Below are positions 1 to 41,462 of a DNA stretch of 41,462 nt, piece by piece; position 1 is the stretch's first letter; every line of letters begins with the position of its first letter. The stretch comes from Bacteroidales bacterium. Lineage in GTDB: Bacteria > Bacteroidota > Bacteroidia > Bacteroidales > UBA932. The notes beneath the pieces are model-generated. The model was not told the DNA's origin. It did not search any database and saw only the letters and a list, made by a program, of their open reading frames with translations. The DNA is taken from NCBI GenBank assembly GCA_017553545.1, contig JAFZKT010000064.1:1-41462 (forward strand), given 5' to 3'. Made by a program: the position numbers and the translations under genes.

Positions 1-41
1 CCACAATTGGGACATCTTTGACGCCTCCTTATTTTCACCAT
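1..41 (-). CDS. 5' end of an unknown gene, possible zinc-ribbon protein (partial)
   Basis: Only the first 13 codons lie in the window. Reading the minus strand from ATG at 41-39 gives MVKIRRRQRCPNCG, where the CPNCG tail is a typical first knuckle of a zinc ribbon. An alternative start at 15-13 (MSQLW) has a good AAGGAGG Shine-Dalgarno at 30-24, but this phylum rarely relies on one. I prefer the CPNCG frame because of the motif. The rest of the gene lies beyond the window edge, so no function is assigned. Confidence 0.35.
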   Translation of the reverse strand, partial: MVKIRRRQRCPNC

Positions 42-47
42 ATCACA

Positions 48-75
48 ACCTTATTGAAACGCGTTTCAATAAGGT
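48..75. repeat. 28-bp perfect palindrome
   Basis: The half-site ACCTTATTGAAACG is followed directly by its exact reverse complement, 14 + 14 bp with no loop. It sits 7 bp upstream of the putative minus-strand start at 41. With no loop and no T-tract it suits a dimeric repressor operator better than a terminator. The inner GAAACGCGTTTC resembles LacI-type operators with an extended CG centre, but this is only a resemblance. Confidence 0.6.
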
Positions 76-180
76 ATAGATAAATGAAAATAAATCAAAT
101 ACTTATAGGGTGTTTCACCAACCGAAAATGTCAATTATACCTTATCTTCGCCAATCTGGGGTGATTAAGCCTTTAGGCGC

Positions 181-211
181 AAAAAGAGCAGCGGGTCTCG
201 CTGCTCTTTTT
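181..211 (-). terminator. Intrinsic terminator of tRNA-Leu
   Basis: An 8-bp GC-rich stem (186-193 pairing with 199-206) with a 5-nt loop is followed on the minus strand by five U residues (185-181). It begins 2 nt after the tRNA 3' end. Matching A residues on the other side make it potentially bidirectional. Confidence 0.85.
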
Positions 212-307
212 GTGCCTCGGGCGGGAATCGAACCCGCACGGCCGTTTCGGGCCAAGGGATTTTCTTACCACTATGGCTTTCGCCACCATTTCTGTTTGTG
301 GTCCGGA

Positions 308-922
308 CTATTCCTTCACCGTGGGTTTCCCTTTAGGTGTGCCGTGTCTAGTCTCTGCACCTTCCTCCTTCCGGAGGCTTGGCTCAAGATTGCCTTCAGC
401 ATGGCCTGTTAAGGTTTCCTTGAATTTACGGCATTCTACATCTCTCTTTTCAGAGAGTGCACTCAATTGTGCTCTTCCTCTATAATTATTTGTAAGAGCG
501 TGGCAATTGGGGCAGAGGAGTTTCAGGTTTTCTATCCTGTTGTCTGTATTATTGCCATTAATGTGATGAATTTCAAGCGGGATTGGTCTCCCTTGCCATT
601 CAGATAGTTGGCATTCTTCACAAAAGTTAATACCAGTGGCTCTCCTATAACGCTCCCTCAATCTCCAGGAACAGCGATAGTTTGAGTCTTTAACAAAGAT
701 CTCCTTATCGTCAATGCTTTTCTTCGGCTTAAAGCCAAGTCCAACATTCCATCCCTGGCCAGTAAAATGGGAAGTGTCTAACCCATAGTCTTTAATCAGA
801 TGATGGATGGTCTTATAGTTGCCGCCAACGGGTCGTAAGTTCAATTGTCGAAGTACTCCGGCTATTGATTTACTCTTTGCTACAGCTACAATGACGTCTT
901 CTTTTGTATATTGAACTTTCAT
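308..922 (-). CDS. Intron-encoded HNH homing endonuclease
   Basis: A 204-aa protein encoded inside the group I intron. The N-terminal part (about residues 1-60) has the DNA-binding segment often seen in this HNH family (SIAGVLRQLNLRPVGGNYKT). The HNH nuclease spans roughly residues 95-150: a CEEC pair, IHHINGNNTDNRIENL, then CPNCHAL, giving the His, Asn and zinc-binding Cys pairs. It probably cleaves intronless tRNA-Leu alleles to drive homing; this is inferred from the family and location. The last 40 or so residues are encoded by the ribozyme core: the frame passes through elements P, Q and R, and the TAG stop (310-308) is part of element S. It has its own promoter-like sequence 8 nt before the ATG. 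Confidence 0.9.
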   Translation of the reverse strand: MKVQYTKEDVIVAVAKSKSIAGVLRQLNLRPVGGNYKTIHHLIKDYGLDTSHFTGQGWNVGLGFKPKKSIDDKEIFVKDSNYRCSWRLRERYRRATGINFCEECQLSEWQGRPIPLEIHHINGNNTDNRIENLKLLCPNCHALTNNYRGRAQLSALSEKRDVECRKFKETLTGHAEGNLEPSLRKEEGAETRHGTPKGKPTVKE

Positions 923-930
923 GGTAGAGG

Positions 931-961
931 CAAAGATAATACTTACTATCGTCTCTTACAA
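931..961 (-). promoter_or_regulatory. Promoter of the HNH ORF inside the intron
   Basis: On the minus strand TTG (961-959), a 20-nt spacer, then TATCTTTG (938-931) match the Bacteroidota -33/-7 pattern. The ATG at 922 follows after 8 nt, so the transcript would be leaderless or nearly so. Confidence 0.55.
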
Positions 962-1033
962 GTAATTATTTCAAAGAACTCGTCTAAGTCCCTCGTGTCT
1001 ACCATTCCACCACCAAGGCAAAATGTGGGACTG

Positions 1034-1041
1034 CAAAGGTA
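1034..1041 (-). promoter_or_regulatory. tRNA-Leu promoter, -7 box
   Basis: TACCTTTG on the minus strand, 14 nt before the tRNA 5' end at 1019. No clear -33 TTG was found. Confidence 0.7.
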
Positions 1042-1102
1042 CGCAAAAAAATTTATTTGTTGGCGCGTGGAGCTAACTATTTGATAATTAGATACAAGTG
1101 TG

Positions 1103-1134
1103 AAATCGATGGGGCGGAATTGCGCTATCGATTT
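1103..1134 (-). terminator. Weak hairpin downstream of rodA
   Basis: Eight-bp arms AAATCGAT (1103-1110) and ATCGATTT (1127-1134) enclose a 16-nt loop, 56 nt after the rodA stop. There is no U-tract, so a termination role is uncertain. Confidence 0.3.
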
Positions 1135-1189
1135 TGTGTAAGTTGCTCATTTACAATGACATATAACCACGCCAAAAGGCCGGGTCCAC

Positions 1190-2647
1190 CTAAAAATATT
1201 TCTTTTCGTCCCTATACAGGGCCAGGAAGATGAAAATCAGGATGGTAAAAGACCACAGGGACGATCCGCCATAGGAAAGCAGCGGCAGGGGAATGCCGAT
1301 GACCGGCATCAGTCCCACGGTCATCCCCACGTTGATGAACAGGTGCATAAAGATGCAAGAGGCCACGCAATAGCCATAGATGCGCGTAAAGTGCCCGCGA
1401 CACCGTTCGGCGTCAAGGATGAGGCGGGCGATGATGAACACGTAGAGCGCAATGACCAGCAGGCAGCCCAGGAACCCCCATTCTTCGCCCACGGTGCAGA
1501 AGATAAAGTCCGTGGACTGTTCCGGGACAAAACCGTAGGTGGTCTGCGTCCCCTGAAGGAAGCCCTTTCCGGAAAAACCGCCGGAGCCGATGGCAATCTT
1601 GGACTGGTTCACATTGTATCCGGCGCCGGCAAGATCTTCCTTCATGCCCAGCAGCACTTCGATTCGCTTGCGCTGATGCTCCTGCAGCACTCTGTGAAAG
1701 ATGTAATCCGTAGAGAACACCAGTATCAAGCCTACCACAAAGGCGCCCACGGTAATCCCCAGGAGGCGGTCTTTTTTCCACCAGGCCCGCCACAGAAGGA
1801 ACGGGACGGCGATCCCCACCAATGTCAGCAGCACCCAGAGGGGCCGCAACTTCAGTAAGAAACGCCAGGTGGTCTCCATCTTTATCCAGTCATACGCGAC
1901 CGGCAGAAGTGCCAGCAGCAGGACCACGCCGGCTCCTATCCACAGCCGCTTCCAAAAATCGCGCGGATGCATATAGGCGTCGCATCCCACCAGTACGGCC
2001 AGCAGGATGATCAGCGACCAGTATGTCCCCAGCGTGAGGGTGGAGATGAACAGCACGATCACCAGTCCAATCAGCCCTATCCACCAGCCGGAAAGCCCCT
2101 CCCGGTACAGCACGAAGATAAAGCCGGTATATACCAGGGCGCTTCCCGTTTCACTCTCCCCGATGATGATCAGCATGGGCAGGCCTATCACCAGGCAGGC
2201 CAGAAGAAAATCCCGTCGGCGTGTCATCTTGAAGCCTTGCTGGCTCAGCAGGAATGACAGCAGCAGCGAAGTGGATATCTTGGAAATCTCTGCCGGCTGA
2301 AATCTCACGGCGCCCAGACTGAACCACGAGTGCGATCCCTTGATGTCCGACGAAACGAAGATCACCAGCACAAGCAGCAACGCCACAAATGCATACAAGG
2401 GGATGCAGATGCCTTCCCACAGCCGTGCCGGAAGCAGGAACAGAATCACTCCCGCCAGCCCCAGGGCCGTAAGAATCCACACGAACTGCTTCCCCGCCCG
2501 GGCGCTGAAGTCAAATATGGAAACCCCGTCTCCGGAATTGGTGGCGGCATAGATATTCACCCAGCCGATGACAATCAGCAGAAGATAGGCTATCATCAGC
2601 TTCCAGTCCAGGGACTGTCTCTTATATGCTCCTCCAGGGTTAATCAC
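1190..2647 (-). CDS. rodA: RodA, SEDS peptidoglycan glycosyltransferase
   Basis: A 485-aa polytopic membrane protein of the SEDS family. It polymerises lipid II into glycan strands for side-wall growth, working with the PBP2 transpeptidase. Family features seen: GSHSWFSLGAVRFQPAEISK near residue 105, the extracellular loop GSGGFSGKGFLQGTQTTYGF with VPEQSTDFIF, and GIPLPLLSYGGSS near the C-terminus. About ten hydrophobic segments are visible. The length is slightly above the roughly 370-420 aa of proteobacterial RodA, with an enlarged hydrophobic middle. It overlaps the end of mrdA by 8 nt, which implies translational coupling, and is last in the mreBCD-mrdA-rodA operon. Confidence 0.96.
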   Translation of the reverse strand: MINPGGAYKRQSLDWKLMIAYLLLIVIGWVNIYAATNSGDGVSIFDFSARAGKQFVWILTALGLAGVILFLLPARLWEGICIPLYAFVALLLVLVIFVSSDIKGSHSWFSLGAVRFQPAEISKISTSLLLSFLLSQQGFKMTRRRDFLLACLVIGLPMLIIIGESETGSALVYTGFIFVLYREGLSGWWIGLIGLVIVLFISTLTLGTYWSLIILLAVLVGCDAYMHPRDFWKRLWIGAGVVLLLALLPVAYDWIKMETTWRFLLKLRPLWVLLTLVGIAVPFLLWRAWWKKDRLLGITVGAFVVGLILVFSTDYIFHRVLQEHQRKRIEVLLGMKEDLAGAGYNVNQSKIAIGSGGFSGKGFLQGTQTTYGFVPEQSTDFIFCTVGEEWGFLGCLLVIALYVFIIARLILDAERCRGHFTRIYGYCVASCIFMHLFINVGMTVGLMPVIGIPLPLLSYGGSSLWSFTILIFIFLALYRDEKKYF

Positions 2648-4484
2648 GTTTCACGCGGTATAAGAGGTTGGACTGTTTCATGGACCGTTCCAGGTCTTTC
2701 CGTGACACCGTGCCGGTGAGATATTTCTCTACCATCAGGGAGGCGATGGGGGCCGCATAGGCCGCGCCAAAGCCGCCGTTTTCCACATAGGCGGCGATGG
2801 CAATCTTCGGATTGTCCTTGGGCGCGAAGCAGATGAATACGGAATTGTCGGCCCCGCGCGGGTTCTGCGCCGTTCCGGTTTTTCCGCAGATTTCCAGCCC
2901 GTCCACGCGCGCCACATGCGCCGTCCCGCCCATTCCGGCCGGGGCATTTACGGCTTTCCACATGCCCGGAATCACCTTTGGGAATTGCGTTGTATCCACC
3001 AGTGTATAATGACGTTCGGAAAAACGGGGATCCTGCGGGACACCCTCCGTTTCCTTGATGATGTGCGGGATGTAGTAATACCCGCGGTTGGCGACGGTGG
3101 CGCAGAAGTTGGCCAGATGCATCGGGGTGGCCAGAATCTCTCCCTGGCCGATGGAAAGGGAAATGACCGTGGTGGAGTTCCATCGGCGGTATTTACTGTT
3201 GTAGGTGGCGGACGAAGGGATGCTGCCGCTGAGTTCCGCGGGAAAGTCACTCCCGAGTTTCTTGCCGAAGCCGAAACTCATCACCATCTCCCGCCAATAG
3301 TCCAGGGCTTCGGCCACCGAGCTGAACTTCTTCTGGTCCAGGATGCTCTTGAACACATAGCAGTAATAGGCGTTGCAGCTCATCATGATGCTCTCGTCCA
3401 TGTTGATGGACGTTTTATGGCTGTGGCAGCCCAGTTTGCGTCCCTCTCCGTAGGAATAGCCCTTGTAGCAGGAATAAACGGTTTCGGGGCGCAGGACGCC
3501 CTCCTGCAGGCCGATGAGCCCGTTCACCAGCTTGAACACGGACCCGGGCGGGTAGGAAGCCTGCACCGCGCGGTTGTACATGGGTTTATAGGGATTGGCG
3601 GAAATCTCTTTCCAGTATTTGCCTATATCGGCCAGTTTGTCCACATCGATGCCGGGGGAGGAGACCAGCGCCAGGATCTCTCCGGTGGAAGGCTCGATGG
3701 CGACCACGCTGCCCACTTTGTTCCGCATCAGCTGCTGCCCGTATTGTTGGAGGGGTGCGTCGATGGTGGTGACGATGTCACGCCCCGGCACGGCTTCCTT
3801 GTCTTCTGCGCCGTCCTTGTAGGAACCCTCTCTCTGGTTACGGGAGTTCCGCAGATAGATGTGATAGCCTTTTTCCCCGCGGAGATCTTTTTCCCGGGCC
3901 GCTTCGATACCGGTCATTCCGGCATAGTCGCCAGCCGTATATTCCCCATTGTGCCGCCGGATGTAGTCCGGGCTCACCTCCGACACATAGCCCAGCAGGT
4001 TTCCGCCGGCGTTCACGGGGTATTCGCGGATGCTGCGCACCTGTCCCCGGAAGCCGGGGAAATTGTACTTTACCTCGTCCAGCCGCATATAGACTTCGGC
4101 CGGGACGGCGCGAAGCAGCGTCACTTCCTGCGTGCCGCCGACCGGTCCCTTCCGCCGGAATTCGTCCAGTTTCTCCCGGATGAAATCCGGTTCCTGCTGC
4201 AGGATGGCGGCCACGGCGGCGATGGCGGCAGTGTCGGACGCCTGCACCATTTTGGGGTCCACCATGATGTCGTAGGCCACTTTGTTGCCCACCAGAATCT
4301 GGCGGTTCCGGTCATAGATGACTCCGCGGGTGGGATAGATGGTCTCTTTGATGGTGACATTCTTGCTGGCGTTCTCCTTGTAGCTGTTGTCCAGAAGCTG
4401 CAGCGAAATCAATTTGCCCAGAAGCAGCAGTGTGGCTACTCCCAGGCCGATGAGCAGGCGGATATGACGTCCGTCCGTATTCAT
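2640..4484 (-). CDS. mrdA: Penicillin-binding protein 2 (MrdA), elongasome transpeptidase
   Basis: A 614-aa class B PBP. The N-terminus has one membrane anchor (about residues 9-30). A pedestal domain with GVIYDRNRQILVGN follows, then the transpeptidase domain. The active-site motifs are intact: SVFK with nucleophile Ser315 and Lys318, SCN at 369-371, and KTG at 535-537. It cross-links peptidoglycan during elongation and partners RodA, whose gene follows directly. It overlaps mreD by 4 nt (ATGA type) and rodA by 8 nt. Confidence 0.96.
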   Translation of the reverse strand: MNTDGRHIRLLIGLGVATLLLLGKLISLQLLDNSYKENASKNVTIKETIYPTRGVIYDRNRQILVGNKVAYDIMVDPKMVQASDTAAIAAVAAILQQEPDFIREKLDEFRRKGPVGGTQEVTLLRAVPAEVYMRLDEVKYNFPGFRGQVRSIREYPVNAGGNLLGYVSEVSPDYIRRHNGEYTAGDYAGMTGIEAAREKDLRGEKGYHIYLRNSRNQREGSYKDGAEDKEAVPGRDIVTTIDAPLQQYGQQLMRNKVGSVVAIEPSTGEILALVSSPGIDVDKLADIGKYWKEISANPYKPMYNRAVQASYPPGSVFKLVNGLIGLQEGVLRPETVYSCYKGYSYGEGRKLGCHSHKTSINMDESIMMSCNAYYCYVFKSILDQKKFSSVAEALDYWREMVMSFGFGKKLGSDFPAELSGSIPSSATYNSKYRRWNSTTVISLSIGQGEILATPMHLANFCATVANRGYYYIPHIIKETEGVPQDPRFSERHYTLVDTTQFPKVIPGMWKAVNAPAGMGGTAHVARVDGLEICGKTGTAQNPRGADNSVFICFAPKDNPKIAIAAYVENGGFGAAYAAPIASLMVEKYLTGTVSRKDLERSMKQSNLLYRVKRD

Positions 4485-4993
4485 CTGCGGGAATCCGGAG
4501 CCAGGAGTTCAATGGCCAGCAAAGAGAGCAGCATGCTGCCGGAAAGCGAGCCGATGAAGCGCAGGAGGTTGAACCCGAAGGGCCTGGTGCCGGCGGAATC
4601 CACCCAGATGTAGAGGATGAAGAATACGGCTTCTGCGATGAGGGCGGCGAGCGCCACCTTTCCAAGGCCGTTGCGGCGCGCCGAGAAGTCTTCCTTACGG
4701 GCAAACAGTTCCGTTCCGAAAATGAGCCGGATGACCCAGTTGCGCATAAAGCCCACAGGGACCAGCGCCAGGGTGTTCAGGCCCAGGACGCCTTCGCTGA
4801 TCAGATCCAGGGTGATACCCGTGGCGAAAGCGATGAGCATGGCGCCGATCGTCCCCACCCGGATGGGAATGCAGAGCACCATGACGGGCAGGATGCACAG
4901 CGTGAAATAGGGACTCAGGCGGAAGAAGTGCGAGAGAACGAGCTGTGCCACCACAAGCAGCAGGTATGTTATCCAGAAAGTGGGATTTCTCAT
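4481..4993 (-). CDS. mreD: MreD, rod-shape membrane protein
   Basis: A 170-aa, strongly hydrophobic protein with five or so membrane segments, placed between mreC and mrdA as in most mre operons. Assignment rests mainly on position, size and hydrophobicity, since MreD sequences are poorly conserved. It overlaps mreC by 4 nt and mrdA by 4 nt, so the operon is tightly coupled. Confidence 0.88.
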   Translation of the reverse strand: MRNPTFWITYLLLVVAQLVLSHFFRLSPYFTLCILPVMVLCIPIRVGTIGAMLIAFATGITLDLISEGVLGLNTLALVPVGFMRNWVIRLIFGTELFARKEDFSARRNGLGKVALAALIAEAVFFILYIWVDSAGTRPFGFNLLRFIGSLSGSMLLSLLAIELLAPDSRR

Positions 4994-5805
4994 GGTGACG
5001 TCAGCTTCTGAATCTCGTCAATGGAATTGTTGTGCACCACCGTCACGTAGCGGATGTCGGAAAAGCTCTGGAAGAGGGTTACTCCCAGCTCATTGGTGGC
5101 GCCGTTTACCACGCGGGCCTTTCCCGTCAGGGTTCCCAGCGGAATGTCCGGCGGAAAGACCAGCGAGTGCCCGCTGGTGTATACGGTATCTCCTTTTTCG
5201 TATTTGAACTGCAGGGGAATACCCGTAAGGACGGCACCCTGCTCCGAGGATCCGTCCCACACCAGCAGTCCGCCGCCGCCTTCCCGGCCCAGGCGCGCGC
5301 TCACGGAGACGTCGTTGTTCTGGAAGGAGAAAGCGAAAGCGAAATGGTCGCTCACGGCATCCACGATGCCGGCGACGCCATTGCGGGTGATGATACCGGA
5401 ATTCACCTGAACGCCGTCCTCAAGGCCTTTGTTCAGGACAAGGTAGTTGTGTTGCCCGTTTTGGGATATCTGCACCACCTCGGCGGAAAGGACGCTGAAT
5501 CCCTTGATCTTCGACGGGGTTTCCAGTTTGGCCTCCCGCAGGGCTTCGCGGGCTTCCAGGAGTTCCGCATGAAGGTTGAAGTTTTCCTGTGCAAGGGCCT
5601 CGTTTTCACTGCGGAGCGAAAAGTAATTGCCGATGGAGGAAGTGCCGCTCCAAATCCTCCCCATCGTGGCGTGTGCGGCCCTGGCCGCCCAAAAGCGCTG
5701 GAGCGGCGCATTATGGCGCACCATACTGAAAGCGGCCATTTCCAGTACAATGAAAATGACCACGTTCACAAGGGTGGTTAGCCACGAAGTGCCGCGCCTG
5801 CCCAT
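4990..5805 (-). CDS. mreC: MreC, periplasmic elongasome scaffold
   Basis: A 271-aa protein with a short cytoplasmic N-terminus, one membrane helix (about 12-28), a coiled coil (about residues 60-98) and the paired beta-barrel domain with LNKGLEDGVQVNSGIITRNG and the closing VHNNSIDEI segment. It links MreB to PBP2 and RodA. It starts 3 nt after the mreB stop and overlaps mreD by 4 nt. Confidence 0.94.
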   Translation of the reverse strand: MGRRGTSWLTTLVNVVIFIVLEMAAFSMVRHNAPLQRFWAARAAHATMGRIWSGTSSIGNYFSLRSENEALAQENFNLHAELLEAREALREAKLETPSKIKGFSVLSAEVVQISQNGQHNYLVLNKGLEDGVQVNSGIITRNGVAGIVDAVSDHFAFAFSFQNNDVSVSARLGREGGGGLLVWDGSSEQGAVLTGIPLQFKYEKGDTVYTSGHSLVFPPDIPLGTLTGKARVVNGATNELGVTLFQSFSDIRYVTVVHNNSIDEIQKLTSP

Positions 5806-5808
5806 GGT

Positions 5809-6831
5809 TTAGCGCATGAGGAAGGAGTAATTCTCCGTGTTCTTGAGGGCGATGCAGGTGCCGCGGGCCACGGCGCGAAGCGGATCTTCGGCCACGTGGA
5901 AGGGGATGTTGATCTTTTCCGCCAGACGCTTGTCCAGGCCGCGCAGCAGGGAACCGCCGCCGCTGAGGAAGATGCCGTTTTCCACGATATCCGAGTAGAG
6001 TTCCGGAGGGGTCTGCTCCAGGGTGCTCTGGATGGCCGCCTCCAGCCTGGCGATGGATTTGTCCAGGCAGTGGGCGATTTCCTGATAGGGGATGAGGGCT
6101 TCCACCGGGTGGCCGGTCATCAGGTTGGGGCCGCGCACCAGGAAAGGTTCCGGCTCCACGTCCAACTGGGGGATGACGGCGCCCACGGCGATCTTGATTC
6201 TTTCGGCCGTGCTTTCACCCACCTTGATGACGTGCTGCTGGCGCAGGTAGTTTTGAATGTCGGCCGTGAAAACGTCACCGGCGACGCGGATGGACTCCTG
6301 CTGGACGATGCCGCCCAGGGAGATGACGGCGATTTCCGTGGTGCCGCCGCCGATATCCACCACCATGTTGCCCTTGGGGGCTTCCACGTCCAGGCCGATG
6401 CCCAGCGCCGCAGCCATGGGCTCATAGATGAGGAACACGTCCCGGCCGCCGGCGTGCTCCGAGGAGTCGCGAACGGCACGGATCTCCACTTCCGTTGAAC
6501 CGGAGGGGATGCCCACCACCAGTTTGAGGTTGGAGGCGAAGATGCTGCGGTGACGGGAGTTCACCTGCTTGATGAAGCCGCGGATCATCATCTCTGCGGC
6601 GTTGAAGTCTGCGATTACACCGTCCCGGAGCGGACGGATGGTCTTGATGCCGGGATTGGTTTTTTCGTGCATCAGTTTGGCTTTGTTGCCCAGGGCGATG
6701 CATTTCCCCGTCTGGTTGTCGATGGCTACGATGGAGGGTTCGTCCAGCACAATCTCATCATTCTGGAAGATGATGGTGTTGGCCGTTCCCAGGTCCATTG
6801 CCAATTCTTGATTGAGAAATCTGAAAGCCAT
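5809..6831 (-). CDS. mreB: MreB, actin-like rod-shape protein
   Basis: A 340-aa actin-fold ATPase forming membrane-associated filaments that position cell-wall synthesis. Seen in order: phosphate 1 loop MDLGTANT (11-18), connect region, VDIGGGTTEIAV (phosphate 2) and the adenosine motif FLSGGGSLLRGL. The length matches the family. It is first in the mreBCD-mrdA-rodA operon, with TAATTTTG at 6877-6870 as a likely -7 box divergent from ispD. Confidence 0.97.
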   Translation of the reverse strand: MAFRFLNQELAMDLGTANTIIFQNDEIVLDEPSIVAIDNQTGKCIALGNKAKLMHEKTNPGIKTIRPLRDGVIADFNAAEMMIRGFIKQVNSRHRSIFASNLKLVVGIPSGSTEVEIRAVRDSSEHAGGRDVFLIYEPMAAALGIGLDVEAPKGNMVVDIGGGTTEIAVISLGGIVQQESIRVAGDVFTADIQNYLRQQHVIKVGESTAERIKIAVGAVIPQLDVEPEPFLVRGPNLMTGHPVEALIPYQEIAHCLDKSIARLEAAIQSTLEQTPPELYSDIVENGIFLSGGGSLLRGLDKRLAEKINIPFHVAEDPLRAVARGTCIALKNTENYSFLMR

Positions 6832-6869
6832 ATTTCTGCGTAGAAGTCTTTATGAATCGTATAAGCCCT

Positions 6870-6897
6870 CAAAATTACGAAAAAAATCTTACATTTG
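6870..6897. promoter_or_regulatory. Divergent -7 boxes for mreB and ispD
   Basis: TAATTTTG on the minus strand (6877-6870) faces mreB, with a leader of about 35 nt. TACATTTG on the plus strand (6890-6897) faces ispD, whose ATG follows at 6917. Both match TAnnTTTG. Confidence 0.65.
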
Positions 6898-6916
6898 CGA
6901 AAAGAATCTGTTCCGG

Positions 6917-7624
6917 ATGGAAAGAAAAAAATATGTCATCGTAACGGCCGGCGGGATTGGCTCCCGGATGGGGTCTTCCGTACCCAAACAATTCCTGGAA
7001 TTGGGGGGTAAACCCATCCTTCGGCTCACCATCGAACGCTTTCTGGAGGCCGTCCCCGATGTCCATATCCTCACAGTCCTTCCGCAGGAACACGTGAACT
7101 ATTGGCGCTCCTATTGCCTGAAGGCCGGCTTTGTCTGCCCGCAGCGGCTGGTGGTGGGGGGCTTCACCCGTTTCCATTCCGTTAAAAACGCTTTGGGATA
7201 TGTTCCGGACGGCGCCCTGGCAGCCGTGCACGACGCTGTGCGTCCGCTTGTTTCCGCCGGCCTCATCCGCACGCTCTTCGAGGCGGCGGGATCGGCCCCG
7301 GCCGTCATCCCCGTAATGCCGGTGACGGATACGCTGAAAGTGCTGGAAAAGGACTCCGAGGGCATCCTGCGTGCAAGCGGCGAAGCCATTGACCGCAGCC
7401 GCATCTGGTCTGCCCAAACCCCGCAGGTCTTTCACAGTGAACTCCTGAAGGCCGCCTACAGTGAAGAGGGTTATGACACCCTCTTTACGGACGACGCTTC
7501 CGTAGCCGAACGCCACGGCATCCCCCTCACCTTCCTTCCCGGTGAGCGGAACAACCTCAAAATTACAACGCAGGAGGATTTAGACCTGGCCCTCTCCATT
7601 CTCTCCAACGTTCAATCGAAGTGA
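6917..7624 (+). CDS. ispD: IspD, 2-C-methyl-D-erythritol 4-phosphate cytidylyltransferase
   Basis: A 235-aa enzyme that couples CTP to MEP to form CDP-ME in the non-mevalonate isoprenoid pathway. Seen: nucleotide-binding start VTAGGIGSRMGSSVPKQFLEL, VHDAVRPLVS, and the C-terminal TDDASVAE with later NLKITTQEDL. The frame is open to 6812, but that would run through the promoter and into mreB; ATG 6917 fits both the family N-terminus and the -7 box at 6890. Its TGA stop lies inside the end of the repeat element at 7622-7722. Confidence 0.95.
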   Translation: MERKKYVIVTAGGIGSRMGSSVPKQFLELGGKPILRLTIERFLEAVPDVHILTVLPQEHVNYWRSYCLKAGFVCPQRLVVGGFTRFHSVKNALGYVPDGALAAVHDAVRPLVSAGLIRTLFEAAGSAPAVIPVMPVTDTLKVLEKDSEGILRASGEAIDRSRIWSAQTPQVFHSELLKAAYSEEGYDTLFTDDASVAERHGIPLTFLPGERNNLKITTQEDLDLALSILSNVQSK

Positions 7625-7722
7625 CAAGCCGCTCTGCAGAGCGGCAGGCCGGAGGCCTCGGAGGTAATTAGGGGGCAGAGCCCCCTCAGAGAGAGGAGCA
7701 CGAGAGAAGGGAGGGACGCTAG
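7622..7722 (-). repeat. Triple-hairpin repeat, copy A
   Basis: On the minus strand three successive hairpins are seen: GGGGGCTCTGCCCCC, then GAGGCC-TCC-GGCCTGCC, then GCCGCTCTGCAGAGCGGC followed by TTGTCA. The same order recurs at 35740-35826 and, shorter, at 39588-39648. The element fills the whole convergent ispD-lrp gap and supplies both stop codons: TGA of ispD at one end and TAG of the regulator (inside CTAGCG) at the other. It may also serve as a two-way terminator. Confidence 0.75.
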
Positions 7723-8213
7723 TCCCGACCGGTATAGCTCGTGCTCTTAAAGTCCTTGACCCAGACTTGGCGCTCGATGGGCTCGTCCAGGGAGATCATC
7801 GTGTCCGTGGACTGGATGTAGGGGAGCTTCTGGATGGTGTTCAGAAGAACTTCCATCAGATGGTCGTTGTCCAGGCAGTAGAGTTTGGCCAGAATGGCGT
7901 ACTTGCCCGTGACGAAGTGACATTCCACTATTTCGGGAATCTTCTTCAGGTTGGCAATCACCTCCGGATATTTGGTGCTTTCCGACAGGGTGATGCTTAC
8001 GAATGCGCATACGTTCAGTCCCAGGGCCTGCGGTTTCACCTGCAGGCGCGACCCGGTGATGACTCCGCCGGCTTCCAGCCTTTTGTAGCGCTGGTGGATG
8101 GCCGCTCCGGAAACGCCGCATTCACGGGCGATTTCCAAAAAGGGCATACGGGCATTCTTGACAAGGAAAGAGAGGATCTTCTGATCCACTTCGTCGATGT
8201 GATAACTGGACAT
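7719..8213 (-). CDS. Lrp/AsnC family transcriptional regulator
   Basis: A 164-aa protein. The N-terminal winged helix-turn-helix (about residues 5-55) contains DQKILSFLVKNARMPFLEIA and GVSGAAIHQRYKRLE. The C-terminal RAM ligand-binding domain follows (about 65-145). The ligand is probably an amino acid but cannot be predicted here. It starts 51 nt downstream of the topA stop, with its own -7 box TAACTTTG at 8254-8247. Confidence 0.92.
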   Translation of the reverse strand: MSSYHIDEVDQKILSFLVKNARMPFLEIARECGVSGAAIHQRYKRLEAGGVITGSRLQVKPQALGLNVCAFVSITLSESTKYPEVIANLKKIPEIVECHFVTGKYAILAKLYCLDNDHLMEVLLNTIQKLPYIQSTDTMISLDEPIERQVWVKDFKSTSYTGRD

Positions 8214-8246
8214 AATACGCTACTTACATTTTATAACTAACCGCTG

Positions 8247-8254
8247 CAAAGTTA
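8247..8254 (-). promoter_or_regulatory. -7 box of the Lrp-type regulator
   Basis: TAACTTTG on the minus strand, 33 nt before the ATG at 8213 and just after the topA stop at 8265. Confidence 0.6.
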
Positions 8255-8264
8255 CAAAAAAATT

Positions 8265-10577
8265 TTATTTTCTCCGTCTTCCGGTAAATTTTTTTGTAGG
8301 CTCGCTTGCCGCGATAATTGCTTGACAGTCAGCTTCTGTAAGGAGAGATGCGTCTTTTCCGCGCGGAATCTTGAAATTGGAAGACCCCTGCTTGATATAA
8401 GGGCCGAAACGGCCTCTCATTACTTTTATGTCACCCCAGTCGTGGATGTATTCGGGAGCCTGTTTTTCGGCCTCTGATGCACTCACAAGGCTTTTACACT
8501 CCTCCAGGGAGATGGTGAGCGGGTCTGCCGAACGGGGCAGTTTTACGTTTTTGCTTCCGTATTTTAAGTACGGGCCGAATTTTCCCCGCAGCGCGACCAC
8601 GTCCACCCCGTCAATCTGCCCGATGGTACGGGGCAGCTCCAACAGTTTCAGGGCCTGTTCCAGGGTAATGCTTTCAATCAGCTGGCCCTTTGCAAGCGAG
8701 GCGCTCTGACGACGCTCGCCGGTGCCTTTCTGCACATACGGGCCGAATTTTCCAAAGGCGGCGATCACGGGATCGCCGTCCGGGGCGATACCGATTTCCC
8801 GCATGACCTTTCCCGTGTAGCTCCGCTCCTGCATCACCTCGTCCACATGACGGTGGAATGGATTGTAGAAGGACTCGATGATGCGGGTCCAGGCCTTCTT
8901 GCCCAGGGCAACCTGGTCGAAATCGGCCTCAACGCGTGCGGTAAAGTCATAATCCAGGATATCGGCGAAATTGTCCACCAGGAAGCCGGCTACGATGAGG
9001 CCGATTTCCTGCGGCAGGAGTTTGCCTTTTTCGGCCCCTACCGTTTCCGTTTTCCGGGAGGCTTTCACCGAAGTGCCCTTCAGCGTGAGGTTGGTTACCG
9101 GCAAACGCTGCCCGTCTTTGTCGCCCTTCACCACATAGCCGCGCCCGGTAGTGAGCGTGCCGATGATGGACTGATAGGTGGACGGACGGCCGATTTCCAG
9201 CTCCTCCAGCTTTTTCACCAGGGTGGCTTCGGAGTAGCGGGGCGGGGCCGCCGTATATTTGCACTGCGCGCTTATTTCGAGCGCGAGCAGGTGGTCGCCC
9301 TTCGAGAGCCGGGGAAGCAGCACGTCTTCCGTCTCGGGGGCCTCGTCTTCGTCGCGGCTCTCCAGATACATCTTCATAAAGCCGTCGAAGAGCAGTTCGG
9401 AGGCTTGGATGCCGTATAGTTCGGGCCGTTTGTCGGAGGCCACTTTCAGGGAAGTTCCCATCAGGCGGCTGTCCGCCATCTGGCTGGCGACGGTCCGCTT
9501 CCAGATGAGTTCGTAGAGTTTCTTCTCCTGCGGAGAGCCTTCGATTTCTACATTATTTATAAAGGTAGGGCGGATGGCTTCGTGGGCTTCCTGTGCGCCC
9601 TTGGATTTGGTCTTGTATTGCCGACAGTGGTAATACGTCTCCCCGAAGTTGTCCAGGATGAACTTTTTGGCCGTTCCCAGCGCCAGCGAAGACAGGCTGG
9701 TGGAGTCCGTGCGCATATAGGTGATGAGACCCCTTTCGTAGAGTGTCTGGGCAACGCGCATGGTGGTGGCGATGGGGAAACGGAGTTTGCGGGAAGCCTC
9801 CTGCTGGAGGGTGGAGGTGGTGAAAGGCGCCGCGGGGGTGCGGGTGCTTTCCTTCCGCTCCACGGAAATGATGGTATATTTGGCGCCGATGCTGGCTTCC
9901 AGGAACTCCCGGGCCTTCTCCTCCGTGGGGAAATGGGCGTCCAGCAGGGCTTTCACCGGAACCGTGCTCCCTTCCGGCGTAAAGACGGCTTCCACGCGGT
10001 AATAGGGCTCCGGCGTGAAGGCCATAATTTCCTTTTCCCTGTCTACAATCAGGCGCAGCGCCACGCTCTGCACGCGACCGGCGCTGAGCTTGGGCTGGAT
10101 TTTACGCCAGAGGATGGGGGACAGTTCGAAGCCCACCAGGCGGTCCAGTACGCGCCGGGCCTGCTGGGCGTTCACCAGGTTCATGTCGATGTCCCTGGGA
10201 TGGGCCAGGGCATCCATGAAGGCGGTTTGGGTGATTTCCTGGTAGGAGATTCGGCGGGTTTTGTCGGCGGGAAGCCCCAGGATTTCGCGCAGATGCCAGG
10301 CGATGGCTTCTCCCTCGCGGTCTTCATCGGAGGCCAGCCAGACGGTCTGGGCCTCGGCGGCCATCTTCTTTAATTCGGCCACAACCCTCTTTTTTTCGGC
10401 GGGTACCACATAGTTGGGACGGAAGCCGTTTGCGACATCCACGCTCAGGCTGTGCTCCTCCAGGTCGCGGATATGTCCGACGGACGCTTTTACCGTCCAC
10501 GCTCCCTTATCCAGGTATTTTTGAATGGTTTCCGCCTTGTGGGGGGACTCCACGATCACTAAATTTTTACCGCTCAT
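8265..10577 (-). CDS. topA: DNA topoisomerase I (type IA)
   Basis: A 770-aa enzyme that relaxes negative supercoils. In order: TOPRIM domain with VIVESPHKAETIQKYL and ASDEDREGEAIAWHL, the core with SAGRVQSVALRLI, the active-site tyrosine in GLITYMRTDSTS (about residue 287), and at the C-terminus at least three GxFGPYxKxG repeats (FGKFGPYVQKG, RGKFGPYLKYG, RGRFGPYIKQG) instead of zinc fingers. I chose ATG 10577 because MSGKNLVIVESP starts like the family; the longer frame to 10685 would cross the promoter region. Confidence 0.96.
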   Translation of the reverse strand: MSGKNLVIVESPHKAETIQKYLDKGAWTVKASVGHIRDLEEHSLSVDVANGFRPNYVVPAEKKRVVAELKKMAAEAQTVWLASDEDREGEAIAWHLREILGLPADKTRRISYQEITQTAFMDALAHPRDIDMNLVNAQQARRVLDRLVGFELSPILWRKIQPKLSAGRVQSVALRLIVDREKEIMAFTPEPYYRVEAVFTPEGSTVPVKALLDAHFPTEEKAREFLEASIGAKYTIISVERKESTRTPAAPFTTSTLQQEASRKLRFPIATTMRVAQTLYERGLITYMRTDSTSLSSLALGTAKKFILDNFGETYYHCRQYKTKSKGAQEAHEAIRPTFINNVEIEGSPQEKKLYELIWKRTVASQMADSRLMGTSLKVASDKRPELYGIQASELLFDGFMKMYLESRDEDEAPETEDVLLPRLSKGDHLLALEISAQCKYTAAPPRYSEATLVKKLEELEIGRPSTYQSIIGTLTTGRGYVVKGDKDGQRLPVTNLTLKGTSVKASRKTETVGAEKGKLLPQEIGLIVAGFLVDNFADILDYDFTARVEADFDQVALGKKAWTRIIESFYNPFHRHVDEVMQERSYTGKVMREIGIAPDGDPVIAAFGKFGPYVQKGTGERRQSASLAKGQLIESITLEQALKLLELPRTIGQIDGVDVVALRGKFGPYLKYGSKNVKLPRSADPLTISLEECKSLVSASEAEKQAPEYIHDWGDIKVMRGRFGPYIKQGSSNFKIPRGKDASLLTEADCQAIIAASEPTKKFTGRRRK

Positions 10578-10594
10578 ATCCTCCAAATTTTCTG

Positions 10595-10602
10595 CAAAGT
10601 AA
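10595..10602 (-). promoter_or_regulatory. Probable topA -7 box
   Basis: TTACTTTG on the minus strand, one base off TAnnTTTG, 17 nt before the topA ATG. A 13-nt direct repeat TCCAAATTTTCTG occurs beside it (from 10582) and again at 10622 beside the opposing promoter. Confidence 0.45.
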
Positions 10603-10636
10603 GACATAAAACGGGGATAAATCCAAATTTTCTGAT

Positions 10637-10676
10637 TACTTTTGTAAGTTGAATTTTGGCAAGACCTAAGGTCTTG
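10637..10676 (+). promoter_or_regulatory. PBP1A promoter and 17-bp leader palindrome
   Basis: TACTTTTG (10637-10644) is the -7 box. The leader holds a perfect odd palindrome, CAAGACCT-A-AGGTCTTG (10660-10676), 23 nt before the ATG. It could be an operator or a leader hairpin; no regulator is implied by the sequence. Confidence 0.55.
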
Positions 10677-10699
10677 TAAAAACACCGCTTTTGCAAACG

Positions 10700-13015
10700 A
10701 TGGACGCCTATCAGAAAAAAGTCATCCTGTGGTTCTGGATTCTGCTGTCAATCCCCATTCTGGCGCTGATTGCCCTCCCGCTTTCGGTCCTGGCATTTGC
10801 CGATATTCCTTCGCTGGAACAGTTGGAGCGACCAGAAACGAAACTCGCTACGCTGGTTATCGCGGAAGACGGAGAAATCCTCACCACCTACCATGAAGAA
10901 AACCGTACGTTCGTGGGCCTGGATGAAATGGCGCCTTCGCTGATCCAGGCCACCATAGCCACGGAAGACAAGCGTTTCTATGAGCATTCCGGCGTGGACT
11001 TCACCTCGCTGGGCCGCGTGCTCTTCAAGACGTTCCTGTCCCATGATTCTTCACAGGGGGGCGGTTCCACCATCACCCAGCAGCTGGCAAAAACCCTTTA
11101 TCCCCGCAAGGAAAAGCCCAGTAAACCGGAAATGGTCTGGATTAAACTCAAGGAGTGGATTACGGCCGTAAAGCTGGAGAGGAACTATACCAAGGAAGAG
11201 ATTGTGGTCATGTATCTGAACGCCATCTTCTTCGGCTCCAATTCCTATGGCATTGCCAGCGCCTCCAACCAGTTCTTCGGCAAGAATCCCTCGGAGCTGC
11301 GTCCGGAAGAGAGTGCCGTGCTGGTGGGCATGGTGAACAAGCCCACGCGGTACAACCCCGTCATCAACCCGGAGAATGCGCTGAGCCGCCGCAATCTGGT
11401 GCTGTCCAGGATGTGCGAAATGGATTACATTACCAAGGCCGAATGCGACTCGCTGCAGAAGCTGCCCATCGTGCTGCACCAGCGGCAGGGAGACCGGACC
11501 ACCGGCGTGGGCCCTTATTTCCGCGACATGCTGCGCAGTACAATGAGCGCGGAAAAACCCAACCGCCGCTCCTATTCCAAGGAAGAAGACTTCCGTGCGG
11601 ACTCCCTCCTCTGGGCCGACGACCCCGTTTACGGCTGGCTGAACAAGAACTTCAAGAGCGACGGCACGCCGTATGACCTGGACCGTGACGGCCTGCGCAT
11701 CTACACCACCATCAACTACAAGATGCAACGCTATGCGGAAGAAGCCGTCCGGGAACACCTGAGCCAGGATCTGCAACCCTCCTTCGACAAGGAACTCAGC
11801 CGCCGCCGCAATCCGCCGTTCTCCACGGCCACGCCCGCCAAAGACATCAATACCGTCATGCAGCAGGCCCGCAGGTGGAGCGACCGGACAAAGATGATGA
11901 AGGCCTCCGGCCATACGGACGCGCAGATCGAGGCATCCTTCGATGTCCCCGTGAAAATGCGCGTTTTCACCTGGGAGAGCCCCGGCTACAAAGATACGCT
12001 GCTCACCCCCAATGATTCCATCCGCTATTACAAGTCTTTCCTGCGGGCCGCATTCATGGCCATCGAGCCCAATACCGGCCACGTCCGGGCTTATGTAGGC
12101 GGGCCGGATTACCGTTACTTCAAGTATGACAACGTACGGCAGGGTAAACGTCAGGTGGGCTCCACCATCAAACCCTTCCTGTACACCCAGGCCATGGAAA
12201 GCGGGATGTCTCCCTGTGACCCCGTGGTGAATGCGCCGGTGGTGATCACCATCGACAACCGCGGGAAAACCTGGTCTCCTACGGATCCTCACGCGGACGG
12301 CGAGATGAAGAATCTGGCCTGGGGGCTGGCGCAGAGCTCCAATTCCATATCGGCCTACCTGATGCAGCGGCTGGGTGCGCCGGCCATGGTTTCCATGATG
12401 CGGAAGATGGGTATCTCCGGGTTCATAGACCCCGTGGTCTCCCTCTGTGTGGGATCGGCGGAAATATCCGTCTTCGATATGGTCACCGCCTATAACACGT
12501 TCCCTTCCGGCGGTTATTATACCTCACCTGTCTTCGTTACCCGTATTGAGGATAGCGAAGGCAATGTCCTGGGCGAATTCTCCGGCCGGAAACGGGAGGC
12601 CGTTTCCCGCAGGGCCACCGGAGCCATGATTTCCATGATGCGCGGCGTGGTGGACGGCGGTACGGGCTCCCGCCTGCGCGGCCGCTATGGCCTGAAGGGG
12701 GCCATCGCAGGCAAGACCGGAACCACCAACGACAACTCCGACGGCTGGTTCATCGGCTATACCCCCACCATCACCGCCGGTGTCTGGGTGGGCGGCGAAG
12801 ACCGTTATGTCCACTTCTCCAGCACCGCCCTGGGACAAGGGGCGAACATGGCACTGCCCATCTGGGGTCGCTGGATGCAGAAAGTCCTGAAAGACGGAAC
12901 CCTGGGCATCTCGGAGGCCGACGTTTTCCCGGAATATGCGCAGGGCGGCTATTGCGCCAGCCGGGGAGATGAACTGGACCTGGAGCAAATCGATCTGGAG
13001 AACATAGAATTTTAA
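10700..13015 (+). CDS. mrcA: Penicillin-binding protein 1A, bifunctional transglycosylase/transpeptidase
   Basis: A 771-aa class A PBP. One N-terminal membrane helix is followed by a GT51 domain with the catalytic Glu in ATEDKRFYEHSGVD (about residue 89), GGGSTITQQLAKTLYPRK and NAIFFGSNSYGIASAS. The transpeptidase domain follows: STIK (Ser about 488), SSNS, and KTGTTNDNSDGWFIG (about 671). It polymerises and cross-links peptidoglycan. The frame opens with a TTG at 10691, but ATG 10700 is the better start. It is first in PBP1A-ddl-prmC, with a 4-nt gap to ddl. Confidence 0.95.
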   Translation: MDAYQKKVILWFWILLSIPILALIALPLSVLAFADIPSLEQLERPETKLATLVIAEDGEILTTYHEENRTFVGLDEMAPSLIQATIATEDKRFYEHSGVDFTSLGRVLFKTFLSHDSSQGGGSTITQQLAKTLYPRKEKPSKPEMVWIKLKEWITAVKLERNYTKEEIVVMYLNAIFFGSNSYGIASASNQFFGKNPSELRPEESAVLVGMVNKPTRYNPVINPENALSRRNLVLSRMCEMDYITKAECDSLQKLPIVLHQRQGDRTTGVGPYFRDMLRSTMSAEKPNRRSYSKEEDFRADSLLWADDPVYGWLNKNFKSDGTPYDLDRDGLRIYTTINYKMQRYAEEAVREHLSQDLQPSFDKELSRRRNPPFSTATPAKDINTVMQQARRWSDRTKMMKASGHTDAQIEASFDVPVKMRVFTWESPGYKDTLLTPNDSIRYYKSFLRAAFMAIEPNTGHVRAYVGGPDYRYFKYDNVRQGKRQVGSTIKPFLYTQAMESGMSPCDPVVNAPVVITIDNRGKTWSPTDPHADGEMKNLAWGLAQSSNSISAYLMQRLGAPAMVSMMRKMGISGFIDPVVSLCVGSAEISVFDMVTAYNTFPSGGYYTSPVFVTRIEDSEGNVLGEFSGRKREAVSRRATGAMISMMRGVVDGGTGSRLRGRYGLKGAIAGKTGTTNDNSDGWFIGYTPTITAGVWVGGEDRYVHFSSTALGQGANMALPIWGRWMQKVLKDGTLGISEADVFPEYAQGGYCASRGDELDLEQIDLENIEF

Positions 13016-13019
13016 TAAG

Positions 13020-14042
13020 ATGTCAAAGTATCAGTCCGTCGCCGTAATCTATGGCAGCGATTCCTCCGAATGGGAGGTGTCTTGCCGCAGCGGAGAGTTC
13101 ACCGCTTCCCGCATCGATGAATTCCGTTACGACGTTTACGAAATCTTCGCCCGTTTCGGGGAGTGGAAACTGGTGGCCATGCGCAAGGCCAATTCCATGC
13201 GCCAATCCTTCCCGGAAGGCGCGCAGCCCGTGGTGGACAAGTCAGATTTCTCCGTGATGGTGTTGGGCGAAAAAATCAAGTTCGACTTCGCCTACATCAT
13301 GCAGCACGGGGCTCCCGGAGAAACCGGCCTGCTCCAGGGTTATCTGGAAATGCTGGGCGTGCCGCATTCCTCCTGCAGCGCTTTCGTCACTACTGTGGCC
13401 TTCGATAAATACGCCTGCAAGCGTTATCTGGAGGGTGGCGACCATATCGTGAAGCTGGCCCCGGACGCCTTTATCCGCAAGGGAGAGGATGTGGATGCAT
13501 TCAGCGTACGGGCCGTGAAGGAACTGGGCCTGCCTCTTTTCGTCAAACCCACCGGCGGCGGTTCCAGCTTCGGCATTTCCAAGGTGGAAAAGGCCGATGA
13601 CCTCCCGGAAGCCATCCGCATCGCTTTTACGGAGGGTGACACCATCCTGGTGGAGGCGGCCATTCCCTGTGAACACGAACTCACCTGCGCCGCCTACTTC
13701 GACGGCAAGGAGGTGCGCACGCTCCCCGTCATCGAGATTATCCCCACTACGGGATGGTTCGACTATGACGCCAAGTACAACGGCCTCAGCCGCGAAGTCT
13801 GCCCGGCGGAGATTCCGGACGCGCTCGCCGCGGAGGTACAGGATATCACCCGCAGGATTTACCGTCACCTGGGCTGCAAGGGCCTGGTGCGGATGGACTA
13901 TATCGCTTCCAAGGACGGTATCTACTTCCTGGAAGTGAACATCATTCCCGGCATGACCAACGCCTCGCTGGTACCCAAGATGGTACGTGCGGCCGGCATC
14001 GGCATCACGGACTTCCTCACCACCATCATCGAGAACGCCTGA
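13020..14042 (+). CDS. ddl: D-alanine--D-alanine ligase
   Basis: A 340-aa ATP-grasp enzyme that makes the D-Ala-D-Ala dipeptide for peptidoglycan stems. Seen: HGAPGETGLLQGYLEMLGVP (substrate loop), LPLFVKPTGGGSSFGISKV (ATP binding), and the metal and dipeptide site FLEVNIIPGMTNASLVPKM. Length fits the family. It lies between PBP1A (4-nt gap) and prmC (1-nt TGATG overlap), so cell-wall precursor supply is co-transcribed with a polymerase. Confidence 0.94.
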   Translation: MSKYQSVAVIYGSDSSEWEVSCRSGEFTASRIDEFRYDVYEIFARFGEWKLVAMRKANSMRQSFPEGAQPVVDKSDFSVMVLGEKIKFDFAYIMQHGAPGETGLLQGYLEMLGVPHSSCSAFVTTVAFDKYACKRYLEGGDHIVKLAPDAFIRKGEDVDAFSVRAVKELGLPLFVKPTGGGSSFGISKVEKADDLPEAIRIAFTEGDTILVEAAIPCEHELTCAAYFDGKEVRTLPVIEIIPTTGWFDYDAKYNGLSREVCPAEIPDALAAEVQDITRRIYRHLGCKGLVRMDYIASKDGIYFLEVNIIPGMTNASLVPKMVRAAGIGITDFLTTIIENA

Positions 14043-14944
14043 TGCTGCTGGTAGATTTCCTCAAGAAAGGCATCGCCGCCCTGGAGCCGCTCTACCCGAC
14101 GGCCGAAGCCCGCAGCGTGGTCCTCATGCTGTGCGAGCAAATCATCGGCACCAAGAGCTACACCCATATCGTGGATCCGCAGTACCAGATTGACAAGAAG
14201 GGAGAGCAGCCGCTGGCGGAGGCGATGGTGCGCCTGCAGGCCGGCGAACCCATCCAGTACGTGATAGGAAAGACGGAGTTTTGCGGCCGTACGTTCCATG
14301 TCACGCGCGACGTTCTCATCCCCCGCCCGGAGACGGAACTGCTGGTGCGGGAGGCTGTGAAACTGGCCGATATGACCCGCCGCATGCGCATCCCTTTCGG
14401 CAAGAGCGCGGAACCCGTCCGGGTGCTGGACCTTTGCACCGGGAGCGGGAACATCGCCTGGAGCGTGGCGCTGGCCGTCCCCGGCGTTCACGTTGTGGGT
14501 GTGGATATCAGCGAAAAAGCCCTGGAGGTAGCCAGGGGGCAGGATTTCTCCCAGGAGATGAAGGCCAAGGGCGCCCTTGCGCCCACCTTTGTGATGGCCG
14601 ACATCCTGGATACGGAGCAGGAATTCGGCTTTGGAAACTTTGATCTAATCCTTTCCAATCCTCCCTATATCATGGAGAGTGAAAAGCCGCTGCTCAGACG
14701 CAACGTCGTGGATTATGAGCCTGCCGGTGCGCTTTTCGTTTCGGATGAGGATCCGCTGCTGTATTACCGCGCCGTCGCGCGGTGGTCGGAGCGTTTTTTG
14801 GCGCCGGAAGGAAAGGGGCTTACGGAGATCAATGAGGTGCTGGGCGCCAAGACCCGGGAGGTCTTTACGCACTCCGGCTTCCCGGAAGCGGACCTCGTAA
14901 CCGATTTTTACGACAAAAATCGGTTCATCTTTTACACTAGATAG
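14042..14944 (+). CDS. prmC: PrmC, release factor glutamine N5-methyltransferase
   Basis: A 300-aa SAM-dependent methyltransferase that methylates the GGQ glutamine of RF1 and RF2. A helical N-terminal domain is followed by LIPRPETELLV, the SAM motif VLDLCTGSGNIAWSVA (about 128-143) and the catalytic NPPY at 206-209. Its start overlaps the ddl stop by 1 nt. A clear terminator follows. Confidence 0.95.
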   Translation: MLLVDFLKKGIAALEPLYPTAEARSVVLMLCEQIIGTKSYTHIVDPQYQIDKKGEQPLAEAMVRLQAGEPIQYVIGKTEFCGRTFHVTRDVLIPRPETELLVREAVKLADMTRRMRIPFGKSAEPVRVLDLCTGSGNIAWSVALAVPGVHVVGVDISEKALEVARGQDFSQEMKAKGALAPTFVMADILDTEQEFGFGNFDLILSNPPYIMESEKPLLRRNVVDYEPAGALFVSDEDPLLYYRAVARWSERFLAPEGKGLTEINEVLGAKTREVFTHSGFPEADLVTDFYDKNRFIFYTR

Positions 14945-14973
14945 GCCCTACACCTTCGTGTAAGGCCTTTTTT
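14943..14973 (+). terminator. Terminator of the PBP1A-ddl-prmC operon
   Basis: Stem AGGCC-C-TACAC pairs with GTGTA-A-GGCCT across a CTTC loop, and is followed by a run of T. The stem begins immediately before the end of prmC (stop TAG ends 14944). Confidence 0.85.
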
Positions 14974-14976
14974 ATC

Positions 14977-15011
14977 ACTTATCCGTTTCATTTTTGATGA
15001 AACGGATAAGT
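14977..15011. promoter_or_regulatory. 15-bp perfect inverted repeat in a promoter region
   Basis: Arms ACTTATCCGTTTCAT (14977-14991) and ATGAAACGGATAAGT (14997-15011) enclose TTTTG. A near-consensus -7 box, TACTTTG, follows at 15018-15024, so the dyad covers the -33 region of the lipoprotein gene at 15064. An operator is the simplest reading; there is no T-run for a terminator. Confidence 0.6.
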
Positions 15012-15063
15012 ATGCTGTACTTTGCACCAAGGAACCGGACAAATAAAACCGGAACATTTGTTT

Positions 15064-16230
15064 ATGCAGTACAGAACTCTTTTTTCGGCCGCTTTGGCGG
15101 CGTTTTCCGCAAGCCTTTTTCTCGCTTGCAACAAGAACAATTCCTCTCCCGTCCCGGTGCCCGCGGATGCTTCGGGCGTTTCGCTGCAGGAGGTGGCCGC
15201 CCTCCTGGCTTCCGTCCCGTTGGAGGCGGACCAGCTGGAGGAGGTGTACGACGCGGCGTGTGAATCGGCCCTGAACGGATACGATGAGGAATACCGGATG
15301 AAGGACCTTTTTGCCGCCCCGGGAACGGGCGTGGGGGCTTCCGAGCCCACGAAGGCGGGCACCTATGCCCGTCCGCTGCGCGAACTCCTCCGCGAAGCCC
15401 GCATCGCGTCCGTTACCAAGGCCGGGTCGCAGGAGGATCCGGACGTCTGGCTGGATGCCCTGGCCAGCTCCGACGTACAGATCTACTGGCCCTATTCGGA
15501 CCTCTGGGATGGCTTGTCGCTTCCCGTCGTCACTTATGATCCCGGCGAAGGCGCCACCCGGAACGAGGGATTCGCCCTGCAGGCCGACGGATCCGTAACA
15601 AAGGTGATGGTGGACGAAAATACGCCGCAGGAACGCCCCGTCTGGGTAATCAACCGCAATGAAGACGCGCAGTACAAGACCCTGGAACTCCTGCGCCGGG
15701 AAGACCCTTCCTGGGGCAGCGGAGGAGACATTCTGGTGAAAGGAGAGGCGGAAGAAGCGGGGAAATCCCTCATCCTGCGCTCTTTCACCGCCCATCGGCA
15801 GTTCGACTCCTGGTTCGCGGGCGGCAGCGAATTCTTCATCAAAATCGGCGCCGTGGAGAAGTTCAACGCCACCACCGAAGCGGAAATGCGCCTTTACAAC
15901 CCCCATGTTACAGACTTCATGCTGGTGGTCCGTCGCAGCCAGATGGGAAGGCGGATTCCCTTCAACGCCGTCATGGTGGGGGACTGGACCAAACAGCTCA
16001 CCTCGTGCGGGCTGATGGTCATCGAGGACGACGGCGGCACCCGCACCAGCTGGAAGTGCAGCGCCATGGTGAAGATCAACTCCAAAAGCTACGGCTTTGA
16101 CCTGTCCCTGCCCCTGAACACCCGCGACGACATTGTCTGGCGCGGCTCCCTCACGCGCTCTTTCTTCGAACGGAACAGCGGAAGCGCCGTCCGTCTGGGA
16201 GATGCCAGCTTTGTCTTTGAGATGCGATGA
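15064..16230 (+). CDS. Lipoprotein of unknown function
   Basis: A 388-aa protein. The N-terminus is a lipoprotein signal peptide ending SLFLAC, with Cys about residue 20 followed by a Ser/Pro-rich stretch. The mature part contains no motif I recognise: a helical region (about 35-95), then an acidic and aromatic beta-rich part with YWPYSDLWDG and a C-terminal beta domain. ATG 15064 was chosen over the upstream in-frame codon at 15022 because it begins the signal peptide. It is downstream of the inverted repeat at 14977-15011 and is probably transcribed alone. Confidence 0.75.
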   Translation: MQYRTLFSAALAAFSASLFLACNKNNSSPVPVPADASGVSLQEVAALLASVPLEADQLEEVYDAACESALNGYDEEYRMKDLFAAPGTGVGASEPTKAGTYARPLRELLREARIASVTKAGSQEDPDVWLDALASSDVQIYWPYSDLWDGLSLPVVTYDPGEGATRNEGFALQADGSVTKVMVDENTPQERPVWVINRNEDAQYKTLELLRREDPSWGSGGDILVKGEAEEAGKSLILRSFTAHRQFDSWFAGGSEFFIKIGAVEKFNATTEAEMRLYNPHVTDFMLVVRRSQMGRRIPFNAVMVGDWTKQLTSCGLMVIEDDGGTRTSWKCSAMVKINSKSYGFDLSLPLNTRDDIVWRGSLTRSFFERNSGSAVRLGDASFVFEMR

Positions 16231-16246
16231 TACTTTTGTATCTTTG
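16231..16246 (+). promoter_or_regulatory. Two tandem -7 boxes before the U32 gene
   Basis: TACTTTTG (16231-16238) is followed directly by TATCTTTG (16239-16246). The GTG start is at 16253, so transcripts would have a leader of a few nucleotides or none. Confidence 0.55.
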
Positions 16247-16252
16247 CCCTCT

Positions 16253-18058
16253 GTGAAAACGCTGGAACTCCTTGCGCCGGCCAGAACGGCGGACATCGGC
16301 ATCGCAGCCGTGGACTGCGGGGCCGATGCCGTCTATATAGCCGGGCCGTCGTTCGGCGCACGGCAGGCGGCGGGGAACAGCGTGGAGGAAATCGGGCGGC
16401 TCTGCACCCATGCCCACCGTTTCGGCGTGCGTGTGTTTGCCACGGTGAACACCATCCTCTACGAAGAAGACTTGCCGGCGGTGGAGGAGCTGGTGCGGCA
16501 GTTGGAGGAGGCTGGCGTGGACGCCCTCATCGTCCAGGACCCTGCCGTGACCCGGATGAGTACGCTGCCCCTGCATGCCTCCACCCAGTGCGCCATCCGC
16601 ACGCCGGAAAAAGCCTGTTTCCTGGAAAGCCTGGGTTATGGACGGCTTGTACTGGAGCGCCAGCTTTCCCTGAATCAGATCAAGGCCATCGCCACGTCCG
16701 TGGAGGCGGAAATCGAATGTTTCGTGCACGGCGCCCTCTGCGTCTGCTACAGCGGTCGCTGCTATTTGTCGGAATACCTGACCGGGAGAAGCGCCAACCG
16801 CGGCGCCTGCGCCCAGCCCTGCCGCAGCCTCTATGACCTGGAGGACGCTTCCGGCAAGGTACTGGTGAAAAACAAGGCCCTGCTCTCATTAAGGGATTTC
16901 AATCTTATGACCCGTCTGGAAGAGTTGGCCGATGCCGGCGTGACCTCCTTTAAAATAGAAGGCCGCCTGAAGGGAGAATCCTATGTGCGGAACGTGGTAA
17001 AAGCCTATTCTGAGGCGCTGGATGCCTTGATTGGGCGCTATCCGGACCGCTATTGCCGTGCATCCTTCGGCCGCGTCACTGGCGGTTTCACTCCCTCGCT
17101 GGACAAGACCTTCAACCGTGGCTATACGCAGCTCTTCCTGGACGGCACCCGCGGATTGTGGTCGTCGATGGAAGCGCCCAAATCCATGGGCGAATACATA
17201 GGCACGGTAGCCCGGCTCACCCCGGACGGACTGGTGCTGAATCCCGCCTCCGAAGAGGTTGTCCTGGCCAACGGGGACGGACTGGCCTTTGTGGCGCCTG
17301 ACGGAAGCGTGGCCGGTTTCCGGGCCGATGTCTGCACGGGCAACGCCGTCCGTTGCAAGCAGCCGGAAGGCCTCCGGGAGGGTGTGCGGTTGTACCGAAA
17401 TATCAGCGCCGCCTTCGAAAAGGAATTGGAACGGAACAAGCCCCGGCGGGAACTGTCCGTTCAGCTGATCGTGGAGATGAATGAAGGCCAGCTCAGTGTC
17501 ACGGCCGTCTGCGAAGACGGGCGGAAGGCGGTGGAGAAGGTGCCGGCGCCCGAAGAACCCGCCCGCGACCCCCTGCGGATGCTGGACACTTTGTCGGCCC
17601 AGTTGAACAAGCGCAGCGGCCATTACTCCTTCTTTGTGAAATCCCTGGCCCTGTACGGGGACTTGCCTTTCATGGGAGCGGCCTTCCTCAATGCCATCCG
17701 CCGGACGCTTGCGGAAAAACTGGACGCCCAGCCCGTCGTAGCCCGCCCGCTGCGCCGCGGATCGGTGAATCCCACCGTCCCGGTTCCCGAACAGCTTACC
17801 TACAAGGCCAATGTAGCCAACAGCGTTTCGGCCCGCATCTATACGGAAAGGGGTGCCCACCGGATAGACCCGGCCTATGAACTGTCCCATTGCCGGGGCG
17901 TGGAACTGATGCGCAGCAAATACTGCATCCGTCATGAGCTGGGCCTGTGTCCCAGACAGGGCAAGGCCATAAAAGCGGAACCGCTCTTCCTCCGGAACGG
18001 GAAAGAGCGGCTCTGTCTGCATTTCGACTGTGCCGTCTGCGAAATGACGGTAAGTTAG
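16253..18058 (+). CDS. U32 family peptidase-like protein (RlhA/TrhP type)
   Basis: A 601-aa protein. The N-terminal TIM-barrel-like part begins LELLAPARTADIGIAAVDCGADAVYIAG and carries the U32 signature IECFVHGALCVCYSGRCYLS with clustered cysteines, RGACAQPCR and FKIEGRLKGESYVRNV. The C-terminal portion (about 370-570) is the DUF3656-like extension, ending in another Cys cluster (YCIRHELGLCPRQ, DCAVCEM). Members with this layout include RNA hydroxylation factors RlhA and TrhP, so a role in RNA modification is likely but not proven. Start GTG 16253 lies just after the previous gene and its tandem -7 boxes; starting at 16133 would overlap that gene by about 100 nt. Confidence 0.88.
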   Translation: MKTLELLAPARTADIGIAAVDCGADAVYIAGPSFGARQAAGNSVEEIGRLCTHAHRFGVRVFATVNTILYEEDLPAVEELVRQLEEAGVDALIVQDPAVTRMSTLPLHASTQCAIRTPEKACFLESLGYGRLVLERQLSLNQIKAIATSVEAEIECFVHGALCVCYSGRCYLSEYLTGRSANRGACAQPCRSLYDLEDASGKVLVKNKALLSLRDFNLMTRLEELADAGVTSFKIEGRLKGESYVRNVVKAYSEALDALIGRYPDRYCRASFGRVTGGFTPSLDKTFNRGYTQLFLDGTRGLWSSMEAPKSMGEYIGTVARLTPDGLVLNPASEEVVLANGDGLAFVAPDGSVAGFRADVCTGNAVRCKQPEGLREGVRLYRNISAAFEKELERNKPRRELSVQLIVEMNEGQLSVTAVCEDGRKAVEKVPAPEEPARDPLRMLDTLSAQLNKRSGHYSFFVKSLALYGDLPFMGAAFLNAIRRTLAEKLDAQPVVARPLRRGSVNPTVPVPEQLTYKANVANSVSARIYTERGAHRIDPAYELSHCRGVELMRSKYCIRHELGLCPRQGKAIKAEPLFLRNGKERLCLHFDCAVCEMTVS

Positions 18059-18059
18059 C

Positions 18060-18896
18060 TTACTTCTTGGGAGCGGCCTTCAGCTGCTCAATCACTTTCT
18101 TGATCTGGGCGGCGTCCTTGGCCGAGGGATTCAGGACGAGATATTGCTCGAAATCCTGGATGGCTTCCGCGTTCTTGTTCAGGCTCACATAGGCGTTGCC
18201 GCGGAGCTTGAAGGCGTTGGCGTTGGAAGCGTTGTATTCGATGGCCTTTCCGGCGGCTTCCACCGCTGCGGCGAACTTGCCGGCCTTGTTGGAGGCGGCA
18301 GCCTTGGTCACATACTGGTTGGACAGCGGACCAGCAGCCTGCTTGTCCAGACCCATTTCATAGGCTTTCTCCAGCGCTGCAATGGCGGCATCCGCTTCCT
18401 TCAGCTGGGTCTTTGCCATACCCAGGAACAGATAGGTGTAGCCGGTGGCCTCTTCAATGTCGATGGCCTTCTGGGCATATTCGGCGGCCACGGCAGGATT
18501 GGCTTTGAAGTTATCTTTTGCCAGATTGTTGAAGATGGTTCCCTGCAGTTTCTTGCTGCGCTCTGCGGCATCCTGCCCGAACTCCGCGGCGGCGGCATTG
18601 GCTACATCCAGGGAAGCGAGGGCTTCGGTATACTGCTTGGCCTTGATCTGGTCGTTGACAATGCTGAAGGACAGGTTCACGATGTTGTCCTGGCACTTGG
18701 CTACCTGTACGGGAGCGTCTTCGTCTTCGCAGGCGGCGAAGAGGGCCATGGCTTCACGGAAACCGGCAATCTGGGCATCCTTGTTCTCTGCCTGGGCGGC
18801 GTTGTTGTAGGCCTCCATGGCGGTGTTGTAATCCTGTGCCCAGGCTGCCACTGCTGCAAGGGCGAGGGCTGCAATCAGAGAGAAAACTCTTTTCAT
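18060..18896 (-). CDS. Secreted tetratricopeptide-repeat protein
   Basis: A 278-aa protein with a signal peptide (MKRVFSLIAALALAAVAAWA-Q). Helical TPR-like repeats fill the rest, most clearly near 140-175 (YLFLGMAKTQLKEADAAIAA) and 205-265 (NAFKLRGNAYVSLNKNAEAI). It is probably a periplasmic protein-interaction scaffold; the partner is unknown. It converges on the U32 gene with 1 nt between stops and is divergent from the M16-like gene. Confidence 0.85.
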   Translation of the reverse strand: MKRVFSLIAALALAAVAAWAQDYNTAMEAYNNAAQAENKDAQIAGFREAMALFAACEDEDAPVQVAKCQDNIVNLSFSIVNDQIKAKQYTEALASLDVANAAAAEFGQDAAERSKKLQGTIFNNLAKDNFKANPAVAAEYAQKAIDIEEATGYTYLFLGMAKTQLKEADAAIAALEKAYEMGLDKQAAGPLSNQYVTKAAASNKAGKFAAAVEAAGKAIEYNASNANAFKLRGNAYVSLNKNAEAIQDFEQYLVLNPSAKDAAQIKKVIEQLKAAPKK

Positions 18897-18938
18897 TTCT
18901 TCCTATAATTTTAAGGTTACACTTCGTGTTTTGGTTTG

Positions 18939-18967
18939 CAAATATAGCAAAAAAAGCCGTAATTTTG
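18939..18967. promoter_or_regulatory. Divergent -7 boxes for the TPR and M16-like genes
   Basis: TATATTTG on the minus strand (18946-18939) precedes the TPR gene by 42 nt. TAATTTTG on the plus strand (18960-18967) precedes the ATG at 18978 by 10 nt. Confidence 0.7.
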
Positions 18968-18977
18968 CAGCGACATC

Positions 18978-21320
18978 ATGCGCAGCGGTTTCAAATACCT
19001 TCTGGCAGTCGCCCTCGCTGTTTTGGCAAATCTTGTGCCAGCGGGGGCGTTGCCCGCCCTTATGCGTGACGGCAGGGTCCGGGAAGGCAGGCTGGGATGC
19101 GGCGTCACGTATTATCTGGTAAAGAACGACCAGGCCCCCGGATTCGCCCATATCGCCGTCGCCGGAAAGGCCGATGCCCCCGTGCATCATTTCCCGGCCG
19201 TCCCCGTCTATAAGACCGTTTCGCTGGACTCTACGCTGGTGAAGGCCTTCTCGCTCATGGCCGACGGTCCCAGGGCCATCGTGGTGAGCGGAGACATCGA
19301 TCCGGCCGAAATCCGGCGGAAACTGGACCTCCTGTCCATCCAGCTGCCGGCCCGTCCCGCCGCGGAGGCGGATACGCTGGACACATGGTCGTCCCGCCGG
19401 GAACCCGTCATCCGCCTGAGCCGCCCCGGCGAAGGCGCCCTTTCCCGCGTGGAAGTATGTTATGATGCGCCGCCCGTTCCCGCCCATCAGCGGAATACGG
19501 CCCAGGCGCTGGTTACCGATATCTTCTCCCGCGAGCTGGTCTTTATCCTGCGGCATCGGCTGGAAAAGGAACTGGCCGGTATTCCCTGTTTGCCCCCGTC
19601 GGTCAGCTATGAAGGGCTGTCGCAGGGAAGTACCCGGGAACTGTTCCGGGTATCTGTTTCCACACCGGAGGAGCATCTGGACCGCGTGACGGCCATCGTC
19701 GCCGGGACGCTGTCCTGCCTGGAAAAGGAAGGCGTCACCCGCACGGAGCTGGAAGACGCCCGTTCGGCGATGATGCCCGCGATGGCGCTGGAGGCATCGG
19801 CCCCCCTGTCCAACCGGGAATGGGCCATCCGCTGCATCCGGCACTTCCACTATGGCACGCACCTGGCTCCCTTCTCCGAAGAGTATCGTCTCTTCGGCCG
19901 CAAGGCGCTGGAGGGCGACGTTTACAAAGACCTGCTGAACAATTTCTCCGGTGGTCTTCTGGACCACGCACGGAATCTCACGCTTACGCTGGAAACCACG
20001 CGCGACACGCTGGACTACGGCGCGGCGCTCAACGCCTATATCTTCGATTACCTGCAGGCCCGCATAGACGGTTCCGGCGGCCGGGATTATTCCTGGCACG
20101 CGGCGGACACCCTGTCCCTGAATGTGGCCACCACCAGGATCCGCATCAAGAGTGAGCGTACGGAACCGCTTTCCGGCGGCACGCTCTGGACCTTCTCCAA
20201 CGGCCTCCGCGTAGTGTTCAAGCCCGTCAAGGGCTCCGGCCGGCTGCATTATGCCTGGCAGCTGGACGGCGGCCTGGCACAGATCTCCGGCCTCAAGGAG
20301 GGGGAGGGCGGCTACATCGGCCCGTTGCTGGATGTTTTCGGCGTGGGAGAAATGTCGGCGGCCGCTTTTCACGATATGCTGGCGGCCAATGGCATCTCGC
20401 TGGAGAGCCGCGTGGCCCTCAATGGCCTCGCCCTTTGCGGCAGTGCACCGCCGGAGCGGCTGTCGCTGCTGCTGAAGGCGCTCCTGGGCGTTTCGGCGAA
20501 CCGCAGCGTAGATATGGATGCCTTCCAGGATTATCTGCAGCGTGAAACCCTCTCCGGCGAAATCCCTTCGGCCATGATGCTCCGTAAACTCCACCCCGGC
20601 TATGTCTACGGCTCCTGGAAGGGATCCCTCAGTGAAAAGACACTGAAAAAGGCCGAAAAATTCTATGATGCCCGCCTGCCGCATCTCGCGGACGGCATCC
20701 TCATCATCTCCGGCGACCTCTCGGAGGAGACCGTCAGAAAGCACCTGCTGCAATACGTGGGGGCCATTGCTCCGGACCATCTCTCCGTGCCCCGCCGGCC
20801 CGTTACCCTGAAAACGGCCAGCGGTGCGCAGCGTGTCACCGGTGCCGCAGAGGGCGCATTTCTGCTGACAGACGCCGCCTATGCCTACACGGCGGAGCAC
20901 TATTATACCGCCCGTCTGGCGGCGGATGAGCTCCAGGACCGCCTGGAGCGCCGCATTGGCCCGGGTGTCAAAGTCGCTTTAAGAATCCTCCGTCAGCCCC
21001 AGGAGCGCTTCCGGCTGCTGATTGGCGTAGAGCGCCGGGAAGACCTGCCGCTGGTTCGCGGCGTGCTGCAGGCGGCTGCTGCGGAGCCCCTTTCGGCCGA
21101 AGACCTGAAAGCCCGCCGGAAGAAACTGGAAGCCGTGGTAAAAGCCCTTCTGGCGTCACCGGAAGGCCAGGTAATGGCCCTATTGGAGCGCTATTCCGTG
21201 AATAAGGACGTCACTTCCCGCTATGGGGAGGCTATTTCCGCCATTACCGCGGAAGGCGTGCAGGAATTCCTGCGCCTCATGGCGGAGGGGGGTTGCATCG
21301 AATACCAGGGCCATGAGTAA
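18978..21320 (+). CDS. M16 (insulinase)-like protein without the zinc motif
   Basis: A 780-aa protein with a signal peptide (cleavage near PAGALP). Two halves are seen. The first contains LGCGVTYYLVKNDQAPGFAH and LEKELAGIPCLPPSVSYEG. The second restarts with TFSNGLRVVFKPVKGSGRLHYAW. Both are like the start of M16 repeats. The catalytic HxxEH is absent: the region after the second start reads GLKEGEGGYIGPLLDVFG. It may therefore be a non-catalytic partner of an active M16 protease, or a structural homologue. It overlaps the next gene by 8 nt. Confidence 0.7.
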   Translation: MRSGFKYLLAVALAVLANLVPAGALPALMRDGRVREGRLGCGVTYYLVKNDQAPGFAHIAVAGKADAPVHHFPAVPVYKTVSLDSTLVKAFSLMADGPRAIVVSGDIDPAEIRRKLDLLSIQLPARPAAEADTLDTWSSRREPVIRLSRPGEGALSRVEVCYDAPPVPAHQRNTAQALVTDIFSRELVFILRHRLEKELAGIPCLPPSVSYEGLSQGSTRELFRVSVSTPEEHLDRVTAIVAGTLSCLEKEGVTRTELEDARSAMMPAMALEASAPLSNREWAIRCIRHFHYGTHLAPFSEEYRLFGRKALEGDVYKDLLNNFSGGLLDHARNLTLTLETTRDTLDYGAALNAYIFDYLQARIDGSGGRDYSWHAADTLSLNVATTRIRIKSERTEPLSGGTLWTFSNGLRVVFKPVKGSGRLHYAWQLDGGLAQISGLKEGEGGYIGPLLDVFGVGEMSAAAFHDMLAANGISLESRVALNGLALCGSAPPERLSLLLKALLGVSANRSVDMDAFQDYLQRETLSGEIPSAMMLRKLHPGYVYGSWKGSLSEKTLKKAEKFYDARLPHLADGILIISGDLSEETVRKHLLQYVGAIAPDHLSVPRRPVTLKTASGAQRVTGAAEGAFLLTDAAYAYTAEHYYTARLAADELQDRLERRIGPGVKVALRILRQPQERFRLLIGVERREDLPLVRGVLQAAAAEPLSAEDLKARRKKLEAVVKALLASPEGQVMALLERYSVNKDVTSRYGEAISAITAEGVQEFLRLMAEGGCIEYQGHE

Positions 21321-21900
21321 GGAGGATTACGGTACCATCGTGGAGATAGGCGACATCCTGGTGAGCGAGGATGTGATTTTTGAATTCTTCGCCTGTGATT
21401 ATCCCGTCTGCAAGGGGAAATGCTGTATCGTCGGGGACAGCGGTGCGCCGTTAAAGGAAGAAGAGCTGGAAGGCCTGGAACGGGATTATCCCGTCTACAA
21501 CCCGCTGATGCGGCCGGAAGGCCGGGCGGCGGTAGCGGCGAAAGGATTTTTCGAGGTGGACCGCGAAGGGGATATCGTGACACCGCTGGTGGAAGGGAGC
21601 GAAGAATGTGCCTTCTGTCATTTTGAGGCCTCCGGCAACTGCCTCTGCGCCATCGAGCGGATGGGCCTCCGTAAACCCGTTTCCTGCTCGCTTTACCCTG
21701 TGCGGGTGGTGGACCTTGGCGGCGGGCGCATCGGCCTGAATCTTCACCGCTGGCACATCTGCAAGGAGGCCTATGAAAAAGGGCGCCGCGAAGGAATCCG
21801 GGTGTACCAGTTCCTCCGCGGGCCGCTTACAGATGCCTTTGGGGCCGATTTCTACGAGGCGTTGTCGGCCGCGGCCAGGATGCTCATCGCGGCCTCGTAA
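21313..21900 (+). CDS. DUF3109 family cysteine-rich protein
   Basis: A 195-aa protein with Cys motifs that probably bind metal: CDYPVCKGKCC near residue 25, CAFCHFEASGNCLC near 105, and later HICKEAY. These match the DUF3109 / YkgJ-like cysteine-cluster group; the function is unknown. ATG 21313 (MSKEDYGTIVEIGDILVS) is the family start. The start overlaps the M16-like gene by 8 nt and the 3' end overlaps the convergent DUF2007 gene by 49 nt. Confidence 0.88.
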   Translation: MSKEDYGTIVEIGDILVSEDVIFEFFACDYPVCKGKCCIVGDSGAPLKEEELEGLERDYPVYNPLMRPEGRAAVAAKGFFEVDREGDIVTPLVEGSEECAFCHFEASGNCLCAIERMGLRKPVSCSLYPVRVVDLGGGRIGLNLHRWHICKEAYEKGRREGIRVYQFLRGPLTDAFGADFYEALSAAARMLIAAS

Positions 21901-22076
21901 TCGCTTTCATTCACTTTTACCTCGATGGGCCTTGCGTAGCCCAGGGAAGGATAGGAGGAGTCTGCGCCGAACACGCCGGCGGGGATGCCGTTGTCGCCCA
22001 GCATGGCCGCGCAAATGTCGGCCTGCACCCTTTCGTTGAAGGTGGCGACGGTTTTGAATCCTTGGTTATCAGTCAT
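21852..22076 (-). CDS. DUF2007-type small protein
   Basis: A 74-aa protein, MTDNQGFKTVATFNERVQAD, with ARPIEVKVNESDYEAAMSIL at the end. This is the layout of DUF2007, a ferredoxin-like fold sometimes called putative signal-transducing protein. The start at 22076 overlaps the preceding membrane-protein gene by 8 nt. The last 49 nt are antisense to the end of the DUF3109 gene. Confidence 0.8.
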   Translation of the reverse strand: MTDNQGFKTVATFNERVQADICAAMLGDNGIPAGVFGADSSYPSLGYARPIEVKVNESDYEAAMSILAAADNAS

Positions 22077-22536
22077 GGCGGTTGATTTTATGGTCGATGA
22101 ACATGGCCACACGCGCGAGGTCCCGCATGTGCCCGTCAACCTTGAAACCTTCCAGTTCCCGTTCGACGACAATGCGGTCTTCCCACAGGCGGGCTGCCCG
22201 GCCGACCGTACTTTTTAGCTTGTAAATGCGGCTGCCGTCCTCTTTCTCGGCGGCCTTGTAGTATCCGCGTCCGTCCAGGGCTTCATCCACTTTCGGCCAC
22301 AGTTCCGCCGGATCTCCCGTGGTGCGGATCAGGCGTTTTCCATAGCCGAAAAGGGGATAGATGGCGGCCATCACGGCAAAGAGGCCCAGGATGTAAAAGA
22401 TGCTGGTCCAGCCTTTCTGGAATGCCTTGGCGATGTCTTTTGGCACCATGCCGACAAGCATCAGCACGCCAATCAGCACGACGAAGAGAATGAGGAGCTG
22501 GATGAAGTATTTGACGGATCTTCTCAGGTAAATCAT
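22069..22536 (-). CDS. Conserved membrane protein, unknown function
   Basis: A 155-aa protein with two membrane segments (about 10-30 and 45-65). A cytoplasmic tail of about 90 residues follows, containing ELWPKVDEALDGRGYYKAAEKE and ending near FIDHKINRHD. I do not recognise a named family. It overlaps hemW by 4 nt and DUF2007 by 8 nt, so it sits within a four-gene minus-strand operon. Confidence 0.8.
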   Translation of the reverse strand: MIYLRRSVKYFIQLLILFVVLIGVLMLVGMVPKDIAKAFQKGWTSIFYILGLFAVMAAIYPLFGYGKRLIRTTGDPAELWPKVDEALDGRGYYKAAEKEDGSRIYKLKSTVGRAARLWEDRIVVERELEGFKVDGHMRDLARVAMFIDHKINRHD

Positions 22537-23612
22537 ATCAGTTGTCTAATGATTTCGTCGGAGGTGAAGAAATGGTCTTCCGGGATGCGGTAGCGGTTTC
22601 CCGTTTTGACCAGTGCACCTGCCTGCATCAATGTTTCTATGCTGCCGCTCATGCTGTTTTTCTCCAGGAAGGCCGCATCCACGCCCTTGGCGGTGCGAAG
22701 CCCCAGCATGATGGTCTCTACGGTTTCATCCTCGGTGCTCAGGGACTCTTCCGTGCGCTTGTAGCTGTCCAGCGTGCTGTCGTTCCAACTGCGGGAGCAT
22801 CCGCTGAAGGAATGGGCCGACGGCCCCAGCCCCACATAGGCCTTCCGTGCCCAGTAGCCGCCGTTGTGCACGGCTTCGAAGCCGGGTTTTGCGAAATTGG
22901 AGATTTCGTAGTGGTTGTAGCCAGCATCGGCCATTTTCCGGCAGAGGATCCGGTACTGCCGGCTGCACAGCTCCTCTGAGGCTTCCTCGTACTCGCCTTT
23001 TTCCACCATTTTCGCCAGGGCGCTGCCGCTCTCGATGCTGAGCTGGTAGCAGGAAATGTGTTCGGGCTTCAGCGCCAGGGCTTCATCGATGGTGTTTTCC
23101 CAGACTGCGTCGGAGAGATTGCTGAGGCCGAAGATGAGGTCCAGGCTCAGGTTTTCGAACCCGGCTTCCCGCACCAGCTTTACTGCCTCGCGGGCTCCGT
23201 CGGCATTGTGCCGGCGGTTCATCCAGCGGAGGAGGTTGTCGTCGAAGGACTGCACGCCCAGGCTCATCCGGTTCACGCCCAGCTGCCTTAAACTTTCCAG
23301 GTAGGGGAGCCCGTTGGTTACGATATCGTCCGGGTTGGCTTCCAGGGTGAACTCCTTGTAGGGACCGCCGTGTCCCACTTCTTCCAGCGTAAGGAGGATG
23401 CGGGAAAGGCACCACAGGGGCAGGACGGAAGGGGTCCCGCCGCCGAAATACAGAGTGCTGAGGCTCCCGTCCATTTCTGCGGCGCGCCGGCGGATTTCCG
23501 CGCACAGCGCTTCCGTGTAACGCTCCATCGGCCCGTTGTCCCCGGGTACCGTGGAAAAGAAGTCGCAGTAAGTACAGCGGCTCTTGCAGAAAGGAACGTG
23601 GATGTAGATCAT
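22533..23612 (-). CDS. hemW: HemW-like radical SAM protein
   Basis: A 359-aa radical SAM protein. The cluster motif CKSRCTYC gives Cys9, Cys13 and Cys16, followed by YFGGGTPS, LEANPDDI, GVNRMSLGVQSF and NHYEISNFAKPG. These are HemW features rather than those of HemN. HemW is a heme chaperone, although often annotated as coproporphyrinogen oxidase. ATG 23612 (MIYIHVPFCKS) is the family start, 1 nt after the upstream stop; the longer frame from 23636 would overlap that gene. Confidence 0.93.
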   Translation of the reverse strand: MIYIHVPFCKSRCTYCDFFSTVPGDNGPMERYTEALCAEIRRRAAEMDGSLSTLYFGGGTPSVLPLWCLSRILLTLEEVGHGGPYKEFTLEANPDDIVTNGLPYLESLRQLGVNRMSLGVQSFDDNLLRWMNRRHNADGAREAVKLVREAGFENLSLDLIFGLSNLSDAVWENTIDEALALKPEHISCYQLSIESGSALAKMVEKGEYEEASEELCSRQYRILCRKMADAGYNHYEISNFAKPGFEAVHNGGYWARKAYVGLGPSAHSFSGCSRSWNDSTLDSYKRTEESLSTEDETVETIMLGLRTAKGVDAAFLEKNSMSGSIETLMQAGALVKTGNRYRIPEDHFFTSDEIIRQLI

Positions 23613-23613
23613 A

Positions 23614-24579
23614 CTAGCGGAGCAGGCATTCCGCACGGCCCAGCAGGGCCTGCTCCGTATAGACTTCCAGGGAATAGATACCTTTGGCGAATTCGCCGGT
23701 ATCCTTCACGTAGATGGAAACGTCCATCTCATTCCCTTCGTAGTCCACTTCGCGGGAAGCCGTGGCCTCGAGGGCGTTACCGCCGCAGGTGAAGCCCACG
23801 GACTCGCTGTTCATCAGGAGGATGCCGTCCGGGTCCTTCACGCGGACATAGATCCGCACGGGGCCGCGGTCTGCCAGGGAATTCTCTACCAGCGAGAGGG
23901 TTACCATCAGGTATTTCACCCGGCTGTGACGGTCACTCACCTTGTTGCTGCCGTTGTAACCGTACAGGCCGATGCCGCGGGCACGGAGCACTTTGCCGGT
24001 ACTCACTTTCTCCGACAGGTTGGTGACCTGCGCGGTGAGTTCCTCGTTGGCGCGGCGGCTTTCGGCGGCTTCGCGGCGGGCTTCGGCTGCATCGGCCGTA
24101 AGCTTCTTGTTCAGCGTATTCAGCGAGTCAATCTGGACGATGTAGCCCTTCATGATACTGCGCAGCGTGCCCAGCTCTTTCTCATACTGGCGGATTTTGG
24201 CGCGGTTGGAGGCCTCCGTCTGTGCGAGTTTTTCGATGAGTTGAGCCACCTGTTCACGGGAAGTGTCCAGCTGGTGGTTGATGGATTCGTAGTCCGAATT
24301 CAGGGAAGAAAAGTCTTCCTGCAGGGCGACCATTTGCCTGGCCAGTTCCTGTTTTTCCACTTCCAGGGCACTGACCAGTTTGTTATGTTCGGATTCTATA
24401 TTCTTGACGGCTCCCCGTTCTTTCCACCACAGGACGCCGAGTATAACGGCTCCGATGGCAAGGACGATGGCCAGGGCGCCGGCGATACCCCCGACTGCGC
24501 CGCCGGAAAGGATGGCGCGCCTTCTCTCTTTTCTTTCACGCTCTTCGCGTTCGATTCTTTCGAGCGGATCTTCAGTCAT
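23614..24579 (-). CDS. Membrane-anchored coiled-coil protein
   Basis: A 321-aa protein. A charged N-terminus (LERIEREERERKERRR) leads to one membrane helix (about 24-51), then a long coiled coil (about 55-195), then a beta-rich C-terminal domain of about 120 residues beginning KVLRARGIGLYGYNGSNKVS. The layout suggests a sensor or structural protein with the coiled coil outside the cytoplasm. Function is unknown. It is first in the operon with hemW. Confidence 0.75.
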   Translation of the reverse strand: MTEDPLERIEREERERKERRRAILSGGAVGGIAGALAIVLAIGAVILGVLWWKERGAVKNIESEHNKLVSALEVEKQELARQMVALQEDFSSLNSDYESINHQLDTSREQVAQLIEKLAQTEASNRAKIRQYEKELGTLRSIMKGYIVQIDSLNTLNKKLTADAAEARREAAESRRANEELTAQVTNLSEKVSTGKVLRARGIGLYGYNGSNKVSDRHSRVKYLMVTLSLVENSLADRGPVRIYVRVKDPDGILLMNSESVGFTCGGNALEATASREVDYEGNEMDVSIYVKDTGEFAKGIYSLEVYTEQALLGRAECLLR

Positions 24580-24602
24580 AGCGGATGGATTTTAAAATCA
24601 TA

Positions 24603-24620
24603 CAAATATAGTTAACTTTG
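24603..24620. promoter_or_regulatory. Divergent -7 boxes for the coiled-coil and aminopeptidase genes
   Basis: TATATTTG on the minus strand (24610-24603) and TAACTTTG on the plus strand (24613-24620) lie almost back to back. Confidence 0.65.
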
Positions 24621-24635
24621 TGCAAATATCGTACT

Positions 24636-26426
24636 ATGGACGCAATCTTCAAGGTGGAGGCCCTCCGGGGACTGATGCGGGAAAACGGCTTGGATGTCGT
24701 GGTGCTCTCCGGCAGCGACCCTCATGCAAGTGAATATCCCGCCTCGCGTTGGAAGCAGGTGGAATGGTTGTCGGGATTCACCGGCGAGGCCGGGGACATT
24801 GTTGTGACCCGGGACCACGCCGGCCTGTGGACGGATACGCGGTATTTTATCCAGGCGCGTCAGCAGCTGGCCGGAAGCGGTATCCAGCTGCATAAGATGC
24901 GTGTTCCGGAGCAGGTGCCCATCCCCGAGTGGATCGCTTCGCTGGAGCTCGCCAGGCCGGTGATTGCCGTGGACGGGCTCTGCCAGAGCGTGTCGGCGGT
25001 GGCGGCTTTGCAGGCGGCGGTACCGTCGGCCCGCATCGTCTCCATACCGGATCTGTTGTCGGCCCTCTGGAGCGACCGTCCCGCCGTGCCTTCTACGCCC
25101 GTCATCACCCTGGGAGAGGACCTGGTGGGGGAGAGCCGGTCGGCCAAAATCAACCGTCTGCGCAAATGGCTGGTCCTGCAGGGGGCCGATGCCGTTTTTA
25201 TCAGCTCCTTGGATCAGATCGCCTGGCTGCTGAATGTCCGCGGCAGCGACGTGGCGTATAATCCCGTGGTGATTTCTTATTTGCTGGTTACGCTGGAGGA
25301 GGTCTCCTGGTTCGTCCGGAAGAACGCTTTTGCGGACTTGGATTCGGAGACTGTGGACAGTTTCGCGGAACTGCAGGCCGATGGCGTCCAGGTGCGGGAT
25401 TACGACGATGCGGAGTTCGCGCTCAGCTCTTTGAAGGCTTCCGGCGTGGACCGTATCTGCCTGGATGCTGCAACGCTGAATTATGCGCTCCGGGAGGCGG
25501 TGGATCCCGCTTGCGAGGTGCTTCCGGTCACTTCTCCGCTTGGCTTATGGAAAGCCGTGAAAAACGCCACGGAGATTGACGGGATGCGGGAAGCGCATCT
25601 GGAAGACGGCCTGGTGATGGAGCAGTTCCTTTACTGGCTCAGCTGCAACGCCGGCTTTGTGGATGAATGGGAAGCGGCTTCCTGTCTGGGTTCGCTGCGT
25701 GCCCGGGTGCCCGGCTATCGGGGCGACAGTTTCGAGACCATATCGGCCTACGGGCCCTCCGCGGCCTTGCCGCATTATGTGACGCCTTCCACCGGGGCTT
25801 CTTTGCTGGAGGCGCGCGGGCTCTATCTGGTGGATTCCGGCGGGCAGTACCTGTTCGGTACCACGGATATCACGCGCACCGTTCCGCTGGGGCCCTGCAC
25901 GCCGCTGGAGATGGAGGATTACACGCTGGTGCTGAAGGGGCACATCAACCTGGCCATGGCCGTGTTCCCGCGCGGAACCGCCGGCTGTCAGATAGACGCT
26001 TTGGCCCGGGAGCCGCTCTGGCGCGAGCGTCGCAACTTCGGCCACGGCACCGGCCACGGCGTGGGCTTCTTCCTGAACGTGCACGAAGGCCCGCAGGATC
26101 TGCGGCAGAATTTCAATCCTGTGGCTTTGGAGCCCGGCATGATCCTCTCCGACGAACCCGGCCTCTACCGCGAGGGCCAGCATGGCGTCCGCCACGAAAA
26201 CCTGCTGTTGGTGCGCCCTGCAGGGGAATCCGAGTTCGGTTCCTTCCTGGAGTTCGAGACTTTAACCCTCTGCCACTTCGACACTTCCTGCCTGGTGCCG
26301 GATCTTCTGACACCCGAAGAACTGGACTGGCTTAACGCCTACAACGCCCACGTGTACGAGGTTCTGAGCCCCCGCCTCCCCGCCGACGTCGCCGCCTGGC
26401 TGCGTGACGTCACCCGGCCGGTGTAG
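24636..26426 (+). CDS. Xaa-Pro aminopeptidase (M24B)
   Basis: A 596-aa protein of the long, three-domain type also seen in eukaryotic aminopeptidase P. Two creatinase-like N-terminal domains (WTDTRYFIQARQQLAG; later VFISSLDQIAWLLNVRG) precede the pita-bread catalytic domain. Metal ligands are seen: Asp in VDSGGQY, Asp in TTDITRTV, His in GHGTGHGVGFFLNVHEGP, Glu in SDEPGLY and Glu in RHENLLLV. It removes N-terminal residues before proline. ATG 24636 fits the start of the first domain. It converges on trpB2 with a 9-nt gap. Confidence 0.93.
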   Translation: MDAIFKVEALRGLMRENGLDVVVLSGSDPHASEYPASRWKQVEWLSGFTGEAGDIVVTRDHAGLWTDTRYFIQARQQLAGSGIQLHKMRVPEQVPIPEWIASLELARPVIAVDGLCQSVSAVAALQAAVPSARIVSIPDLLSALWSDRPAVPSTPVITLGEDLVGESRSAKINRLRKWLVLQGADAVFISSLDQIAWLLNVRGSDVAYNPVVISYLLVTLEEVSWFVRKNAFADLDSETVDSFAELQADGVQVRDYDDAEFALSSLKASGVDRICLDAATLNYALREAVDPACEVLPVTSPLGLWKAVKNATEIDGMREAHLEDGLVMEQFLYWLSCNAGFVDEWEAASCLGSLRARVPGYRGDSFETISAYGPSAALPHYVTPSTGASLLEARGLYLVDSGGQYLFGTTDITRTVPLGPCTPLEMEDYTLVLKGHINLAMAVFPRGTAGCQIDALAREPLWRERRNFGHGTGHGVGFFLNVHEGPQDLRQNFNPVALEPGMILSDEPGLYREGQHGVRHENLLLVRPAGESEFGSFLEFETLTLCHFDTSCLVPDLLTPEELDWLNAYNAHVYEVLSPRLPADVAAWLRDVTRPV

Positions 26427-26435
26427 GTTGCAGGG

Positions 26436-27800
26436 CTACTTGTTCAACGCGTCGGCGCTGGCGATGTACTTCGCCAGGTCTTCGTCGGAGACGTGGTAGT
26501 TCTGCATTTCGCCGGAGAAGTAGCTGTCGTAGGCGCCCATATCCACGAATCCGTGACCGGAGAGGTTGAAGAGAATGGTCTTCGCCTCGCCGGTTTCCTT
26601 GCATTTCAGGGCCTCGCTGATGGTGGCGGCGATGGCGTGGCAGCTTTCCGGAGCGGGGATGATGCCTTCGGTGCGGGCGAACAGTACGCCGGCGCGGAAG
26701 GAATCCAGCTGCTCGATGTCCACGGCTTCCATATAGCCGTCCTTCATCAGCTGACTCAAAATGACGCCGGCCCCGTGATAACGCAGACCGCCGGCGTGGA
26801 TGGAGGCGGGCTTGAAGCTGTGGCCCAGGGTGTACATCGGCAGCAGCGGAGTCATCCCGGCTTCGTCGCCGAAGTCATATTCGAACTTGCCGCGGGTGAG
26901 TTTGGGGCAGGAGTAAGGCTCGGCCGCGATGAAACGCGTCTTTTTCTCGCCGGAGATGACGTGGCGCATGAACGGCAGCGCAATACCGCAGAAGTTGGAG
27001 CCGCCGCCGAAGCAGGCGATCACGATGTCCGGGTATTCGCCGGTGAGGGCCATCTGCTTTTCCGCTTCCAGGCCGATGACAGTCTGGTGCAGGCATACGT
27101 GGTTCAGCACGGAACCCAGCGCATATTTGCAGTTGGGCGTACTCACCGCCAGTTCGATGGCCTCGGAGATGGCGCAGCCCAGGGAGCCGCGGTCATTGGG
27201 ATTGGCTGTAAGGATGTCCTTGCCGGCGCGGGTGCTCATGGACGGCGAAGGCGTAACGGCGGCGCCGAAGGCCTGCATGATGCTGCGGCGGAAGGGCTTC
27301 TGCTCATAGCTTACCTTTACCATATATACGGCGCAGTCGATGCCGAACTTCTTGGTAGCATAGCTCAATGCTCCGCCCCACTGGCCGGCGCCGGTTTCCG
27401 TGGTAAGGTTGGTGATGCCCTGCTCCTTGGCGTAATAGGCCTGGGCGATGGCGCTGTTCAGCTTATGGCTGCCGGCGGGGGAAACGCTCTCGTTCTTGAA
27501 GTAGATATGAGCCGGAGTTCCCAGGGCCGCTTCCAGTTCGTAGGCACGCACGAGGGGGGTGCAGCGGTAAGCCGCGTACTGCTCCCGCACGGCTTCGGGG
27601 ATGGGGATCCACTCGTCCGTCTGGTTCAGCTCCTGATCCGCGCAGGCCTTGCAGAAGATGGGGTACAGGTCCTCGGGCTTCAAGGGCTGCTTGGTGGCAG
27701 GGTGCAGGAACGGCAGAGGTTTGTGGGGCATTACCGCCTGAATGTTGAAAAAGTGCGTGGGAATCTCCGATTCCGGCAGCATGAATTTTTTCTGTCTCAT
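26436..27800 (-). CDS. trpB: TrpB2-type tryptophan synthase beta-like protein
   Basis: A 454-aa PLP enzyme of the TrpB2 group: long N-terminus, YFKNESVSPAGSHKLNSA with the PLP lysine at 113, TTETGAGQWGGALSYA, and the phosphate site CFGGGSNFCGI. TrpB2 proteins can join indole and serine without a TrpA partner; none is next to it here. It is preceded by a large hairpin (27829-27909) and a terminator of the upstream gene, with no clear -7 box found. Confidence 0.93.
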   Translation of the reverse strand: MRQKKFMLPESEIPTHFFNIQAVMPHKPLPFLHPATKQPLKPEDLYPIFCKACADQELNQTDEWIPIPEAVREQYAAYRCTPLVRAYELEAALGTPAHIYFKNESVSPAGSHKLNSAIAQAYYAKEQGITNLTTETGAGQWGGALSYATKKFGIDCAVYMVKVSYEQKPFRRSIMQAFGAAVTPSPSMSTRAGKDILTANPNDRGSLGCAISEAIELAVSTPNCKYALGSVLNHVCLHQTVIGLEAEKQMALTGEYPDIVIACFGGGSNFCGIALPFMRHVISGEKKTRFIAAEPYSCPKLTRGKFEYDFGDEAGMTPLLPMYTLGHSFKPASIHAGGLRYHGAGVILSQLMKDGYMEAVDIEQLDSFRAGVLFARTEGIIPAPESCHAIAATISEALKCKETGEAKTILFNLSGHGFVDMGAYDSYFSGEMQNYHVSDEDLAKYIASADALNK

Positions 27801-27828
27801 ATCGTTTTATATACCTTTTTTCTTTTAG

Positions 27829-27909
27829 CCCTCCTTCCGCCCTCCGGACGAAAACTTTTTCTACCCCATAAAGGGGAGCGAAAAAGTTTTGTCCTACGGG
27901 CTCGGAGGG
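27829..27909. repeat. 81-bp imperfect palindrome in the trpB2 leader
   Basis: Outer arms CCCTCC (27829-27834) and GGAGGG (27904-27909). Core arms GGACGAAAACTTTTTC (27846-27861) and GAAAAAGTTTTGTCC (27880-27894) pair except for one bulged G. Inner CCCC/GGGG flank ATAAA. It lies 29 bp upstream of the trpB2 start. It could be a mobile palindromic unit or a leader structure. Confidence 0.65.
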
Positions 27910-27917
27910 TCTTGAAC

Positions 27918-27952
27918 AAAAAAAAGGCCTGCTGAATAATCGGCAGGCCTTT
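27918..27952 (-). terminator. Intrinsic terminator of sdhC
   Basis: A 10-bp stem AAAGGCCTGC/GCAGGCCTTT with a 10-nt loop is followed on the minus strand by eight U residues. It is 17 nt after the sdhC stop. Confidence 0.9.
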
Positions 27953-27969
27953 AAAATGATTATATCAGT

Positions 27970-28737
27970 TTAAAACCTGGCCGCGACGGCTTCCGTCCAA
28001 AAACCGGAAGCAGTGTCGCAGTTGACCTCTATATAGGCGTTTACGGCGGTGGCTACGAACAGCAGCACGATGACAGCTGCGATAAAGCGGCCGATCCAGC
28101 GGAGGCGGGGCAGCCACTTCTTGTTGTTCCAGCCGACAGTCTGGAACATGCTCCAGAAGCCGTGCTCCAGGTGCAGGTAGAGGGCGATGAACCACACAAT
28201 GTACAGGGCTACGATCCACCATTTGCTGAAGGTGGCCATGAGCAGGGTGTAGGGATTGTCCTCATAGGTGCCGATGCCGAACATTTCCGGGAGCTGCATC
28301 TTGGCCCAGAAGTGGGTGAGATGGAAGCCCAGCAGGCCCAGGATAAGGATACCCAGGATGGCCATGTTCTTGGCGCTCCAGCTGTCGTTTTTGGCTTTGG
28401 AAGCTACCTCATAGCGCTTGATGCCGCCGCGGCGGATGTAATTGCCCACGGTGAGCCAGATGCCGTAAAGGATGTGGATGGCAAATCCCAGGGCCAGGAT
28501 GGGGACCATGATGCTGATGAACCCGGTGGACATGAAGTCGCAGCCCAGTTTGAACAGGCCGTCTCCCTCGGAGAACAGGGTGTCGTCGGGTGCGACGGCG
28601 CCGAACGTACCGTGGAACGAATCAATCACCGAGAAGAAGTTGATGGTGCCATGCAGCAGAAGAAATACGATGAGGAAAGCGCCGGTAAGGCTCTGGATAA
28701 ATTTCTTGCCGATGGAAGAGGTAACGAAATATGCCAT
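27970..28737 (-). CDS. sdhC: Succinate dehydrogenase/fumarate reductase cytochrome b subunit
   Basis: A 255-aa protein with five hydrophobic segments and well-placed His residues (FLLLHGTINFF, FAIHILYG, GFHLTHFWAKM, YLHLEHGFWSM), as in the single-subunit b558-type anchor that binds two hemes. It would anchor SdhAB and pass electrons between quinone and the flavoprotein. In this phylum it normally precedes sdhA and sdhB; here a strong terminator follows and neither gene is in the window. The -7 box TATATTTG lies at 28774-28767. Confidence 0.93.
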   Translation of the reverse strand: MAYFVTSSIGKKFIQSLTGAFLIVFLLLHGTINFFSVIDSFHGTFGAVAPDDTLFSEGDGLFKLGCDFMSTGFISIMVPILALGFAIHILYGIWLTVGNYIRRGGIKRYEVASKAKNDSWSAKNMAILGILILGLLGFHLTHFWAKMQLPEMFGIGTYEDNPYTLLMATFSKWWIVALYIVWFIALYLHLEHGFWSMFQTVGWNNKKWLPRLRWIGRFIAAVIVLLFVATAVNAYIEVNCDTASGFWTEAVAARF

Positions 28738-28766
28738 TATTCTGTGTTAAGTTTATTTCAATCATA

Positions 28767-28774
28767 CAAATATA
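28767..28774 (-). promoter_or_regulatory. sdhC -7 box
   Basis: TATATTTG on the minus strand, 29 nt before the sdhC ATG at 28737. Confidence 0.65.
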
Positions 28775-28807
28775 GGAATCTTTCTTGGAATTTTCCCTAT
28801 TTTTCGA

Positions 28808-28815
28808 TACTTTTG
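28808..28815 (+). promoter_or_regulatory. pyrH -7 box
   Basis: TACTTTTG on the plus strand, 17 nt before the pyrH ATG. Confidence 0.65.
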
Positions 28816-28832
28816 TCTCAAATCGACACCGT

Positions 28833-29537
28833 ATGTACAAGCGCGTTTTACTCAAGCTCAGCGGCGAAAGCCTGGGCGGCCCGGAAGGAAAGGGCCTCAG
28901 CACTCAGTGGCTGGAAAAGTATGCTAAAGAGATTGCATCGGCCGCAAAAGCCGGCCTTCAGATAGCCATCGTGAATGGCGGCGGCAACATTTTTCGCGGA
29001 CTGCAAGGGGCCGAAAAAGGCTTCGACCGCGTGGACGGAGACAAGATGGGGATGCTGGCCACCGTCATCAACGCCATCGCCCTCAAGATGTTCATCAAGG
29101 CGGAAGGCGTGGAGGCGGAGGTCTTCACCTCAACGCCCATGGAGCCCCACGCGAAGTACTATATGCGGGACGATGCAGTGAAGCTCCTGGAGCGCGGGGG
29201 CGTCGCCCTCATCGCCGGCGGCACCGGCAACCCCTTCTTCACCACGGACAGCGGCGCAGCCCTCCGGGCCCTTGAGATCGGGGCCGATGCCCTCCTGAAA
29301 GGCACCCGCGTGGACGGCGTTTACACCGCAGATCCGGAGAAGGATCCGTCGGCCGTCAAATATGATACGCTGAGCTTCGATGAAGCCATTTCCAAGCACC
29401 TGAAGGTGATGGACCAAACCGCCTACGCCCTCTGCGCGGACGGCAAGATGCCCATCATCGTCTTCGATATGAATGCCGGCGGCAACCTCGCCAAACTCCT
29501 CTCAGGAGAGAAGGTGGGCACCCTGGTGCACCCGTAA
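28833..29537 (+). CDS. pyrH: UMP kinase
   Basis: A 234-aa amino-acid-kinase-family protein that phosphorylates UMP to UDP. Seen: YKRVLLKLSGESLGG, VNGGGNIFRG, DKMGMLATVINAIAL, AGGTGNPFFTTDS and LLKGTRVDGVYTADPEKDP. ATG 28833 gives the usual start and follows the -7 box; the frame is open from 28785. The next gene starts 20 nt later and may be co-transcribed. Confidence 0.96.
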   Translation: MYKRVLLKLSGESLGGPEGKGLSTQWLEKYAKEIASAAKAGLQIAIVNGGGNIFRGLQGAEKGFDRVDGDKMGMLATVINAIALKMFIKAEGVEAEVFTSTPMEPHAKYYMRDDAVKLLERGGVALIAGGTGNPFFTTDSGAALRALEIGADALLKGTRVDGVYTADPEKDPSAVKYDTLSFDEAISKHLKVMDQTAYALCADGKMPIIVFDMNAGGNLAKLLSGEKVGTLVHP

Positions 29538-29557
29538 ATAACAATAACACTGAACAT

Positions 29558-31531
29558 ATGAAGAGAATTGTTTTCGCCATTTCCCTTTTAGGCCTGATTG
29601 TGTCCTGCAAGCCGGACAACAATCCCGTCCAGGAAACCGTGCCTGCAGACGCCGTGGACCTGGGCATTACGATTACCCGGAAGGACGGGACCACCTATAC
29701 ACTGTATTGGGCAAAGTCCAACCTGAGCGTGAATGGCCTCTGCGCCAATCCGGAGGATCACGGTGATTACTATGCCTGGGGAGAAACGGAGCCGTACTAC
29801 AGCAACCAGGATCCGCTGACCTGGAAAAATGGAAAGACCGCCGGTTATGACTGGGCCTCCTATAAGTGGTGCAAGGGTGTCGGGTATCTACTCACCAGGT
29901 ATTGCCCGGAGCTCTTAACGGAGTATTGGAGCGGCACAGACACACCTGACAATAAGACGGAATTCGTTGATTACAATTACGCCGACGATGCGGCAAGGGC
30001 CAGGTTGGGCGGTAAGTGGCGTACGCCCACGGATGCGGAGTGGGCAGCCTTGCGAGACAATTGCACCTGGACCTGGACCACTCAGAATGGAGTAAACGGA
30101 AGATTGGTCACAGCGCCCAATGGCAACAGCATCTTCCTTCCTGCCGCTGGCGACCGGGGCGGCGCCAGTCTCTACGATGCGGGTTCCTACGGCATCTACT
30201 GGTCCTCTTCCCTCGATGCGGGCGACCCGAGATTCGCGTGGCGCGTGTGCTTCTATTCCGACGATGTCGGCAGGTGGGAAGGTTTCCGTTACGGGGGGAT
30301 GTCTGTCCGTCCCGTATGGTCGGCGGTGGATCCCGATAAAGGCGGTGTAAACGTGGTTCTGCCGGACGATGTAACCGTCACCGGAGAAGCGACGGCCGTT
30401 ACGGAGTGGTCCGTTCAGTTGGCGGCATCGGCCAATGTCCCTGCCGAAGCCGGGAGCAGCTGGGAGAACGGCTTCCTGGTGTCCAAGCAGGCCAATCCTT
30501 CCCAGGACGCTCAGGCGAGAAAGATTGCGGCTAACCAAGGAGGCAATTATTCCAAGAAGGTAACCCAGCTTTCTTCGGAAACCACCTATTATTACCAGTC
30601 CTTCTTTACACTGGGCGGCGAAACCCGTTACGGGGAGGTGAAGTCTTTCCAGACCAAAAAGATTGCCGCGCCAAACATTTGGAACACCAACTTCCAATTC
30701 ACGGGCGCTTCTTTCTCCGCCAATGTGAAGATAAATACCGAGACGGCGGACCTTCCGGTGCAGGTGTATTTCCTCTGGGCTTTTGACGAGGAAAAGTATT
30801 ACACGCTGGATGAATTGAAAAGCGGAGCCTGCCTTTTTTACGCAACGCTGGAAAACGATGTGGCGACGGCGAATCTCTATCAATCGAATCCCATCGTATA
30901 CTCTGACGTGGAGTTGTATTTCGGCGGCTACCACAGTTATGCTGTTTGCGTGGATGTCTGGGACAAGATGTTTTTCGGAACTGCCAGCACTAAACCCATT
31001 TGGGTAAGCGAGCCTGCGAGCGGAATCGTGGATATGGGCCTCAGCGTCAAATGGCGCTCTTCGGTTATGCCGGGCTTTTTCGCCTGGGGTGAGTTGAATT
31101 ACAAAGACGCCTTCACCAGCGCCAACTATACCTATAAGAGTAATCCTTCCGTACTTCCCCTGTCGGCGGATGCGGCGCATCAGTATTACGTCGAAGAGCA
31201 TTGGCGCCTCCCCACCGCGGCGGAATTTCAGGAACTGCTGGACAACTGCCCGAACATCTATTGGGGAATGTACAAGGACACCCACGGCAAGCTGTTCATC
31301 AGCAAAAAGGGAACGGCCATTTTCCTCCCCGCCCGCGGGTATTCCGCCAATGGCAACGTTTCGCACTTCAATGAGCAAGGCTATTACTGGACTTCCGATA
31401 TCAGGAGCGGCAATAACAGTTACGCCAAGGCATTCGTTTTCAGCAAAACCTCCACTATGGTGAGCGCCAACGGAATGCCCCGCTGGAACGGCCTCTCCCT
31501 TTACGCCGTCTACGACGAAAACACGCACTGA
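29558..31531 (+). CDS. Lipoprotein with two FISUMP-like domains
   Basis: A 657-aa protein. The lipobox is LLGLIVSC (Cys about 17). The N-terminal domain (about 30-255) has YYAWGETEPYY, GGKWRTPTDAEWAALRDNC, FLPAAGDRGG and YGIYWSSS. The C-terminal domain (about 490-657) repeats the pattern: FFAWGELNYKD, HWRLPTAAEFQELLDNC, FLPARGYSANG and GYYWTSD. This is like the Fibrobacter-type paralogous (FISUMP) domain common in surface lipoproteins of this phylum. Between them are fibronectin-like beta segments (ETTYYYQSFFTLGGETRYGEV). Function is unknown; probably surface-exposed. It lies 1 nt before the next gene. Confidence 0.8.
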   Translation: MKRIVFAISLLGLIVSCKPDNNPVQETVPADAVDLGITITRKDGTTYTLYWAKSNLSVNGLCANPEDHGDYYAWGETEPYYSNQDPLTWKNGKTAGYDWASYKWCKGVGYLLTRYCPELLTEYWSGTDTPDNKTEFVDYNYADDAARARLGGKWRTPTDAEWAALRDNCTWTWTTQNGVNGRLVTAPNGNSIFLPAAGDRGGASLYDAGSYGIYWSSSLDAGDPRFAWRVCFYSDDVGRWEGFRYGGMSVRPVWSAVDPDKGGVNVVLPDDVTVTGEATAVTEWSVQLAASANVPAEAGSSWENGFLVSKQANPSQDAQARKIAANQGGNYSKKVTQLSSETTYYYQSFFTLGGETRYGEVKSFQTKKIAAPNIWNTNFQFTGASFSANVKINTETADLPVQVYFLWAFDEEKYYTLDELKSGACLFYATLENDVATANLYQSNPIVYSDVELYFGGYHSYAVCVDVWDKMFFGTASTKPIWVSEPASGIVDMGLSVKWRSSVMPGFFAWGELNYKDAFTSANYTYKSNPSVLPLSADAAHQYYVEEHWRLPTAAEFQELLDNCPNIYWGMYKDTHGKLFISKKGTAIFLPARGYSANGNVSHFNEQGYYWTSDIRSGNNSYAKAFVFSKTSTMVSANGMPRWNGLSLYAVYDENTH

Positions 31532-31532
31532 T

Positions 31533-32582
31533 ATGAAACGGTTCGCTTTATTATTTGCCGCCCTTCTGTTGGGCGTGACGGTTTCCGCGCAGGAACTGGT
31601 TAAGGTGGAAAGGCCCTGGATCCTGGAGGACGAGGCCTGGAAAGTGAGCGAGGTGAACGGCAAACGCGTCAGCAAGGTCATTGAGTGGCGCGACAACCTG
31701 GCCACCTTGCCCGAAGAAGAGGTGAACCAGGTCTATGCCGATGTAATCGCCCGCTGGAAATACCTCCGCGAGTACTGGGCCACGGTGGAGAACAAGAAGC
31801 CGGGTACGGCTACGCTGAAAGAGTTGCGCCGCATCCAGGACCTGCTGGCCGGCATTGCCAATACGGAGGCCATCATCATGGACGGCGTCTCCATCGACAT
31901 GTACACCGGGAAGACGAAACTGGACCCGAAGAACCTCTCCTTCTACCTCAAGGACCAGATTGCGCTCATCGGCCACGTGCAGGGGAAATGGGTTTTCATC
32001 CACGGTATGCAGAACCGCACCGGTTACGAATATGCCTATGAAGGAAACCAGGCTGTCATTGATTTCTGCAAGAAAAGCGTGACGGACTGCAAGGCGCGCC
32101 TGCACTATTACCGGAATATAGAATGCAAGAACATCCTCATTGACAGCGAAGTGGACCCGGAACGCGACCAGGACAGCTATCAGTTCGACCGGAACCTGCT
32201 GTTCTATTACATTGAAGGGTTGGAAGAAGCCATGCTGAACAATGACCCCAACCTCATTTTCCGCTACCCCTATCCCAAGGCCGGCGCGCTGAATAAGAAA
32301 CACCACGACTCCGCCCTCAAGGCTTCCATCGCCAACAGGGGCAGTAACGGCATCCTGGATGTGGTCATCACGTCCGATGATTACGGCTACACCAGAGACG
32401 CCTACGGACGGAATGTCAAGAAACGCATCAGCGGTTACCTCATCGTCAATATGGGCGGGGGCGACAAGTATATGATTGAACTCACCTGGGCCGCCGACGC
32501 CCTTCCGCCGCTGGGCGCCGACGTCTTCAGCGACCAGTACAAGGAATACAGCGCGGGCAGCGGCTATTATATCGAGAAATAG
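31533..32582 (+). CDS. Secreted protein of unknown function
   Basis: A 349-aa protein with a signal peptide (MKRFALLFAALLLGVTVSAQ). The mature part is charged and mainly helical to about residue 240, then shows a region with DSALKASIANRGSNGILDVVIT and a beta-rich end. I recognise no family. The stop of the FISUMP-like lipoprotein is 1 nt upstream, so the two are probably co-translated and may act together at the envelope. It converges on thiamine pyrophosphokinase. Confidence 0.7.
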   Translation: MKRFALLFAALLLGVTVSAQELVKVERPWILEDEAWKVSEVNGKRVSKVIEWRDNLATLPEEEVNQVYADVIARWKYLREYWATVENKKPGTATLKELRRIQDLLAGIANTEAIIMDGVSIDMYTGKTKLDPKNLSFYLKDQIALIGHVQGKWVFIHGMQNRTGYEYAYEGNQAVIDFCKKSVTDCKARLHYYRNIECKNILIDSEVDPERDQDSYQFDRNLLFYYIEGLEEAMLNNDPNLIFRYPYPKAGALNKKHHDSALKASIANRGSNGILDVVITSDDYGYTRDAYGRNVKKRISGYLIVNMGGGDKYMIELTWAADALPPLGADVFSDQYKEYSAGSGYYIEK

Positions 32583-32596
32583 CCGCAGCAAAATTC

Positions 32597-33238
32597 TCAG
32601 TCCACCATCACCAGCGCGGCGGAGGGGTGGGAGAAGTGCAGGGAGACGATGGGGGCCGATGTCCGGTTGAGGGTGGCCTTCCACCAGGCGTCGAAAACGA
32701 CGCCGTCCAGCGGCCATTCGAGGCCTTCCGAAGTAATACGCAAGGAGTTGTCGGCGCTGAAAATGGAGAAGCGCCGGCCTTCGCCGAGGTGCAGCTCGCA
32801 GCTGTCCGTGATGGCGAAAGCGGTGCCGTAGTCGGAGACCATGGTGACGCGGCGGTCGCCCAGGGGGAACAGACGGGTGTACTCCATCAGGAGTCCCAGA
32901 TTGCCGATGGTATGGTCTTCCCGGAGACCTGTGGCTCCCAGAATCACAATTTCAGACACTTCCGGATGTTTCCTCAAAACCCAGCGCATGGCCTTGGTCA
33001 TGTCGTTGGTGTCCTGTTCGGCTTCGTGTACCAGTACATCGGCAAAGCGTTCCTGGAGCGCGGATGGCAGGGAATCCATATCGCCCACTACCGCCAGGGG
33101 CCGGGCTTCCGGGGAATGCTCCAGCCATTTCTCCAGTGCGCCGTCGCAGCACACCACGCCCTCGGCGCCATCCAGCAGGTACAGCGGAAACGCTTCGGTG
33201 GGGAAGGCCCCGTTACATAATATGGTAATGCTAGTCAT
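32597..33238 (-). CDS. Thiamine pyrophosphokinase
   Basis: A 213-aa protein that converts thiamine to thiamine diphosphate. Seen: CCDGALEKWLEHSPEARPLA, VGDMDSLP, EAEQDTNDMTKAMRW, and ILGATGLREDHTIGNLGLL. These are the family's substrate-binding motifs. ATG 33238 overlaps the stop of the upstream fusion gene by 8 nt; a longer frame from 33292 lies inside that gene. It is last in the alaS / lptG-fmt / TPK run. Confidence 0.92.
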   Translation of the reverse strand: MTSITILCNGAFPTEAFPLYLLDGAEGVVCCDGALEKWLEHSPEARPLAVVGDMDSLPSALQERFADVLVHEAEQDTNDMTKAMRWVLRKHPEVSEIVILGATGLREDHTIGNLGLLMEYTRLFPLGDRRVTMVSDYGTAFAITDSCELHLGEGRRFSIFSADNSLRITSEGLEWPLDGVVFDAWWKATLNRTSAPIVSLHFSHPSAALVMVD

Positions 33239-35729
33239 CTTCCACAGGGGCCGCTTTGGCCATTTCGGCCTTGGAAGTGCCTTCCGTGGCATGGTAGGCG
33301 GTGGGATTGCGGAAGCCCAGCAGGAAGGACTTCACGTCCATCCGCTTCTTGCCCGCCAGTTGCAGGTCCGTGATGGCGATGGCTCCGTCTTGCGTTGCAA
33401 TGGCGAAGTAGGTCTTGCCGTCGCTCAGCACCGTTCCAGGCGCCGCGTGCAGGTCCGTGCGCATTTCGCCGAAGTAGACCTTGAGTTGAAGCGCACCGGA
33501 GGGAGACGCTCCTGAGGGAGCATCGGCCTTCTTTTCAGCGACCGAAGGAGCGTCTTCCTCCGGAAGCAGTTCCGTATACGCACACGGGAACGGGGACAAC
33601 CCGCGAATCAAATTATAAACGTGCCTGGTTGTATCGTTCCAGTCGATGTGCTGCAGTTCCTTGGTGAGCTTCGGGGCGGGCTTCAGCAGCTCCGAACCCT
33701 GGATGAAACTCCGCTGGACGCGCAGTTCCACGTTCTTCTGCACCAGGCCTTCCACGGTTTCCAGCACCAGGGCGGAACCCAGTTCCATCAGTTTGTCGTG
33801 CACGTCGCCGGCCGTGTCCGTGGGCTCCACGTGACATTCGGAACGCAGGATGATGCCGCCCGTGTCGATGTTCTTGTCAATCATGAAGGTGGTGACGCCG
33901 GTGATGTTCTCCCCGCCAATCACCGCCCAGTTGATGGGGGCGGCGCCGCGGTACTGCGGCAGCAGGGCGGCGTGCAGGTTGAACGTCCCCAGGCGGGGCA
34001 TCTTCCACACCGCTTCGGGCAGCATGCGGAAGCCCACCACCACGAATAAATCGGCCTTCCAGGCGGCCAAATCATGCAGGAAGCCTTCGTCGCGCAGCTT
34101 CTCCGGCTGCAGCAGCGGAAGTCCGTGCGCCACGGCGTACTGCTTCACGGCGCTCTCGTTCATCTTGAGTCCGCGGCCGGATGGCTTGTCCGGAGCGGTA
34201 ACCACGCCCACCACCTTGTGGCCGGCTTTCAGGAGGGCATCCAGCGGACCCACGGAGAATTCGGGGGTACCCATGTAGACGATGCGGGTCTTGCGGAACA
34301 TACGGAGGAATTTACTCTTGATGCGGCGCCACCAGATCTTGCCGCCGTCCAGGTTGAACAGACTGGCGTCATTGACGGCCTTCACGGTGAGCCAGGCTCC
34401 GATGGGCGCCAGGACAAAGGCCGACACAAACTTGCCGATGAAAGCGCTGACGGCACCGTTGTTGGCCAGGCGTTCGCCGGTGATATCTATCACCCAGTAC
34501 AGCACGAAGAAGAGCATCGAGACGATGGCCGGTGCTCCCAGGCCTCCCTTTTTGAGCAGGGCTCCCACGGGCGCGCCGATGAAAAAGAGCAGCAGGCAGG
34601 CAATCGCCTGGGCGAACTTTTTCCAGATCTCCACATCCGTGCGGTATATGAGGTAGGTGTAGTCGTAGGATTCCATCGTCTGACCCCGGACCAGCACCTC
34701 ATACTGCCGGGCGGCATTTGCGGCGCACTCCAGTCCGCGCATTTTATCTCTCATCGACCGCCAGCGGCTGTCGGAGGGCGGATCCAGGACGGGGCGGGGC
34801 ACCAGGTTCCAGGCGGTGTCCAGCTGGTCACGATAGCCGATGTAAGTCTGGTCCAGGAACTCCCTCACATGCTTTGCGGTTCCCTCGGCCACCAGATTGT
34901 TCAGGGAATCCTGCCCGTGACGGAGGGATTCCAGGCCCATGGCCCTTACCTGGTCGCTGTACCGGGCGCTGTCGGATTGTTGGAAAGCATAGTTTTCCAG
35001 GGGAATCACTTGTTCCTGACTGTGGAAGCGGACGCGCCGGAGCGTCAGCGTGGTGTCACGGTATTTGCGGACGTTTTCCTCCTGGTAGTTCATCCCGTCG
35101 AAGAGCTGGAAGGTGAGGTAATCCTTTGCCTTTGACATCCGGATGATACCGCTGTCGGCCACCGTGAGACGGTTGTTGCCCCTGCGGTCCGAATGGTCGT
35201 AGACCTGGATGTCGTACATCATCCCGGTGTTTTTGTCACGCCGCTCCACGCGGAGGATGTAGCCTTCGATGCCGTCGTAGAAGATGCCCGTGGGGATTTT
35301 GATTTCGCTTTTTGTCCGGCCGATGTCGTCGCGCATCGTGTAAATCTGGTTGATGGAGTAGGGAACCAGTTTGTTGCCGACAAAGAAGGCGCCCACTGCG
35401 ATGAGCAGGCCCACGACGGTCATGGGAAGAAGGACGCGGGTGAGCGAAATGCCGGCGGATTTCATGGCCGTCAGCTCGAACTTCTCACCCATGCCCCCCA
35501 GAGTCATCATGGAACTCAGCAGGGTGGCCAGCGGAATGGCCATGGGGAGCGTCTGGCAGCTGCCCCACATCATGAATTCCAGTATTACCTTGAATCCCAG
35601 TCCTTTGCCCACCAGTTCGTCAATGTACACCCACAGGAACTGCAGGGACAGGACGAACGTGACAATCGCCAGGATCGCGAAAAACGGTCCTACGAACGAT
35701 TTCAGGATGAACTGGTCGAGTTTCTTCAT
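33231..35729 (-). CDS. fmt: LptF/LptG permease fused in frame to methionyl-tRNA formyltransferase
   Basis: One 832-codon frame with no stop between two families. Residues 1-476 are an LptF/LptG (YjgP/YjgQ) permease: N-terminal helices (MKKLDQFILKSFVGPFFAIL, MAIPLATLLSSMMTLGGMGE), a large periplasmic part, and three more helices near 370-460. Residues 477-832 are Fmt: FRKTRIVYMGTPEFSVGPLD, FNLHAALLPQYRGAAPINWA, MIDKNIDTGGI and the C-terminal domain APKLTKELQHIDWN. Fmt starts exactly at an internal Met (34301-34299), so two products by restart are possible. The Fmt C-domain also has a low-complexity insert of about 23 residues (33496-33563). A sequencing error that removed a stop is not excluded. 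It overlaps thiamine pyrophosphokinase by 8 nt. Confidence 0.88.
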   Translation of the reverse strand: MKKLDQFILKSFVGPFFAILAIVTFVLSLQFLWVYIDELVGKGLGFKVILEFMMWGSCQTLPMAIPLATLLSSMMTLGGMGEKFELTAMKSAGISLTRVLLPMTVVGLLIAVGAFFVGNKLVPYSINQIYTMRDDIGRTKSEIKIPTGIFYDGIEGYILRVERRDKNTGMMYDIQVYDHSDRRGNNRLTVADSGIIRMSKAKDYLTFQLFDGMNYQEENVRKYRDTTLTLRRVRFHSQEQVIPLENYAFQQSDSARYSDQVRAMGLESLRHGQDSLNNLVAEGTAKHVREFLDQTYIGYRDQLDTAWNLVPRPVLDPPSDSRWRSMRDKMRGLECAANAARQYEVLVRGQTMESYDYTYLIYRTDVEIWKKFAQAIACLLLFFIGAPVGALLKKGGLGAPAIVSMLFFVLYWVIDITGERLANNGAVSAFIGKFVSAFVLAPIGAWLTVKAVNDASLFNLDGGKIWWRRIKSKFLRMFRKTRIVYMGTPEFSVGPLDALLKAGHKVVGVVTAPDKPSGRGLKMNESAVKQYAVAHGLPLLQPEKLRDEGFLHDLAAWKADLFVVVGFRMLPEAVWKMPRLGTFNLHAALLPQYRGAAPINWAVIGGENITGVTTFMIDKNIDTGGIILRSECHVEPTDTAGDVHDKLMELGSALVLETVEGLVQKNVELRVQRSFIQGSELLKPAPKLTKELQHIDWNDTTRHVYNLIRGLSPFPCAYTELLPEEDAPSVAEKKADAPSGASPSGALQLKVYFGEMRTDLHAAPGTVLSDGKTYFAIATQDGAIAITDLQLAGKKRMDVKSFLLGFRNPTAYHATEGTSKAEMAKAAPVEDD
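33496..33563 (-). repeat. 68-bp inverted repeat inside the Fmt coding region
   Basis: Arms CCGGAGGGAGACGCTCC (33496-33512) and GGAGCGTCTTCCTCCGG (33547-33563) are 17 nt with one mismatch. Inside, GACGCTCC and GGAGCATC (33504-33523) form a second small dyad. The translated insert is Ala/Ser/Pro/Lys/Glu-rich (DAPSVAEKKADAPSGASPSG) and interrupts the usual Fmt sequence between TELLPE and LKVYFGEM. Confidence 0.7.
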
Positions 35730-35739
35730 GCGCACAAGG

Positions 35740-35826
35740 CTAGCGCTCTTTCTTCTTCTGAGGGGGCTCTGCCCCCTACCACCCCCCCGGGGCCTTCGGC
35801 CCGGCGCCCTGAGGGCGCTTGGGTGC
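35740..35826 (+). repeat. Triple-hairpin repeat, copy C
   Basis: Begins CTAGCG as copy A does. Three hairpins follow: GGGGGCTCTGCCCCC, CCGGGGCC-TTC-GGCCCGG, and GCGCCCTGAGGGCGC then TTGGGTG. It lies between the alaS stop (35833) and the lptG-fmt start (35729), both minus-strand genes, so it would be transcribed as their intercistronic spacer. Confidence 0.75.
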
Positions 35827-35832
35827 ATTTTT

Positions 35833-38442
35833 CTATGTCGTTGCTATTTCAATCAATGCATTCAGTGCTGCGGGAAGACCGTCCACCAGGCGGCCGCCGG
35901 CGGTGGCGAGGCCGGGCTGGCCGCCGCCTCCGCCCTGGATGAACTGGGCGGCGCCGCGGATGTCCTTGCCGGCGTTCTTGCCTTTGGCTACAAGGTCGTT
36001 GGAGTACATCAACACCAGGTTGGGCTTGCCGTCGGAGGCGAAAGCTGCCGCCAGTGCCAGGTTCTGCGCCTTTTTCTGCAGGAGCAGGGCAACGTTACGC
36101 ATCAGGGCGGGATCTGCGGAGCCGTCGAAGCGGATCACGCGGATGCCGTTCAGCACTTCGGCCCCGGCTTCCAGTTTATCGGCCAGCGCAGCCGCTTTTT
36201 CGGCTGCCACGGCCTCCAGCTGCTTCTTGGCGTCGGCGTTCTCCTGCACCATTTTCTCGATGGCGCCCGGGAGGTCCGGCACGTTGTTCATCAGGGCCTT
36301 GAGGCCGCGCAGCATATCTTCCAGCTGCTCCACGCCTTCTTCGGCGCCGGCCCCCGTGAGGGCCTCGATGCGGCGCACGCCGGCGGCCACGGCGCTTTCG
36401 GCCTTCACTTTAAAGAGGCCGATGGTACCGGTGCTGCGGGTGTGCGTACCGCCGCAGAGTTCCACGGAATCTCCGAAGCGGACCACGCGAACTACGTCGC
36501 CGTACTTTTCACCGAAGAGGGCCATGGCGCCCATCGCGCGGGCTTCGTCCATGGAAGCGTCGCGTTTTTCGCAGAGGGGTTCATCGGCCCGGATCAGTTC
36601 ATTCACGCGACGTTCCACCTTCCGCATTTCCTCATCCGTCACTTTCTGGAAGTGGGAGAAGTCGAAGCGGAAGTAGTCCGGTCCCACGAAGGAACCTTTC
36701 TGCTCCACGTGCGTACCCAGGATTTCCCGGAGGGCCTGGTGCAGGAGGTGCGTCGCGGTATGGTTGTTGGCGATGCGCTGGCGGCGCTCACCGTCCACTA
36801 CCAGGGTGAAGAGACCGCCCTCGGCGGGCAGTTTTTCGGCCAGATGGATAGAGAGGCCGTTTTCCTTCACGGTATTCAGGATGGCGATTTTCTCGCCGCT
36901 TTCCGACACGATGTAGCCGGTGTCGCCCACCTGTCCGCCCATTTCGGCGTAGAAGGGCGTGCGGTCGAAGACCAGCTGGAAATACTCCTTGTTCTTCTGC
37001 TTGACGGTGCGCTGCTTCAGCAGGCGGGCGCCTTCCACTTCCAGGACGTCGTAGCCTTCGAAGATTACATCGGCCTCCTCAAAGACCTGCCAGTCCCCGA
37101 ATTCGTTGGCGGTGGCGCTGCGGGCGCGCTCCTTCTGCTTCTGTAGTTCCACGTTGAAGCCGTCCAGGTCCACGGTATAGCCTTTTTCGGCCGCGATGAG
37201 TTCCGTGAGGTCGATGGGGAATCCGTAGGTGTCGTAGAGGACGAAGGCGTCGGCCCCGGCGACAATCTTGGTGGCGGCGTTCCTGGCCATATTGTCCTCC
37301 AGCATCCTGATACCGCGGTCCAGCGTGCGCAGGAAGGCGTTTTCCTCTTCCTTGATCACGTTTTCGATGAGCTGCTGCTGGGCCTTCAGTTCGGGATAGG
37401 CTTCGCCCATATCGGCCACCAGCTGGGGGATGAGGCGGCACAGGAAAGGCTCGCCGAAGCCCAGGAAGGTGTAGCCGTACCGCACGGCGCGGCGAAGGAT
37501 GCGGCGGATGACATAGCCGGCCTTCACGTTGGACGGGAGCTGACCGTCGGCGATGGAGAAGGCGATGGCGCGGATGTGGTCCGCAATCACGCGCATGGCC
37601 ACTTCCACATTGCCGCCCTCGGCGTATTTGTGTCCGGAGAATTCTTCCACTTTGCCGATGAGGCCGGAGAAGACATCCGTCTCATAGTTGCTCTTCTTGT
37701 CCTGGAGAATCATGCACAGACGCTCGAAGCCCATGCCCGTGTCGATGCACTTGGCGGGGAGGGGCTCCAGGTGGCCGTCGGCCTTACGCTCGAACTGCAT
37801 GAACACCAGGTTCCAGATTTCGATCACGTCGTCGTTGTCCGTGTTCACCAGCTCACGGCCGGGCTTTTTGGCGATTTCTTCGTCCGGGCGGAGGTCGATG
37901 TGAATCTCGCTGCAGGGGCCGCAGGGACCGGTGTCGCCCATTTCCCAGAAGTTGTCGTGCTTGTTGCCGGTGAGCACGTGGTCTGCCGGCATATGCTTGA
38001 GCCAGGCCTGCTGCGCCTCCGTGTCCAGGGAAGTCCCTTCCTCCGGGCAACCCTCGAAAACGGTGGCGTAGAGCTTGGTCTTGTCGATTTTATAAACTTC
38101 CGTGAGCAGTTCCCACGCCCAGTCGATGGCCTCTTTCTTAAAATAGTCCCCGAAACTCCAGTTGCCCAGCATTTCGAACATCGTGTGGTGACGTCCGTCG
38201 TGGCCCACGGCTTCCAGGTCGTTGTGCTTGCCGCTCACGCGGAGGCACTTCTGGCTGTCCGTCGCCCGGGGGAACTTGGGGGCGGTATTGCCCAGGAAGA
38301 TGTCCTTGAACTGGTTCATGCCGGCGTTGGTGAACATCAGCGTGGGGTCGTTCTTGATGACCATGGGGGCCGACGGCACCACCGTGTGTCCCTTGGAGGC
38401 AAAGAAGTCCAGGTATTTCTGTCTAATTTCTTTTGCTGTCAT
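35833..38442 (-). CDS. alaS: Alanyl-tRNA synthetase
   Basis: An 869-aa class II synthetase. Catalytic domain: [20 protein letters not shown] and the [11 protein letters not shown] region. Editing domain: zinc-site [12 protein letters not shown] with later [12 protein letters not shown]. The C-terminal oligomerisation part (C-Ala) includes [14 protein letters not shown]. Length matches the family. ATG 38442 ([19 protein letters not shown]) is the family start; a frame open to 38532 runs through the leader hairpin. The promoter is TAATTTTG at 38527-38520. Confidence 0.96.
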
Positions 38443-38467
38443 ATGTTGTTTCTTTGTTTTCTGCTCC

Positions 38468-38527
38468 GCTCCCGTGGGGTTTCGGCCCCCTTTGGGGCCG
38501 CACAGGGGCAATAATCCTGCAAAATTA
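38468..38527 (-). promoter_or_regulatory. alaS -7 box and leader hairpin
   Basis: TAATTTTG (38527-38520, minus strand) is followed in the leader by a strong hairpin: CGGCCCC/GGGGCCG (38483-38489 and 38494-38500), flanked by near-complementary GCTCCCGTG and CACAGGGGC. The ATG is about 26 nt further on. Confidence 0.55.
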
Positions 38528-38585
38528 ATCATTTTTTGCCGATTTTCAATCGGGGGCCGTCGCAGGTTGGGTCAAGGGTGGGGGC

Positions 38586-38765
38586 GGTGGACCAGGTCCA
38601 CCATGGTTTTGGACGTGGTCTGGAGGAAATATGGACGCGGTTTAATTACAGGTGCTGGACCTGGTCCACCGATTGTGCCACAGAAGGGCCTGTATGCCAT
38701 AAGTGCTGGACCTGGTCCAGGGGTTGTAATTAAACCTGGTCCAAAAATGTGCTGGACCTGGTCCA
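38586..38765. repeat. Array of TGGACC-W-GGTCCA palindromes
   Basis: Four intact sites with a single-base centre: GGTGGACCAGGTCCACC (38586-38602, 17 bp perfect), TGGACCTGGTCCA at 38656-38668, CTGGACCTGGTCCAG at 38706-38720, and TGGACCTGGTCCA at 38753-38765. A partial copy ACCTGGTCCA lies at 38734-38743, and a degenerate TGGACGTGGTCT near 38610-38621. The last three intact sites share the left flank GTGC, with starts 51 and 46 bp apart. GGTTTAATTAC (38639-38649) is perfectly inverted at 38726-38736. No gene explains the region. Confidence 0.75.
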
Positions 38766-38789
38766 CCGCCAGGGGGTGAGGGACCGCGG

Positions 38790-38869
38790 ATTACGATTAT
38801 TTGCCAATATCTCGTAATACCAGGGCCTGGAGGACGCAGTGTTACGATTTTTGGGAGTTATTTCGTAAT
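38790..38869. repeat. Two 29-bp TTACGA...TCGTAAT dyads, 51 bp apart
   Basis: Copy 1 (38790-38818) and copy 2 (38841-38869) each have arms (A/G)TTACGA and TCGTAAT around a 15-nt centre. They begin exactly 51 bp apart, upstream of smpB. The spacing is near an integral number of helical turns, which suits cooperative protein binding. Confidence 0.65.
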
Positions 38870-38928
38870 GAGAGGTTCCACCCGGTGGTGAGTCCGTTGC
38901 AGGTGCGCGAACAATGGCAAAAAATCAC

Positions 38929-38936
38929 TACCTTTG
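38929..38936 (+). promoter_or_regulatory. smpB -7 box
   Basis: TACCTTTG, 7 nt before the smpB ATG at 38944. The transcript is probably leaderless or has a very short leader. Confidence 0.65.
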
Positions 38937-38943
38937 CAGTCCT

Positions 38944-39399
38944 ATGCCTAAAGCGAAGAGCAGCATACAGATCAAAAACCGCCGGGCCTCGTTCGATTAC
39001 GAGTTCCTGGAGACCTATACGGCGGGCATCCAGCTGGTGGGGACGGAAATCAAATCCATCCGCGCCGGGAAGTGCTCGCTGCAGGATGCGTATTGCTTTT
39101 TCGCCGGCAATGAACTCTTTGTCCGCGGGATGAACATCGCCCTGTATCACTGGGGCAGCTGGAGTCAGCATGAACCCGTCCGGGACCGCAGGCTTCTTCT
39201 TAACCGCAAGGAACTCAGGCACTTGCAGCAGGCCGACAAACAGAAAGGCCTCACGATTGTGGCCGTGAAGCTGTTTATTTCGGAAAATGGATTTGCCAAG
39301 CTGGTGATCGCCCTCGCCAAGGGTAAGAAAGAGTATGACAAACGCCAGTCCATCAAGGAAAAAGACGTCCGCCGGGAAATGGACCGCGGAGACTATTGA
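38944..39399 (+). CDS. smpB: SmpB, tmRNA-binding protein
   Basis: A 151-aa protein that escorts tmRNA to stalled ribosomes in trans-translation. Seen: [43 protein letters not shown], and the basic C-terminal tail with [23 protein letters not shown] 38944 was chosen over 38914 because the earlier codon lies upstream of the -7 box. The stop overlaps the miaA start by 1 nt. Confidence 0.96.
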
Positions 39400-40268
39400 T
39401 GAACAAGACGCAGCTCCTCCCCGACCGCCCGGGCATTCCGCCCATGGCCAAGCTTCCGGACCCCGAAGTGGTGGACCCGGCCTTCCTGGCCGATGCCTAC
39501 GCAAAAGGTGATATCGACCTCATCTGTGTTTTGGGCCCAACTGCCTCAGGCAAAACCAAATATGCTGTGCATCTTGCACAGATGCTGAAGGGGGCTCTCC
39601 CTATTACCCCCGAGGCCTCCGGCCTGCCGGCTGCTGCCGGCTTGTCAACCACGCACGGCGCAGAAATTCTCTCTGCGGATTCCCGGCAAATCTACCGTGG
39701 CATGGACATCGGTACCGGCAAGGACCTCCGCGAATACGGTGACATTCCGTACCACCTCATCGACATTGTTCCGGCGGGTTCCAAATTCAATATCTACCAG
39801 TATCAATCGGCCTTTGCCGATGCCTGGGCCGACATCCGGCGTCGCGGGGCGGTCCCCATCCTCTGCGGCGGATCGGGTCTCTGGATTGAGAGCGTCACGC
39901 GTGCGTACAAGTTCGGAAAGGAGAACGGCGTGCCGGCCGAAAGGCTCCCGCAGAAGGTTTATTATATAGGTACGCTCGTCACCCGCGAAGAGCGCGTTGC
40001 ACGCATCGACCGGCGGCTGGAAGAACGCCTGCAGGAAGGGCTCGTCGAAGAGATCCGCGGCCTGCTCGAGAGCGGTCTGAAGGCCGATGACCTCATCTAC
40101 TACGGTCTTGAATATAAATTCGTTACGCAATATGTCATCGGCCAGCTCAGCTACGACGATATGATCATTGCTCTGGGTAACGCCATCCATCAGTTCGCCA
40201 AGCGCCAGATGACCTGGTTCCGCGGCATGGAACGCGACGGCGTACGCATCCACTGGGTGCGGCCGTAG
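39399..40268 (+). CDS. miaA: tRNA dimethylallyltransferase with an inserted repeat peptide
   Basis: A 289-aa enzyme that prenylates A37 of tRNAs reading UNN codons. Walker A is GPTASGKT (about 47-54), and after the insert GAEILSADSRQIYRGMDIGTGKDL. HLIDIVPAGSKFNIYQYQSAF, PILCGGSGLWIES and the C-terminal GLEYKFVTQYVIG, RQMTWFRGM are as in the family. Two oddities: an N-terminal extension of about 40 residues, and about 23 residues (64-86, KGALPITPEASGLPAAAGLS...) placed between HLAQML and GAEILSADS, where other MiaA proteins run straight on. That insert is encoded by a copy of the triple-hairpin repeat, in frame. Confidence 0.92.
   Translation: MNKTQLLPDRPGIPPMAKLPDPEVVDPAFLADAYAKGDIDLICVLGPTASGKTKYAVHLAQMLKGALPITPEASGLPAAAGLSTTHGAEILSADSRQIYRGMDIGTGKDLREYGDIPYHLIDIVPAGSKFNIYQYQSAFADAWADIRRRGAVPILCGGSGLWIESVTRAYKFGKENGVPAERLPQKVYYIGTLVTREERVARIDRRLEERLQEGLVEEIRGLLESGLKADDLIYYGLEYKFVTQYVIGQLSYDDMIIALGNAIHQFAKRQMTWFRGMERDGVRIHWVRP
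39588..39648 (+). repeat. Triple-hairpin repeat, copy B, inside miaA
   Basis: It shares with copy A the order GGGGGCTCT, CCTA-TTACC, a 20-nt identical core CCGAGGCCTCCGGCCTGCCG, and the end GGCTTGTCA. It is slightly shorter: the first hairpin lacks its right arm. It keeps the miaA reading frame. Confidence 0.8.
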
Positions 40269-40383
40269 GGGCCTGGAGTAGAAGTTGCTGACAATCAACA
40301 ATTTCCCGCCAGAGGGGTGCACGTCCAGGTGCACCCCTGTATAAGCATTTTGCTGAATATTAAGCATTTACGCTCCAGGCGCC
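40268..40383. repeat. 116-bp nested inverted repeats between miaA and metK
   Basis: Outer arms GCCTGGAG (40271-40278) and CTCCAGGC (40373-40380). Inside, a perfect 10-bp stem AGGGGTGCAC/GTGCACCCCT (40313-40322 and 40329-40338) with a 6-nt loop, and a GTTG...CAAC dyad. The inner hairpin has no U-tract, so it is a poor intrinsic terminator. It may be a mobile palindromic unit. Confidence 0.5.
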
Positions 40384-40392
40384 ATCATCGCA

Positions 40393-40423
40393 TTGCATAA
40401 TTCAAAAATTTGCCGTACCTTTG
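40393..40423 (+). promoter_or_regulatory. metK promoter
   Basis: TTG (40393-40395), a 20-nt spacer, then TACCTTTG (40416-40423). The predicted transcript starts about 15 nt before the riboswitch. Confidence 0.75.
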
Positions 40424-40442
40424 CCATCCCGAAAGGGAAAAT

Positions 40443-40492
40443 ATGTGGATAGATTTGGCTGCTTGCAACCACGTTAAAAAATGCTAAAATTA
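40443..40492 (+). ncRNA. SAM-II riboswitch
   Basis: P1 is ATGTGG (40443-40448) with CCACGT (40469-40474), 6 bp with one G-U. The loop has GATTTGGCTGCTTGCAA, close to the SAM-II pattern GAUUUAACCGUAUUGCAA recalled from the env12 sequence. Downstream ACGTTAAAAAATGCTAAAA supplies the pseudoknot strand: GCT (40483-40485) can pair with GGC in the loop. It lies directly before a terminator and metK, which fits feedback control by SAM. Confidence 0.85.
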
Positions 40493-40513
40493 CATTCATA
40501 AGTGTTTTGTGTT

Positions 40514-40548
40514 TTAGCCTCCGCATATAGCCCGGGGCTAATTTTTTT
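40514..40548 (+). terminator. Riboswitch-associated terminator before metK
   Basis: Stem TTAGCCTC (40514-40521) with GGGGCTAA (40534-40541), 8 bp with one G-U, followed by seven U residues. The metK ATG is at 40555, so the element acts as the likely off switch in the leader. Confidence 0.8.
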
Positions 40549-40554
40549 GTACCA

Positions 40555-41462
40555 ATGAAGAACTATTTATTTACCAGCGAATCGGTTTCCGAAGGCCATC
40601 CGGACAAGGTGGCGGACCAGATCAGCGACGCCATCCTGGACGAATTCCTGAAGCAGGACCCGGAGGCGAAGGTGGCCTGCGAAAGTTTCTGCTCCACCGG
40701 CATGGTGGTGGTGATGGGCGAGGTGAAGGCCGAGGCCTACGTGGACATCCAGGGCACCGTGCGGGAGACCATCCGCCAGATCGGTTATACCAAGGCCGAA
40801 TATATGTTCGACGCCTCCAGCTGCGGGGTGATGAGCGCCCTGCACGAGCAGAGCCCGGACATCAACCGGGGCGTGGAGCGCGCGAAGGCCGAAGATCAAG
40901 GCGCCGGAGACCAGGGCATGATGTTCGGCTACGCCTGCCGGGATACGGAGGACTATATGCCGCTGGCGCTGTACCTGAGCCACAAAATGCTGCGGATACT
41001 CGCGCAGATCCGCCATCATGAAATCGGCCTGATGCCTTATCTGCGGCCGGACGCCAAGAGCCAGTTCACCATCGAATACGATGGGGATACCCGCCAGCCC
41101 GTGAAGGTGCACACCATCGTCCTGAGCACCCAGCACGACGAATTCGTGCCCGCTTCCCTGGGGCGGATGAGCTACAGGAAGGCGGTGGCCCAGTTCGGCC
41201 AGGCCCGCGTGGACCAGGCCATGCAGCAGAAGATCCGTGAGGACATCGAGAATATCGTGATTCCGCGTCTGAAGGCCGATCTGCCCGAAGCTACGGCGGC
41301 CCTTCTGCACGATTATGTGCTCCACGTCAATCCCACGGGGAAATTCGTCATCGGCGGCCCCCACGGGGACACCGGTCTTACGGGCCGAAAAATCATCGTG
41401 GACACCTACGGCGGCAAGGGTGCCCACGGCGGCGGCGCTTTCTCCGGCAAGGATCCGTCCAA
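40555..41462 (+). CDS. metK: S-adenosylmethionine synthetase (partial, 3' end off window)
   Basis: The first 302 codons are present. Seen: [37 protein letters not shown], the ATP loop [13 protein letters not shown], and [19 protein letters not shown] with [15 protein letters not shown] (the SAM synthetase signature). It makes SAM from methionine and ATP. The frame is open to the window edge. It is controlled by the SAM-II riboswitch and terminator just upstream, so its own product should shut off transcription. Confidence 0.96.

Follow-up and report, generated by a model that had tools for sequence, protein, structure and literature searches.

A group I intron with an HNH endonuclease gene in the tRNA-Leu(UAA) gene of a Bacteroidales bacterium and its relatives in phage tRNA genes

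The window, that is, the whole 41,462-nt stretch of DNA that was analysed (contig JAFZKT010000064.1 of the gut Bacteroidales assembly GCA_017553545.1), carries a tRNA-Leu(UAA) gene on the minus strand that is split by an intron (Table 1). A first-pass annotation had proposed a group I intron in the anticodon of this gene in a Bacteroidota-like genome, inserted between U34 and A35, without giving the strand. Reading of the two exons on the minus strand revealed that the UAA anticodon is interrupted at this position, and the exons, the ribozyme core and the neighbouring Bacteroidales PBP2 and RodA genes confirmed, at the level of sequence, that a group I intron splits tRNA-Leu(UAA) at U34|A35 in a member of the Bacteroidales. 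Pairing between the exons was complete in the acceptor stem (7/7) and the anticodon stem (5/5), which corresponds to a script score of 12/12. The split gene was missed by ARAGORN when the window was searched. The G+C content of the intron was 42.8% compared with 58.3% for the window, in agreement with the lower value noted earlier, and the remaining elements claimed for the locus (P1, P, Q, R, S, a closing G, a P9-like hairpin and an HNH ORF) could be recovered as P1 to P9.1, P/Q/R/S, the terminal G264 and the ORF listed in Table 1. Beyond the 3' end of the split tRNA gene the contig continues for 212 bp.

Table 1. Features of the split tRNA-Leu(UAA) locus in the window
Feature	Position	Strand	Details
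tRNA-Leu(UAA) 5' exon, acceptor strand to U34	986-1019	minus	GCCTTGG...GAGGGACTT; 7/7 pairing with the 3' acceptor strand
Hairpin over the 5' splice site	972-995	minus	CGAGGGACTT (986-995) with GAGTTCTTTG (972-981); 10 bp, loop AGAC, -9.6 kcal/mol
Group I intron	264-985	minus	722 nt; last base G264
Putative intronic promoter	931-962	minus	CTTG (959-962), 20-nt spacer, TATCTTTG (931-938); 8 nt before the ORF start
HNH endonuclease ORF	308-922	minus	204 aa; Pfam HNH_3 1.7e-6, HNH 1.6e-4; PHROG 10822 1.5e-46, residues 3-169
Last 54 codons and stop of the ORF, nearly all in the ribozyme core	308-472	minus	IGS, P2, P3, P4, P5, P6, P7 5', P3', P8, first part of S
Likely internal guide sequence	459-466	minus	UUGAGUGC; GAGU pairs with exon ACUU, U34.G at the splice site
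P2 hairpin	442-457	minus	CTCTC/GAGAG; covarying helix in 71 relatives
P3 5' strand	428-433	minus	TGCCGT; alignment columns 70-75 with 167-172; compensatory changes in 6/6 pairs
P element to Q element, P5 between	384-423	minus	P4 5' TCAAG (419-423), P4 3' CTTGA (384-388); RF00028 match and covariation
R element	345-360	minus	P7 5' strand GACTA (349-353); RF00028 match; P7 can form
P3 3' strand	340-345	minus	ACGGCA; covariation in the alignment of 71 relatives
S element	305-316	minus	AAGGAATAGTCC; P7 3' strand TAGTC (306-310); TAG (308-310) is the HNH ORF stop; RF00028 match and ORF reading
P9 and P9.1	268-301	minus	P9 CCAC (298-301)/GTGG (268-271), can form; P9.1 TGGC (282-285)/GCCA (274-277), covaries
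tRNA-Leu(UAA) 3' exon, A35 to discriminator A at 213	213-263	minus	AAAATCCC...CCGAGGCA; long variable arm and T arm intact

A search with the Rfam group I covariance model, proposed earlier as a check, gave a match to RF00028 at 282-503 on the minus strand (47.2 bits, E 9.7e-11 in an 881-base search). This score is below the gathering cut-off of 50, a shortfall probably due to the ORF that interrupts the intron, and a whole-window Rfam search at the gathering threshold gave no RF00028 match for the intron. The Rfam match was to the general RF00028 model only; group I introns of tRNA genes are classed in subgroup IC3. The hallmarks of group I introns could be located, with U34 opposite G464 of the guide sequence and G264 as the terminal G, and the UU of the guide is able to pair with A35-A36 (P10). 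In an alignment of 71 ORF-less introns selected out of 148 candidates (30 Bacteroidales, 26 phage and 15 other), RNAalifold predicted 48 pairs, and 36 of these varied in a compensatory manner on both sides, which excludes chance. The covarying pairs were all six of P3 and some of P4, P5, P6, P8, P9.1, P2 and the anticodon stem. P7 and P9 were absent from the RNAalifold pair set, though both can form in the reference, and a two-sided change of P7 (GACTT/AAGTC) could be observed in the huge phage LR756501. The intron is probably self-splicing.

The profile of the ORF-less core aligned unbroken to intron nt 517-722, so that the first 516 nt represent a single cassette that separates the 5' splice site from the guide, in the P1 loop. 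The HNH ORF was accordingly found in this loop, upstream of the likely guide sequence. A 5'-proximal GAGUUC was considered as the guide and rejected; it can form 10 bp with the exon of the window, but its U34.G wobble is not conserved in the other long introns. The copy downstream of the ORF was therefore taken as the guide, since TTGAGTGC occurs there in 73 of the 75 introns of the main Bacteroidales clade. The hairpin over the 5' splice site had a median of 9 pairs in 21 long Bacteroidales introns (range 7-10) compared with 6 in 45 short ones, while its median folding energy was lower in the short introns (-8.5 against -7.4) and did not separate long from short. The 10-bp hairpin of the window would compete with P1, a point counted against the best explanation given below.

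Assessment of the ORF product revealed an HNH motif with flanking cysteines, supported by Pfam HNH_3 and HNH matches above their cut-offs and by invariant C, H and N columns (alignment A2). A sequence search of the ORF against solved structures gave no match, and matches to NCBIfam, ZorE and IscB among them, were all far under the cut-offs. The HNH frame crosses the guide, P2-P6, the 5' strand of P7, P3' and P8 and stops at the TAG inside S, an overlap with the core of about 160 nt from the guide sequence to S. Among 23 Bacteroidales introns of at least 600 nt, 13 had a longest frame that terminated in S, at its TAG, seven had one that stopped in the P6 loop and three one that stopped elsewhere; ten of the 13 frames ending at this TAG were 208 aa or longer. 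Overlap of an ORF with the intron core is known in principle (Hausner et al. 2014, legend of Fig. 2b, PMC3984707), and the largest of the five overlaps given in Table 1 of Edgell et al. 2011 (PMC3073962) is 81 nt.

Upstream of the start codon, the motif T[TC]TG-N20-TAnnTTT could be found in 12 of 16 Bacteroidales leaders, compared with 0.8% of shuffles; seven of the 23 long introns had been excluded beforehand, leaving these 16 leaders. It was present in one of 14 phage leaders (L236). The leader of the window is among the four of 16 without the motif, its -33 box being an imperfect CTTG. Seven of 17 leaders, including that of the window, have the exact TAnnTTTG ahead of the start, compared with 2.2% of shuffles. 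The promoter consensus of Bacteroidetes is TTTG/TAnnTTTG; the leader motif fits this consensus, and the HNH gene seems to possess its own promoter. The enzyme would probably be made from a separate mRNA starting close to the start codon, so that ribosomes would be kept off the core of the pre-tRNA and translation through the core need not disturb pre-tRNA folding.

The PBP2 encoded next to the tRNA shared 74-81% amino acid identity with the seven best-ranked named Bacteroidales MAGs, while RodA shared 79% with the best locus (L175) and 60-73% with the other named loci matching over most of its length. The source genome is a 1.76-Mb MAG that is 80.5% complete, with 31 tRNAs in the assembly, among which the Leu anticodons are CAA, UAG and GAG. 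A second, intact tRNA-Leu(UAA), which the first-pass annotation had named as evidence against its own reading, did not occur among these 31 tRNAs, and no contiguous UAA was found in them; such a gene could be missing because of the incomplete assembly. UUA accounted for 12 of 624 leucine codons in 11 ORFs and is present in rodA, pbp2 and metK.

The RF00028 model matched 72 of the 398 genomes of the window's family, and in 58 of these 72 the intron was surrounded by both complete tRNA-Leu(UAA) exons. Among the 14 unconfirmed genomes, two (G324, G349) appeared to carry different introns, 11 were cut at a contig end or failed in the script, and the locus of G179 lay outside the set. An uninterrupted tRNA-Leu(UAA) pattern (up to 2 mismatches) could be observed in 243 of the 398 family genomes, including two of the 58 intron-bearing ones (G312, G394) and four of the 14 unconfirmed ones (G005, G179, G216, G349). 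The interrupted and uninterrupted alleles are largely mutually exclusive, and an intron-bearing cell should therefore need splicing to decode UUA. The uninterrupted genes are also potential targets of the intron. A dead or mis-assembled gene that is not spliced, with another tRNA in use or UUA decoding dispensed with, would agree with the rarity of UUA, the incomplete assembly and the nearby contig end; nevertheless, this reading is highly improbable, since the core helices and both exons are all intact, the complete-exon arrangement recurs in the 58 family genomes, and synonymous sites of the core-coded part are constrained (median dS 0.35) compared with saturation in the HNH part.

Outside the family, a sample of 395 Bacteroidota genomes, in which the window's genome was the sole member of its family, was searched with the specific pattern, and the matches were the window's genome and G550. 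The latter was rejected as a case of the same intron outside the family; it carries a group I intron, but its 3' exon belongs to a different tRNA. Named genomes contributed at least 119 intron stretches, many of them from rumen and gut Bacteroidales MAGs, and 'Candidatus Cryptobacteroides onthequi' (L096) carries the intron. A second, separate set among the matches listed comprised MAGs titled Prevotellaceae or Bacteroidaceae (L071, L117, L145, L170). Both tRNA-Leu exons with an intron could be identified by the exon script in 169 of 188 loci examined among the matches listed, and 168 loci remained once L111, whose 5' exon was false, and a spurious second reading in L034 had been removed. Within these listed matches, 93 loci had Bacteroidales-type exons (79 distinct introns), namely 34 titled as Bacteroidota, 57 of the window's genus or family, one titled 'Bacterium' and the window, and the 75 others were titled Pseudomonadota (63), Acidobacteriota (10) or had no assignment (2). 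The script takes TT|A junctions only, and a common intron position among the relatives found with it is therefore given by construction. The first-pass annotation knew of no Bacteroidota example of such an intron; none was found in the accessible portions of the open-access literature, but the 93 Bacteroidales-type loci reveal that the case is not isolated.

A scan of IMG/VR using the HNH protein revealed 32 loci. In L233-L239 the match extended over 197-200 residues, including the core-coded part, with 53-57% identity. The exon script identified L233, L235 and L236 as tRNA-Leu(UAA) introns; L237 has the same ORF plan and lies in a tRNA array, where the script gave no confirmation, and the ORF of L238 stops soon after R and does not bridge the core. 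The ORFs of L233, L235, L236 and L237, 277-285 aa long from the start codon used, cross the core, enter a C-terminal domain in L8 and stop at the TAG of S, and those of L356 and L369 likewise run from L1 through the core to L8 and the same TAG. The C-terminal domain appeared zinc-finger-like and helix-turn-helix-like by eye, and Pfam gave nothing over cut-off for it. Free-standing phage homologues (L242, L247, L251) consist of the HNH part and a similar C-terminal domain, and no R or S element was found in them. Since these proteins possess both domains without R and S, the ribozyme core stands in frame where they have a linker; and as the phage frame enters the second domain in loop 8 before the TAG of S, the core would itself encode a protein linker. 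Among 19 distinct phage introns of at least 600 nt, the ORF spans L1 to L8 in five, and in nine an L1 ORF terminates close to where the core begins. Three similar introns carry their HNH ORF in L6 with the stop in R, and two have no such ORF. No L8 insert was seen in the 23 Bacteroidales introns of at least 600 nt.

Further, a pattern extending from S to the 3' exon matched at least 120 viral stretches. A total of 129 phage loci among the matches listed (L233-L239 and L265-L386, some from the same contigs) were examined, and both tRNA-Leu(UAA) exons were present in 108, with introns of 185-1014 nt. The remaining loci failed the long-variable-arm test (13), were without a 5' exon (6) or gave no match (2). 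Eleven of the 13 failures represent tRNAs whose variable loop is short but whose anticodon is UAA, and their introns occupy the same site; L311 is cut and L329 gave no tRNA. Most of the phage sequences are metagenomic contigs. The cultured Agrobacterium phage Atu_ph07 carries a 278-nt intron in tRNA-Leu(UAA) with no annotated gene inside, and its tRNA-Leu(UAA), at about 112890-113251 on the complement of MF403008.1, is not listed at that site in the feature table of the record. Among huge phages, LR756501 has a short tRNA-Leu(UAA) intron and LR756511 has one with an HNH gene in L6.

The phylogenetic position of the introns was assessed with IQ-TREE using 231 cores and 200 columns; the bootstrap had not settled, and the tree covered introns of Bacteroidales, Pseudomonadota, Acidobacteriota and phages. 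The analysis placed 75 of the 79 distinct Bacteroidales introns in one clade (99/98), which was joined in turn by V_L233 and V_L235 (98/88), V_L356 (100/98) and three more rows (62/64), followed outward by a step with seven phage rows in all (98/86) and one with 21 phage introns (99/94). The Prevotellaceae-type introns, four in number, grouped together (100/100), and their placement among the other bacterial rows was weakly supported (81/29). An HNH tree of 51 proteins also placed all 17 Bacteroidales proteins in one clade (100/99), whose place among the phage proteins had no resolution. The closest relatives of the Bacteroidales introns in the tree are thus phage tRNA-Leu(UAA) introns, and this kinship appears well supported. 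It also lends support to the horizontal transfer that had been suggested for the intron from its composition and HNH ORF, and narrows it to a phage-associated lineage. Transfer from phages to Bacteroidales, which we infer from the same tree, is less well supported than the kinship. An AU test did not reject a layout with the 21 phage introns as their own clade beside the Bacteroidales (p 0.092, log-likelihood 101 lower), so that the nesting and the direction of transfer rest on branch supports from 200 columns. This possible sister relationship, together with the general ability of phages to acquire tRNA genes from their hosts, would suit the reverse course, in which phages mainly took the intron from Bacteroidales and other bacterial chromosomes. 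We consider that course unlikely in view of the successive phage branches that lead to the Bacteroidales clade, all but one with high support, and of the two-domain ORF in the nearest phage introns (L233, L235, L356), which has no L8 counterpart in the long Bacteroidales introns and with which a loss of the domain in Bacteroidales fits.

Selection on the HNH gene was evaluated in 17 ORF-bearing Bacteroidales introns (136 pairs). In the HNH part, dS was below 1.5 in three pairs (median dN/dS there 0.165) and above 1.5 or undefined in 133, and dN was 0.21-0.24 in three pairs involving the intron of the window. The core-coded part had a median dS of 0.353 and dN of 0.101 (135 pairs), so its synonymous sites are more constrained than those of the saturated HNH part. 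This pattern reads as purifying selection on the protein in the HNH part and selection on the RNA in the core-coded part. The frame reached S in 10 of 18 long ORF-bearing Bacteroidales introns compared with 19 of 45 short ones; special upkeep of the frame to S in the ORF-bearing introns was unconvincing on these counts, and no selection on the ORF tail is therefore claimed.

By length, the 79 distinct Bacteroidales-type introns were distributed as 46 below 240 nt, 12 of 240-660 nt and 21 longer. Starting at the guide, the frame stayed open over 30 codons or more in 44 of 45 short Bacteroidales introns compared with 10 of 51 ORF-less phage introns (Fisher 2.5e-16), and in 57 of 72 other bacterial introns (p 0.0045 against the short Bacteroidales introns); 30 rows without a recognised guide were left out, and the rows are related, which makes the p-values generous. 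The short introns appear to keep a fossil reading frame, which fits invasion, selection while spreading and then decay, and the HNH gene looks to have been deleted stepwise in the relatives, as in a homing cycle. The many introns without an intact ORF and the free-standing HNH homologues of phages could also suggest that the HNH gene is a passenger which does not home into tRNA-Leu(UAA), the intron being spread by homologous recombination or by a trans-acting enzyme. This is doubtful given the purifying selection on the HNH part and the presence of same-family HNH genes in L1, in L1 and L8, or in L6 at the same tRNA site, which suggests repeated association with the target.

The same data bear on an old vertical possession of the Bacteroidales, as argued for cyanobacteria and plastids, with repeated loss as the cause of the patchy distribution. 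The single clade of the family introns would agree with this, as would the RodA matches in 33 of 187 loci searched, expected if the intron was inherited at one place and then lost. It is nonetheless improbable: the specific pattern was found in one of 394 other Bacteroidota genomes, and there in a different tRNA; most family genomes have the uninterrupted gene; the tree places phage introns as the nearest relatives; and the fossil frame of the short introns distinguishes them from the ORF-less phage introns, although these rows are not independent.

The explanation that we find probable is that of a mobile, self-splicing intron with a homing HNH enzyme, which entered from or through phages and whose ORF later decayed. 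Such an intron would have established itself in the tRNA-Leu(UAA) gene of the Bacteroidales lineage studied here. In the pre-tRNA, P1, formed by exon ACUU and guide GAGU with U34.G at the splice site, would dock on the P3-P9 core. Splicing would proceed through two transesterifications, with guanosine as the attacking group in the first, so that the intron is excised and U34 becomes linked to A35, which restores UAA, as the intact anatomy suggests. The HNH protein from the P1 loop may nick or cut an uninterrupted tRNA-Leu(UAA) near the anticodon, whereupon repair would copy the intron in. Entry may have occurred from, or through, phages whose tRNA-Leu(UAA) carries the same intron; the kinship points to such phages, and the direction is the more tentative part. 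After invasion the enzyme gene would decay by deletion, giving ORF-less introns, as the comparison of relatives supports. The evidence leans modestly towards a broader proposal, that phages shuttle tRNA-Leu(UAA) introns with HNH genes into chromosomes including those of Bacteroidales, and that the core may be a translated linker under dual selection as catalyst and protein.

Comparison with known systems revealed both shared and distinct traits. The intron of the window shares the tRNA, the U34/A35 site and the group I core with terminal G that are known from cyanobacterial and plastid tRNA-Leu(UAA) introns, and differs in its Bacteroidales host and the HNH ORF in L1, a likeness drawn by description only. 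Those introns were reportedly described by Xu in 1990, Paquin in 1997 and Rudi in 2002, and to our knowledge the cyanobacterial ones are ORF-less. The Pseudomonadota and Acidobacteriota introns (75 loci among L061-L179) have the same site and core as the window, but lie apart from the main Bacteroidales clade in the tree and, at 202-260 nt, have no room for the HNH ORF. Phage introns L233, L235 and L356 share the tRNA site and the L1 ORF through the core to the TAG of S, and have the C-terminal domain in L8 that the window does not; Atu_ph07 and LR756501 share the site, with short introns of about 280 nt or less, and LR756511 differs in having its HNH gene in L6. According to Table 1 of PMC3073962, the Synechocystis tRNA-fMet intron has an endonuclease ORF in P1 with core overlap, as in the window, but encodes a PD-(D/E)XK enzyme in another tRNA, with a 61-nt overlap within P1/P2 compared with about 160 nt here. 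The same source describes the I-TevI ORF of the T4 td intron, which also ends inside the core, but with its last 20 nt only, whereas nearly the whole core is coding in the window and the phage relatives join two domains. All phage introns observed by 2014 were located in protein-coding genes despite the many phage tRNA genes, as stated by Hausner et al. 2014 (PMC3984707). In the accessible portions of the open-access literature, no report of a group I intron in a Bacteroidota tRNA-Leu or in phage tRNA genes was found, and the word 'intron' occurs 0 times in PMC7162821. Within that scope, a Bacteroidales clade with kin among phage tRNA introns, and the intron of Atu_ph07, appear to have no earlier report.

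The introns of tRNA-Leu(UAA) are a textbook example in discussions of how old group I introns are and how they are inherited. The Bacteroidales introns and the abundant tRNA-Leu(UAA) introns of phages offer a vector for their spread between phyla. Moreover, the ORFs form a graded series, some ending close to where the core begins, others in P6 or in S, and others extending from L1 into L8. This series would make the 'core creep' proposal outlined by Edgell et al. 2011 (PMC3073962) directly testable by comparison and mutation, and the cultured phage Atu_ph07 provides a handle for work at the bench.

The tRNA-Leu(UAA) gene of the huge phage LR756511 (locus L389) carried an HNH ORF in loop 6 of its intron, which belonged to the same family as the HNH ORF of the window intron. 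The TAG stop of the loop-6 ORF fell within the R element of the group I core. tmRNAs, one permuted and one standard, could also be observed near HNH genes of two phage contigs, and the permuted tmRNA matched RF04321 above the cut-off.

Long Bacteroidales introns, including the window copy, can form a hairpin of 7–10 pairs across their 5' splice site; this hairpin would compete with P1, the exon/guide helix at the same site. In the window, 212 bp separate the tRNA-Leu(UAA) from the contig end, and contigs end near the same tRNA in many relatives too. The start of a frame, MVKIRRRQRCPNCG, which we take to be reminiscent of a zinc-ribbon transposase, continues beyond this end and is adjoined by the palindrome TTATTGAAACGCGTTTCAATAA. 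A SAM-II riboswitch was located upstream of the SAM synthetase gene at 40555, which is an ordinary arrangement.

Among the matches listed, four tRNA-Leu(UAA) introns from MAGs titled Prevotellaceae or Bacteroidaceae (L071, L117, L145, and L170) fell outside the main Bacteroidales clade and made up a separate, second group, and HNH-like frames were present in L117 and L145. At L391, from a genome of the window's class (G550), group I R and S elements preceded the 3' exon of a tRNA other than tRNA-Leu(UAA). Four group I matches were clustered within approximately 22 kb on one contig of the window's genus, and the one inspected (L031) was not located in tRNA-Leu; this region is perhaps a prophage.

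Coordinates of the features in the window and in the compared loci
Feature	Location	Strand	Detail
SAM-II riboswitch	window 40439-40497	+	63.9 bits
5' splice-site hairpin	window 972-995	-	
Frame start and palindrome	window 1-60	-	
tRNA-Leu(UAA) with intronic HNH ORF	L389 578-1363		595 kb phage genome
Permuted tmRNA	L243 2384-2639		
Standard tmRNA	L238 2086-2458		
Group I matches (n=4)	G324:C33 140493-162663		

The U34|A35 intron of tRNA-Leu(UAA) could also be found in phage tRNAs with a UAA anticodon and a short (class I) variable loop. Such tRNAs accounted for 11 of the 13 loci that failed the script check for the long variable arm of tRNA-Leu (L278, L288, L302, L312, L314, L322, L327, L328, L337, L354, and L360). 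Because these tRNAs hold the same intron at the same site, the analysis suggests that the intron recognises the anticodon arm, rather than tRNA-Leu as such.
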